From an uncultured Spirochaetaceae bacterium (GTDB lineage Bacteria; Spirochaetota; Spirochaetia; Sphaerochaetales; Sphaerochaetaceae), in assembly GCA_944390015.1 (NCBI GenBank), contig CALXOL010000016.1:1-50400 (forward strand): 50,400 bases of DNA. The letters are read 5' to 3'. Each line of letters starts with the position of its first letter. Within the stretch, counting starts at the first letter, position 1. The position numbers were made by a program, and so were the translations under genes. Shown here piece by piece: positions 1 to 50,400 of this stretch. The notes under the pieces were generated by a model. That model ran no database searches. It saw only the letters and a list, made by a program, of their open reading frames with translations, and had not been told where the DNA came from.

Positions 1-64
1 CGTCTAGTGGTTAGGACAACGGGTTTTCATCCCGTCAACACCAGTTCGATCCTGGTAGGAGATG
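1..64 (+). tRNA. tRNA-Glu (UUC), 5' end cut by window edge
   Basis: The sequence begins at about tRNA position 9 and runs through the D arm (CGTCTAGTGGTTAGGAC), an anticodon stem ACGGG/CCCGT with loop TTTTCAT, and a T arm ACCAG-TTCGATC-CTGGT. The anticodon in the loop is TTC, which reads GAA (Glu). The 3' acceptor strand is AGGAGAT with G as the discriminator base at 64. CCA is not encoded. The first 8 bases lie outside the window. The D-arm sequence and anticodon together make Glu secure. Confidence 0.93.
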
Positions 65-70
65 AATAGA

Positions 71-100
71 GGCTATCTTCTTAGATAGCCTTTATTTATT
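71..100 (+). terminator. Rho-independent terminator after tRNA-Glu
   Basis: A perfect 8-bp stem GGCTATCT (71-78) / AGATAGCC (83-90) with a TCTT loop is followed by TTTATTTATT. It lies 6 bases after the tRNA and ends that transcript. Confidence 0.85.
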
Positions 101-160
101 TCAAGTGAATTATTGATAAATCTCTCATCAAACCATGCAAAAAAGTCAAAATTAAACCGG

Positions 161-182
161 TTTACGGGGAATTTACGGGGAA
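161..182. repeat. Tandem 11-base direct repeat downstream of tRNA
   Basis: Two abutting copies of TTTACGGGGAA occupy 161-171 and 172-182, in otherwise plain AT-rich sequence between the tRNA terminator and the terminator of the efflux operon. It could be an integrase arm site or the scar of a tRNA-targeted element. No integrase gene is in the window, so the role is open. Confidence 0.5.
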
Positions 183-233
183 ATTCAATAGCTAACTTTT
201 TATCGATATGCTCATTTTTTGAGAAGTGGTCTA

Positions 234-268
234 TATAAAAACAATGCCGCACCGTTAGAGAGCGGCAT
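234..268 (-). terminator. Terminator of the efflux operon
   Basis: Read on the minus strand, a perfect 7-bp stem ATGCCGC/GCGGCAT (268-262 with 250-244, 11-base loop) is followed by TGTTTTTATA. It starts 4 bases after the stop codon of the TolC-like gene and should end the four-gene transcript. Confidence 0.82.
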
Positions 269-271
269 AAA

Positions 272-1648
272 TCATCTTAATCCTGCTATGTACTCTACAG
301 CCAATGCACCCTGCATGAGATTAGCTTTCTCCTGCAAAAGAGATATCTCATTCTGATAGATCTCTATCTGTTTCTGTAAGATATCGCTATCTCCTACATA
401 TCCGGATTCCAGCTGTGCCTTAAGGGTGTTAAGTTCATCAGAGAGCACATCACTCTTTGTCTGGTAGTACTCAATTCTGGAGATTGCTAGATCCATAGTC
501 CTGAAATTCTCCTCAAGAGCCATGCTGAGCTGTGTTTTCGCACTCTCAAGCGTAAGCTCAGATGAAGATACCTGACTTTCCGCCCTCTTAACATCATTAA
601 GAATCTTTCCCCCATCCCATAGCGTTGTCTGCATACCTACAGTGATATTAAGAGAATAATCGTCTTTTCTATTCCAGTTAGTTTCTATAAATGGAAATCT
701 TGATCCTCCGTAGCCCAGAGAGACCTGCAATGCCAGATCAGGCTTTCCATAGAAGCTTCCCTTCGCTATCTTCTCTCCAAGCTCTGCCGCATCGATAGCC
801 ATGGCGGCCATCTGTATGCTGCTGTTGGCATTACTTACAGCCCTACTTCTCAAATCGGAGCGATCCATCTTACTTATCTCATAATAGTGCTCCTCATCTG
901 GTTGATAGACATATTCTTCAGAAGAAATCTCCTTGCCAAGTGTCTTTTCAAGATTATCTTTAAGTGTCGATATCTGCACTTCTACTTCCGTTTTAGCCAT
1001 ATCGAGCTCGCTCTTTGAAAGCCGTGCTGAATTGTACTCTTCAAGCAGCATTACCCCGTTCTCATATCCACTTTGGGCGATAGAGATTAACTGATCAGCA
1101 TCCTCGGAAGCTAGAGTGAGAAGATTGAGAATCTCACCTGCATAGTAAATTCCTCCAAGATAACCCTCCAGTTCAACGGAGAGGCTCTTCTGCTTATCTT
1201 CTTTCTCCAATTGCCTTAGCTCCAGGATTTTCTCATAAAGCTTTACAGCATTCGTAACCTTACCCCATGTGAATATCGGTTGTGTGATTGAAAGCTGCGC
1301 CATGTACAGCGTATTCTCCATGCCGTCATAGAGAGTGACATAGTTATTAGGAATGCCCATCTGCTGGCCAAGCGAGCCGAGAATATCATCAGTTGATACA
1401 GTGATCCTATCTATCAGGGGATTAACCATGTACGTTCCACTTAATGTAAGATCGATGCTCGGAGAATAATTACCTTTCGCATCCTTCACATCGAGTGTTG
1501 CCGTCTTTATTACCTCATCCTGAGTTAAAAGCTCTATGTTGTTCACATTCATTATTGAGATAAGGTCCTCATAGGTATACGGCTCTGCAAAAAGAGAGGC
1601 TGAGATAAGAAGAATCATTAAAGATGTCAGTATTTTCTTCTTTTTCAT
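272..1648 (-). CDS. TolC-family outer membrane efflux protein
   Basis: This 458-residue protein is predicted to be the outer-membrane channel of a tripartite efflux pump, joining the periplasmic adaptor and inner-membrane RND pump encoded just upstream. A Sec signal peptide ends near residue 21 (SASLFA). The rest has two long, mostly alpha-helical repeats, each pairing a beta-rich membrane part (such as SITQPIFTWG and GMQTTLWDGG) with coiled-coil stretches, the usual OEP layout. Its length is normal for TolC. It is the last gene of the operon, 12 bases after the lipoprotein gene, with an AGGAG site 5 to 6 bases before ATG. The substrate cannot be read from the sequence. Confidence 0.88.
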   Translation of the reverse strand: MKKKKILTSLMILLISASLFAEPYTYEDLISIMNVNNIELLTQDEVIKTATLDVKDAKGNYSPSIDLTLSGTYMVNPLIDRITVSTDDILGSLGQQMGIPNNYVTLYDGMENTLYMAQLSITQPIFTWGKVTNAVKLYEKILELRQLEKEDKQKSLSVELEGYLGGIYYAGEILNLLTLASEDADQLISIAQSGYENGVMLLEEYNSARLSKSELDMAKTEVEVQISTLKDNLEKTLGKEISSEEYVYQPDEEHYYEISKMDRSDLRSRAVSNANSSIQMAAMAIDAAELGEKIAKGSFYGKPDLALQVSLGYGGSRFPFIETNWNRKDDYSLNITVGMQTTLWDGGKILNDVKRAESQVSSSELTLESAKTQLSMALEENFRTMDLAISRIEYYQTKSDVLSDELNTLKAQLESGYVGDSDILQKQIEIYQNEISLLQEKANLMQGALAVEYIAGLR

Positions 1649-1660
1649 ATAACTCCTCTC

Positions 1661-2791
1661 TTAATTCAATGCTATCGTAACCCTGTATTCCGATTGATTA
1701 CTGTTTATAGATAATTCCACTTGATCTGTTTTTCCTTCTGCCATAATCTTTATGTTTTCTGTTGCAACTCCATCTTCTGGTTTATTTATAAAGAAAACAA
1801 CATCTTCTCCAAGGCCTGAGAACATTCCGCTTCTTCTCCCTTCTCCAACTGCTGTTTCAGAATCTGTATACACACTCTTACTCTTAGGTGAAGTAGTTGA
1901 AGGAGTAATATTAGAAAGTGAAGTTAAATCGAGAGATACAGCGACGTTATCTACTCCTTTATTCTCTGTATCTAATACCTGCCCGGAAATACTTATTTTG
2001 AACCAGTTCTTAATAAAGTATAGGGTATCGGTCTGGCTCTGGAATGAACCATCAAAGTTTTCTGACGTCAAGACATAATTTCCTGTGTTATCATCACCCT
2101 TATATGAGAATTGATCCTCACTTACTTTATTGGTATTAACTTCCTTATTCACGCTTTCAAAATTAGACAATGTGACTTCAGGTACGCTCTCGCCTTTATA
2201 ATAGACAACAGTAATTGAATATGTTCCAACAGCGCTGATGTTTCCACTTTTCTTAATACCCCTGTAATCCTCATAGGAATAATGAAAATTTATACCATCT
2301 CTTAGAGTGGATAAATCGGAGGCATCTTTAAAATCGATATTGTATGTATATGTATCTACAATACTTGTAAGCTCCGCAGTTTTAATCTGGCTGGTAGATT
2401 CACTGTAAAGCGTTACTGAGCTGTCACTCTTTGTAAGCCCATAGTCTTCATTATAGAAGAGGAGATAGACATTCGTCTTATCGGCATCCTTTCCATACTC
2501 TGCTGAATTCGTCTTCCAATATACCTTTGGAAATGAATAAGCACCGCTTGCGTTTGTATATGCTATTCCATCTGCGCTAGGAGCTGCGAAGTCAGCATGT
2601 CCCTCTTTATCATAAGAATTATAATCGGTATCCCTGGCTGCCTCATCAAAATAAACGGCAACCATTACATCGTTTATTCCATCGCCCGTCTCAGCATCTA
2701 CCACAGATCCTGTTATTCCGCCATAGTAAACTCCAGAGCATGAAGTCAATAAAATCATTATAAGTAAAATCGGCAGGAATATTTTTCTCAT
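1661..2791 (-). CDS. Lipoprotein with carboxypeptidase-regulatory-like folds
   Basis: This 376-residue secreted lipoprotein has a short basic and hydrophobic signal ending in the lipobox LLTSC, with Cys18 as the lipidated residue. Two segments, near residues 27-100 (starting GSVVDAETGDGINDV) and 268-370 (starting SGQVLDTENKGVDNV), resemble Ig-like carboxypeptidase regulatory-like domains. The middle is rich in Ser, Thr, Tyr and Asp. The gene sits inside the efflux operon: its ATG overlaps the stop codon of the RND gene (ATGA), and the TolC gene follows after 12 bases. It may be an accessory surface or periplasmic part of this pump. I do not recognise a named family for the full length. Confidence 0.7.
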   Translation of the reverse strand: MRKIFLPILLIMILLTSCSGVYYGGITGSVVDAETGDGINDVMVAVYFDEAARDTDYNSYDKEGHADFAAPSADGIAYTNASGAYSFPKVYWKTNSAEYGKDADKTNVYLLFYNEDYGLTKSDSSVTLYSESTSQIKTAELTSIVDTYTYNIDFKDASDLSTLRDGINFHYSYEDYRGIKKSGNISAVGTYSITVVYYKGESVPEVTLSNFESVNKEVNTNKVSEDQFSYKGDDNTGNYVLTSENFDGSFQSQTDTLYFIKNWFKISISGQVLDTENKGVDNVAVSLDLTSLSNITPSTTSPKSKSVYTDSETAVGEGRRSGMFSGLGEDVVFFINKPEDGVATENIKIMAEGKTDQVELSINSNQSEYRVTIALN

Positions 2792-5700
2792 TTTCCCCTC
2801 CTCCTGTTGTATTTTCTGTTCATCCTTCTTCTCTCACTTCTGAAATAGAAGATAGGCATGATAATAAGCGTTATGAACGTGCTAGTCGTAAGACCTCCCA
2901 TGATAACCTGTCCAAGCGGTGCATATACCTCGGCACCTTCTCCCCTTGCGATAGCCATAGGGATTACTCCTAAGATGGTAGTCAAGCTACTCATAAGAAT
3001 AGGACGAAGCCTGCTTGTCGTTCCTTCCTTGATATTCTCCTTAAGCATCTGCATCTCCTCATCATACGGCAGGAGACCGAAGGAACCGTCCACCTCATCA
3101 TATTCTATTCCCCTCTCTCTAAGCTTCTCCGCTCTCCTTTCTTCCTGGAGCTGGTTTATGTAATCAACAAGTATGATACCGTTGTTTACAAGCATACCGA
3201 AGAGTGTGATGACTCCCATGATGGAGACCATGTTCATAGATGAGCCGAAAACAGAGAGGGAAAGAAGCACTCCGATGGCACAGAACGGAATCGTAAGCAT
3301 GATGAGTAGAGGATGCTTGAAACGTTCAAATACCAGAACCATAACCATGTATACGAGGAACAGTCCTATAAGGCCCGCCTGCATCATAGGTACGATTGAA
3401 TCGTTAAGCAGCTCGCCCATTCCTCCCGTCTTCGTAGTAATAGAAGGATCTAGTGGATTCTCAGCTAAATAACTGTTTACTCTCTCAGTAACACCGCTTG
3501 TGGATTCACTTACAAGCTGCGCAGATATCGTCACAGTCCTTGCCCTGTCCGTATGGTTAATCTGGGAAAGCTCATTTTCTATGTCGAAGTCGGCAATGGA
3601 GGCAAACGGGACATCGGCTCCAGATTGACTGATGATGTGAAGATCATTAAGCATATTTCTGCTTATCGGCTCATCTGTAACATCGCTTGTAAGCCTTATG
3701 TCATAGTTCTTACCGGTATTGGCATCCTTATAAAGTCCTATATCCATGCCATTGAACAAGATGGCGGTGGTCATTCCTGCCTCGTAACTTGTAATACCCA
3801 TATTCGACATGTTCTCATAACTGGCATTCAGGATGGCAGTACGGGTATCGTAGTTTGAATTGATTGACGTGCTTAACACCTCTTCATCGGTCTTAAGAAA
3901 CTCCTCTATCCTCTTAGCCTCGGAATACAAGAGCTCGCTGTCATCTCCGACCAATGTAAGTCCGTATCCACCACCTCCTGAAATATAGGCTACGAGGTTG
4001 TCATATCCACCATTCTTAACCTGTACGGTAGCACCTGGCAGGATTGCAGATATCTTGTACTGGAGATCGATTATTATGTCATGGATATCCCTATCTCTTT
4101 CTGCAACAGGAACGAGTACTGCATGTATGCTTCCCTTGTTGGTAGTTGAAGTACTGAAATCCAACATGTCTGAACCCTTTCCAGAGAACATCACATACGT
4201 CTTAAGTTCCGGCACATTGTCAATCATAACCTTCTCGGCTTCCTTCATCGCAGAGGCCGTCTGCTCAAGCGTATATCCGTAAGGGAAAGATATGTTTATA
4301 TAGAAATCACTGTTATCCGTACTCGGGATGAACGCAAAACCAACGAAGAAGAAGAGGTATACGGTCAGAAGAAGGACTGAGAGTACGGCTATGACTACAA
4401 ATCCACTATGCTCCAGACATGAACCAATGAATCTCTTATAGAGCCTCTCTACCGAATGCAGAGCCTTAACGATGAAACTCTCCTTCTCCAGTCTCCTGTT
4501 CTGCTCATCTTTTGGAAGGAACTTCTTCAAAAAATACGGAATGAATATGATGGCGACTATCAGGGATGCTCCAATTGAGATCATGAACGTCATCGAAACC
4601 GGGTAGAGGATCATGCCGACGATTCCAGAGAGCATGGCAAGAGGAATAAAGACGATGACCGTGGTGAGGTTACTTCCTATGACAGACTTATCAACAATGT
4701 CCGTACCATGGAAGATGGACTGGTTGACGGTATATGGGAACGTGCCGTCCTCCCTCCTCTGCTGATAGAACTTATAGATCTGGTCAAGTACTACGATCGA
4801 TGCGTCTACTATGCTTCCCAGCGATACTACGATACCCGATATACTCATCAGGTTCACCGAGATTCCAGCAAGCCTCATTCCAATGAATGTGAAGAAAACC
4901 GAAAGAGGAATAGAGAGTCCGATTACCAGCGTCGCCCTCAGGTCATTGAGGAAAACGAAGATTACGATAACAGCGATCAGTATTCCCATGACACCAGATT
5001 CGATAACGGTTGAAAGGCTTGAAATAATCGTCTGACTGTCATCACTCAATGTATTGAAGCTTACCGCCCCGTTGAATCTCGCCTCTTCAGAAGAGAGTAT
5101 TTTCTTAATTGAGTTTATTATCTGCAGGGTATTCTCCCCTCCTCGCTTTGCAACTTCTACAAGAACGACATCTTCTCCGTAGCTTGTCACGTAATATGGG
5201 CTCTCAGGGTAGCCGAAACTAATGGTGGCAACATCACTGAGCCTGATTACATCCCCGCTCTCAGTAGCGCCAACGGGAAGATTGGAGATATCATTGATGC
5301 TGTCGAAGGAACCGTCATACCTGATCGATATCTCACTGCCCTGGTATTCACCGGTACTAAGTGGGATGGAGAGATTGCTGTATGCAAGTACCTGATAAAC
5401 CTGGAGAACGGAGATCTTTAAAAGGCTCATTCTGTCAAGGTCGAGCTTTATATCCACCTCAGGCTCCGTCGTTCCGCTCACGCTTACCGTAGAAACTCCG
5501 GAAATCCTTGTAATCTGAGGAATGAGTTCATCCTCAACGTATTCTGAGATGTTCGCAATATCCGATCCCGCACTTACCGTGAATGAGAAAATTGGAAGCA
5601 TGGATGCACCTCCAACAATCGCAGTAGGTGTCCCACTGAGACCGGAAGGAAGAGAACTCTCCATCTCCGAAATCCTGTTACGTACCTCAGGAAGCATATC

Positions 5701-6006
5701 ATATGCGTCTATACCGTCCTGGAACGAAAGGATGACGACTCCAACGCTGTTCGAGGCCTGGCTCTCCATGCCGGAAAACCCCTCAAGGGTGACGAAATTA
5801 TCCTCCATGACATCGATTACGGTCTCCTCAATATCCTGGCTGCTCGCACCGGGATAGATTGAGATTACATACACCTGAGGTATGTTGATATCGCTCATGA
5901 ACTCTATGTTCACATCATATATGCTGACGAGGCCGAATACAGCGAGGGCCATCAGAACCATGCCTATTATGACGGGATGTTGAACTGAAAACCTTGATAT
6001 CTTCAT
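2788..6006 (-). CDS. RND efflux transporter, AcrB/HAE1-like
   Basis: This 1072-residue inner-membrane pump is full length for the AcrB family. It has an N-terminal membrane helix (FSVQHPVIIG), two large periplasmic porter regions (about 35-330 and 560-865) and two sets of membrane helices. TM4 reads SIVDASIVVLDQ: Asp401 is kept but the second acidic residue of the AcrB Asp407-Asp408 pair is Ala402. In TM10 the position of AcrB Lys940 is Asn941 (MLVNNGIILVD). The start has GGGGGAG just upstream and lies 1 base after the stop of the adaptor gene. It should export a small molecule or lipid with the TolC-like channel. The substrate is unknown. Confidence 0.92.
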   Translation of the reverse strand: MKISRFSVQHPVIIGMVLMALAVFGLVSIYDVNIEFMSDINIPQVYVISIYPGASSQDIEETVIDVMEDNFVTLEGFSGMESQASNSVGVVILSFQDGIDAYDMLPEVRNRISEMESSLPSGLSGTPTAIVGGASMLPIFSFTVSAGSDIANISEYVEDELIPQITRISGVSTVSVSGTTEPEVDIKLDLDRMSLLKISVLQVYQVLAYSNLSIPLSTGEYQGSEISIRYDGSFDSINDISNLPVGATESGDVIRLSDVATISFGYPESPYYVTSYGEDVVLVEVAKRGGENTLQIINSIKKILSSEEARFNGAVSFNTLSDDSQTIISSLSTVIESGVMGILIAVIVIFVFLNDLRATLVIGLSIPLSVFFTFIGMRLAGISVNLMSISGIVVSLGSIVDASIVVLDQIYKFYQQRREDGTFPYTVNQSIFHGTDIVDKSVIGSNLTTVIVFIPLAMLSGIVGMILYPVSMTFMISIGASLIVAIIFIPYFLKKFLPKDEQNRRLEKESFIVKALHSVERLYKRFIGSCLEHSGFVVIAVLSVLLLTVYLFFFVGFAFIPSTDNSDFYINISFPYGYTLEQTASAMKEAEKVMIDNVPELKTYVMFSGKGSDMLDFSTSTTNKGSIHAVLVPVAERDRDIHDIIIDLQYKISAILPGATVQVKNGGYDNLVAYISGGGGYGLTLVGDDSELLYSEAKRIEEFLKTDEEVLSTSINSNYDTRTAILNASYENMSNMGITSYEAGMTTAILFNGMDIGLYKDANTGKNYDIRLTSDVTDEPISRNMLNDLHIISQSGADVPFASIADFDIENELSQINHTDRARTVTISAQLVSESTSGVTERVNSYLAENPLDPSITTKTGGMGELLNDSIVPMMQAGLIGLFLVYMVMVLVFERFKHPLLIMLTIPFCAIGVLLSLSVFGSSMNMVSIMGVITLFGMLVNNGIILVDYINQLQEERRAEKLRERGIEYDEVDGSFGLLPYDEEMQMLKENIKEGTTSRLRPILMSSLTTILGVIPMAIARGEGAEVYAPLGQVIMGGLTTSTFITLIIMPIFYFRSERRRMNRKYNRRRGK

Positions 6007-6007
6007 C

Positions 6008-7060
6008 TCACTCCCCCAGGATTCTTACGCTCTGTCCATCAAATAGACTGTTCTGCCCCTCTATGACGAAATCATAATCCTCCATTCCATCCGGGCAGAT
6101 TATGAGATCATCATTCTCATATGATGGGTCATACTCCATGTAACATGCTTTTCCATCGCTTATGTAATAAAGAGAGTCATCGAGACGCAGTACGTTCGTA
6201 GGCAACGTATAGACATCTTCAATCTTTTCATATGTTATGGTGACAGAACAGGCAGAGCCGATTGTGAAATCCTCAGGATCATCGAGCTTCAGCTTTAGGT
6301 TGAAACTCCGGCTCAGAGGATCGATCATCGGAGCAACTGAGACAATCGCGGCACTGCTTTCAAGCCCTCTCGTCTCATCATAAACCTTTATCTCAAGAGA
6401 ATCGGCATTCCCTTTTATCGTGTCGTAATAGCGGGATGCAATGCTTAGGTTTATCACAAGGGAATCCATATCCGCCACTATAGCCAGATAATCGGTGTTT
6501 GTTCCAATTGAACCGACGGATCCTTTGCTCATGATCACGGTCCCACTTATCGGAGATTTCACATCGGCATATGAAAGCTGAAGATCTGCAAGGCTCTTCT
6601 GGGCATTTGCGGCATTCCTCTGTGCGACAACAGCCTCATACTCCTGCTGGCTTACGGCATTGCTCTCATACAGCTTCTGCATCCTCTCATAAGCGCTCTC
6701 CAAAGCCGTGGCCTGAGCCTCAGCCTGTAGCGCCTGAAGCCTATATGGCTCACTGTCTATTCTGGCAACGACCTGGTCTTTTTCGACCTCATCCCCTTCC
6801 TTGATTGAATACTCGAGTATCGTCCCACTTACAAAAGGAACGACCGGTACCATCTGATCGGATTCTATGTATCCGAGAAAACTCACACTCTGGCTTATAT
6901 CCCCATGCGAGGCCTTAACGGTTCTTACCGGTGTCAGCGGAGCCTCATAACTCACACTCTCTCTTGATGTGAAATAAAAACGGAGTAACAGGAATGAAGC
7001 TAAAAGCACAATAATCAATATAACAAAGCGAAGTATCGCAGAGCCCAATTTTTTCTTCAT
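6008..7060 (-). CDS. RND periplasmic adaptor (membrane fusion protein)
   Basis: This 350-residue HlyD/AcrA-like adaptor links the RND pump to the outer-membrane channel. It has one N-terminal membrane anchor (about residues 9-28). A lipoyl-like half motif follows (SGTILEYSIKEGDEVEKDQV), then a coiled-coil hairpin (about 105-150, with NAVSQQEYEAVVAQRNAANA), the second lipoyl half (SPISGTVIMSKGSVG), and a beta-barrel plus membrane-proximal region. It is the first gene of the operon, with AAGGTGG about 7 bases before ATG. The leader is long and AT-rich, unlike the leaderless starts common elsewhere in the window. Confidence 0.92.
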   Translation of the reverse strand: MKKKLGSAILRFVILIIVLLASFLLLRFYFTSRESVSYEAPLTPVRTVKASHGDISQSVSFLGYIESDQMVPVVPFVSGTILEYSIKEGDEVEKDQVVARIDSEPYRLQALQAEAQATALESAYERMQKLYESNAVSQQEYEAVVAQRNAANAQKSLADLQLSYADVKSPISGTVIMSKGSVGSIGTNTDYLAIVADMDSLVINLSIASRYYDTIKGNADSLEIKVYDETRGLESSAAIVSVAPMIDPLSRSFNLKLKLDDPEDFTIGSACSVTITYEKIEDVYTLPTNVLRLDDSLYYISDGKACYMEYDPSYENDDLIICPDGMEDYDFVIEGQNSLFDGQSVRILGE

Positions 7061-7125
7061 GGTTCAACCACCTTTATCCAAATATTAAGAATAAAAAAAA
7101 GAGAAAAACATAAAAAAATTGAATC

Positions 7126-7166
7126 TTCATAAAAAAAATTAGTACACGTATACAAAAATATACAAA
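7126..7166 (-). promoter_or_regulatory. Candidate promoter region of efflux operon with direct repeats
   Basis: Two copies of TATACAAA (7149-7156 and 7159-7166) lie 10 bp apart, one helical turn. On the minus strand one of them supplies TTGTAT (7155-7150), followed after 18 bases by TATGAA (7131-7126), a weak sigma70-type pair. The repeats could be a regulator site. TATACAAA also occurs upstream of the EF-G gene at 10873-10880, so it may instead be a general promoter element. Confidence 0.35.
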
Positions 7167-7281
7167 TTGTCTGATTTTGTTTATTTTTCTATTATGAACC
7201 ACCTATAATTTTTTGGTAATTCATACTCTCTTCATAAGAGCGAAAGCTAAAAACGGAAAAGAAATCATCACGATCTTTTTA

Positions 7282-7309
7282 TTGACACTATAATATAAAA
7301 TTGTAAAAA
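7282..7309 (+). promoter_or_regulatory. Promoter of aldehyde dehydrogenase gene
   Basis: A perfect TTGACA (7282-7287) is followed after 16 bases by TAAAAA (7304-7309), 7 bases before ATG at 7317. There is no Shine-Dalgarno site, so a leaderless transcript is predicted. A TATAAT at 7289-7294 is an alternative -10 but lacks a -35. Confidence 0.5.
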
Positions 7310-7316
7310 TAAAATC

Positions 7317-8687
7317 ATGAGTTCAATCGAAGAAGTATATAGAAAACAGAAAGCCTTCTTCTTAAGCGGAAGAAGCAGGGATATAAGTTTTAGGAAAGAG
7401 AATCTGTTAAAATTCAAAGCTGCGATAAATGAGTATGAACCGCGGCTAAAAGAGGCCCTGTACTTGGACTTGGGCAAGAGCTCAACAGAGAGCTATGCAA
7501 CAGAGATCGGCATAGTGCTTTCCGAGCTGGGTCATACTATCAGGCACTTTGAATCATGGGCTAAGAGAAGAAGGGTACGAACCCCTCTGCTTCATTTCCC
7601 ATCAAAGTCCTACATAATCACGGAACCGCTTGGAAATTCTCTTATAATGAGTCCTTGGAACTACCCGGTCCAGCTGACTCTTGTCCCTCTTATCGGAGCG
7701 ATCAGTTCGGGCTGTACGGCGATAGTCAAGCCTTCAAGATACAGTGAGCATACATCCCTTGTTCTTAAGGAGATGATAGAAAACACGTTCGAAGATGAAT
7801 ACATCGCTCTTTTTCTAGGAGGGCGTGATGTCAATACCGAACTGCTCTCATATAAATGGGACTACATATTCTTCACTGGAAGCGTGAACGTCGGAAGGAT
7901 AGTCGCAGAGAAGGCAGGCCGCGACCTGACGAAGGTAACCCTTGAGCTTGGAGGAAAGAGTCCTGTAATAATTGATGAGAGTGCTGATTTGAAAGTAGCT
8001 ACCACCCGTCTTGCATTCGCTAAATTCGTAAACGCCGGACAGACCTGTGTGGCCCCGGATTACGTATTCGTCCATAAGAGCAGGAGCAAGGAGTTCTTAT
8101 CCCTGATGGCGAAAGCCATTGAGCATGACTACGGTGTGGATCAGATAAATAACAGTGAATTCGGGAAAATAATAAACCATCACCATTTTGAACGGATCTC
8201 CTCCTTGATAGACGGATCTCCCGTGTATTACGGAGGAAAGAGGGATGAAGAGAAGAACAAGATTTCCGCAACTATATTATTCCCCGTAAAACCGGATGAG
8301 GCTGTGATGCAGGAGGAGATATTCGGCCCTGTTCTTCCAGTAATGGAATACGAGGATCTTGATCAGGTGATCTCATTCATACAGCAAAGGCCTCACCCTC
8401 TGGCTCTTTATGTGTTCAGCAGTAAGCGAAGCAACATAAGAAAAATACACTCCTCTCTTATTTTCGGCGGGGGATGCGTAAATGATGGTATAATGCATCT
8501 AGTAAGCCACTCCCTCCCCTTCGGAGGTGTCGGGGATTCCGGTCTGGGCTCATACCATGGAAAGAGGACTTTCCTGGATTTTTCCCATGAGAAGGGAATC
8601 CTTGAGCATTCAACCTGGCTTGATATCACACTCCGTGCCGCCCCTTATGGGAAGAAGGAGAAGATAATAAAAACGATGCTTCATTAG
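7317..8687 (+). CDS. NAD(P)-dependent aldehyde dehydrogenase, ALDH3-like
   Basis: This 456-residue enzyme should oxidise aldehydes to acids with NAD(P)+. It has the oxyanion region MSPWNYPVQL, the cofactor loop FFTGSVNVGR, the general-base motif LELGGKSP, and the catalytic cysteine in NAGQTC. Its length of about 450 residues and the C-terminal SLPFGGVGDSGLGSYHGKRT fit the class 3 (YwdH-like, fatty or aromatic aldehyde) group rather than the longer betaine aldehyde group. It is the first of three genes on the plus strand, followed after 13 bases by the TPR-like gene. The substrate is not evident. It may detoxify lipid-derived aldehydes. Confidence 0.92.
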   Translation: MSSIEEVYRKQKAFFLSGRSRDISFRKENLLKFKAAINEYEPRLKEALYLDLGKSSTESYATEIGIVLSELGHTIRHFESWAKRRRVRTPLLHFPSKSYIITEPLGNSLIMSPWNYPVQLTLVPLIGAISSGCTAIVKPSRYSEHTSLVLKEMIENTFEDEYIALFLGGRDVNTELLSYKWDYIFFTGSVNVGRIVAEKAGRDLTKVTLELGGKSPVIIDESADLKVATTRLAFAKFVNAGQTCVAPDYVFVHKSRSKEFLSLMAKAIEHDYGVDQINNSEFGKIINHHHFERISSLIDGSPVYYGGKRDEEKNKISATILFPVKPDEAVMQEEIFGPVLPVMEYEDLDQVISFIQQRPHPLALYVFSSKRSNIRKIHSSLIFGGGCVNDGIMHLVSHSLPFGGVGDSGLGSYHGKRTFLDFSHEKGILEHSTWLDITLRAAPYGKKEKIIKTMLH

Positions 8688-8700
8688 GAGGAAGTCAAGG

Positions 8701-9600
8701 ATGAGAAAACTTTTTGTATTTTTTACCGTTCTTCTGCTCTCGCTATCGCTTTTTGCCGCATTCAACCCGGAGTACAGCGATTATCTTTATTACGCTCTTG
8801 AGGATTATGATGCAGACGAGTCCTATCTGAAGGACGCATTCATAGAAGCGGATAGCGATGAGGAGAAAAGCGAGATACTTTGGAGACAGAGCAGAAACAG
8901 TCTCGGACAGGGAGACAGGCTCAGTGAGGATGACAAGGACGGCAGATTCGCCAGATACGAGGAATCAGAGCAGTATGCAAAGGACTCCATAGCGCTCTGC
9001 CCTAATGCTGACGCATATCACTGGCTTAGTTCCGCCCTAGGTCGCTGGGGACAGACGAAGGGAGTTCTTGAATCCCTTTCCAGAGCGAGGGAGATGGCCG
9101 ATTATGAGCTTAAAGCAATCGATGGTTTCAACTATGACCATACGGATGCATGGTATGTTCTCGGCATACTTTACAACCAGCTTCCAGGATGGCCGATCAG
9201 TTTTGGAAACAAGAACTGGGCAATAAGCTACATGAGAAGGAGCCTGGACACGAAAATCGATGAGAGAGGACTTTTCCTCACCCTGTATCTTGAGCTTGCA
9301 AACCAGCTTTATTCCAGGAACTGGAATGCGAAAAAGAGGACTAGCGAGATAAACAAGATGCAGGATGATTACGATGAGAATACCGTCCTTTCCGAGAAGA
9401 TGAAATACTATGAGGGATCTGAGGGTGCATCTAAAGTCCCGTTCTACTCAACCGTCGCACTATCCGAGATGTCGGACAGGCAGGAGGCCGCGATGCTTTT
9501 GATGTATGCCGATGCGGTTTTCAAAACAAAGGCGAATCCACTGGATTCTGATGTGGAAAGACACGGCGAGATTCTTGAACGTCTTAACGAGATAACTTAA
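8701..9600 (+). CDS. Exported TPR-like protein of unknown function
   Basis: This 299-residue protein has a Sec signal peptide (cleavage near SLSLFAAF, residue 19-20) and a helical-repeat body. The segment at about 100-180 (AYHWLSSALGRWGQTKGVLE, then DAWYVLGILYNQLPGW) resembles the TPR fold of RMD1-like and TRAP-associated proteins, in which helices pack around a periplasmic ligand pocket. I infer that it is a periplasmic scaffold or binding protein. AGGAGG 9 bases before ATG supports the start. It lies between the aldehyde dehydrogenase and CLC genes and is probably cotranscribed with them. The biological role is unknown. Confidence 0.72.
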   Translation: MRKLFVFFTVLLLSLSLFAAFNPEYSDYLYYALEDYDADESYLKDAFIEADSDEEKSEILWRQSRNSLGQGDRLSEDDKDGRFARYEESEQYAKDSIALCPNADAYHWLSSALGRWGQTKGVLESLSRAREMADYELKAIDGFNYDHTDAWYVLGILYNQLPGWPISFGNKNWAISYMRRSLDTKIDERGLFLTLYLELANQLYSRNWNAKKRTSEINKMQDDYDENTVLSEKMKYYEGSEGASKVPFYSTVALSEMSDRQEAAMLLMYADAVFKTKANPLDSDVERHGEILERLNEIT

Positions 9601-9612
9601 TATTTAGGCATA

Positions 9613-10836
9613 ATGGAATCGTATGCTAAAAACGCATTGAGAGGAGTCCTGACCGGGCTTCTCTCTGCACCCTTCATAACTCTTTTTTCAAATCTTGTCA
9701 CATGGGCGAATGAATTCAATTCGGAGCACCGGATATTGATTCTCCTATTGCCCGTGGGTTCTCTTATAATCATATTGACATACCATCTGCTCGGCTATCA
9801 GAGCAAGAAAATCACAAGCATGGCGATTCACCAGATACACTATGCTGAAGATGGCAATACTTCCATGAAGGGAGAAGGAAGAATTACCATCAAGATGGCG
9901 GCAACCAGCTTCTTCAACTCCGTATTATCTCATTTTCTGGGAGCATCCGTTGGAAAAGAAGGCGTTGGAGTTCAGATCGGGTTTTCCGCAGCCTCAATCC
10001 TGGACAGCGCGGAAGAGAGGCTTCTTGGATCCAGCAGAAGGGATTACTACCTCATGTCAGGGGCATCAGCTGCATTCTCCGCCCTATTCGGAGCACCGGT
10101 AGCAGGAACTCTTTTCGGCATTCACATGGCTTCTCCGAGATTATCCAGATTCGATGCTTTGCTTCCTGCCTTATGCGCATCCTTCTCTGCATACTTTTTT
10201 TCCCAGCTCATGGGCATCCACGTATTGAGCGCTCCACCAGTGGTTCCTCTTGAATTAAATCTTACGAATGCGGCAACCGTATTTCTTTTCGCCGTAGTCA
10301 TAGGCATCGTCTGTTCATTGAGCTGTAAAGCCCTGGAGTTCTTCAAAGAACAGCTGAAAGACCTTTATCCGGGCTCCGAGGCTTTCAAGGCAGTAATTCC
10401 GGCAACGCTTTTAACCGTTTTCGCAATCCTCGTTTTCATATTCACCGGTAAGTTCTGGTATAACGGACTATCAACCGATCTCATAAGGCTCTCAATGTTC
10501 CGAGCCGCAGGATTCGATGATTTCATAATAAAGCTTGTAATGGTACTTCTTTCTCTTGCTGCTGGATTCCAGGGCGGTGAGGTAGTCCCCCTACTTGTCC
10601 TTGGTGCGACTTTCACCTCCTCCCTTGCATCACTCTTTAATCTTGATGCCTCTGCATATTCAATCCTAGGAGCAATTGGATTCTTATCCGCAGGAATAAA
10701 ACTCCCGTTCGTAACATTCGCTCTTGGCATGGAGCTTTTCGGCTACTCGGAACCGGCCCTGCTCTTTTTGATGACTTCGATAGCCCTAATCGCATCCGGT
10801 AAGACAGGAATATATTCACACCAGAGAATTTACTAA
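9613..10836 (+). CDS. CLC-family anion transporter, near the CLC-F clade
   Basis: This 407-residue membrane protein has about ten hydrophobic segments. Conserved CLC elements are [14 protein letters not shown], carrying the gating glutamate in GKEG, the helix [17 protein letters not shown], and [12 protein letters not shown], which replaces the usual GxFxP. It lacks the GSGIP chloride motif. Around TSMAIHQIH the sequence best matches the stretch that is GNNLIIDEIH in fluoride-type CLC proteins, but the polar pair there is changed. It probably exchanges an anion (fluoride or chloride) for protons. No fluoride riboswitch is seen upstream. The start is 12 bases after the TPR gene, with a weak TTAGG site. 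Confidence 0.8.
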
Positions 10837-10868
10837 CTTTTCTTTTTTTTGAACTCTTTTTTACAATT

Positions 10869-10880
10869 TTTGTATACAAA
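10869..10880. promoter_or_regulatory. Palindrome TTTGTATACAAA upstream of EF-G
   Basis: This perfect 12-bp palindrome ends directly before the -35 box of the EF-G promoter, a place where an activator or repressor could bind. It shares TATACAAA with the region upstream of the efflux operon. AT-rich palindromes also arise by chance. Confidence 0.35.
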
Positions 10881-10909
10881 TTTACAATTTTAATTTATTT
10901 TGATAAACT
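10881..10909 (+). promoter_or_regulatory. Promoter of EF-G gene, predicted leaderless
   Basis: TTTACA (10881-10886), a 17-base spacer and TAAACT (10904-10909) place the transcription start at the ATG at 10917. No Shine-Dalgarno sequence lies between them. Confidence 0.6.
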
Positions 10910-10916
10910 AACGAAT

Positions 10917-12944
10917 ATGGACGAGAGCAGAATCCGCAACATCGGTATTATGGCTCATATCGATGCTGGCAAAACGACTACGACAGAAAGAATTCTTTTT
11001 TATACTGGTGAGAACCATAGGATCGGCGAAGTTGATAACGGAGAGGCGACTATGGACTGGATGCAGCAGGAGCAGGACAGGGGCATAACAATCACAAGCG
11101 CCGCAACCACCTGCTACTGGAAGGACCACCAGATCAATATCATTGACACTCCGGGACATGTTGACTTCACGGCGGAAGTAGAGCGCTCTTTAAGGGTACT
11201 TGATGGAGCGGTCGCCGTATTCTGTGCCGTCGGCGGTGTAGAGCCTCAGAGTGAGACGGTATGGCGACAGGCTGACACCTATTCAGTCCCGCGCATCGCA
11301 TTCATAAACAAGATGGACAGGCTTGGGGCTAATTTCTTCACAGTCCTTGAGGATATGAGGAAAAAACTCGGTGCAAACCCGATTCCTCTTTTCATCCCGG
11401 TTGGAAGTGAGAATACTTTTAATGCGATAATCGACCTTGTTAACATGAAGCTCCTCTCATTCTCAGAAGCGGATCAGGGAACTACCATAATAGAAGGAGA
11501 GATCCCAGATTCCCAGATGGAAATCGCCGAAGAATGGAGAGAAAAACTCATCGACAGCGCAGCATCATTTTCAGATGAGATAACAGAGCTTTATTTCGAT
11601 GGCAAGGAGATACCTGCAGAGCTCATATATTCCACGCTTAGAAAAGCTACTCTTGAGAGGAAGGCAGTTCCTACGTTCGTAGGTTCCTCATTAAAGAACA
11701 TCGGAGTACAGACACTGCTGGATGGAATAATAAACCTGCTTCCCTCCCCTGTCGATGCACCGGAGATTGAGGCACATGATGCTAGAAACGGAAAAAGCGT
11801 CATGATCCATCACAGCACAAGTGGCAACCTGGAGGCTCTTATATTCAAGATCCAGGTGGATCCTCAGGCCGGCCCCATGTGTTTTGTCAGAGTGTATTCG
11901 GGTGTGCTGAAAAAAGGGATCTCAATCTATAATGCCACAAAAGGCAAGAAAGAGAGAGTAAACAGGCTTTTAAGGATGCATGCCGACCGAAGTGAGGATT
12001 TAAGCGAGATAAAGGCTGGGGACATAGGCGTTATAATCGGATTCAAGAATGCACAGACTGGTGATACCCTTGCAGCTGAGTCATCCCCTTACCTACTTGA
12101 GAACATGGTATTCCCGAAACCTGTAATATCTATCGCGATTGAACCGAAGACCACGGATGCACAGGAGAAACTCAGGAAGGCATTAGAGGTCTTTGCGATG
12201 GAAGATCCTACTTTCACTTATAAGGATGACAGCGAGACTGGACAGCTTGTAATCTCAGGAATGGGAGAACTGCATCTTGATGTCCTTGTAACAAGGATTA
12301 CAAAAGAGATGAAGATCGATGCCAGGGTCGGTAATCCACAGGTAAGCTACAGGGAGTCGATAAAGGGAGAGAAGACCGTCACAGAGGAGTTCTCACGCCA
12401 GATTGCAGGAAAGGAGAACTATGCCTCGCTCACAGTCTCTGTCAAGCCGAATGAGAGAGGAAAAGGCAACGAGTACATCGTATCGGCAAAGACGAGGGAC
12501 ATCCCTCAGGAGATACTGGATGCCATCCGAATGGGTATTGAAGGTTCATTCTCCAGCGGTATTAAATTCGGATATGAGACTACGGATGTAATAGCAGATG
12601 TCAAGGACATTAAATATGACGAGCTTACATCCACTCCTTTTGCGTTTACAAGCTGTGCCGTAATGGCCTTCGATAAGGCATGTCAGGAGGCCGGTGCAAT
12701 CTTGATGGAACCTATCATGAAGGTACAGGTCGTCAGTCCGAGTGAGTATATCGGAGATGTAATAAGCTCTCTTACCCAGCGAAACGGTATAGTGGAGAGC
12801 ATGGAGAGCAAAAGCGGAGGAGACATTGTAAGCGCACAGGTGCCGCTTGAGAAGATGTTCGGCTACTCCACTATTTTACGCTCATCGACTCAGGGAAGAG
12901 GCAGTTTCTCGATGGAGTTCAGCCACTACCAAGAAAAATTATGA
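10917..12944 (+). CDS. fusA: Elongation factor G, spirochaete EF-G2-like (spdEFG2 type)
   Basis: This 675-residue translational GTPase has all EF-G parts: P loop AHIDAGKT (13-20), switch [18 protein letters not shown], then domains II to V. The GTPase domain ([40 protein letters not shown]) resembles from memory the second EF-G of Borrelia and mitochondrial EF-G2. Those act with ribosome recycling factor in splitting ribosomes rather than in translocation. That assignment is an inference and needs a tree. If it is right, the main translocase lies elsewhere in the genome. The gene is followed by the XRE regulator after 42 bases, with no terminator between. It appears to start from a leaderless promoter. 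Confidence 0.9.
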
Positions 12945-12986
12945 TCAACATAATTTGATTGTTAACATACAACAGGAGAGTACAAC

Positions 12987-13301
12987 ATGAAAAAAGTTAG
13001 CAACCTACAGCAGATTTTTGCAAACAACGTGAAGGTAAGGCGTAAGAGGAATGGGCTTACGCAGGCCGAGCTTGCAAAAAAAATTGGCGTCTCAACATCT
13101 TTCATAACTGAGATTGAGACGGTGAGAAAGGCTCCATCGTTCTCCACAGTCGAGAAGATTGCAGAGGTTCTTGAAACACCTGCATGGACTCTTTTCAGTG
13201 AATACAGCGAGAAGATCCGTGATGCGCAGGAGGGGGATGAGCTTTTAAAGTTCCTCCTCAAGAACAAGATCAATGATGCTATTGAAGAAGTTCTAAAATA
13301 A
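12987..13301 (+). CDS. XRE-family helix-turn-helix regulator
   Basis: This 104-residue DNA-binding protein carries a Cro/C1-type HTH over about residues 10-68 (VRRKRNGLTQAELAKKIGVS, then FITEIETVRKAPS). A short acidic and helical tail follows, which could mediate dimerisation. An AGGAG site 9 bases before ATG sets the start. It sits between two EF-G genes and is followed at once by a strong terminator, so it probably shares the transcript of the first EF-G. Its target is unknown. Regulation of one or both EF-G genes is possible but not shown by the sequence. Confidence 0.85.
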   Translation: MKKVSNLQQIFANNVKVRRKRNGLTQAELAKKIGVSTSFITEIETVRKAPSFSTVEKIAEVLETPAWTLFSEYSEKIRDAQEGDELLKFLLKNKINDAIEEVLK

Positions 13302-13306
13302 TGATG

Positions 13307-13338
13307 AAGTCCTCTGAAATGAGGACTTTAGTTTTTTT
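13307..13338 (+). terminator. Terminator after EF-G / XRE unit
   Basis: A perfect 8-bp stem AAGTCCTC/GAGGACTT with a 6-base loop is followed by TAGTTTTTTT. It begins 5 bases after the XRE stop codon and separates this unit from the second EF-G gene. Confidence 0.9.
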
Positions 13339-13370
13339 CGCACCTTTTTCCTCTCTGCTTACAAAATAAT

Positions 13371-13438
13371 TTGACTAATCAATATCGAGGTTTTAAGCTT
13401 TTAGAAAAAGCTTTTAATTTTCAAAAAGGAGGAAAATA
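13371..13438 (+). promoter_or_regulatory. Promoter and leader hairpin of second EF-G gene
   Basis: TTGACT (13371-13376) and, after 17 bases, TAAGCT (13394-13399) form a weak promoter. A perfect 8-bp inverted repeat AAGCTTTT (13395-13402), loop AGA, AAAAGCTT (13406-13413) follows, then TTAATTTT and AGGAGG before ATG at 13439. The hairpin overlaps the proposed -10, so it may be an operator or, if transcription starts upstream, a weak attenuator. Confidence 0.4.
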
Positions 13439-15523
13439 ATGAGCGTTGATACCAAAAACATCAGAAATGTGGCACTCATCGGCCATAATGGAACGGGAAA
13501 GACTAACCTCATAGAGCAGATGCTGTTCTACGCAGGCATTCTTTCCCGTGCTGAAACTGTAGAGAGCGGGAAGACCGTAAGCGACTACACAGATGAAGAG
13601 ATTCAGAAGAAGATGTCCATCCATTCTGCTCTTGCCTCCCTTACTTGGGATGGAAAGGTTATAAACGTACTCGACACCCCGGGTACTGGCGACTTCATAG
13701 GAGAGGCTATCTCCGCATTCAGAGCGACGGAAGCCGCACTCATGATGGTGGATGGGCGTGAGGGTGCTCAGATTGAGACGATAAAGCTCTGGAGAAGACT
13801 TGATGAGAGAAATAAGCCTAGGGCCGTCTTCATCAATAAGATGGATAAGGAGAGGGCCAGCTTCAGGCATACAATAGATTCGCTTGTAGAGGAATTCGGC
13901 GCACATTTCGTACCAGTCGTCATCGCACTGGGAGAGGCCGAGGAATTCCACGGGGTAATCAACCTGATTGAGAACCAGGCATACGAGTGCCATGATGGAG
14001 CAAAAGAGACTCCGATTCCAATCCCTGAGAAATATGCAGCCGTCGTGGAGGATTTCAGGAACAGGTTGATTGAGAATGCGGCAGAGGGAACAGATGAGCT
14101 TATAGAGAAGTATTTTGAGCAGGGAACCCTTGAAGCGGATGACATCAGGCACGGTCTTGCTGTCGGAATGAGGGAAAACAGGGTTGTTCCTGTGTTCTGC
14201 GGAGCTACGGACAAGGGAGCTGGTATCACATCACTGCTTAACTTCATAAAGAACAACTTCCCATGGCCACTTGGAATCGAGGAATACATCATCGGACATG
14301 ACGGAGAAGAGACTACTCTTGAGATCGACCCGGATAAGCCTTTCTCCGCATACTGCTTTAAGACGACAATCGACCAGTTCTCTGGAAAGATGAGCTTTAT
14401 AAAGGTTGTCACAGGAACCCTTACTCCTGAGACCGACATATACAACAACGAGCTTGGTAAGAAAGCAAAGGCAGGTAAGCTATATAGGGCAATCGGAAAG
14501 AAGCTTATCGAGACCGACAGCCTCGTTGCTGGAGATATCGGAATCATTACGAAGTGCGACATAATCAGCACCAACTCCACTCTAGTCGCTGGACCGGAAT
14601 ACAAGAGAAGATTCCGCCCTCTTCGCCTTCCTCAGCCTATCTATCAGCTTGCAATCAGTGCTGATGACAAAAAGAGCGAAGATAAGATGAATGATGCTCT
14701 TCACAGGGTACAGGAAGAGGATCTCACATTCCAGATGACATATAATGAGGAGACGAGGGAATCCATCATCGGAGGCATGGGTGAGCTGCACATCAACATG
14801 ATTCTGGACAAGATCAGGGAAAAACAGAAGATTCAGATCCATACCAGAACACCTAGGATCGCCTACCGCGAGACGATTACCAAGAAAAGCGGACTCGCAG
14901 AATACTCTCACAAGAAGCAGAGCGGTGGACATGGACAGTTCGGACGTGTCGTACTCGAGATTGAACCTCTTGAGAGGGGGCAGTACTATGAATTTGAGAA
15001 CGTCATCAAGGGAGGTGCCATCTCCAAGGGATATGTTCCGGGAATTGAGAAGGGCCTACATGAGAAGATGGAGGAAGGATTCCTTGCAGGTTATCCTCTG
15101 GTAGACATCAAGATAACGCTTGTTGATGGAAAAGAGCATCCTGTAGACTCTTCAGAAATGGCGTTCAAACTCGCTGCGAAAGGTGCTATGGAAATCGCCC
15201 TTTCCAAAGCTGGATGCGTTCTGCTTGAGCCTTTCATGCGTCTTGAAGTATTCGTCGATGATGAATATCTTGGAGCAATTCTATCCGATCTTTCAGGAAA
15301 GAGAGGTCGTGTGCTCGGGCAGGAGGAAAAAGGTCATGTAGTAGCCGTAAAGGCTGAAGTACCGATGGCGGAGCTCAGAAACTATGCCATCGAGCTCAAG
15401 AGCATGACAAGCGGCACAGGTTCTTTTGAACTCGAATTCGACCATTATGAGATTCTTCAGGGCAAGCTTGCAGAGGATGTCATAGCAGAGGCGAAGAGAG
15501 CTAAAGAAGAAGCCAATGGCTGA
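13439..15523 (+). CDS. EF-G-like translational GTPase, EF-G II class
   Basis: This 694-residue protein has EF-G domain order but a distinct GTPase domain. The P loop is GHNGTGKT (15-22), and switch I has KKMSIHSALA in place of RGITI. DTPGTGDF replaces DTPGH, which removes the usual histidine next to the G3 motif, and NKMD is kept. These are marks of the EF-G II class, such as Mycobacterium FusA2 and Thermus EF-G-2. Domains IV and V are complete (HGQFGRVVLEIEPL, GTGSFELEFDHYE). AGGAGG lies 7 bases before ATG. Reported members bind GTP and act on ribosomes, but their physiological role is poorly known. Confidence 0.9.
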   Translation: MSVDTKNIRNVALIGHNGTGKTNLIEQMLFYAGILSRAETVESGKTVSDYTDEEIQKKMSIHSALASLTWDGKVINVLDTPGTGDFIGEAISAFRATEAALMMVDGREGAQIETIKLWRRLDERNKPRAVFINKMDKERASFRHTIDSLVEEFGAHFVPVVIALGEAEEFHGVINLIENQAYECHDGAKETPIPIPEKYAAVVEDFRNRLIENAAEGTDELIEKYFEQGTLEADDIRHGLAVGMRENRVVPVFCGATDKGAGITSLLNFIKNNFPWPLGIEEYIIGHDGEETTLEIDPDKPFSAYCFKTTIDQFSGKMSFIKVVTGTLTPETDIYNNELGKKAKAGKLYRAIGKKLIETDSLVAGDIGIITKCDIISTNSTLVAGPEYKRRFRPLRLPQPIYQLAISADDKKSEDKMNDALHRVQEEDLTFQMTYNEETRESIIGGMGELHINMILDKIREKQKIQIHTRTPRIAYRETITKKSGLAEYSHKKQSGGHGQFGRVVLEIEPLERGQYYEFENVIKGGAISKGYVPGIEKGLHEKMEEGFLAGYPLVDIKITLVDGKEHPVDSSEMAFKLAAKGAMEIALSKAGCVLLEPFMRLEVFVDDEYLGAILSDLSGKRGRVLGQEEKGHVVAVKAEVPMAELRNYAIELKSMTSGTGSFELEFDHYEILQGKLAEDVIAEAKRAKEEANG

Positions 15524-15535
15524 TTGACCTCATTT

Positions 15536-15564
15536 GGGCGGGTTTTTCCCGCCCTATCTTTTTT
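15536..15564 (+). terminator. Terminator after second EF-G gene
   Basis: GGGCGGG (15536-15542), loop TTTTT, CCCGCCC (15548-15554) and the tail TATCTTTTTT make a strong plus-strand terminator. Its 3' arm touches the stop codon of the convergent trmB gene. There is no T-run on the minus side, so it works in one direction only. Confidence 0.9.
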
Positions 15565-16261
15565 CCACCCAGAGTTCTCTTACCTCGTGCTCTTTTTCTA
15601 TCCCTTTTCTCTCGAATTTCGTCTCTGGCCGCCATTGAATATGAGGTGCAAATCCTCTATACGGGTTATAAAGAGACTCAGTCTGGGAAAAATAGGAAAG
15701 GACCTCATCGGCGTATTCAACCCAGTCCGTAACAAAGTATATATAACCACCCTTCTTAAGCTTAGAAACCAAGAGATTTATGAATGAAGGCTGCATGAGT
15801 CTCCTCTTATGATGCTTTTTCTTCATCCATGGGTCTGGAAAGAAGATATGGAAACCGTCAATACTCTCATCCCCCACGAGGTTGTTCAGCACATCAACGG
15901 CATTGAACCTCATGACTTTTAGATTGCTAAGATCCATCTCCTTTATTCTCTTTAAGATCTTTACAACGCCATCCAGATAGACCTCAAGACCAAGGAAGTT
16001 CGCATCACTTCGATTTTTTGCGATTTCAACGGTAGCCGTTCCCATGCCGAAGCCGATTTCAATAATGAAAGGCTTATCATTGGCAAAAAGCGTTGATGAA
16101 TTAAGAGTGCATCCCTCCTCATAATAAGTCAGATATCTGGATGACTCCTCTATGGTCTTTTCCCCTTTCTCATCAAGCACGTTGCTTCTGAGGACATAGC
16201 TTTTTATAGTCCTCTCCTTCCCTTGCCTTAACTCTATCTTGAATATCCTTGGATCTATCAT
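15554..16261 (-). CDS. trmB: tRNA (guanine-N7-)-methyltransferase
   Basis: This 235-residue SAM-dependent enzyme methylates G46 of tRNA at N7. It has motif I EIGFGMGTATVEIA, the acidic ribose contact GLEVY, the family hallmark FPDPWMKKKHHKRRL, and the C-terminal TKFERKGIEKEHEV that shapes the active site. The start ATG overlaps the stop of mfd (16258-16261), so the two are translationally coupled on one minus-strand transcript. Length and motifs are normal for the family. Confidence 0.96.
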   Translation of the reverse strand: MIDPRIFKIELRQGKERTIKSYVLRSNVLDEKGEKTIEESSRYLTYYEEGCTLNSSTLFANDKPFIIEIGFGMGTATVEIAKNRSDANFLGLEVYLDGVVKILKRIKEMDLSNLKVMRFNAVDVLNNLVGDESIDGFHIFFPDPWMKKKHHKRRLMQPSFINLLVSKLKKGGYIYFVTDWVEYADEVLSYFSQTESLYNPYRGFAPHIQWRPETKFERKGIEKEHEVRELWVEKR

Positions 16262-19200
16262 TTCAATCTCCTAAGTTGTTCCAGAATGAAGAGCGCCTTA
16301 TCCTTTAAAGACACAGAGCCGCTCCTCATACGGATATAATTCATCCTCTTTGGATCCAGTGATACCTTCCCTCCGCTCAGCTGAATCAGACTGACGAGCT
16401 TCCCTGGATCTATCGAGCTTACTTTCGACAGCTCAAACTCTATCACACCGTTCTTCTCCGTTATGTTGAAAATATCGAGAGAGGCTGCCAGTATTTTGAT
16501 TTCAGCGATGCATAACAGGTTATCCACATCCTCCGGTATAGGCCCGAAACGATCCTCTATCTCCACTCTGAGACTCTCCAGCTGCTCCGAGCTCTTTACG
16601 GATGCTATCTTCTTATAAATCTCGAACTTCTCCACTCCGCTGGATATGTACGAATCAGGGATGAATCCCGAATAATCAAGTTCAAGAAGAACTTCCCTTG
16701 ATTTCGAATCATCACTTCCCCTCAGACGGTCGATCTCCTCATCCAAAAGCTTCATATACATATCAAGACCAACGGCCTCGAGATGGCCCGATTGCTCCCT
16801 TCCCAGTATGTTTCCAGCCCCCCTGATCTCCATATCCTTCATTGCAATCTTAAAGCCAGAACCAAGGGCGGTATTCTCACTCATAACCCTCAGACGCTTT
16901 AGTGCATCATCATTTAAACTGGATCTATCCTTATAGAAAAGATAGCAGTATGCCTTCTTATCGGAACGTCCTACCCTTCCCCTCAGCTGATAAAGCTGTG
17001 ACAAGCCAAGACGCTCTGCTCTGTCTATGATTATCGTATTGACATTCGGAATATCTATCCCGTTCTCGATTATCGTCGTTGATACAAGTATCTGCACCCC
17101 CTCATATATGAAACGATGCATGACGTCTTCAAGATCGTCAGATGGCATCTGCCCATGTGCGAATTCAACTATCGCCTCGGGAATCTCACGCCGTATCTCC
17201 ATCACGACCTCTTCAAGATCCTCGATCCTGTTATGAAGGAAGAACACCTGTCCGCCCCTCTTTATTTCCATGCGCATCGCAGCAACGGCCTTCTCAAAAT
17301 CGAACTGCTCAATGTATGTCTCAATAGGAAGACGTTCACGGGGAGCTGTGGTAAGAAGACTCATATCCCTCACTTTGAGCAAAGACATATAAAGAGTCCT
17401 AGGAATAGGAGTCGCACTGAGGGTAAGACAATCGATATTCGTCTTCATCTGTTTGATTTTCTCCTTATCCTTGACACCGAAACGCTGCTCCTCATCAACG
17501 ATTAGAAGTCCAAGATCCTTAAAGCCGATTTTATTCAAGATCTTGTGTGTTCCAAACAATACGTCGATCGCACCGCTTTTAAGATCCTGGAGAATCTTTT
17601 TCTGCTCTTTCGTAGATACAAAACGTGTCAGCAGAGCAGAGCGCACGGGAAACTGCCCAAGCCTTTCTTTGAAGTTGTTATAATGCTGTTCTGCAAGAAT
17701 GACTGTCGGAGCGAGAAAAGCAACCTGCTTACCCGACAATACGGCTTTGAATGCGGCACGGAACGCAAGCTCGGTCTTACCATATCCGACATCTCCACAT
17801 ACAAGTCGGTCCATGACCTTCTTCGTCTCCATGTCCCTTTTGATCTCATCGAGACATTTCAGCTGATCCGGAGTCTCAGAAAAAGGAAAGGATGCCTCAA
17901 ACTCAAGCTGCCAATCATTGTCATGAGAAAAAGGGAAGCCCTCTGCATTCTCCCTCTGGGCATAAAGCCGTACAAGCTCTTGAGCAAGTGCCTCAGCACT
18001 TTTAAGCGCCCTCTCCTTCTTCTTACTCCAGCTTGAGGAGCCAAGCTTCTCGAGTTTTGGAAGTCTCTGGTCATTTCCAATATATTTCTGAACGAGATTA
18101 GCCTGTTCGATAGGAACATATATGAATTCCTTATCGGCATACTCAATCTTTATGTAATCCCTCTCCGTATAGAATCCTTTGACCCTTTCGATCTTAACAA
18201 AGCGTCCTATACCGTAATTTACGTGGACTACGAAATCCCCCTCCTTGAGATCGACAAAACTGTCAAGCGGAGAGGAAGAGGTATCAACAAGCTTCTCAGC
18301 CCTATGTTTCTTACGTCCGAATATCTCATTGTCAAGAACCACTAGGAGGCTCTCATCGTCGATTACAAACCCTGAGGATATGTCCTTAACGAGAATGTTG
18401 ATAGAAAAATCCTTAAGTACGGAGTCAAGTCTCTCCTTCTGTACCGAGGACGGAGATAGGACGTAGATAGACCAACCTTCCTTAATTAGGGCGGAAATAT
18501 CATCTTTAAAATAAGTTACATTACCGAAATACGACCTGGAAGGAGATATCGAGTAGTGATGATAATCGTTCTGTTTTATATCGTAAATCGTGAGCGACGG
18601 CCTCTCAGTTTCAATAAAGCGTTTCCACGGGAAGAGCATCTGAGCAGGTTTTGCAACCTCCTCCCTCGCCCTGTAGGCCTCCTTGTACCTTGCCTCGGCC
18701 TCTTTCTCAAGTGAGGCATAGCTAGTCTCAAGCCGCTCAGCTCCAATATAGGCGAAATAATCATCTGCTCTTAAATACGAGAGGAATGTCGTATATCCAT
18801 CTCCAGAATGGGAATTCAAAAGCGAAATGCCAACCTTGCCGAGTTCTTTCACCGTCTTCTGAGTAAGAGCATCAAAATATTTGATCTGGGTTACCTCGTC
18901 CCACTCTGTGTTTATTCTTACGGGATTATCCTCTCCGAATGGGTAGACATCGATTATCTCACCTCTTATCGTAAAGGTACCCTCCTCATAACAGGAGCTT
19001 ACACGCTCATAGCCAGAAGATAGGAGCTTCTTTGAAAGGCCATCAAAACTTATCTCATCGTGCAAAGCGATGGAGAGTGTCATCTCATCCATCATCGCCC
19101 TGGAAAGAACGGGGGATATGAATGCACGTAGAGAAGTTACGATGATGCCCGTCCTCATCCCATCCATTTCCAAAAGAGCTTTCTTCGCATCGTTATCAAT

Positions 19201-19491
19201 GGAGGAAATGGATGAGGAATACAGCATCTTTCCATTTGAAGGGTAATAAAGGATCTTAAGATTTTCTACGTCTTTTAAATCAAGAAAAAGGGCCTTTGCC
19301 GTCTCCTCCGTCGGGGTAATGGCAAATAGACGGGCACCCCATTTCTGATCCATTAGCCTTAATAGCCTCGATATGGGGTAATTAGATATCCCATCGACCT
19401 TAAGAGGGGTTCTGGGATCCTTTACAAATGCTTTATACGCACTACTCTTTCTGATATAATCAGAGCAGATGCTGTCCAGAGTTGTTTCCAC
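16258..19491 (-). CDS. mfd: Transcription-repair coupling factor Mfd
   Basis: This 1077-residue ATPase should remove RNA polymerase stalled at DNA lesions and recruit UvrA. It has an N-terminal UvrB-like region (to about 330), the RNA-polymerase-interacting domain (about 415-475, GDFVVHVNYGIGRFVKIERV), and a RecG-like translocase with Walker A GDVGYGKT (566-573), DEEQRFGV and QLRGRVGRSDKKAYCY. A C-terminal TRCF domain follows. It is slightly shorter than the E. coli protein. Translation appears to start at GTG 19491. A TTGTCA-17-TATATT promoter puts the transcript start within about 2 bases of that codon, and no Shine-Dalgarno site is present. trmB follows with a 4-base overlap. Confidence 0.97.
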   Translation of the reverse strand: METTLDSICSDYIRKSSAYKAFVKDPRTPLKVDGISNYPISRLLRLMDQKWGARLFAITPTEETAKALFLDLKDVENLKILYYPSNGKMLYSSSISSIDNDAKKALLEMDGMRTGIIVTSLRAFISPVLSRAMMDEMTLSIALHDEISFDGLSKKLLSSGYERVSSCYEEGTFTIRGEIIDVYPFGEDNPVRINTEWDEVTQIKYFDALTQKTVKELGKVGISLLNSHSGDGYTTFLSYLRADDYFAYIGAERLETSYASLEKEAEARYKEAYRAREEVAKPAQMLFPWKRFIETERPSLTIYDIKQNDYHHYSISPSRSYFGNVTYFKDDISALIKEGWSIYVLSPSSVQKERLDSVLKDFSINILVKDISSGFVIDDESLLVVLDNEIFGRKKHRAEKLVDTSSSPLDSFVDLKEGDFVVHVNYGIGRFVKIERVKGFYTERDYIKIEYADKEFIYVPIEQANLVQKYIGNDQRLPKLEKLGSSSWSKKKERALKSAEALAQELVRLYAQRENAEGFPFSHDNDWQLEFEASFPFSETPDQLKCLDEIKRDMETKKVMDRLVCGDVGYGKTELAFRAAFKAVLSGKQVAFLAPTVILAEQHYNNFKERLGQFPVRSALLTRFVSTKEQKKILQDLKSGAIDVLFGTHKILNKIGFKDLGLLIVDEEQRFGVKDKEKIKQMKTNIDCLTLSATPIPRTLYMSLLKVRDMSLLTTAPRERLPIETYIEQFDFEKAVAAMRMEIKRGGQVFFLHNRIEDLEEVVMEIRREIPEAIVEFAHGQMPSDDLEDVMHRFIYEGVQILVSTTIIENGIDIPNVNTIIIDRAERLGLSQLYQLRGRVGRSDKKAYCYLFYKDRSSLNDDALKRLRVMSENTALGSGFKIAMKDMEIRGAGNILGREQSGHLEAVGLDMYMKLLDEEIDRLRGSDDSKSREVLLELDYSGFIPDSYISSGVEKFEIYKKIASVKSSEQLESLRVEIEDRFGPIPEDVDNLLCIAEIKILAASLDIFNITEKNGVIEFELSKVSSIDPGKLVSLIQLSGGKVSLDPKRMNYIRMRSGSVSLKDKALFILEQLRRLK

Positions 19492-19499
19492 TAGGGCAA

Positions 19500-19528
19500 A
19501 ATATAAATAAAAAGGTAAAAAATGACAA
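19500..19528 (-). promoter_or_regulatory. Promoter of mfd-trmB, predicted leaderless
   Basis: On the minus strand TTGTCA (19528-19523), a 17-base spacer and TATATT (19505-19500) end 8 bases before the GTG start of mfd. The -35 box lies inside the first codons of the divergent gene that starts at 19522, so the two starts share DNA. Confidence 0.6.
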
Positions 19529-20334
19529 TAAATTGTTTGGATGAAGATAGATTAGAGCAGCTTTATCAGATATTCATTGCTCTAAGTAGATACGCACGGC
19601 TGAAACAGAAGAATGTGAAAAGGAATTTCAAAAGCGATGGATCGGTTCTCACAGAGATTGATTTATACATCTCACATGAGATTTCAAAGACAATCAAGCA
19701 CCTATTTCCCGATGCGAACATCATAAGCGAGGAGGAGGAAAGTCCTTTTGATGATGAGAAGCCCTATACGTTCATCCTCGATCCAATCGATGGGACAGAC
19801 GTGTATTCCCAAGGTATGCCAAGCTTTGCATCAGCACTGGGCATACTGGATAAAAACCGTAACCCTGTTGCTGCCATGATAGCCGCACCGAGGTTCGGCA
19901 TCGGAGAGGAGGAGCTTAACATACGCCTCTTTCCGCAGGGCAAATGCTATATGAACTCAGAGATCCTCCAATACGAGAAAAAGGGGGAAGATATAAAACA
20001 GATAATGATGACGAGCCAAGGGATTTCGAAATATGATTTCTCCGCATATGAGGGGAAGATCCGGACTTTCGGCTCCTCAATACTTCATATACTCAGCCCC
20101 GTCATATTCCCTCATATCGACGCATCAATAACACAGGCATGCTATGCCTGGGATCTTGCCGCAAGCCATGCCGTGTTAAAACATTACGGCCTGGATCTCT
20201 ATTACAGCGATGGAACAAGACTGGAATATACCGATGAGATGCTCAAGGACAGGAAGAAATGCAAAAGCACGGTCTATGCCGCGAGCAAGGAAATGGCTGA
20301 AAAACTGATAAAGACAATTCCTTTCAGGCAGTAG
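19522..20334 (+). CDS. Inositol monophosphatase family protein
   Basis: This 270-residue Mg2+-dependent phosphatase has the family metal-site motifs: ISEEEES (Glu of the first site), LDPIDGTDVYSQG (the DPxDGT motif) and AWDLAASHAV (the WDxxA motif). Substrates in the family include inositol phosphates, fructose-1,6-bisphosphate and PAP, and the sequence does not decide among them. AAAGG 6 bases before ATG supports the start. It is transcribed away from mfd, and its 3' end overlaps the convergent ACT-like gene by 11 bases. Confidence 0.9.
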   Translation: MTINCLDEDRLEQLYQIFIALSRYARLKQKNVKRNFKSDGSVLTEIDLYISHEISKTIKHLFPDANIISEEEESPFDDEKPYTFILDPIDGTDVYSQGMPSFASALGILDKNRNPVAAMIAAPRFGIGEEELNIRLFPQGKCYMNSEILQYEKKGEDIKQIMMTSQGISKYDFSAYEGKIRTFGSSILHILSPVIFPHIDASITQACYAWDLAASHAVLKHYGLDLYYSDGTRLEYTDEMLKDRKKCKSTVYAASKEMAEKLIKTIPFRQ

Positions 20335-20998
20335 TACCTTCGAGGAAAGTCTGAAGCACTTCATACGCCTTCATGCTCTCAGACCGTTCGACTACGAATG
20401 TCAGGACATTCATCGTACTCAGTATCTCAATGACATTTATGTTCTCAAGGGCAAGCTTTCTTACAGCAAGATATACTAGCCCTGGGGTCTCGACGAAATT
20501 TCCGCTGAATGCGATATTTATCGCAACAAGATCCGAGTACTCATTCAGTACATTTTCTCCCTTTATGAGTTCTTTGAGGACATCTGTGTATTTATCGCTT
20601 ATTGAAATACTCATTTCAAATGTTCCAAGGCTTACATTCAGAAAATCCCCCTTCTCCAGCTGCACGCTGTCATAAAGCCTGTTCAGCATCTTAAGAGAAG
20701 AATCATTGCGCACAAGGTTAACATCATAGATATTCGTCTTCATACTCAGCTCATAATTCATCTTCAGCTTAGGCTTGTCCTTGAATTCCTGTCTCAGTTC
20801 ATCCGAATATCTTCTAAGAGCCATTATTACGGCCGGAGTCTTTATGCTTTTATTCAGCCTCTCCTCAATCGTCGGCTTCATCTCCAAAGCAAGATTCGAA
20901 TAACTTACTATGTCCCTTATGAGCATCTCCGATAAAAAAGGACTCTTATCTACGATTTCTTTTACTTCCTGACTGATGGTTGTAGCCAACTTAGACAC
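20324..20998 (-). CDS. Unknown protein with C-terminal ACT-like domain
   Basis: This 224-residue protein has a helical N-terminus (about 1-75) that may include a small DNA- or protein-binding module. The C-terminal part (about 165-220: NFVETPGLVYLAVRKLALEN, then MNVLTFVVERSESMKAYEVL) fits the beta-alpha-beta pattern of ACT domains, as in aspartokinase. ACT domains bind amino acids or mediate dimerisation. No catalytic domain is attached, so it is more likely a stand-alone sensor or regulator than an enzyme. It starts at GTG 20998 behind a near-perfect promoter. I do not recognise a named family. Confidence 0.65.
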   Translation of the reverse strand: MSKLATTISQEVKEIVDKSPFLSEMLIRDIVSYSNLALEMKPTIEERLNKSIKTPAVIMALRRYSDELRQEFKDKPKLKMNYELSMKTNIYDVNLVRNDSSLKMLNRLYDSVQLEKGDFLNVSLGTFEMSISISDKYTDVLKELIKGENVLNEYSDLVAINIAFSGNFVETPGLVYLAVRKLALENINVIEILSTMNVLTFVVERSESMKAYEVLQTFLEGTTA

Positions 20999-21012
20999 CT
21001 CACATTGTTATT

Positions 21013-21041
21013 AATATAACAGTTTGTTAAAATTATGTCAA
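21013..21041 (-). promoter_or_regulatory. Strong promoter of ACT-like gene
   Basis: On the minus strand TTGACA (21041-21036), a 17-base spacer and TATATT (21018-21013) are close to the sigma70 consensus. The predicted start, about 21006, gives a leader of only 7 or 8 bases before the GTG at 20998. Confidence 0.75.
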
Positions 21042-21050
21042 AACATTTTC

Positions 21051-21080
21051 TTGCATTACCCCTACTCATGCTTTTAGACT
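21051..21080 (+). promoter_or_regulatory. Candidate promoter of unknown gene at 21087
   Basis: TTGCAT (21051-21056), an 18-base spacer and TAGACT (21075-21080) end 6 bases before ATG. No Shine-Dalgarno site is seen. The boxes are weak, and TATAAC at 21080-21085 competes as a -10. Confidence 0.35.
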
Positions 21081-21086
21081 ATAACA

Positions 21087-22217
21087 ATGTTACTGACTGA
21101 CATAATCAAGAAATACAAGAGAGGTAAAATCTGTCTTATCGATATTAATGCGAAGGAAATCCACTCATTACGCATTGCAATAGCATATTCAGATATAAGG
21201 GCAATAAGGAATATCGCCTTGAAATCCATTGATTTCATTATCACCAAGTTAATAAGGCTTAACGGTACGTATGCTATCCCCCTCTCAGAGATTAAGGAGT
21301 TCGCTTCAGACTCAGCAAAGAGAGGAAAGGGAGAAAAATACGATGCTATGCGCTCATACCTCCACTACTCTGCGAAAAATGCCAGAGGAAGGTATGAGAA
21401 GGCTCTCCTTATATCTCTTTATCATCATCTTGCGGGACTTTTTCACGAGCATTCTTTTCTCGATGCCCTGCTATTCGAATACTCATCAGCATTTCTGAGG
21501 GAAAACAGCGAAAAAGATATTGAGAAAAACGGAGAAGCTATTTTAAACTCCATCATCCTGGCAATCTCTGGGACTGAAACGGAATTAAAACGAATAAACG
21601 AGGGCATTGCGGATAAAAGCGACAGGATAAATACCGAGATGCTCAGATTATTCTCACAAAAAAGAGGTTGGCAAAACGGGAAAGTAAAAGACGCTACAAT
21701 CAGGTGCAAGCGCAGAATATCCTATGAGACGGAAAATAAACTAAGAAACAAAAAATGCCAGCGTGTCAGGATAAGTAAAATGAGAAATGAGGTTGACAGC
21801 CTCTTTAATAGTCTTTGCAAACTGGAAGTAGAACATAGGAAAAGATATTTCAAAAGTCTTTATGATAAAGTCCGGTATGAGCTCATCACTGCAGACTGTA
21901 CATATTCAAAACTCTTTGATGAGACACAACTCAGTCTGGAGGCTTTCAAGGAGAACAGACTGAGCAAAAGAACTCTCATGTTTAAAAGCTCATTAATAAC
22001 ATCCCATGCGACCTCAAAGGGAGGCAGAGAGCTTAAACTGGCTAAAATTGCACTCTCTGCAATGTTGGAAACCATATATGCGGAAGTAAAAAAGAGGGAG
22101 ATCGCACTCCTATTCGACATTGCATCGGAAGGAGTGGACAAAGGCATGGGCATACTGAATAATGAGCTTAAAAGGATTGAAGAGACTAAGAGAGCAACTT
22201 CATATCCCCGTCCTTAA
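21087..22217 (+). CDS. Unknown helical protein
   Basis: This 376-residue protein is rich in Lys, Arg, Glu and Leu and looks wholly alpha-helical. It has no signal peptide, no membrane helix and no motif that I recognise. A basic central stretch (about 195-235, with KVKDATIRCKRRISYETENK and KKCQRVRISKM) could contact nucleic acid. The region at about 235-300 may form coiled coil. The continuous frame over 1.1 kb, in a spot with no competing gene, supports its being real. The 3' end overlaps the convergent PTS gene by 32 bases. I cannot assign a function. Confidence 0.65.
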   Translation: MLLTDIIKKYKRGKICLIDINAKEIHSLRIAIAYSDIRAIRNIALKSIDFIITKLIRLNGTYAIPLSEIKEFASDSAKRGKGEKYDAMRSYLHYSAKNARGRYEKALLISLYHHLAGLFHEHSFLDALLFEYSSAFLRENSEKDIEKNGEAILNSIILAISGTETELKRINEGIADKSDRINTEMLRLFSQKRGWQNGKVKDATIRCKRRISYETENKLRNKKCQRVRISKMRNEVDSLFNSLCKLEVEHRKRYFKSLYDKVRYELITADCTYSKLFDETQLSLEAFKENRLSKRTLMFKSSLITSHATSKGGRELKLAKIALSAMLETIYAEVKKREIALLFDIASEGVDKGMGILNNELKRIEETKRATSYPRP

Positions 22218-23208
22218 TCCAGCCTTTGTGCCTCATGAACGTACTGAATAGAAGGGAAAGCAGTGCGGGAAGAATAAAGTGGACGATCAAGACTGGAACT
22301 ATGCAGCCAGGCCCCATGACAGCTATTGCATTAAACTGACCGACAAGCCCGCTCGTTCCCATTCCGGCACCGCTTGAATTGTTCTCAAGGGCAAAAAGAC
22401 AGGTGCTTATAGGACCTGTAATGGCACTTGCAAGCGTAGGAGGTATCCAGATTTTCCAATTCTTCCATATGTTAGGAATCTGAAGCATGCTCGTACCGAG
22501 TCCCTGGGCTATAAGTCCGCCGATGCGGTTCTCCTTATACGATGAGACTGCGAAGCCGACCATCTGGGATGCACACCCAGCGCAGGCCGCACCGGCTGCA
22601 AGACCGCTGAGTCCTAAAGATATGCAGATTGCGGCACTGGAAATCGGAAGAGTAAGAACCATGCCAACCACAACGGAGACAAGGATTCCCATGAAGAAAG
22701 GATAAAGTGTAGTTAAACTGTTTATGAATGCTCCAAGTGCGTTCATAAGCGCACTGACTACGGGAGAGACGAACTCCCCTACCAAGCCGCCTACAAGGAT
22801 TGTAACAATCGGGACAAGAATGATATCGACCTTTGTCTTTCCCGATATGAACTTTCCCGCCAATGCACCGCACAAAGCCGCGATACATGCGCCAAGAGGC
22901 TCTCCGAGACTCAGAGAGACGAGCCCTTCTGTTATTTTAATCGTACCGGCTCCAATCGCTCCTGAGGCAGCGGACGAGAAAAGAGCCAGATTCGGAGCTT
23001 TTATACTCATTGCGACACCGATTCCGATTGCCGGGCCTGTCATGTATTCGGCAATCTGACCGAATGTGACCAGCATTTCAATACCTGTATAGGTACCTAT
23101 CTGAAGGATAATAAGGCCGATGATCAGAGACGAAAAAAGACCTTGTGCCATCCCGTTAAGTACAGCAACGACGAAAGCGCCGATGCTTTGGGCCTGCTTC
23201 TCTTGCAT
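22186..23208 (-). CDS. Orphan PTS IIC-like membrane permease (PTS_EIIC_2 family)
   Basis: This 340-residue protein has about nine or ten hydrophobic segments rich in Gly, Ala, Ile and Val. The sequence (such as GMAQGLFSSLIIGLIILQIG, TGPAIGIGVAMSIKAPNLAL and GTSGLVGQFNAIAVMGPGC) fits the PTS_EIIC_2 group of sugar permeases. No IIA or IIB gene lies nearby, so either soluble partners come from elsewhere or it works without phosphotransfer. AGGAG lies 7 bases before ATG. A promoter at 23309-23337 predicts a leader of about 94 bases. The 3' end overlaps the unknown gene. The substrate is unknown. Confidence 0.82.
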   Translation of the reverse strand: MQEKQAQSIGAFVVAVLNGMAQGLFSSLIIGLIILQIGTYTGIEMLVTFGQIAEYMTGPAIGIGVAMSIKAPNLALFSSAASGAIGAGTIKITEGLVSLSLGEPLGACIAALCGALAGKFISGKTKVDIILVPIVTILVGGLVGEFVSPVVSALMNALGAFINSLTTLYPFFMGILVSVVVGMVLTLPISSAAICISLGLSGLAAGAACAGCASQMVGFAVSSYKENRIGGLIAQGLGTSMLQIPNIWKNWKIWIPPTLASAITGPISTCLFALENNSSGAGMGTSGLVGQFNAIAVMGPGCIVPVLIVHFILPALLSLLFSTFMRHKGWIKDGDMKLLS

Positions 23209-23308
23209 GACGTACTCCTATGAATAATCGTGTTATGGAAATTCAGGATGACAGACATCGGCTGAAAATCATCAATCAGCAGAAGGCCTCCATAGAATAA
23301 TTGGCATG

Positions 23309-23337
23309 ATAATACTTTCTTTGCATGATGAGGTCAA
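23309..23337 (-). promoter_or_regulatory. Promoter of PTS IIC gene
   Basis: On the minus strand TTGACC (23337-23332), a 17-base spacer and TATTAT (23314-23309) predict a start near 23302 and a leader of about 94 bases. The leader includes a GCTGA/TCAGC inverted repeat. This contrasts with the leaderless starts of its neighbours. Confidence 0.6.
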
Positions 23338-23345
23338 CATATTCA

Positions 23346-23374
23346 TTGATTAATATTAAAAATGACTCGATAAT
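23346..23374 (+). promoter_or_regulatory. Promoter of nrdR, predicted leaderless
   Basis: TTGATT (23346-23351), a 17-base spacer and GATAAT (23369-23374) put the transcript start at the ATG at 23382. No Shine-Dalgarno site is present. It lies back to back with the PTS promoter. Confidence 0.6.
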
Positions 23375-23381
23375 CAGTACT

Positions 23382-23855
23382 ATGAAATGTCCTCGCTGTG
23401 GTTGCATGTTAGATAAGGTTATCGAATCCCGTCCGGGAAAAGATGGAATGAGCATAAGGAGAAGAAGGGAGTGCACAGAGTGTGGTTGCCGTTTCACCAG
23501 TTATGAGAGGGTTGAATTAAAACCCATAATAGTAATCAAGAAAAATGGTAAGCACCAGAGTTTCGATATTAACAAGGTGGAGCACGGAATCAGGGTCTGC
23601 ACGGAGAAAATCAATATAGATCCAGAGGATCTTCAAAGAACGCTCATAAACATTGAGAACAGGATCACGGACATAGCTGGAGCGAAAAGGACCGTTACAA
23701 GCGCGATGATCGGAGAAGAGACGCTCAAGGAGCTTTATAAGCTCAATCCCGTCGCATATGTTCGTTTTGCGGCGGTATACAGGGCTTTTGATGACGTTGG
23801 ACAATTCATAAGTGAAATAGAGAAAATAGCAAAAGAAAGTAAAGCTGAGAAGTGA
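23382..23855 (+). CDS. nrdR: Transcriptional repressor NrdR
   Basis: This 157-residue repressor of ribonucleotide reductase genes senses ATP and dATP. It has the N-terminal zinc ribbon with Cys3, Cys6, Cys31 and Cys34 (MKCPRCGC and CTECGCRF), and an ATP cone over about residues 49-140 (VIKKNGKHQSFDINKVEHGI). I chose the ATG at 23382 over an in-frame start at 23325 because the zinc ribbon begins there, the length then fits the family, and the promoter boxes lie just before it. No ribonucleotide reductase gene or clear NrdR box is in the window. Confidence 0.95.
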   Translation: MKCPRCGCMLDKVIESRPGKDGMSIRRRRECTECGCRFTSYERVELKPIIVIKKNGKHQSFDINKVEHGIRVCTEKINIDPEDLQRTLINIENRITDIAGAKRTVTSAMIGEETLKELYKLNPVAYVRFAAVYRAFDDVGQFISEIEKIAKESKAEK

Positions 23856-23862
23856 GTCTATC

Positions 23863-23891
23863 TTTATTCGATTCCTTTTTTCTTCTATTAT
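23863..23891 (+). promoter_or_regulatory. Candidate promoter of MATE gene
   Basis: TTTATT (23863-23868), a 17-base spacer and TATTAT (23886-23891) end 7 bases before ATG at 23899, with no Shine-Dalgarno site. The -35 is weak. Confidence 0.45.
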
Positions 23892-23898
23892 AACCGAC

Positions 23899-25236
23899 AT
23901 GGATAATGAGTATCTGATTAAGGAAAGACCGCTAAAAGCCATAGCCGTCTTCACCCTTCCACTGATGCTGGCTGCCTTTTTTCAGCAGTTCTATACGCTT
24001 GCTGACTCGGCAATCGTAGCCAGGTTCGTATCAGAGAAGGCACTGGCTGCGATAGGTGCATCCTATGCGCTTACAAACGTATTCATCTCGATAGCCATAG
24101 GAGCTGGAACAGGCTCTGGTGTGATAATCTCCCGATACTACGGGGCCCGTGACTATCACATGACAAAAAACAGTACGAAAATCAGCTTGATCTCCTTTCT
24201 GCTGCTCAGTATTATCCTAGCAGCTATTGGACTTATTTTTTCAAAAGACATCCTTCTTCTTTTAAATACTCCGCTGGACATCCTTGATGATGCCAAAGCT
24301 TATCTCGACATATACTTCATGGGGCTTCCGTTCCTCTTCTGCTATAATGCCCTCTCATCCTGCTATAACGCTCTTGGCAAAAGCCGCTATCCCCTATTCT
24401 TTTTGATATTCTCATCAATATTGAACATCGTTCTTGACCTTGTTGCGGTCATCGTCTTCCAAATGGGACTTAGAGGGGCAGCATGGGCAACCCTTATCAG
24501 TCAGGCCGTCTCAGCGCTGCTTTCATTTATTCTTCTAATTAGACTGCTTAAGAATCTGGATTCTTCTCCTTTCGGACGTTTTTCACTCTCAGAGCTCAAA
24601 AAGATGTCAAAAATAGCCCTTCCTTCCATTCTCCAGCAGTCCACGGTCTCAATCGGCATGATGCTCGTACAGGGAGTCATAAACAGCTTCGGCTCATCCA
24701 TTCTCGCCGGCTATAGCGCAGCCATGCGGCTTGAGAGCATAGCAACCGTTCCATTCACAAGTCTTGGAAACGCTGCCTCATCATATGCGGCACAGAATAT
24801 AGGGGCAAACAAGAGAGATAGAATCAAAGAAGGATATAAGGCGATGGTCATCCTCACACTTTGCTCAGCACTCCTTATTTTCATGATATTCAATCTATTT
24901 AAAAATCAGCTGATATCCATCTTTATTGAGGAGAATTCCACAATGGCCTACGAAACGGCATCTCAGTTCTTCGTTTACGTCGTTCCAATGCTGTCATTCA
25001 TAGGACTGAAGATGATAACAGATGGTATTTTAAAAGCATCCGGGAACATGCTTCCGTTTACAATAGCAAATATTGTCAACCTATCAATTAGAGTCGTCCT
25101 TTCGTATCTTCTTGCTCCGGTAATCGGGTTTGCAATATGTTACATGGCCGTACCACTTGGTTGGATTGCCAATTTCATAATCTCTGGAAGCGTATATTTC
25201 TCGGGAAAGTGGAAAAAGAAGCTGAGGATGGAATGA
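23899..25236 (+). CDS. MATE-family efflux transporter
   Basis: This 445-residue inner-membrane protein has twelve predicted helices in two MatE halves, starting PLKAIAVFTLPLMLAAFFQQ and SELKKMSKIALPSILQQSTV. Family features include the early FFQQFYTLADSAIVARF with its acidic residue and GAGTGSGVIISRYYGA. MATE proteins export drugs or metabolites by Na+ or H+ antiport. The group is close to the NorM/DinF-like transporters common in anaerobes. The gene is alone on its strand. Its last codons contain the terminator hairpin of the convergent adenine deaminase gene. Confidence 0.93.
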   Translation: MDNEYLIKERPLKAIAVFTLPLMLAAFFQQFYTLADSAIVARFVSEKALAAIGASYALTNVFISIAIGAGTGSGVIISRYYGARDYHMTKNSTKISLISFLLLSIILAAIGLIFSKDILLLLNTPLDILDDAKAYLDIYFMGLPFLFCYNALSSCYNALGKSRYPLFFLIFSSILNIVLDLVAVIVFQMGLRGAAWATLISQAVSALLSFILLIRLLKNLDSSPFGRFSLSELKKMSKIALPSILQQSTVSIGMMLVQGVINSFGSSILAGYSAAMRLESIATVPFTSLGNAASSYAAQNIGANKRDRIKEGYKAMVILTLCSALLIFMIFNLFKNQLISIFIEENSTMAYETASQFFVYVVPMLSFIGLKMITDGILKASGNMLPFTIANIVNLSIRVVLSYLLAPVIGFAICYMAVPLGWIANFIISGSVYFSGKWKKKLRME

Positions 25237-25251
25237 AAGACCACCCTCAGC
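25209..25251 (-). terminator. Terminator of adenine deaminase gene, partly inside MATE coding
   Basis: On the minus strand GCTGAGG (25251-25245), a 17-base loop and CCTCAGC (25227-25221) are followed by TTCTTTTTCC. The hairpin overlaps the last codons of the convergent MATE gene. Confidence 0.6.
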
Positions 25252-25259
25252 AAAACAAC

Positions 25260-26996
25260 TTAAAGACTATTATCTACGAATGAGAACGACACGACATCGA
25301 ACAGCCCTGAATCAGTAAGCTTATATGCGGGAATAACAGGGAGTGCCATGAAGCACAGAGTCATAAACGGATCTATATCCTTATTAACGTGAAGTTCCAT
25401 CTCCGCAGTCTCGTGCATCCTGTCAAGACAGGCTGTCACCTCTTCGAGGCTTTCATCCGTCATAAGCCCTGCGATCTCCAAGGTATGCGTACCAAGCTCC
25501 CTCTTATCTTTGTACATCGTGATTCCACCACCGATTTCAATAAGTTTTCTGACCGCAAGATACATATCCTCATCATTATCCCCAATGACAATTATGTTAT
25601 GTGAATCATGGGCTATTGAGGTTGCAACAGCTCCCCTCTTCATTCCATATCCTCTGATAAGGGCGGTAGCGTGTAATCCTGTACCATGATGGCGCTCAAT
25701 TACTGCAAGCTTAAGAATATCAGCCTCTGGGTCATGGATCCAGTTGCCTTTATCATCCCTCTTTACATATGCATCCCCGGCTCCAGTAACGACGCCTCCA
25801 GGGATTATGTCTATCACACGTACATGATCACTGGTTAATTTAAGTGAGAATGATTCTATTGAAAAATCTTTCACATTCATCTTGCCGGATACATTAAGTG
25901 GTTCCGTGTGCTTTGCCTTCTCAATAATCTTTCCACCTTTTGCAACGAGTTTTCCCTTGATGAAGACCTCATCAGGCTTTACTCCGTCATAGATGGATGA
26001 AGATAGGAAGAAGTCCGCTCTCTTTCCCGGTGCAATCGCACCCCTGTCACGCAGGCGATAGCAGGTGGCTGCGTTGATACTCGCCATTGAAATCGCAATG
26101 ACAGGATCAAGTCCGCTCCTGATGGCAAGATTTACTCCATGGCTTACGTGCCCTTCATTGATTATTGACTGAGGCTGTCTGTCATCAGTACAGAAAAGGA
26201 AACGGGAAAAGTTCTTCTCATCAACGGCAGGAAGCAGCTGCAAAACGTTCTGACACGCCGTTCCCTGTCTGAGCATGACGTACATGCCCTTTCTTATCTT
26301 ATCCCTAGCCTCTTTCGGGCTCTCACACTCGTGGTCGGTCTCAATTGACGCTGATGCATAGCTGTCAAGTGCATATCCGGTGATTGATGGTGCATGGCCA
26401 TCTATTATCTTATCCCTTCTATATGCCTCATCAAGCTTTGAAAGAACCTCATCATCGGCTGAGTTCACACCTGGGTAGTTCATCATCTCACCAAGCCCCA
26501 GAACCCTCTCATCATCAATGAATGATTTTACATCACGGCTTGTAAGAACCGCACCGGAGTGTTCAAAAGGAGTTGCTGGGACACATGACGGGAACATGAG
26601 AAATACAGAGAGCGGAATATCTTTTGAAGCATCAAGCATATAACGCATCCCGTCAAGTCCGGTCACATTGCAAATCTCATGAGGATCGGCAATAACCGTT
26701 CCCGTACCGGAAGGCACGACTGCATCAGAGAACTCCGATGGAGAAAGATGTGATGACTCTATATGACAGTGTGCGTCTATGAAGGCTGGAACAAGAAACT
26801 TTCCATCAGCATCGAATTCCTCCTTAGCCTCCCGTTTTCCATCAAAGCCGACGATATATCCATCCTTGATGTAAACATCTGAGGAAAAGACTTCTTTGTT
26901 ATAGACATCAACTACTTTCGCATTCCTGATTCTAAGATCTGAAGGGATACGGGATGCGGCGGCATCAATCAGAATTTTTACCTGAGCTTTATTCAT
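25260..26996 (-). CDS. ade: Adenine deaminase
   Basis: This 578-residue metal-dependent amidohydrolase converts adenine to hypoxanthine plus ammonia in purine salvage. It has the metal motif DAHCHIESSHLSPSEF, then GTGTVIADPHEI, the histidine of DGHAPSITGY, the catalytic aspartate in LFCTDDRQP, and the C-terminal adenine deaminase domain (about 400-575). A GGAGG site 8 bases before ATG and a TATAAT at 27034-27029 fit a short-leader promoter. No purine riboswitch is visible in the leader. Its length is normal for the family. Confidence 0.96.
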   Translation of the reverse strand: MNKAQVKILIDAAASRIPSDLRIRNAKVVDVYNKEVFSSDVYIKDGYIVGFDGKREAKEEFDADGKFLVPAFIDAHCHIESSHLSPSEFSDAVVPSGTGTVIADPHEICNVTGLDGMRYMLDASKDIPLSVFLMFPSCVPATPFEHSGAVLTSRDVKSFIDDERVLGLGEMMNYPGVNSADDEVLSKLDEAYRRDKIIDGHAPSITGYALDSYASASIETDHECESPKEARDKIRKGMYVMLRQGTACQNVLQLLPAVDEKNFSRFLFCTDDRQPQSIINEGHVSHGVNLAIRSGLDPVIAISMASINAATCYRLRDRGAIAPGKRADFFLSSSIYDGVKPDEVFIKGKLVAKGGKIIEKAKHTEPLNVSGKMNVKDFSIESFSLKLTSDHVRVIDIIPGGVVTGAGDAYVKRDDKGNWIHDPEADILKLAVIERHHGTGLHATALIRGYGMKRGAVATSIAHDSHNIIVIGDNDEDMYLAVRKLIEIGGGITMYKDKRELGTHTLEIAGLMTDESLEEVTACLDRMHETAEMELHVNKDIDPFMTLCFMALPVIPAYKLTDSGLFDVVSFSFVDNSL

Positions 26997-26999
26997 CTA

Positions 27000-27363
27000 G
27001 AAACCTCCATAAGCAATTTACATTTAATATTATATGACGGTTTACTGCTGAAAGGAAAAAAACTTTATGCATTATATCAATATTATTTACCTATCATTTT
27101 AATATAATATTTAGATTATTTTTATTTATTATACATAATAACAATATTGCTATCATATGTTTATATCATATAATTTCATACTTCTTATATTTATATAATT
27201 TGATATGACCTGATTACATGTTTTTATTGTATGATTATAAGACTATTCAATTCAAAATATATTGCTAATCAAATAAGTTTTAATTAATTTATATGATTTA
27301 TATATAGATATTAATTAAATTAATAATATATTAATATGATATAAATATAAAAATGTGATTATA
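27000..27363. other. Highly AT-rich noncoding gap
   Basis: This is the only gap over 300 bases. It holds the adenine deaminase leader and promoter up to about 27060. From there it is nearly 90 percent A+T, with many short AT palindromes such as TTAATTAA near 27280-27320. I see no ORF, RNA gene, riboswitch or terminator with a GC stem. It could be intrinsically curved DNA or a binding site for a nucleoid protein. Confidence 0.6.
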
Positions 27364-28524
27364 TTAATAGGGAGCGTCAAACCATTTTCCAGTCTGGCTC
27401 ATCTCAATCTCATCGTTAAGATGCTCAGGCTTCAGTATCTCATTCGCGCAATCAAGACAGAAGTTATCGGTCATACCAGCGACATAATCCATTATCATGC
27501 GCTTATCGCTTCCTTCCCTCTGAATGTACATCCCATACATCTCTCGTATATGGTTATAGAAACCTGCGGCAAGCATGTTCTTCTCAGCGACATACCCCTT
27601 CTCGTCAAGGCCATACGAGCTATAAATCTCTTCCAGATAGTTCACAATCAAAGTAATGAGTCTTGTAAAATACCGCGTGTATCCATTGAGGATATCTGAG
27701 CGGTAGATGTATTTGTAATTGAATTCGCTGAATGCGCTTACCGCTTCAAATATATCATCTGAAAAACCAATTCCATTCTCAATGTCGGCTCCTTCTATCA
27801 AATCATTAACAAGAGTATTGATTATGCTGCTGTTACTCTCTCCGAGCCTGTCGCTGACAATTTTAGGAAGCTCTAGACCTTTCAATATTCCAAGGCGCTT
27901 TGCATCCTCATAATCCCTTCCAAGGTATGCGATGGTATCCGAGAAGCGAACCACAGCACCTTCGAAAGTAGAAGGAATCAGACCCTTCCGACTATTTATG
28001 CTCCCTAGATCCTTAAGCTTATATGTAGGGACGATTCGTTTTCTAAGATCTTCACCATTATGGGAGACGATGCCATCTCTTACTGCATATGTAAGGTTCA
28101 ACCCTTTTCCATTATTTGAGAGAAAATCTACTACGCGAAGGCTGTTTACCTCATGCTCGAACTCCCCTATACCACGTTCCACAGAGAGTCTAGAGATTAT
28201 CCTTTCTCCAACATGTCCAAAGGGAGTATGTCCGAGATCATGGCCCATTCCAATGGCCCAGGCAAGCTCCGTATCCAAACCTAGCGGACGGCAGATAGTG
28301 GATGCGATTGAAGCGACATGCAGTACATGTTCCATCCTTGTGCAAATATGGTCATTGCTCGGGGAGAAAAACACCTGGGTCTTATGCTTAAGCCGTCTGA
28401 ACGCAGATGAATGGATTATTGCCGTCGTATCCCTATAATACGAACCTCTGATATCCTCCTTTCTCTCCCTCTCTCTTGATTTCAACGCCGCATCAAGCGA
28501 TTCTTCAATCTTTAAGCCTTCCAT
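27364..28524 (-). CDS. dGTPase-like HD-domain phosphohydrolase
   Basis: This 386-residue protein belongs to the dNTP triphosphohydrolase (Dgt) group, which cleaves dNTPs to nucleoside and triphosphate. It has SAFRRLKHKTQVF near the N-terminus, then HICTRMEHVLHVASIA (first metal histidine) and MGHDLGHTPFGHVGE (HD pair). A longer frame exists, but I place the start at ATG 28524 because the family N-terminus (such as SRERERKEDIRGSYYRD) begins there. The upstream extension would lie over the divergent gene. A TATCAT box 6 bases before the ATG and no Shine-Dalgarno site suggest a leaderless message. Confidence 0.92.
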   Translation of the reverse strand: MEGLKIEESLDAALKSRERERKEDIRGSYYRDTTAIIHSSAFRRLKHKTQVFFSPSNDHICTRMEHVLHVASIASTICRPLGLDTELAWAIGMGHDLGHTPFGHVGERIISRLSVERGIGEFEHEVNSLRVVDFLSNNGKGLNLTYAVRDGIVSHNGEDLRKRIVPTYKLKDLGSINSRKGLIPSTFEGAVVRFSDTIAYLGRDYEDAKRLGILKGLELPKIVSDRLGESNSSIINTLVNDLIEGADIENGIGFSDDIFEAVSAFSEFNYKYIYRSDILNGYTRYFTRLITLIVNYLEEIYSSYGLDEKGYVAEKNMLAAGFYNHIREMYGMYIQREGSDKRMIMDYVAGMTDNFCLDCANEILKPEHLNDEIEMSQTGKWFDAPY

Positions 28525-28526
28525 GC

Positions 28527-28536
28527 TATAATGATA
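28527..28536. promoter_or_regulatory. Overlapping divergent -10 boxes
   Basis: A plus-strand TATAAT (28527-28532) serves the gene at 28562. A minus-strand TATCAT (28536-28531) lies 6 bases before the start of the HD protein. They share two bases, so the two promoters may exclude each other. Neither has a good -35 box. Confidence 0.4.
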
Positions 28537-28561
28537 ACATATACTTTGAGGAGCAGAAAGA

Positions 28562-29029
28562 TTGACAGCGTATATTATTCCATTATCTTGTCTTCTGTTG
28601 ACGCTGATGGCAAGTCTTACGTGCCTTAGGTTCATCCTTTCGAGGGAAGGACTATATTGGATCGTCCCATGCATAATCTCAATCATTCTCACCTTGGAGA
28701 ATCTCGATACGCTCCTTATAGCAGCAGAGACCGCGATCAGGCCTGAGTACAACTCCATTGATGACATTGCCCCTGCACTTATCGCAATACTCTGGTATCT
28801 TGCGATAATAACTTTTCACTACGCCCTTAAAATCAAGATAAAAGTGAATCATTTCCGTAATGAGAACCGTAAAAACAGAAAGGAAGCTGAATTCATAGAA
28901 AAAATGGAGAGGCGAAAGAGGAGAAAAGAGTACATCCTAGAGGAGAAGAATAAGGAAAACAAGGCTGAAAAGCCTAAGCTTTACCAAGAGAGTGACGAAG
29001 AGGCCTGGAGCAACCTGTTTTCTGACTAG
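28562..29029 (+). CDS. Small membrane protein with charged tail
   Basis: This 155-residue protein has three hydrophobic segments in the first 95 residues (such as PLSCLLLTLMASLTCLRFIL and GLYWIVPCIISIILTL). A cytoplasmic tail follows, very rich in Lys, Arg and Glu (about 95-155), likely a coiled coil. It starts at TTG 28562 with GAGGAG 8 bases before it. It precedes aroK by 67 bases with a weak terminator between. I do not recognise a family. Confidence 0.7.
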   Translation: MTAYIIPLSCLLLTLMASLTCLRFILSREGLYWIVPCIISIILTLENLDTLLIAAETAIRPEYNSIDDIAPALIAILWYLAIITFHYALKIKIKVNHFRNENRKNRKEAEFIEKMERRKRRKEYILEEKNKENKAEKPKLYQESDEEAWSNLFSD

Positions 29030-29035
29030 ATGCAA

Positions 29036-29067
29036 TCATCTCAACATGATGACTTTTTACTGTTTTT
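29036..29067 (+). terminator. Weak candidate terminator before aroK
   Basis: TCATC (29036-29040), a 7-base loop and GATGA (29048-29052) are followed by CTTTTTACTGTTTTT. The stem is short, so read-through is likely. Confidence 0.35.
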
Positions 29068-29096
29068 AAGTTAAAATAGCGCTTCAAGGTTATTTT

Positions 29097-29624
29097 ATGC
29101 AGAACTTATTCATCTTAGGTATAAAACATTCAGGCAAAACTACTTTTGCACGTCTTCTTGCCAATCATCTCAGCCTGACATCGATTGATTCAGACGATTT
29201 GATTCTTAATTGTATAGCTCCTTTTACAGTAAGGGAATATTACAAGAAATTCGGAAGTGATGAATTTAAAAAGCAGGAGTATGCATCGGTTAAGCGCTTC
29301 ATAAGAGAGCAAGACCATCCTTTTATAATGAGCCTCGGCGGAGGAGCGTGCGATAATAAGGCTCTCATTGAACTGCTTAAGGAGAATGGCAAACTGATAT
29401 ACCTTAGAAGAAACGAAGAGGAGATGCTACCCGTAATTTTAAAGCACGGGATACCCGCATTCCTGGATGAGAACAATCTTAAGTCCTCTTTCCACGAAGT
29501 ATATGAAAGAAGGGATAAGGCGTATTCATCGCTTGCAGATAAGATAATCGAGATGGGGCCTTACAGGGACAGAGGCGAGACTTTATCCATGATGATTAAC
29601 GCACTGGGGGATTTTATTGCATGA
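29097..29624 (+). CDS. aroK: Shikimate kinase
   Basis: This 175-residue kinase phosphorylates shikimate at the 3-hydroxyl in the chorismate pathway. It has P loop GIKHSGKT (8-15), the substrate-binding aspartate region SIDSDDLI, the glycine motif SLGGGACD, and a lid (about 110-130). AAGG 7 bases before ATG and TAAAAT at 29072-29077 fit a short leader. Its stop overlaps the start of aroC (ATGA), so the two are translationally coupled. Confidence 0.92.
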   Translation: MQNLFILGIKHSGKTTFARLLANHLSLTSIDSDDLILNCIAPFTVREYYKKFGSDEFKKQEYASVKRFIREQDHPFIMSLGGGACDNKALIELLKENGKLIYLRRNEEEMLPVILKHGIPAFLDENNLKSSFHEVYERRDKAYSSLADKIIEMGPYRDRGETLSMMINALGDFIA

Positions 29625-30673
29625 GTGGAAATACATTTGGAAAGAATTTTAGAATCACCACATTCGGAGAATCCCATGGCAAAGCCTTGGGTGTCATAAT
29701 CGATGGATGCCCTTCCGATATTGACTTCGACCTCGATTTCATTCAGAGCGAAATGGATAGAAGGCGCCCGGGAGGGGCTGCAATCGGAACAAAAAGGGAT
29801 GAAAAAGACCGAATAGAAATACTTTCCGGGGTTTTTGAATCAAAGACCGAGGGAACTCCTATCGCTCTCATCCTTTACAATAACGATCAGAAAAGCCACG
29901 ACTATGACCAGATCAAAGACATATTCCGCCCAGGTCATGCGGATTACACGTATTATAAGAAATACGGCATAAGAGATTATCGAGGTGGTGGCAGAGCATC
30001 AGGTAGGGAGACGGCTGCAAGAGTCGCAGCCGGAGCTCTGGCTAAACTGATACTTACGAAATATGGGATTGAAGTAACAGCGGGAGTAAGAAGCATAAAA
30101 GGAATACGTGTAAGCGGAGAGTTCACCCCGCCTTTCCATGCTCCCCTTTTTACGATATCGAATGAGCGGGATGATGAGATACTCTCTCTCATTGATGAAG
30201 CAGTAAGGAATAATGATAGCCTTGGAGGTGTCGTTGAGTGTCACATCAAAGGTGTCCCCTCTGGCCTTGGCGAGCCAGTGTTCGATAAAACCGAGGCGCT
30301 GCTTTCACATGCAATAATGTCCATTGGAGCTGTAAAAGCAATTGAATTCGGAGAAGGTTTTGCTTCCACGGAGCTTTATGGAAGCCAGAATAACGACCAG
30401 ATGGACGAGAGTGGATTCATCACTAACAGAGCAGGAGGAATCCTTGGTGGAATCACAACCGGAGAGGAGATCATATTCAAAGCCGCTTTCAAACCCACCC
30501 CTTCAATCGCAAAGAGGCAGGAGACAATCGATATAAACGGAGAGGAAAGAATCATCCAGATCCAAGGAAGACATGACCCGGTCATAGCAATAAGGGCTCT
30601 GCCAGTTGTGGAGGCGATGAGCGCAATTGTTATTCTTGACCTCTTATTGGAGAATAAGAAATATGCTAGATAG
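29621..30673 (+). CDS. aroC: Chorismate synthase
   Basis: This 350-residue FMN-dependent enzyme forms chorismate from EPSP. It has the family signatures FGESHGKALGVIIDG (first histidine), RPGHADYTYYKKYGIRDYRG (second histidine region), GGRASGRETAARVAAG and the C-terminal GRHDPVIAIRALPVVEAM. It overlaps aroK by 4 bases at its start and the helicase gene by 11 bases at its end, so the three are probably one transcript. Confidence 0.97.
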   Translation: MSGNTFGKNFRITTFGESHGKALGVIIDGCPSDIDFDLDFIQSEMDRRRPGGAAIGTKRDEKDRIEILSGVFESKTEGTPIALILYNNDQKSHDYDQIKDIFRPGHADYTYYKKYGIRDYRGGGRASGRETAARVAAGALAKLILTKYGIEVTAGVRSIKGIRVSGEFTPPFHAPLFTISNERDDEILSLIDEAVRNNDSLGGVVECHIKGVPSGLGEPVFDKTEALLSHAIMSIGAVKAIEFGEGFASTELYGSQNNDQMDESGFITNRAGGILGGITTGEEIIFKAAFKPTPSIAKRQETIDINGEERIIQIQGRHDPVIAIRALPVVEAMSAIVILDLLLENKKYAR

Positions 30674-32315
30674 GGATAAACCACTTCTTATTCAAAGCGA
30701 TAGGACCATTCTCTTAGATCTGGCATGCCCTGATGCAGAGAATGCAAGACTTGATATCATTCCTTTCTCAGAACTCATTAAAAGCCCTGAGCACATGCAT
30801 ACATACTCACTATCGGCACTATCGCTTTGGAATGCGATAAGCGCAGGGCTCAGCGCAGATGAGATAGTTGCCAGACTGAAGAAATGGTCGCGTTATGATA
30901 TCGACCAGAGGGTACTCTTCTTCATAGAGGATACTGCAAGTAGATACGGGAATTTCATACTGACAGAGGATGAAAGCGATAATCAAAGGCTTCTTCTGAA
31001 AGTAAATAAAAAACTATTCTTCCTTCAGCTATCATCATCTGCTTTGGCAAAAAAATATCTAAAAGCAGAGGGCGACAACACATTCTCACTCTCTAGGCTG
31101 GAGCGGGGAAAAATCAAAGTTGAGCTTATCAAGATGGGATTTCCTGTGGATGATAGAATCCCGCTTAACAAGGGCGAGCATGTCGATATGAATCTTAAGA
31201 GCACGTTTTCAGCCAGGGATTACCAGGAAACGGCTGTAAACAGTTTTCTCGGCAGCGGAGAGAGAGGAACAGGTTTTGGAACAATCGTACTTCCTTGTGG
31301 ATCTGGAAAGACAATCGTCGGCCTACTTGCGATGGCGAGGCTGAAGACGAGAACTCTCATACTATGTCCGAATGTTCAAAGCGTACATCAGTGGATGAGA
31401 GAAATCGCAGAGAAGACTGATATTCCTGAGGATATGGTCGGCGAATACTCAGGTGATTCAAAGGAAATAAAGCCGATTACCGTATCTACATACCAGATAT
31501 TGACCTATAGAAAGCCTGGATGTGAGGACTATTTGCACTTCTCACTCTTAAGAGATGGAAAATGGGGATTCATAATCTACGATGAGGTGCACATGCTTCC
31601 TGCACCTGTTTTCAGAATTACTGCGGAGCTTCAAAGCATATACCGCCTTGGCCTTACAGCCACACTCATAAGAGAGGATGGAAGGGAGGATGAGGTGTTC
31701 TCTCTTGTAGGACCAAAGAGGTTTGACACTCCCTGGTCTGAACTCGCAGAGAGAGGCTACATCGCCCAGGCATACTGCCATGAGATAAGAGTTGCTCTTG
31801 ATGAGGATGATGAGATCAAATACGCACTTGCTTCAAAGAGGGAGAAATACAGGATTGCAAGTGTCAATAAAAGGAAACTCAATATTATCGAAGATCTGGT
31901 AAAGAAGCATAGCGATGATTCAATTCTCATCATCGGGCAGTACATAGAGCAGCTTGAGGAGATTAAAAAACGGTTTTCCTGGCCGATAGTCACTGGAAAG
32001 ACGAGCAATAAGGTAAGGGATGAGATTTATCAGAAATTCAGGCAAAGGAAGATTCGTGTGCTCATAGTATCTAAGGTTGCGAATTTCGCAATAGACCTTC
32101 CAGACTGCTCCGTTGCAATCCAGGTCTCAGGAACATTCGGCTCAAGGCAGGAGGAGGCTCAGCGCCTTGGAAGAATCTTAAGGCCAAAAGAGAAGTCCAG
32201 CCATTTCTATACGATCATCACTGAGTATTCAGAGGAGGAGGAATTTGCGATGAACAGGCAGAAATTCCTATCAGAACAGGGATACAGCTATACTTTGGAG
32301 AGAGCTGATGTCTAA
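30663..32315 (+). CDS. XPB-type DNA helicase/translocase
   Basis: This 550-residue SF2 ATPase resembles eukaryotic XPB and archaeal XPB. After an N-terminal domain (1-160) it has Walker A PCGSGKT (211-217), a DEVH box (307-310), and the XPB hallmark RED motif at 337-339 in LTATLIREDGRE. The XPB-like GPKRFDTPWSELAERGYIAQ follows, then a second helicase lobe ending near QEEAQRLGRILRPKE. I chose ATG 30663 because the frame upstream is aroC. The next gene encodes a helicase-associated partner and overlaps by 8 bases. It probably remodels DNA in repair. A transcription role is unproven in bacteria. Confidence 0.93.
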   Translation: MLDRDKPLLIQSDRTILLDLACPDAENARLDIIPFSELIKSPEHMHTYSLSALSLWNAISAGLSADEIVARLKKWSRYDIDQRVLFFIEDTASRYGNFILTEDESDNQRLLLKVNKKLFFLQLSSSALAKKYLKAEGDNTFSLSRLERGKIKVELIKMGFPVDDRIPLNKGEHVDMNLKSTFSARDYQETAVNSFLGSGERGTGFGTIVLPCGSGKTIVGLLAMARLKTRTLILCPNVQSVHQWMREIAEKTDIPEDMVGEYSGDSKEIKPITVSTYQILTYRKPGCEDYLHFSLLRDGKWGFIIYDEVHMLPAPVFRITAELQSIYRLGLTATLIREDGREDEVFSLVGPKRFDTPWSELAERGYIAQAYCHEIRVALDEDDEIKYALASKREKYRIASVNKRKLNIIEDLVKKHSDDSILIIGQYIEQLEEIKKRFSWPIVTGKTSNKVRDEIYQKFRQRKIRVLIVSKVANFAIDLPDCSVAIQVSGTFGSRQEEAQRLGRILRPKEKSSHFYTIITEYSEEEEFAMNRQKFLSEQGYSYTLERADV

Positions 32316-34017
32316 AGATGATTGTGAGAGACTGCTCTTAACTCTCTATTCTGAGAATGGAGAGAGTATAGATGACTTTTATAAGAGAAATGAACTCGAG
32401 ATAGCTTCTAATGTCACAGAAGAGGAGGCCGAGGTCATCTCTGCTTTTCACCTCATGCAGAAGCTTGATAAGAACCTGCTGAGAATCATGTTTCCACAGT
32501 TTAATGAGCGTAGGATTGAAAACATGAGGATGCGGGGACTTTTCGATATAAGCAGTGAGCATGTAGCATCCTACTACAGCCTCTTCGGTAAAGGCTCTCA
32601 GGGTGATTGGTCTCTGGGATTAAGCGACATTGTTAAAGCCTTCATCAGCCTGATAGAGAGCAAAGAGCTGTATCTTAACGAGCGAAGGATGAGTGCGTTC
32701 ATATCATCAAAAGCCGTCGCAGAGATATTCCCCTCTGCTGAGGAAGATAAACTGGAAAAACTTTTTGATCGCCTTGTAAAAAACCTTTTCGAGCTTGAGG
32801 TGCTGACTAAGGATAAGAGAAGAATCAGGCTGGATCGAAAGAAGGCTTTTGAACTTATTAACCTTGATGAGATAAGACTATGCTCTTATATCATGTTTCC
32901 TCACCTCGATGAATGGGTAAGAAAGAAGAGTTTTTATTTCTTCCATCTTGTGAAAAAGATAAGAGGTGTAAAGACTGATGAGATAGAAAAGTATGTTAAC
33001 AGGGCGGCGGTAATCTCAGGATTCAATTATGGAGGCATTGAAGATCTCTTTCTTTTCTGCATTTTAAAAGATCAGAGTGGCATCACGTATGCCGTACAGG
33101 ATGAGAAGGCGGAAGGCCCTGTGATTATCTCATCCGATTATTCAATATCATTCACAGGAAATACAGCACCACTGATTTCGCTCATATGCACACCAGTAAG
33201 TATCGACAGGGTTAAGATATATCAGATTACAAAAGAGAGTATTCTTAATGCATTCAGCCTGTCATATACAGATGATGATGTAATAAGTTTTCTTCAGTCT
33301 CTTGCTGATTTCACAATCTCACCTACACTCTCTTCGCGCATCAAGATCTGGTTCGAGGAATACTCACGAATCAACTCAGAGCGGGTACTACTTCTCAGAA
33401 CGGACGAAAAGAGTGCGAAGCTGATAAAGAGCATCCCATCTCTTGCTGAGTATATTCTTGAGGAGGTCTCCCCAGGCGTTTTCATAATGGATGCCATAGC
33501 AGAAGCGGAATGGAGGGAGATTCTCAAAAGCTCATCCTTCGATATGATGAGCGAGACAAAGGGCCCCGAGTTCAATTACTCACAATATGAAAGCGAAACC
33601 TCTTTCATGGACATGATACAATACCCGGAAATCAGGACGGAAAGAGAAATTTGCTATGACAGCACACTCAGAAAAAGACTTTTGAGTGCAATATGCGAAG
33701 AAGAGCCCATGATTCACAAGATAAAGGAGATGATGGTACTCAGCGGAGTCTTGTTCTCAAAGTCACAGGTAGAAAAGAAGCTCGAACTTGAGATCGTAGA
33801 TGCATTCAACTACATGGAAAAGCACCGCATGATTGAGAAAGCCCTCAAAGATAAGTCACTAATACTTGTCGTAGAAAACCACAGCGGGAGAATCGCAGCA
33901 GGAAAAGTAGAGATGCTGGAGTCATTTGAAGAAGGGGACCACATGGTGCTTGGACATAAGGTGCTATCTGTTTCCAGGCTTTACAGGGTCACCGTATTAC
34001 CGGCATGCCTACTCTAG
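32308..34017 (+). CDS. Helicase-associated protein (XPB/Ssl2 N-terminal-like domain)
   Basis: This 569-residue protein has no ATPase motifs. The central part (about 270-415: GPVIISSDYSISFTGNTAPL, then YTDDDVISFLQSLADFTISP and SLAEYILEEVSPGVFIMD) resembles the Helicase_C_3 domain found in XPB/Ssl2 N-termini and in stand-alone partners of bacterial XPB. The N-terminal 250 residues look like winged-helix or helical repeats. It overlaps the helicase gene by 8 bases, which points to a two-protein complex. Its 3' end overlaps the convergent aroDE gene by 9 bases. From memory, actinobacteria have a similar neighbour next to XPB. Confidence 0.75.
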   Translation: MSKDDCERLLLTLYSENGESIDDFYKRNELEIASNVTEEEAEVISAFHLMQKLDKNLLRIMFPQFNERRIENMRMRGLFDISSEHVASYYSLFGKGSQGDWSLGLSDIVKAFISLIESKELYLNERRMSAFISSKAVAEIFPSAEEDKLEKLFDRLVKNLFELEVLTKDKRRIRLDRKKAFELINLDEIRLCSYIMFPHLDEWVRKKSFYFFHLVKKIRGVKTDEIEKYVNRAAVISGFNYGGIEDLFLFCILKDQSGITYAVQDEKAEGPVIISSDYSISFTGNTAPLISLICTPVSIDRVKIYQITKESILNAFSLSYTDDDVISFLQSLADFTISPTLSSRIKIWFEEYSRINSERVLLLRTDEKSAKLIKSIPSLAEYILEEVSPGVFIMDAIAEAEWREILKSSSFDMMSETKGPEFNYSQYESETSFMDMIQYPEIRTEREICYDSTLRKRLLSAICEEEPMIHKIKEMMVLSGVLFSKSQVEKKLELEIVDAFNYMEKHRMIEKALKDKSLILVVENHSGRIAAGKVEMLESFEEGDHMVLGHKVLSVSRLYRVTVLPACLL

Positions 34018-35454
34018 CCCACTATCAACCCAATGTGGATAATGATACCCTGTGAAAGCCTCAAACTGAAGTTTTCCCTGTTCAAGAAGCATTTCTGAGC
34101 CATAATGTAGCTTACACCCCGCTTTTTCTGCCTCACTAAGAAGCTTCGTCATCTTAGGTTTATATATGATATCATATACGATCTCATTACCAGAGAAGTG
34201 GAAAGCTTCGATAGGATTCTGATCGACCTCAGGATACAAGCCCACACTCGTGGTCTGGACAATAAGATCAACTGAGCCCTCATATCTTGAGGCATTTTCT
34301 ATACTGTCGTAATCACACAGGTTTATCCGTGCTATCGTCTCCGCTCTTGAGAGCGTCCTGTTAAGAATCGTCACCTTCACACCGTAATTCCTGAGAGCCC
34401 ATACGATCGCATGACTTGCCCCTCCTGCACCTATTACCAGCGCGGTCTTTATTCTTCCACTGTCGATATCCGCCATAATAGGCTTTATAAAACCGTAATA
34501 ATCGGTGTTAATTCCTTTCCACATGCCGGGAACCCTCACTACGGTATTGCAGGAACCGATCTGCTTGACTTCCCTTGTAACATTTCCAAGATATGAAAGC
34601 ACGTCAACCTTGAACGGAACAGTAACAGAAAAACCACGTATCTTCATGTACTCTGCGAACATGAAAAAGCTTCTTACGCTGTCAACAAGAAAGGGAACAT
34701 AAATAGCATTGAAGTTTATAGCCTTGAATCCCCTGTTATGCATCCTCGGGGAGGCTGAATGCAGTACTGGATTCCCTATTATTCCGTATATTGCAGTCCT
34801 GTCGTTCACATGATCCGCCCTGTATTCAAGCTTTAACTCTTTTGCACTGATCTGTCCCGGGGCCACTTCGTTTGAACTAGCAAAAGTGAGCATCGAACCG
34901 AGCTTCTTATAAAGGATCCTCGTAGCAACCCCATATTCGCCCATGCCTATTACGATCTTATCGACCCCCTTAAGCTCCTCCTCAACCCTGAAAAGGGTGA
35001 ACACATCCTGGAAAGAACGAGGAGTGACTGCGACTTTCGCTATATCCCCCTTCTCTGAGAGATGATAGAGCTTAGAATAGATGTCTTCAGGCACCTTCTC
35101 AAAATCATGAAGGCTGCGGATTATCCTAACCCCCTTCTCCCTCGCCTTATCCTCTACCTCGCTCCTCTTCACATCCTCCTCGATATCCACATATTTGAAA
35201 TCCCCATCAAGAGCAGAGACCAATATCGCACGCCTGCTCTTCTCGGAGATGTTCAAACATCCCCCATCCTGCAAACGGCGGAAGGTAAGAATAACGGGCA
35301 GATCAACGAGGGAAGGAAAGATTGATGCCCTCTTCTGCTCATCCTCAGTAAGAAAATCGAGCCTTAGCTCGCACATATCTATATACTCACGGTTTTCCTT
35401 CACAGCTCTGAGATCATCGCTAAGGGTGCTCCCGGAAAGAGTAAGACAAATCAT
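34009..35454 (-). CDS. aroDE: Fused 3-dehydroquinate dehydratase / shikimate dehydrogenase
   Basis: This 481-residue bifunctional enzyme covers two successive steps to shikimate. The N-terminal half (about 1-215) is a type I dehydroquinase, with catalytic His in SLHDFE and Schiff-base Lys in AKVAVTPRS. The C-terminal half (about 220-481) is AroE, with HSASPRMHN, the catalytic Lys in SVTVPFK, Asp in NTDYYGF and the dinucleotide motif VIGAGGASHA. The start at 35454 rather than a longer frame is set by AGGAG shortly before ATG and by the dehydroquinase N-terminus (MICLTLSG). It runs convergent to the aroK-aroC unit. Such fusions are known in plants and Chlamydia. Confidence 0.93.
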   Translation of the reverse strand: MICLTLSGSTLSDDLRAVKENREYIDMCELRLDFLTEDEQKRASIFPSLVDLPVILTFRRLQDGGCLNISEKSRRAILVSALDGDFKYVDIEEDVKRSEVEDKAREKGVRIIRSLHDFEKVPEDIYSKLYHLSEKGDIAKVAVTPRSFQDVFTLFRVEEELKGVDKIVIGMGEYGVATRILYKKLGSMLTFASSNEVAPGQISAKELKLEYRADHVNDRTAIYGIIGNPVLHSASPRMHNRGFKAINFNAIYVPFLVDSVRSFFMFAEYMKIRGFSVTVPFKVDVLSYLGNVTREVKQIGSCNTVVRVPGMWKGINTDYYGFIKPIMADIDSGRIKTALVIGAGGASHAIVWALRNYGVKVTILNRTLSRAETIARINLCDYDSIENASRYEGSVDLIVQTTSVGLYPEVDQNPIEAFHFSGNEIVYDIIYKPKMTKLLSEAEKAGCKLHYGSEMLLEQGKLQFEAFTGYHYPHWVDSGLE

Positions 35455-35589
35455 CACATCTCCTAACAGCCGTCTGCACAAAAACGACAGCAAAAATCTA
35501 TGGTCGATTACAGACCATGAAAGAATTGCCAAATGAATCCTATATCGCATTGTATCATTTGAATCAAAGTGTGAAAACCTTACACATTC

Positions 35590-35622
35590 TTGAAAACATT
35601 TTTTCCTACCGATAATATTATC
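35590..35622 (+). promoter_or_regulatory. Promoter of ABC-F gene with central palindrome
   Basis: TTGAAA (35590-35595), a 17-base spacer and TAATAT (35613-35618) make a good promoter. The -10 lies within the perfect 12-bp palindrome GATAATATTATC (35611-35622), flanked by TTTCCT and AGGAAA. The leader is about 26 bases with a Shine-Dalgarno site, unlike the leaderless genes. Confidence 0.65.
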
Positions 35623-35650
35623 AGGAAACAATACAGGATAAAGGATTCAT

Positions 35651-37552
35651 ATGGTCAACTTACAGGTAAGCAACCTATCGCTCTCATTTTCTGATCGCAT
35701 CATACTCTCAGATATCTCATTCTCTCTTTCCGAGAAATCAAGAGTAGCCTTGATGGGCTCGAATGGATGTGGAAAATCCACACTGCTTAAGGCCATAAGC
35801 AATAACATAGAAGCGGAAAGCATGAATATCGCAATTTCAAAGGGAGCACGGGTATCGTATCTTCCTCAAAGCGACATAGTACCGGAGGGTTCAAACGTTT
35901 ATGAGGCGGCAGAACATGGCTTTGACAGGTTTCTTACAAAGGTAGAGCAGTTAAGAAGGCTTGAAGAGGCTGATGCAAGCATGAAGACGGCCGAGTCGAT
36001 TTCCAGATTGCATGAGGAGCTTGATGAAGGTGGTTACTATAGTCGCAAAAGAAAGATAGAACAAGTGCTTCTTGGCTTGGGCTTTGAGATGAAGGATATG
36101 GCAAGACCTGTCGAGGATTTCTCAGGTGGTTATCAGATGCGAATCGCACTTGCAAAGGTGCTTCTAGAAGAAAGTGATTTCCTGCTGCTCGATGAACCTA
36201 CCAACTATCTCGACATCGATGCCCTCACATACCTCGAAGGCTTCATAAAATCATATAGCGGCGGGGTCGTCCTCGTCTCCCATGACCAAGATTTCATCGA
36301 CAGCACCTGCTCTGAGATTTTCAGCCTTGAAAGAGGTCATCTGAAAGCATATAAGGGTAACTATGAAAGCTACCTCAGGCAGAGGGAGGAGGAGAAGGCC
36401 GAGCTGGAGAGGAGCTATCTCAGGCAGAGAGAGGAGATTGAGAAGACAGAGGCATTCATAGAGCGTTTCAGGTACAAGGCAACGAAGGCAAAGCAGGTTC
36501 AGTCCAGGATAAAAGCACTTGAGAAGATGGATCAGATTGAACTTGGCGAGAATCATAAAAATGTATCATTTACCTTTCCAGAGGCCTCTCGGAGCGGAGA
36601 TGATGTTCTTATCATTGAAAATCTTTTCAAGGCTTATGGGGATAATATAATCTACGATGACTTCTCCATGCTGATAAACCGAGGAGAACGTGTTGCAATA
36701 ACGGGAAGAAACGGTAGTGGAAAATCTACCCTTTTAAGAATGCTTGCCGGTGCGGACAAGGATTATAAAGGTTTAATCCGCTACGGCTCTAACGTTAAAA
36801 TCGGTTATTACGCACAGGACAGCAGCGAATCGATTAATCCAGAGAACACCGTGCTTGAGGAGATTGAGAGCATTGCAGATACAAGAGACATACCGAGGGT
36901 AAGGAACATGCTCGGTGCGTTCCTGTTCTCAGGCGATGATGTTCTGAAAAAATGCTCGGTACTCTCCGGTGGAGAGAAATCACGCCTTGCTCTGCTGAAG
37001 ATACTAATGCACCCTGCGAACCTTCTTATTCTCGATGAGCCTACTAACCATCTTGATATCGGAACGAAGGAGATTCTCCTTAATGCGGTAAAAAAGTTCG
37101 AGGGTACAGTTGTATTTGTCAGTCACGACAAGCATTTCATCTCCCATCTTGCTACAAGGATTTTATATCTCAACGGCAAGGAAAGAGAGGAGTATATCGG
37201 TGACTGGGATTATTTTAATTATAAGCTCAAGGAGAAGGAAGAGAAATTCTTAAGTCAGAAGAGTGAGAAAAAGGCAGAGCAGAGTTCTGCTACAAAATCC
37301 GATTATGAAGCTGATAAAGCAAAAAAGAACAGGAAGAAGAAACTTGAGAGAGAACTTAGCGAGCTTGAAAACATAATCTCCTCTCTAGAAGATGAGATCA
37401 ATGCACTTGAAAAGGAAAGCATGAAAAGCGAAGTCTATTCAGATAGTGCAAAGATTACCAAGGTCATGGGTGAAAAGAGAGAAAAGGAAGAAGAGAAAAA
37501 CAAAGCCGAGGAAAGATGGCTAAGCATCACAGAGGAGTTAGAGAGTGAATAG
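35651..37552 (+). CDS. ABC-F family ATPase
   Basis: This 633-residue soluble protein has two ABC domains and no membrane helices. The first has GSNGCGKSTLLKAI, the signature FSGGYQMRIAL and LLDEPTNYLDID. The second has GRNGSGKSTLLRML, LSGGEKSRLALL and LILDEPTNHLDIG. A charged interdomain linker (about 235-305) and a C-terminal coiled coil (about 535-633) complete the Uup-like layout. ABC-F proteins act on ribosomes in translation control or antibiotic protection. AAAGGA lies 5 bases before ATG. The Maf gene overlaps the end by 8 bases. The exact subgroup is unclear. Confidence 0.93.
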   Translation: MVNLQVSNLSLSFSDRIILSDISFSLSEKSRVALMGSNGCGKSTLLKAISNNIEAESMNIAISKGARVSYLPQSDIVPEGSNVYEAAEHGFDRFLTKVEQLRRLEEADASMKTAESISRLHEELDEGGYYSRKRKIEQVLLGLGFEMKDMARPVEDFSGGYQMRIALAKVLLEESDFLLLDEPTNYLDIDALTYLEGFIKSYSGGVVLVSHDQDFIDSTCSEIFSLERGHLKAYKGNYESYLRQREEEKAELERSYLRQREEIEKTEAFIERFRYKATKAKQVQSRIKALEKMDQIELGENHKNVSFTFPEASRSGDDVLIIENLFKAYGDNIIYDDFSMLINRGERVAITGRNGSGKSTLLRMLAGADKDYKGLIRYGSNVKIGYYAQDSSESINPENTVLEEIESIADTRDIPRVRNMLGAFLFSGDDVLKKCSVLSGGEKSRLALLKILMHPANLLILDEPTNHLDIGTKEILLNAVKKFEGTVVFVSHDKHFISHLATRILYLNGKEREEYIGDWDYFNYKLKEKEEKFLSQKSEKKAEQSSATKSDYEADKAKKNRKKKLERELSELENIISSLEDEINALEKESMKSEVYSDSAKITKVMGEKREKEEEKNKAEERWLSITEELESE

Positions 37553-38168
37553 AATAATAGAACCGGATGAAACAGAGCTTGAATTCTCCCGTATTTTTCC
37601 TCAGATAGTACTTGCAAGCAAGAGCGAGAACCGTAGAGGACTGCTTGAATGCGGAGGCTCAAAAGTATTCCAGATACCGATGGATACAGAGGAAGAAAGG
37701 GAAAACAAAGAGCCTATGGATACTGTATTGGCAATTGCCAGAAATAAGATGAAAGCCTATCTCGAATCGGAGAGGATGATTGAGAATCTTCCAGCCCTTA
37801 GCGCCGATACTCTGGTTCTTTTTGAAGGAGAGCTTATTGGGAAAGCAGGAAATGAGGATGAGGCAAGAGCCACCCTTAGAAGGTTCAGCGGCAAAAAGCA
37901 GACTGTGATTTCTGCATCTGTCCTGTTTCTTCCATCCTTAGGAACACTTGAATTTGTCGATACATCTGATGTCTATTTCAAAGAGCTTGATGATGCAAGA
38001 ATTGAAGAGTATATCCTTACAGGCGATTGGGTTGAAGCAGCTGGGTCATACCGCCTGCAAAGAAACGGATGGAACATCGTAGAGAGGATTGATGGAGACT
38101 GGACTACCGTAGTCGGTCTTCCTATGAGAAAGATAATTGATTGCATTTCTCATGGAGAAATACTTTGA
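37545..38168 (+). CDS. maf: Maf-family nucleotide pyrophosphatase
   Basis: This 207-residue protein belongs to the Maf/HAM1 fold, which hydrolyses noncanonical or excess NTPs to NMP. It has VLASKSENRRGLLECGG (a variant of the usual ASxSPRR motif, with Glu-Asn in place of Pro-Arg), ALSADTLVLFEG with the catalytic Asp, and GSYRLQRNGWNIVERIDGDW near the end. The first 20 residues extend beyond the usual start. The overlap with the ABC-F gene supports cotranscription. The changed first motif may alter substrate choice. Confidence 0.88.
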   Translation: MNRIIEPDETELEFSRIFPQIVLASKSENRRGLLECGGSKVFQIPMDTEEERENKEPMDTVLAIARNKMKAYLESERMIENLPALSADTLVLFEGELIGKAGNEDEARATLRRFSGKKQTVISASVLFLPSLGTLEFVDTSDVYFKELDDARIEEYILTGDWVEAAGSYRLQRNGWNIVERIDGDWTTVVGLPMRKIIDCISHGEIL

Positions 38169-38287
38169 TTTCCCATAATTTTTCGTAAGAACTAATATTT
38201 ATATGAAGTTTTATCGTTATTTTTGATATAATTTCATTATTATTTTAATATAATAATCATATTATTAATATAAAACATCATATCAAG

Positions 38288-38593
38288 TTACATTAATTCT
38301 TTATAATGTTCCTTACCTAATGTAAGAATCTTGTTTATATGATCGTCACAAAGCCGATAATAAGAGTTCTTACCATCCTTACGGAACTTCACAAGTCTGC
38401 TCTGTCTAAGCACTTTCAGCTGTTGGGATATCGCAGACTGGCTCATACCAAGACGATCTGCAATAGTAGAGACGGAAACCTCACTCTCCTCTACCAGATA
38501 AAACAGTATCTTTAGCCGTGTAGCATCTCCGAAAACCTTGAAGAAATCGGCGAGGTCAACTATTACCTCTTCGCTTACAATCTCTTTTTCCAT
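38288..38593 (-). CDS. ArsR/SmtB-family metal-type repressor
   Basis: This 101-residue winged-helix repressor has the HTH ADRLGMSQSAISQQLKVLRQ (45-64). It lacks the cysteine alpha3 site (ELCVCDL) of ArsR/CadC. Near the C-terminus it has Asp83, His85, His96 and Glu99 (DDHINKILTLGKEHYKE), with exactly the spacing of the alpha5 site of SmtB and CzrA, which binds Zn(II) or Co(II) across the dimer. It is transcribed away from the dehydrogenase gene at 38669. A -10 box 7 bases before ATG and no Shine-Dalgarno site suggest a leaderless message. No metal transporter is adjacent. Confidence 0.92.
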   Translation of the reverse strand: MEKEIVSEEVIVDLADFFKVFGDATRLKILFYLVEESEVSVSTIADRLGMSQSAISQQLKVLRQSRLVKFRKDGKNSYYRLCDDHINKILTLGKEHYKELM

Positions 38594-38600
38594 ACAAAGA

Positions 38601-38630
38601 AATATACATGAAAATGTAAAAAATTGTAAT
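38601..38630 (-). promoter_or_regulatory. arsR promoter with candidate operator
   Basis: On the minus strand ATTACA (38630-38625), an 18-base spacer and TATATT (38606-38601) lie 7 bases before ATG. The inverted repeat TACAT-gaaa-ATGTA (38605-38618) sits between the boxes, where a repressor would block transcription. It is the best candidate for the site of this ArsR-family protein. Confidence 0.5.
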
Positions 38631-38656
38631 TTATTTTATATTTTTTCTATTTGTGG

Positions 38657-38662
38657 TAATAT
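38657..38662 (+). promoter_or_regulatory. -10 box of dehydrogenase-citrate synthase unit
   Basis: TAATAT ends 6 bases before ATG at 38669. The -35 is poor (TTTTAT near 38634). No Shine-Dalgarno site lies before the ATG, so a leaderless start is predicted. Confidence 0.4.
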
Positions 38663-38668
38663 CCGCAT

Positions 38669-39529
38669 ATGGAAGAAAGAATTGGTTTTATAGGTCTTGG
38701 AGTAATGGGAAAGAGCATGGCTCACCTACTCCTTGCTAAGTTCGGGAATCTTAACATTTACTCCAGAACAAAGGAAAAGGCACTTCCTCTGATTGAAGAG
38801 GGAGCGAGTTGGTATTCTTCTGCTAGAGAAGTTGCTCAGAATTCGGATGTTGTCTTCACGATTGTCGGCTATCCCAAGGATGTGAGGGAGGTCTATGATA
38901 ACATGATGAATGCACCATTGGAAGGCAAGTTATTTGTCGATATGACGACTACAGAGCCAAGCTTAGAGATTGAAATAGGAGCTGAGCTAAGTAAAAGAGG
39001 TGCCTCTTTCATCGATGCTCCAGTCTCTGGAGGAGATAAGGGAGCAAGGGAAGGAACTCTATCCATCATGTGTGGAGGAGATGATGAGGCAATCGAGCGT
39101 GCGATGAAGTATTTCCTTGTCATGGGAAAGAACATAAGGCATCTGGGCCCGGTTGGAAGCGGACAGCACACGAAGATGGCAAACCAGATTCTTATCGCAG
39201 GGACAATGATCGGACTGTGTGAATCCCTTGTATATGCGAGAAAGGCCGGACTGGATATAAACGAAGTAATGGCAACCATCTCTAAAGGTGCGGCAGGATG
39301 CTGGAGCCTTGATAATTACGGTCCAAGAATCGCAAGAGGCGATTTCGCTCCGGGCTTCATGGTAAAGCATTTCGTAAAGGATATGAAGATCGCCATTGAT
39401 GAGAGCAGGAAGATGGGACTTAACCTCAAGGGACTTGAACTTGTCGAAAAGCTTTATGAGGAGATGGAAAAGGAAGGAGAAGGGAATCTAGGCACCCACG
39501 CGCTCTATAACGCCATTGATAGGCTCTAG
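38669..39529 (+). CDS. Beta-hydroxyacid dehydrogenase family oxidoreductase
   Basis: This 286-residue protein belongs to the 3-hydroxyisobutyrate / tartronate semialdehyde reductase group. It has the dinucleotide motif IGFIGLGVMGKSMA, followed at the end of beta2 by YSRTKEK, whose Arg favours NADP(H). The substrate motif DAPVSGGDKGAREGTL and the catalytic Lys in GSGQHTKMANQ are present. Which hydroxyacid it uses is not clear. Citrate synthase starts 9 bases after its stop, so they form an operon, opposite the ArsR-family gene. Confidence 0.92.
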   Translation: MEERIGFIGLGVMGKSMAHLLLAKFGNLNIYSRTKEKALPLIEEGASWYSSAREVAQNSDVVFTIVGYPKDVREVYDNMMNAPLEGKLFVDMTTTEPSLEIEIGAELSKRGASFIDAPVSGGDKGAREGTLSIMCGGDDEAIERAMKYFLVMGKNIRHLGPVGSGQHTKMANQILIAGTMIGLCESLVYARKAGLDINEVMATISKGAAGCWSLDNYGPRIARGDFAPGFMVKHFVKDMKIAIDESRKMGLNLKGLELVEKLYEEMEKEGEGNLGTHALYNAIDRL

Positions 39530-39538
39530 GAGGAAGTT

Positions 39539-40831
39539 ATGGGAGAAGAAAAGGCACGCTTGATTCTTCCTGATGGAAGAGAGGTGGATTTCGCCGTCAT
39601 GACTGGCAGCATGGGCGATAAATCCATAGACATAACGAATCTCAGAAGTTCAACTGGTTATATCACATATGATCCGGGATTCGTAAATACCGGCTCCTGT
39701 CTCTCTAAAATCTGCTACATCGACGGGGAAAAGGGAATACTCCGCTATCGAGGCTATGACATAGAGGATCTGGTCGATCATTGTGATTTCATCGAGGTAG
39801 CCTATCTGCTTGTCAAAGGCCAGCTTCCTACGGCAGGAGAGAGAATCAACTACCAGAAGCTGCTTAATAAGCACTCCCTCCTCCATGTTAACATGAGGGA
39901 TTTCTTCAAGGCATACCCACATGACGGACATCCGATGGCAATCCTTGCGGCCATGGTTGCAAGTCTTTCGGCCTTCTACCCCGAGATAGAAGAGAACGAT
40001 ATCGAAGAGAACATCGACCTCACCGTTACACGCCTACTTTCAAAAATGAGGACGATCGCCGCTTTTGAATACAGACAGATGAATGGACTTGATTTCGTCG
40101 AACCTCAGTACAACTTCTCCTATTGTGCCAATTTCCTCAACATGATGTTCTACTCATCAGTTAACAACTACACACCGGATCCATTGCATGTCAAAGCTCT
40201 TAATCAGCTGCTTATCCTCCATGCGGACCATGAGCAGAACTGCTCGACAAGCGCAGTCCGTCTCGTAGGAAGCAGCGAAGCAAACCTATACGCAGCGGTC
40301 GCTGCCGGTTGCTGTGCACTCTGGGGAAGCAAGCACGGAGGCGCAAATCAGGCTGTAATGGACATGCTCAACAAGATAATAAAGGAAGGAATCAGTGTTG
40401 ACGATGTTATAAGAAAAGCAAAGGATAAGTCAGACCCGTTCCGTCTCTCAGGATTCGGACACAGGGTATATAAGACCTTCGACCCGAGGGCTAAGATTGC
40501 AAAAAGAATCTGTAAGGAGGTTCTCAAACAAAGCGATGAATCTGATCCGCTGCTGGATATCGCACAGGAGATTGAGGAAAAAGCAACGCATGATGATTAT
40601 TTCATCGAACGCAACCTATATCCTAATGTTGATTTCTATACCGGCATCACATTCCATGCGATGGGAATACCTGTTTCCATGTTCACCGTTCTATTTGCCA
40701 TGGGAAGACTCCCGGGCTGGATCGCGCATTACCTTGAGTGGAGGCATGACCCATACCAGAAGATAGGACGTCCAAGACAGGTCTACATCGGACCTGAGCT
40801 GAGAAAAGTCAAACCGATTTCAGAAAGATGA
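39539..40831 (+). CDS. gltA: Citrate synthase
   Basis: This 430-residue enzyme condenses oxaloacetate and acetyl-CoA. It is the longer Gram-negative type (hexameric type II), with an N-terminal beta extension (1-60), then YLLVKGQLPT, the catalytic His in SKHGGANQAV, FGHRVYKTFDPRAK (second His) and the catalytic Asp region near PNVDFYTG. AGGAGG 5 to 6 bases before ATG sets the start. With the convergent acn-icd pair it forms the oxidative branch leading to 2-oxoglutarate and glutamate. Confidence 0.97.
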   Translation: MGEEKARLILPDGREVDFAVMTGSMGDKSIDITNLRSSTGYITYDPGFVNTGSCLSKICYIDGEKGILRYRGYDIEDLVDHCDFIEVAYLLVKGQLPTAGERINYQKLLNKHSLLHVNMRDFFKAYPHDGHPMAILAAMVASLSAFYPEIEENDIEENIDLTVTRLLSKMRTIAAFEYRQMNGLDFVEPQYNFSYCANFLNMMFYSSVNNYTPDPLHVKALNQLLILHADHEQNCSTSAVRLVGSSEANLYAAVAAGCCALWGSKHGGANQAVMDMLNKIIKEGISVDDVIRKAKDKSDPFRLSGFGHRVYKTFDPRAKIAKRICKEVLKQSDESDPLLDIAQEIEEKATHDDYFIERNLYPNVDFYTGITFHAMGIPVSMFTVLFAMGRLPGWIAHYLEWRHDPYQKIGRPRQVYIGPELRKVKPISER

Positions 40832-40835
40832 TACA

Positions 40836-40861
40836 GAAGGCCCTGCAAACGCAAGGCCTTC
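40836..40861. terminator. Hairpin between convergent gltA and icd
   Basis: GAAGGCC (40836-40842) pairs with GGCCTTC (40855-40861) in the 38-base gap between the two stop codons. Neither strand has a T-run after it, so it may stop transcription poorly or act mainly in 3' end protection. Confidence 0.5.
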
Positions 40862-40869
40862 AAATCAAA

Positions 40870-42093
40870 TTAAATGAATGAGATTATCTGATCCGTAAAC
40901 TCCTTAGTGCCCAAAGCCTTGGCCCTATGCCCCTCTTTTACGATTAAATCATAGAAATCCTTCGTAACCCTCTTTGTCGCTATCGCCTTTTCAACGGCTT
41001 CTCTTAATATATTTGCAGCCGCAGTCCAACCTATATAGGTCAGCATCATCTCCGCAGAAAGAATCAAAGAAAGAGGATTGGCGATGTTCTTTCCAGCTAT
41101 GTCAGGAGCCGTCCCATGAGTAGCCTCGAAAATAGCACATCCTGTTTCATAGTTTATATTCGCACCGGGAGAGATTCCAATTCCTCCGACCTCTGCGGCC
41201 AAGGCATCAGAGACATAATCACCATTAAGGTTCAAAGTAGCAATTACATCGTAATCCTCAGGCTTTAAGAGGATGTTCTGCAGAAAAGCGTCACAGATCA
41301 CGTCTTTTATCTCTATCCTATTACCGTTTTTAAGAGGAATGAACGTTCTTCCGTCCTCGATAAATGCCTTGTATTTCTCTTTTGCCAGCTGATAGCCCCA
41401 CTCTCTGAATCCACCTTCGGTGAACTTCATTATATTTCCCTTATGTACGAGAGTGACGCTCTTCCTCTCATTCTTTATAGCATAATCGATTGCAGCCTTG
41501 ATGAGCCTTTTAGAACCTTCCGGGCTTACTGGTTTTATCCCTATGGCACTTGTCTCCGGGAATCTTATCTTGTTCACGCCCATCTGATTCTCTAAGAAAG
41601 ATATAACCTTTTTTACATCATCTGAGCCGCTTCTCCACTCAATGCCTGCATATATATCCTCAGTATTTTCTCTGAATACCACCATGTCCACGTTCTCAGG
41701 ATGCCTGACAGGACTTGGTACCCCGTTAAAATACTTGACAGGTCTCAGACATACATACAGATCGAGCTGCTGGCGAAGCGTCACATTCAAGCTTCTTGCG
41801 CCTTTTCCCACGGGTGTCATAAGAGGTCCTTTGATTGCGATCAGATTATCCTGTATGCATTTTACCGTTTTTTCAGGCAGGCTCGTGCCTACCTCCTTAA
41901 AGGCCTTCTCTCCCGCAAGAAGTTCCTGCCATTCTATCCTCTTTTTTGAGTTATAAGCCTTGGCAACAGCTGCATTCGTGACCCTTATCATCTCAGCTGT
42001 AATCTCTTTTCCTACTCCATCCCCCTCGATATAAAGAATCGTCGGGTTGCTTGGGACCTTCAAAGATCCCTTGTCCATCTTAATTCTCGCCAT
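40870..42093 (-). CDS. icd: Isocitrate dehydrogenase, probably NAD-dependent
   Basis: This 407-residue enzyme oxidises isocitrate to 2-oxoglutarate. Substrate motifs are normal (the N-terminal arginine cluster, [31 protein letters not shown]). At the coenzyme site, [15 protein letters not shown] has Asp331-Ile332 where NADP-specific E. coli Icd has Lys344-Tyr345. The positions of E. coli Tyr391 and Arg395 are Lys378 and Asp382. Asp-Ile at these sites is the pattern of NAD-using isocitrate and isopropylmalate dehydrogenases, so NAD+ is predicted. The gene starts 2 bases after the aconitase stop, on one transcript. Confidence 0.95.
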
Positions 42094-42095
42094 AA

Positions 42096-44021
42096 TCAGT
42101 TCCTAATCAGATTCAGTCTTCCACCTTTTTTGAGCATCTCCTTCTGCTCCTGCGAAGCGAAAAGATCCAGCTCAATCTCAATGTTCTTAGTCTTATCAAT
42201 CAACGTGAAGGAGCCCTTATCAATTGATTTGATAACGTCCCTGAGCTCCAGTTCATCATCTTGCGATATCCTGTCATAATCCTCTTCATTGCTAAAGAGA
42301 AGAGGAAGAATACCGAAATTGCACAGATTTGCCTGGTGAATCCTCTCAATCGACTTGGCAATAACGGCTTTAAGTCCCAGATACTGAGGACATATTGCTG
42401 CATGTTCCCTGCTTGATCCCTGCCCATATGAAGAGCCGGCTACGATGAAGACAGATCTAGAAGAGTCTCGAAGCGCCTTTGCTCTTTCAGGGAATGTGGA
42501 ATCGACATTCTCAAATACGAACTCAGCATATGCAGGAATATTCGAGCGGTACTTAAGTCGCGCACCTGCAGGCATGATATGATCGGTCGTGATCTTATCC
42601 CCAACCTTCAATGTACATGTTCCACTCAGATTGTTCTCTATAGGGGATGATTTTGGAGGCTCACCTATGTTAGGGCCTCTAATAATCTCGACGCTAGAGC
42701 CGTCTTCTGGTGGGAAGATGAGCATGTCATCATTCGTATAATAGCGCTCAGGAAGCTCAATCTTTTCAAAACCAACTTTTAATAGCGGATTCTCAAGCCT
42801 TCCAGTCACTGCAGAGAGTGCGGCCGTCTCAGGGGAGACCAAATAGACCTTTGCGCTCTTTGTACCACTTCTTCCCTCGAAGTTCCTGTTATTGGTTCGC
42901 AGCGAAACGCTATTACTTCCAGGGCTCTGATGATTGCCGATACAGAAACCACAGGCACTTTCAAGTATCCTGGCTCCTGCTTTAATGAACGTCGTCAGAG
43001 TCCCATCCTGGCTTATCATCTCAAGAACCTCTCTTGAACCGGGAGCGATGCCTAAAGATACGGTAGGAGCTACGGTTTTCCCCTCAAGAATCCTAGCAAC
43101 CTTCCTTAGATCAAGGTAACTGCTGTTCGTACAGCTACCTATTAGAACCTGGTTTACCGCCATACCTTCAAGTTCGCTTACCTTCTTTATGTTTCCAGGG
43201 CTATGCGGAGTTGCAATAAGAGGTTCAAGTTCCGAGAGGTTGATCTCATATACCTCATCATATACGGCATCCTCATCGGCATGAATCTCCTTGTACCCTT
43301 CTTCTCTTCCCTGAGCCTTTAAGAACTCATAGGTCCTCCTATCGGAAGGGAATATGGAGAATGTAACACCACATTCAGCACCCATGTTACAGATTGTGGC
43401 ACGCTCTGGAACACTCAGACTCTCAACCGCTGGACCGAAGTATTCAAATACCGAGTTGACATTCCCTTTTACTCCGAAACGCTCTAAAACCTTGAGAATC
43501 ACATCCTTCGCACTCACACCGCTTCTAAGAGAGCCAGTAAGACGGATTCCTATAACCTTTGGGCATATGAGGGAGAATGGAAGACCTGCCATGGCAAGAG
43601 CGACATCAAGACCACCCGCGCCAATTGCGATTTCCCCAAGCCCTCCCTGGGTAGGAGTATGGCTATCCGATCCAATGAGTGTCTTTCCGGGAAGAGCGAA
43701 CCTCTCAAGCTGCACCTGGTGACAGATTCCATTTCCGGCACGGGAATAGACAACACCTTTTTTCGCGGCTACTGTCCTCAAGTACTCATGATCATCGAAG
43801 TTCTCAAAACCGACCTGCACCGTATTATGGTCCACATAACTGACTGCAAGCTCATTAAGCACCCTCTCCAGTCCGATGGACTCGAATTCAAGATATGCCA
43901 TCGTACCGGTTGCATCCTGCGTCAGAGTCTGATCTATCTTTATTGAGATTTCACTCCCTTTTTTTAATTCCCCTTTGACCAGATGATCTTTTAGGATCTT
44001 ATAACAAATAGTAAGAGCCAT
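42096..44021 (-). CDS. acn: Aconitate hydratase, short form
   Basis: This 641-residue [4Fe-4S] enzyme isomerises citrate to isocitrate. It has the cluster cysteines in [12 protein letters not shown] and [16 protein letters not shown], and the swivelling C-terminal domain (about 480-640) with [14 protein letters not shown]. It is shorter than AcnA of E. coli (about 890) and matches the roughly 640-residue homologues related to LeuC. Of two possible ATGs I chose 44021, because GAGGAG lies 7 bases before it but only 1 base before 44027. It is the first gene of an acn-icd operon. Confidence 0.95.
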
Positions 44022-44046
44022 TAGCATTCTCCTCGATATTTATACT

Positions 44047-44075
44047 ATTTTAACTCATTTACCGATGCTATTAAA
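44047..44075 (-). promoter_or_regulatory. Promoter of acn-icd
   Basis: On the minus strand TTTAAT (44075-44070), a 17-base spacer and TAAAAT (44052-44047) predict a start near 44040 and a leader of about 19 bases with a GAGGAG site. The -35 overlaps the stop of the MFS gene. Confidence 0.55.
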
Positions 44076-45222
44076 GGCTGATGCCTTTCTTTGCAAGGAT
44101 GAAAATCACGATATTCTCAGCACAGAAAAGCACAAAAGCCGTAAGCGAGAGGAAATATAGAATCAATGAGAAAGAGAAATGCTCATATATGATTCCACCC
44201 ATTGTCGCACCGAGTACCATGCCTATGTTAAGAAGCACCTCATGCACGATCATACGTCGCTCCCTGTTTTTCGCACCACTCGCACCATGGAATATGCTCA
44301 TCTCATATAAAAGTGAGAAAAGAGTGCCAAAGAAGACAAAGAATACGGCGATTGAGAAAAAAGAGGTAAGGCGGGAGAAGATAAGAAAAAGGATGGAAAG
44401 TGCAAGCTGTGATAAAAGAACAACCCTTTTATTGAACTGCCAGAAACTTAGACGGGAAAAAAGCGTAAAGGCAAGACAGCTTGAAAGGCCACGGAAAATA
44501 AGCAGCGTTCCCGATGTTGCCTCATCATAACCCAGGATATCAAGGGCATAGAGAGGGAATATGTTTATTATAAGAGAGTAGCATGCGTAATTAAGAAAGT
44601 TACCACACCAGCTGAAATACCTGAGAAGAGTCGGCCTCCCAATGTTTTCTCTCCGCTCAGTTTTTACATCATTTTCTCCCGTAGTCCTATTGAGCTGAAG
44701 CAGGAAGATAAGGATGAGGATGAAGAGAAAAGAAGCGATTGCTATCGGTAGCTGAGGAGAGATTTCCACCAGGATGCCGGCTATCATCGTTGAAAGACCT
44801 GCCCCTAGGGACCAGGAGAAATTAAAACTGTTAGTTGCTTTTGAAAGCTCATCAGATTCACATCCTTCTGTTATCCAATCCTCCATATTAGGCCATAGGA
44901 AACTCATCGCCACGCCATAAAGTCCTAGCGAGACGAATGTGAGCACAACGCTATCACAAAGCAGCAATATGATGTTGAAAAAAGCCATACCGAAAAACGC
45001 TATGAAGACTTTTTGAGCTCGTCTAAGGTGTGGATACAAAGAGGAAAAGGAAAGACATGAGATGAAATAAGTGACGGTATATATGCTGGATGCGACTCCT
45101 ATCAGGGATGAGGAGAGACCATATTTCCCCCTAAGATAATAAATCATCGCAAAGTTTATCATGCAGATGGAAAGCTGTGCGGAAAAAGATGAAATGCATA
45201 GAGATGTTCTTTTCAAATCCAT
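44071..45222 (-). CDS. Major facilitator superfamily transporter
   Basis: This 383-residue membrane protein has about twelve hydrophobic segments in two halves joined by a charged loop near residue 185-200 (RTTGENDVKTERRENIGRP). The pattern, including GLYGVAMSFLWPNMEDWITE in helix 4, fits the MFS, with no close match to a named exporter. I chose ATG 45222 over a longer frame because a TTGCAC-17-TAATCT promoter ends 7 bases before it and helix 1 starts soon after. No Shine-Dalgarno site is present. The substrate is unknown. It lies just upstream of acn-icd, but those have their own promoter. Confidence 0.85.
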   Translation of the reverse strand: MDLKRTSLCISSFSAQLSICMINFAMIYYLRGKYGLSSSLIGVASSIYTVTYFISCLSFSSLYPHLRRAQKVFIAFFGMAFFNIILLLCDSVVLTFVSLGLYGVAMSFLWPNMEDWITEGCESDELSKATNSFNFSWSLGAGLSTMIAGILVEISPQLPIAIASFLFILILIFLLQLNRTTGENDVKTERRENIGRPTLLRYFSWCGNFLNYACYSLIINIFPLYALDILGYDEATSGTLLIFRGLSSCLAFTLFSRLSFWQFNKRVVLLSQLALSILFLIFSRLTSFFSIAVFFVFFGTLFSLLYEMSIFHGASGAKNRERRMIVHEVLLNIGMVLGATMGGIIYEHFSFSLILYFLSLTAFVLFCAENIVIFILAKKGISL

Positions 45223-45229
45223 GAAAAAT

Positions 45230-45258
45230 AGATTAAGCGAAAGACATGCTCTGTGCAA
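45230..45258 (-). promoter_or_regulatory. Promoter of MFS gene with palindrome at -35
   Basis: On the minus strand TTGCAC (45258-45253), a 17-base spacer and TAATCT (45235-45230) end 7 bases before ATG. The inverted repeat GCAATA-a-TATTGC (45255-45267) overlaps the -35 and lies between the two divergent promoters, a plausible operator. Confidence 0.5.
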
Positions 45259-45271
45259 TAATATTGCCTCG

Positions 45272-45300
45272 TTGAAAGAAAATTAAGGAAAATGTATGAT
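45272..45300 (+). promoter_or_regulatory. Promoter of DUF212 gene, predicted leaderless
   Basis: TTGAAA (45272-45277), a 17-base spacer and TATGAT (45295-45300) end 6 bases before ATG at 45307. No Shine-Dalgarno site is present. Confidence 0.65.
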
Positions 45301-45306
45301 TGAAGT

Positions 45307-45765
45307 ATGGGAAACAACATATTCGCAAACATACCGCTTATCGCAGCAGTAATAGCATGTGCGCTTGCTCAATTATTAAAGCCCGTATTTGCAAAGTTAT
45401 CAGGACATAAATTCACATATCATCAGCTGTTATCAACCGGAGGAATGCCTTCAAGCCATACGTCTGCAGTTATCGCGCTCACTTCTTCAATCGCATCTCT
45501 TTATGGAGTTGAGAACGTCGCATTCGCCATATCTTTCGTTTTTTCAATTATAGTCATGCACGATGCGATGAACATCAGAATGGAGGCCGGTAAACAGGCG
45601 AAAGTAATAAATGAATGGTCAGAGATTCTAAGTAAGATGCATGAGAATGGACCTTTTGAACCGACCAACCTTAAAACGCTGCTTGGACATTCTTTCGCTC
45701 AGGTACTCGGAGGAATCGTACTCGGACTCATCATAGGCCTTGCTACGCCCTTAATTTTAAAATGA
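45307..45765 (+). CDS. Divergent PAP2 family membrane protein (DUF212)
   Basis: This 152-residue integral membrane protein has four hydrophobic segments. The conserved stretch STGGMPSSHTSAVIALTSSI and the later MHDAMNIRMEAGKQA match the DUF212 group, distant relatives of PAP2 lipid phosphatases with a Ser-His pair in the first and an Asp in the second. A lipid-phosphate role is possible but untested. It is the first gene of a plus-strand unit: the methyltransferase gene overlaps its end by 4 bases. Confidence 0.9.
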   Translation: MGNNIFANIPLIAAVIACALAQLLKPVFAKLSGHKFTYHQLLSTGGMPSSHTSAVIALTSSIASLYGVENVAFAISFVFSIIVMHDAMNIRMEAGKQAKVINEWSEILSKMHENGPFEPTNLKTLLGHSFAQVLGGIVLGLIIGLATPLILK

Positions 45766-46535
45766 AGAAGAAAGAAAGAATCTCATTTGACGAATATTAT
45801 TCTGCCCTATATGGTGATAGATGGCAGTTGATAAAAGATAGTTTTAAGATGGAAAAGGAGAATATCAACCTCTCGCCCCGTCTTTTATCCCCATACTATC
45901 TCGATCCAGCATCCATCATGGTCGCATCTCTGCTGCCGGTAAGTAAGGGAGACAGGATTTTGGACATGTGCGCAGCCCCGGGAGGGAAAACGCTCTCAAT
46001 CGCACTGCGCCTCGAAGGAGATGGAGAGCTGATTTCAAACGACAGGAGCCCTGACCGCAGAGCCCGTCTCAAAGCCGTAATTGAGGAGTGCCTTAGTGAG
46101 AAGGAAAAGAGCATCATAAAAATCAAAGGCTATGATGCATCTTCATGGTGTCTTTACGAGAGGGAGGCATATGATGCCGTATTACTGGATGCACCATGCT
46201 CAAGTGAACGTCATGTATTTCTTGATCCGAAACATCTCTCAATATGGTCGCCCTCCAGACCGAAGAGGCTGGCAAAAGAACAGTATGCCCTTCTCTCCAG
46301 TGCCTTCATCACACTCAAAAAAGGGGGCTATCTACTCTACTCAACATGTTCAATCAACCCATGTGAGAATCAGGATGTGATCAGCCGTCTTTTCGATCGG
46401 CATAGTGATGAAGTAGAAGAGATTGAAACGGAAATCCACGCAGCTGAGCATATGCAGCATGGCCTTATGATAATGCCTGATAGAACTGATGGTCTGGGCC
46501 CGATGTATGCATGCCTTTTAAGGAAGAAACAATGA
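45762..46535 (+). CDS. RNA m5C methyltransferase, RsmB/NOP2 family
   Basis: This 257-residue SAM-dependent enzyme has motif I LDMCAAPGGKTLSIAL, motif IV LLDAPCSSERHV with the conserved Cys, and motif VI YSTCSINPCENQ with the catalytic Cys that attacks cytosine. It lacks the N-terminal NusB-like domain of RsmB and a PUA domain. The SSERHVFLDPKHLSIW stretch recalls mitochondrial NSUN4/NSUN3 proteins. The target (rRNA or tRNA) is not known. It overlaps both neighbours by 4 bases and is probably cotranscribed with them. Confidence 0.9.
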   Translation: MKKKERISFDEYYSALYGDRWQLIKDSFKMEKENINLSPRLLSPYYLDPASIMVASLLPVSKGDRILDMCAAPGGKTLSIALRLEGDGELISNDRSPDRRARLKAVIEECLSEKEKSIIKIKGYDASSWCLYEREAYDAVLLDAPCSSERHVFLDPKHLSIWSPSRPKRLAKEQYALLSSAFITLKKGGYLLYSTCSINPCENQDVISRLFDRHSDEVEEIETEIHAAEHMQHGLMIMPDRTDGLGPMYACLLRKKQ

Positions 46536-47626
46536 CCGACATAGCTATAGAGAAAGTTAATGATTACGATATAGAAAAAGTAAAATCCTCACTTATTAAA
46601 ATGTTCGACTTAACAGCTTTTCCCACTGTTGAAGGGAAAAGAGTACTCATCAAACCGAACATCCTCTCCGATGTGCCAAAGGAGAAGGCGATCACAACTA
46701 ATCCTGTGATAGTAGAGGCTCTTATCGACATTCTCAAAGATAAGGGAGCTCTAGATATCCTGGTTGGAGACTCCCCAGGTCTTCAATCTCCTACTTTCAG
46801 TGCAAAGACATCGGGAATCAGGGGTGTTATTGAAAGAAAGGGGGTGCGATTCGAGGATTTTGCAAAAAACAACAGACCTCATACCATCTACAAGAAGATA
46901 AAAGTCCCCATGGCAAAGGCTCTCGATGAGGTGGATGTCGTAATAAGCGTGGCTAAGTTCAAGACCCATCAGCTGATGATGCAGACAGGAGCGGTAAAAA
47001 ACATGTTCGGCCTTGTCCCAGGGCTGAATAAGAGTCCTCTTCATTTGAAATGCCCAAGTGTTGAGGAATTTGCCCGCCTGATCGTCTCAATATTCAAGGA
47101 AAGCCATACCGACTATGCAATCATAGACGCAATAATGGGTATGGAAGGTGCGGGACCGGCAAATGGAACTCCCAGAAAAGTTGGGCTTTTAATCTCCTCT
47201 GCCGATGCGTTCGCAGCCGATTATGCGGAAGCTGTCATCATGGGTTATGAGAAAAAGGACATGCCTATATTCCTTGAAGGAGAGAAGGAAGGACTGACCG
47301 ATGAAAGCACATACAACTATCCCCTATTAACTGCAAAGGAATTGGTAATTAGTGATTTCAAGAGGATAGAAGCAAAAAAGAAGTCGCTTTTTTCCGCACT
47401 TATACTCCCCTTCTTCTCACGATATTTCGAGATGAGGAAAGCAAAGAGGAGAAAGGCCCCTGATTTCCAGGATAACTGCGTAAAGTGCCACAGATGTATC
47501 GACATATGTCCAGCAAAAGCCCTGAGCATGGGAAGCAGGCATCCAGAGATAGATACAAAAGCATGCATAAGATGCTACTGCTGTCACGAGATGTGCCCTG
47601 TGGATGCAATTAAAATTACACAGTAG
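46532..47626 (+). CDS. DUF362 protein with two 4Fe-4S clusters
   Basis: This 364-residue protein has a DUF362 domain (about 35-235, with KRVLIKPNIL, VVISVAKFKTHQLMMQTGAV and NMFGLVPG). A C-terminal ferredoxin-like domain carries CVKCHRCIDICP and CIRCYCCHEMCP, enough for two [4Fe-4S] clusters. DUF362 proteins occur widely in anaerobes and may carry electrons, but no reaction is established. I chose ATG 46532 because it overlaps the previous stop (ATGA) and has AGGAAG before it. It is the last gene of the unit. Confidence 0.9.
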   Translation: MTDIAIEKVNDYDIEKVKSSLIKMFDLTAFPTVEGKRVLIKPNILSDVPKEKAITTNPVIVEALIDILKDKGALDILVGDSPGLQSPTFSAKTSGIRGVIERKGVRFEDFAKNNRPHTIYKKIKVPMAKALDEVDVVISVAKFKTHQLMMQTGAVKNMFGLVPGLNKSPLHLKCPSVEEFARLIVSIFKESHTDYAIIDAIMGMEGAGPANGTPRKVGLLISSADAFAADYAEAVIMGYEKKDMPIFLEGEKEGLTDESTYNYPLLTAKELVISDFKRIEAKKKSLFSALILPFFSRYFEMRKAKRRKAPDFQDNCVKCHRCIDICPAKALSMGSRHPEIDTKACIRCYCCHEMCPVDAIKITQ

Positions 47627-47692
47627 AAGAAAAATCTAAATTGTTCTATATGCTAAGGTTTTAGTCGATTCGAATACATTAATATTAAATCG

Positions 47693-48844
47693 TTACTTTA
47701 AGATAAGATAGTTCCCCTCTTTATCCTCATGAAGGAAAGATCCAACTCCTTTTTCTTTTATCTCCTCATAGGAAGGAAGTTTTATCTCTATCGCGTTGTC
47801 TGGATTGAACTGGCCTGCAATTTCCAGGCATTTATCAATTGTCGCAACATGTATCGCAACACGTTCTGAAATGCTTATTCCATCCTCTGGATAATCGACT
47901 CCAGAATATCCATATTCCGCTACCTTATAAAGGAACTCATCCTTTCCCGAGACAATCATTTTTCCTGTCATCGCACCAGGGGTGCGGTCTATGAAAGGAG
48001 TTGGAACCTCGATTAAGAACGGGTGAACGCCATCTACTCTAGCCCACTCTGAATGCGTGTAGCCCTTGTTACTGCTGCTTGTAGCCTCTACTCGCAAGGA
48101 TATGCCTTTTTCTTCAAGCATCAATGCCGAAAGATATGCGATGTCAAAGCTAATTTCAGGAGCTACGATATCTAGATTCACAGGATATGTCACCGATGCC
48201 TCATGCAGGTCGAAAGCATAGTCAATCCCCTCTTTTTCAAGAAGGGTCATTATCGCATTAGAAGCCCTTTCCAATGGACTTCCATTTCTTCTGCCAGGGA
48301 ATGTCCTGTTGATATTCCGTGCCTCCTCATAGCTGAGGCGCTGAGCGGATGGATAGTGAACATAGAAAGGAGGATCCGGCCACTGATCGAGAGGAGATGC
48401 GACGCGCGAACCGACTTTGAAACTCTTCTCTCCCCATTCTGTCTGCAGCGTATAGTATTCTGGATATCCATAACCGGGAAGGGTGTTCAAATATGCACTC
48501 ATATTTGCAACAGGAAGGACAAACACCCTGCCACTTTCAAGTTCGATATTCTCCATGATGATGATTGCCGAGAGAATTCCTCCTGACTCATTTGGATGGG
48601 TACCTCCCATTATGAACACATCCGCCCCCTTAATGCCGGAGTCAAATACAAATACAGGTGCATCCATCTTTGTGCCTAGAAGGGAGGAATCATAATCGGA
48701 TAACCGCACTGTGTATGAATAAGAAGCTGAGGGAACAAAGGTATCATAACTCGTCCTCTCTCTTACAAAGCAGAGAGAGGATAAGAAGGCAAAGAACGCC
48801 ATTACGGCAAGGACAACTATCTTAAATACTCTTCTTTTCCTCAT
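47693..48844 (-). CDS. M14/AstE-like zinc hydrolase of the poly-gamma-glutamate cluster
   Basis: This 383-residue protein has an N-terminal membrane anchor or signal (about 5-25) and a zinc carboxypeptidase-like domain of the succinylglutamate desuccinylase/aspartoacylase type. Zinc ligands are His83 and Glu86 in GGTHPNESGG and His214 in FDLHEAS. NINRTFPGR resembles the substrate-binding arginine motif, and FLIEVPTP may hold the general-base glutamate. It overlaps pgsW by 23 bases. Given its location outside the cytoplasm and its neighbours, it may trim or release gamma-linked glutamate chains. That is an inference. Confidence 0.85.
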   Translation of the reverse strand: MRKRRVFKIVVLAVMAFFAFLSSLCFVRERTSYDTFVPSASYSYTVRLSDYDSSLLGTKMDAPVFVFDSGIKGADVFIMGGTHPNESGGILSAIIIMENIELESGRVFVLPVANMSAYLNTLPGYGYPEYYTLQTEWGEKSFKVGSRVASPLDQWPDPPFYVHYPSAQRLSYEEARNINRTFPGRRNGSPLERASNAIMTLLEKEGIDYAFDLHEASVTYPVNLDIVAPEISFDIAYLSALMLEEKGISLRVEATSSSNKGYTHSEWARVDGVHPFLIEVPTPFIDRTPGAMTGKMIVSGKDEFLYKVAEYGYSGVDYPEDGISISERVAIHVATIDKCLEIAGQFNPDNAIEIKLPSYEEIKEKGVGSFLHEDKEGNYLILK

Positions 48845-49913
48845 TTCTTTTACTTACAACACCGTAGACGAGAATCGAGATGGAGAAAATCAAAAAGACA
48901 GCAGGTACCCATGATCTATACTCAATATCCGTATATACCCCACTTTCGCCAACTGAGGAGAACGGAACAGGATCATATACCATTCCATTATCAGTTGCGA
49001 GCTTACGTACATTGAGCATGTTTATTACGGGTACACCGAGGGCTGCGAACTCGTAATTAAGCCCTCTGTCATCTGTTGTAGGAATCGTTGGTGGCTCCAG
49101 AACAAGACCTTGAGGGAAGTTCAGGGTGTAGGAACTCGTTCCGCAGTTCGGACTTGCGCCTCCCACGTTTACGAAAAGATCTATATCCTCCCCGTAAAGA
49201 GAGAGTCGGTAGCGGATGTTTTCAGCCATGTCGTCGAAATTCAACACAGGAAAACCGGACTCATGGCAAAGACTTCTTGAGAGTTCATCAGTTCCCGTGT
49301 AGAGTACTCCTTCAAGTACGCCTCCACCCTGGTCATTGTTACCTCCTGGAGAGACGGCAAGAACATCAAAGTCTGCGAATCCTCCTCTTTCTAAGGCATG
49401 TAGGATGTCAAAAATATTATAATCAGGGCGTGTCGCTCCATGCATAGAAGCCCCAAGAGAACAGATCAGACGGACATTAAGATCCATGACATCTGCGGCA
49501 ATCAGGGATGCGATCAGAAGACCGGGGAAGGAACCGCTGGAACCGATTGCTATAGTATCCCCTTCTTTTATTCCCGCCTGGTTGTAATAGCGCACCATCA
49601 GAGCTGCGAAATCAGGGCTGAGGCTGGTTCGCTTTGCATCAACATCCCCTGGAGTTGATGTAAGCTCTGTGAATTCAGGGCCGAGAAGACCCGTCTGATT
49701 GAGATCCTCAGCTTCGATGGGAATGCCTAGGGAGAGAATCTCCTCCTTCATATAAGCTTCAGCTTCAAACATCCTACTAGCCGCCTCAATCTGGTCAGCC
49801 TTATAGGGGTTGTCCTCAACATGTCTGGTAAAATGGGTCAGAACTGCTCCTATTAAAAGTACTGCAAGGGCAATGACTATGTACTTCAAATCTATTTTAC
49901 TTGATTTCTTCAT
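48822..49913 (-). CDS. pgsW: Poly-gamma-glutamate system protein PgsW
   Basis: This 363-residue protein has membrane helices near both ends (about 9-26 and 338-355) and an extracytoplasmic domain between them. Segments such as GDTIAIGSSGSFPGLLIASL and NVGGASPNCGTSSYTLNFPQ recall the PgsW family found beside pgsB and pgsC in bacteria that lack pgsA. The biochemical role is not established. The ATG at 49913 overlaps the pgsC stop (ATGA), which I prefer over a longer frame from 49940. Confidence 0.85.
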   Translation of the reverse strand: MKKSSKIDLKYIVIALAVLLIGAVLTHFTRHVEDNPYKADQIEAASRMFEAEAYMKEEILSLGIPIEAEDLNQTGLLGPEFTELTSTPGDVDAKRTSLSPDFAALMVRYYNQAGIKEGDTIAIGSSGSFPGLLIASLIAADVMDLNVRLICSLGASMHGATRPDYNIFDILHALERGGFADFDVLAVSPGGNNDQGGGVLEGVLYTGTDELSRSLCHESGFPVLNFDDMAENIRYRLSLYGEDIDLFVNVGGASPNCGTSSYTLNFPQGLVLEPPTIPTTDDRGLNYEFAALGVPVINMLNVRKLATDNGMVYDPVPFSSVGESGVYTDIEYRSWVPAVFLIFSISILVYGVVSKRNEEKKSI

Positions 49914-50347
49914 CTTGTAAGGACTCCCAGATGCATACATAAAAAGATGATCATGGATATCACAAGCACGGCAAGCAGTGTCTTCAGAACACCCTGTTTC
50001 TGCATGTCATTTGCTATCAGGCCAGGAATGATATATCCGATGATTCTGAAATCCTGACTGATTCCAGAGACATATATGAAGTTATCCTCGATTATCGCAG
50101 AAAGTATTATGCTCAGCACCACAGTGAGCATGAATCTCCTCCTGCCATAGATAATGAGCCAGTTCTGAAGTAATTTCACGACATAGCAGACTATTATTGC
50201 AAGCAACAGGGTTGATAAAACCCTGAACGGCTGCTCTAGAAAGAATGCAAGGTATCCCGCACTGACGATTCCACCAGGAAGAAGACCTAAGAACTCAATT
50301 GAAACAAAACCTAGAATTATACTTAAAGCAACAGCTGAATGAAGCAT
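49910..50347 (-). CDS. pgsC: Poly-gamma-glutamate biosynthesis protein PgsC/CapC
   Basis: This 145-residue integral membrane protein has about five hydrophobic segments. GLLPGGIVSAGYLAFFLEQP, WLIIYGRRRFML and GYIIPGLIANDMQKQG are characteristic of PgsC/CapC, which together with PgsB makes poly-gamma-glutamate at the membrane. I chose ATG 50347, with AGGTG about 6 bases before it and 8 bases after the pgsB stop, over an in-frame TTG at 50365 that would lie inside pgsB. It is followed by pgsW with a 4-base overlap. Confidence 0.93.
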   Translation of the reverse strand: MLHSAVALSIILGFVSIEFLGLLPGGIVSAGYLAFFLEQPFRVLSTLLLAIIVCYVVKLLQNWLIIYGRRRFMLTVVLSIILSAIIEDNFIYVSGISQDFRIIGYIIPGLIANDMQKQGVLKTLLAVLVISMIIFLCMHLGVLTR

Positions 50348-50355
50348 GGCAACAC

Positions 50356-50400
50356 CTACATACAAAGATTTATAAGGCGCTCTCCCGCACCTTTTATATT
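50356..50400 (-). CDS. pgsB: C-terminal end of PgsB/CapB ligase (partial)
   Basis: The last 14 codons of a minus-strand frame run in from the window edge and end at TAG (50358-50356). They read NIKGAGERLINLCM, like the GNIxGxGE motif that ends PgsB/CapB, the ATP-dependent gamma-glutamate ligase. Its position 8 bases before pgsC is the usual operon order. The identification rests on few residues but is strengthened by the context. Confidence 0.7.
   Translation of the reverse strand, partial: NIKGAGERLINLCM

Follow-up and report, generated by a model that had tools for sequence, protein, structure and literature searches.

The CLC-family gene at positions 9613 to 10836 of the window (the whole stretch of 50,400 nucleotides analyzed here) is best read as belonging to a third, Thr/Ser subclass of the CLC-F superclade, besides the Asn and Met types. 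We found no description of a Thr-type subclade in the literature searched, most subscription journals lying outside that search. The features on which the argument is built are given below, with residues of the Enterococcus casseliflavus fluoride/proton antiporter CLC-Eca (PDB 6d0j) for comparison:

7317..8687, plus strand: class-3-like aldehyde dehydrogenase (ALDH), first gene of the putative operon (Pfam Aldedh, 270.5 bits; PDB 6k0z, 465 bits; synteny)
8701..9600, plus strand: all-helical TPR-like protein of 299 aa, probably exported (signal-peptide-like N-terminus by eye), between ALDH and CLC
9613..10836, plus strand: CLC-family anion transporter gene of the Thr/Ser-type clade of the CLC-F superclade, 407 aa (ATG start, single ORF)
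9811..9840, plus strand: [10 protein letters not shown], residues 67-76, which line up with GNNLIIDEIH in the Asn-type CLC-Fs
9814-9816, plus strand: T68, at the alignment position of M79 in Eca and of the leading Asn in GNNL
9952..9966, plus strand: GKEGV, residues 114-118, in which E116 is the external gating glutamate (Eca E118)
10573..10590, plus strand: GGEVVP, residues 321-326, in which E323 is the internal glutamate (Eca E318) and V325 stands in place of Eca T320
10813..10815, plus strand: Y401, the conserved CLC tyrosine

The protein scored 144.4 bits against the Pfam profile Voltage_CLC (cut-off 24.8), which places it in the CLC superfamily, and it is the sole CLC found at E <= 0.001 in the assembly (2.19 Mb, 95% complete). 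Its best PDB match was 6d0j (105 bits, versus 32 bits for ClcA). An AlphaFold2 model (pLDDT 89.1) matched 6d0j with a VIA Z of 53.0 over 389 residues (rmsd 1.9) and ClcA-type structures with a Z of about 39, the superposition being given as residue ranges. Residues 62-79 form a helix in the model, which at first sight is odd for the C-D loop; this objection was dropped, as Eca residues 74-87 are handled as a helix in the available text of PMC12035849. Of the 36 genomes in the genus, its own counted, 32 had a homologue of the window CLC, and weak homologues (27-28% identity) were present in 2 of 24 genomes from other families of the class. The homologue set consists of the best 80 of the 180 relatives found; the names of close relatives include Candidatus Ornithospirochaeta and uncultured Spirochaetales, and one member of the family comes from a named strain, Bullifex porci (L072).

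For the ion site, hhalign gave an ungapped register with GNNLIIDEIH, and MAFFT agreed for the GNN columns. Counting along the Eca chain differs from the published numbers by a constant offset of 3, and M79, E118 and E318 correspond to T68, E116 and E323 of the window protein. The segment GIY401SHQR aligns with SIYPLQ of Eca and with GIY of the riboswitch-linked CLC-Fs; the Eca tyrosine is Y396, which has an equivalent in ClcA. With phmmer, Met70 of the window protein had been paired with Met79 of Eca; we rejected this, because position 70 varies freely (14 different residues among the 66 spirochaete homologues), whereas position 68 is conserved and falls in the GNN column with both MAFFT and hhalign. 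Residues were counted over 66 spirochaete sequences, the window included and the fragments L087, L096 and L099 left out. Position 68 is T in 56 of these, S in 6, I in 2 and G in 2 (T or S in 62/66), with N or M in none, and K115, E116, E323, P326 and Y401 are invariant (66/66). Similarly, E116, E323 and Y401 are found in all 11 clostridial homologues. Position 325 is V in 60 of the spirochaete sequences, I in 4 and L in 2, with Thr in 0/66. The riboswitch-linked CLC-Fs have N, R, E, T and Y at columns 68, 115, 323, 325 and 401, respectively, each in 9/9. We rejected the idea that T68 is a lone mutation, since it is a feature of the whole clade; the variant motifs are fixed clade features, beyond chance, and not an isolated change.

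Table 1 of PMC5100911 lists GSGIP, G[RK]EGP, GIFAP or GGFMP and a Y for chloride CLCs, and GNNL[IL] or GM(x)L[IVL], GREG[TV], GEVTP and a Y for fluoride CLCs, the conserved Y being given for both alike; the three CLC-F signatures are also named in the available text of PMC11139923. The window protein has ITSMA in place of GNNLI or GM(x)L[IVL] in its N-terminal half, GKEGV in place of GREGT or GREGV, and GEVVP in place of GEVTP. It does carry the internal glutamate of the CLC-Fs, E323; the Eca equivalent, E318, is described in the available text of PMC12035849 as an extra glutamate near the central site that other CLCs lack, and M79 of Eca as occupying the place of ClcA S107. From the chloride set it has the gating Glu (GKEG) and the Tyr, and lacks GSGIP, the P of EGP and GxFxP, so that neither motif set is complete. 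The initial annotation had read the strings [10 protein letters not shown], GKEGV and GGEVVP correctly, in the register with GNNLIIDEIH that hhalign confirmed, and was right that the fluoride Asn signature is missing, T68 standing in place of Asn/Met. It was mistaken in holding that the chloride Ser/Tyr signature is missing too, for Y401 is present (66/66) and the key column holds a hydroxyl residue, T68. A corrected alignment that restores the motif, which it had named as counter-evidence, is borne out in part: this tyrosine and hydroxyl come back, and the fluoride Asn/Met stays absent. Its further proposal, that the selectivity of this CLC may be new, does not follow from these residues: a hydroxyl together with the tyrosine resembles the chloride CLCs, and selectivity is not set by side chains alone. 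In the available text of PMC9726985, for example, a proline at Ser-cen changes CLC-0 strongly and CLC-1 and CLC-K little.

In a maximum-likelihood tree of 76 rows, for which 39 of the 79 homologous loci and the window were used, the Cl-type outgroup stood apart from the other 68 rows at 100/100, which puts the window protein inside the CLC-F superclade. Within the 68 rows, a 'deep' group of six Spirochaetota CLCs branches first. The remaining 62 rows are joined at a node with support 100/99 and comprise the Asn type (15 rows, 86/86), the Met type (5 rows, 100/100), the clostridial Thr type (9 rows, 100/99), the window clade (32 rows, 100/100) and a Pseudalkalibacillus row. The Met type groups with the clostridial Thr type as its sister (95/88). 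The position of the window clade, and with it the branch order, is weakly supported (76/21). An AU test did not reject a single clade of the window clade and the clostridial Thr type (p 0.101). The claim that the protein lies near the fluoride clade without its selectivity motif is upheld by the 105 versus 32 bits for 6d0j and ClcA, by the Z of 53.0 versus 39 and by its own clade inside the superclade. Nesting in the main CLC-F clade, which the initial annotation had named as counter-evidence, is not seen in the best tree, in which its clade is separate, although the AU test does not reject a single clade with the Asn type (p 0.364).

With clades coded by their usual residue, at least 3 changes at the key site are needed on this tree; whole clades were coded T/S for this count, though 4 of 66 rows differ. 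The deep group likewise has Thr at the key site, together with GKEGP, GKEAP or GREAP, and no glutamate in its GG[IV]xTP-like segment. Its members are L180, L181, L183, L189, L191, L192 and L199, the last placed by motif only; the internal glutamate is absent wherever the segment is covered, and CrcB is present in 4/7 of the genomes, which is not significant. Thr is thus shared by the deep group and two crown clades, which makes it plausible as the older state. We therefore raise, as a tentative scenario and a rather doubtful one, that the internal glutamate and CLC-F-style proton coupling might have arisen first in an ancestor that carried chloride or halides and had a central hydroxyl, that fluoride selectivity (Asn or Met plus Thr320) came later and twice, and that living Thr-type proteins would be pre-fluoride intermediates.

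Compared with known CLCs, the window protein resembles CLC-Eca, of the Met type, in fold, in similar length and in having equivalents of E118, E318, V319 and the tyrosine; it differs in M79 to T68, GREGV to GKEGV and T320 to V325, at 26% identity. With the riboswitch-controlled Asn-type CLC-Fs (Pseudomonas syringae, Citrobacter and others) it shares the superclade, the internal glutamate, the tyrosine and, in most, an I-[DE]-x-I-H-like tail after the site, but not GNN, GREGT, GEVTP or the riboswitch. The clostridial Thr-type CLCs, named 'chloride channel protein' (L100-L110, L209-L238 and Monoglobus L135), resemble it in their key-site Thr, in Val/Ile at the place of Eca T320 and in the internal glutamate; in contrast to the window protein, they have GRE rather than GKE and form a separate clade (100/99). 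E. coli ClcA (CLC-ec1) shares the CLC fold, the external glutamate, the tyrosine and a central-site hydroxyl residue, whereas its GSGIP and GIFAP are both absent from the window protein, and in ClcA an Ile takes the place of the internal glutamate of CLC-F.

The CLC gene lies with genes for an ALDH and a probably exported TPR-like protein, the latter annotated at the outset as periplasmic: the three genes lie on the same strand with gaps of 13 bases (ALDH-TPR) and 12 bases (TPR-CLC), export of the TPR-like protein being judged from its signal-peptide-like start by eye. Further PDB matches of the ALDH were 'dimeric NADP-preferring', class 3 and fatty aldehyde dehydrogenases (360-373 bits). The TPR-like protein is modeled as helices only (AlphaFold2 pLDDT 92), and a few of its homologues match TPR models of Pfam weakly; its best Foldseek matches (7t1s, E 7e-5, TM 0.48; 8g52, E 7e-3) were weak, with rmsd >9 Å, and were not used. 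The order was ALDH-CLC in 24, ALDH-TPR-CLC in 23, TPR-CLC in 1 and another in 7 of the 55 loci with at least 1.5 kb upstream. Furthermore, the end of the ALDH gene and the start of the CLC gene share 4 bases in 20/68 loci, taking the first ATG of the ORF as start, and an EF-G-like gene comes next after the CLC on the same strand in 61/68. We regard ALDH-(TPR)-CLC as a conserved and probably co-translated unit. No ALDH was found upstream of the CLC in L064, L086, L089 and L094, and in G073 (L241, 8575-10826) the operon is broken by two opposite-strand genes between TPR and CLC, by eye sugar isomerase-like and class II aldolase-like. Around the unit, the window has two EF-G-like paralogues (by eye; 10917-12944 and 13439-15523) with a small Cro/C1-type HTH gene between them (12987-13301, by Pfam), an order kept in several relatives, and an RND efflux pump with a membrane-fusion protein (2788-7060), divergent from the ALDH-CLC operon and kept in position in G003 and G034.

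The fluoride riboswitch (RF01734) was not found at its gathering score at any of the 79 homologous loci (17 + 16 + 18 + 17 + 11), at least 1.5 kb of upstream sequence being at hand for 55 of the 68 spirochaete loci. Nor was it found in the window genome, or beside the CLC in 48 whole genomes scanned with stricter filters. The reference set, chosen independently of annotation, was made up of plasmid CLCs retrieved with the Eca sequence. Of 13 whose surrounding DNA was scanned, 9 had the riboswitch above the gathering score, and the four without it were a clostridial Thr-type locus (Monoglobus), the Pseudalkalibacillus LNNL variant and two Cl-type loci. Two Spirochaetota CLCs (L178 and L182) also adjoin a fluoride riboswitch. 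Its absence is weak evidence in any single case, because only about 30% of CLC-Fs are under riboswitch control by the figure given in PMC11139923. Among the 48 genomes, riboswitch matches exceeded the cut-off in G003, G034 and G073; matches of 23 to 26 bits, under the gathering score, were seen in G062 and G065. The riboswitch precedes a Na_H_Exchanger gene in G003, G034, G073, G294 and G074 (33.8 versus a cut-off of 34 in the last), the gene being identified by Pfam in four of these five genomes and by tblastn in the fifth. The available text of PMC11139923 names Na+/H+ antiporter genes as a second established class under the fluoride riboswitch. The loci that join the riboswitch and the Na+/H+ exchanger are:

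L202, 4416-5700
L203, 3653-4939
L204, 2129-3525
L205, 1687-3110, just under the cut-off
L206, 2474-3858

The riboswitch-linked exchanger and the CLC are 6 to 13 kb apart in G073, G003 and G034. In four of the five genomes, a tRNA-Lys(ttt)/tRNA-Glu(ttc) pair was observed within about 2.1 kb of the riboswitch-exchanger locus, and the same pair occurs upstream of ALDH-CLC in L055, L068, L078, L079 and L083. The window contig itself starts inside a tRNA (window 1-65; Rfam match 2-56, none with ARAGORN), 61/65 positions being those of the L203 tRNA-Glu, and the neighboring gene on that side is therefore off the contig.

CrcB was not found in the window genome, and 47 of the 48 genomes with a Thr/Ser-type CLC were without it (present in 0/37 spirochaete and 1/11 clostridial genomes); Spirochaetota as a whole had it in 89/247. 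Spirochaetes are named in the available text of PMC11139923 among the groups that tend to lack fluoride exporters. We rejected CrcB absence as proof of a fluoride role, CrcB being rare in the clostridial order, and see in it no evidence of replacement, because three same-family members outside the genus that have no such CLC (G294, G296 and G308) are without CrcB too. In the clostridial order of G062, CrcB was present in 27/295 genomes and the Thr-type family (E <= 1e-25) in 86/295, the best-scoring 30 of these 86 members all having Thr at the key site. Both occurred together in 11 genomes (expected, 7.9), which indicates no exclusion: the family was found in 11/27 CrcB genomes versus 75/268 others (one-sided 'fewer' P 0.94). 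In the control, CrcB was present in 1/12 Spirochaetota genomes with an Asn/Met-type CLC versus 88/235 others (one-sided P 0.033, two-sided 0.061, relatedness uncorrected), and with the Asn type alone in 1/6 (P 0.30). The Asn/Met types and CrcB thus show a weak tendency not to co-occur.

From the predicted fold, site residues, clade and gene order we infer the coupling, the ion and the physiological role. To the reading that we prefer we give slightly less than an even chance: the window CLC would be a proton-coupled antiporter of the Thr/Ser subclass that carries chloride, or halides with little discrimination, rather than exporting fluoride. Chloride or unselective halide transport is the most likely because a hydroxyl replaces Asn/Met and Val replaces Thr in the GEVTP segment, which is said to contribute fluoride-binding residues. 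The protein would very probably exchange anions for protons by the CLC-F 'windmill' route, in which E116 would be the external glutamate that moves and E323 the internal glutamate for protons, with a central anion site made up of Y401, T68 and backbone amides; its role may be in pH or ion homeostasis alongside the ALDH of the same tightly packed operon. Also in favor are the fold, the conservation of E116, E323 and Y401, the alteration of all three CLC-F signatures, the absence of the riboswitch at the CLC loci, its place before a Na_H_Exchanger gene instead in five relatives, and the lack of exclusion between the clostridial Thr type and CrcB as against the Asn/Met control. Any such ranking of substrates is soft, since side chains alone do not decide selectivity.

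What argues against chloride or halide transport argues for a fluoride/proton antiporter with its selectivity built differently, around Thr at the central site: the position in the CLC-F superclade, the internal glutamate, which is absent from the Cl- CLCs compared, the missing CrcB in 47/48 Thr/Ser-type genomes, a gap that a fluoride role would fill, and the riboswitch-linked exchanger within 6 to 13 kb in three genomes. The weakness of the CrcB control counts against the chloride or halide reading as well. Such a protein, the only CLC found in a genome where no CrcB was found, would be the organisms' only fluoride exporter, expressed without a riboswitch, and PMC11139923 gives a fluoride exporter for >85% of the bacteria it surveyed. 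The CLC-Fs are marked by >80-fold F-/Cl- selectivity (PMC11139923) and 1:1 proton coupling (PMC12035849), as stated in the available text of these sources. We consider a fluoride role a serious rival but the less likely of the two, given the altered signatures, the riboswitch count of 0/79, the lack of CrcB exclusion in the clostridial order and the CLC-less family members that are also without CrcB. Less likely again, and improbable in our view, is the export of a different small anion (nitrate, bicarbonate or a carboxylate that the neighboring ALDH produces) in exchange for protons. The very tight coupling to the class-3-like ALDH (47/55 loci, with the 4-base ORF overlap in 20/68) would suit it, as would the unusually variable residue two after T68, which is Glu in 8/66; but a substrate cannot be read from gene order by itself, four loci have no ALDH found upstream, and we know of no CLC with physiological carboxylate transport. 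A passive chloride channel or leak seems very unlikely: the human ClC-1 channel, too, has the Lys form GKEG (PMC5100911, Table 1), but both CLC-F proton-coupling glutamates are invariant (66/66).

The window gene is ordinary as a conserved member of a known superfamily and unusual in belonging to a Thr/Ser subclass of the CLC-F superclade. For annotation, 'CLC-F-like by BLAST' is insufficient to assign fluoride resistance, and proteins of this kind may be given a wrong name in either direction, chloride channel or fluoride exporter. The available text of PMC12035849 treats as open how CLC-Fs select fluoride when chloride is far commoner. Two clades have retained the internal glutamate of CLC-F (with the predicted CLC-F fold as well in the window protein) while lacking both of the fluoride-associated side chains, and they form a natural comparison set.
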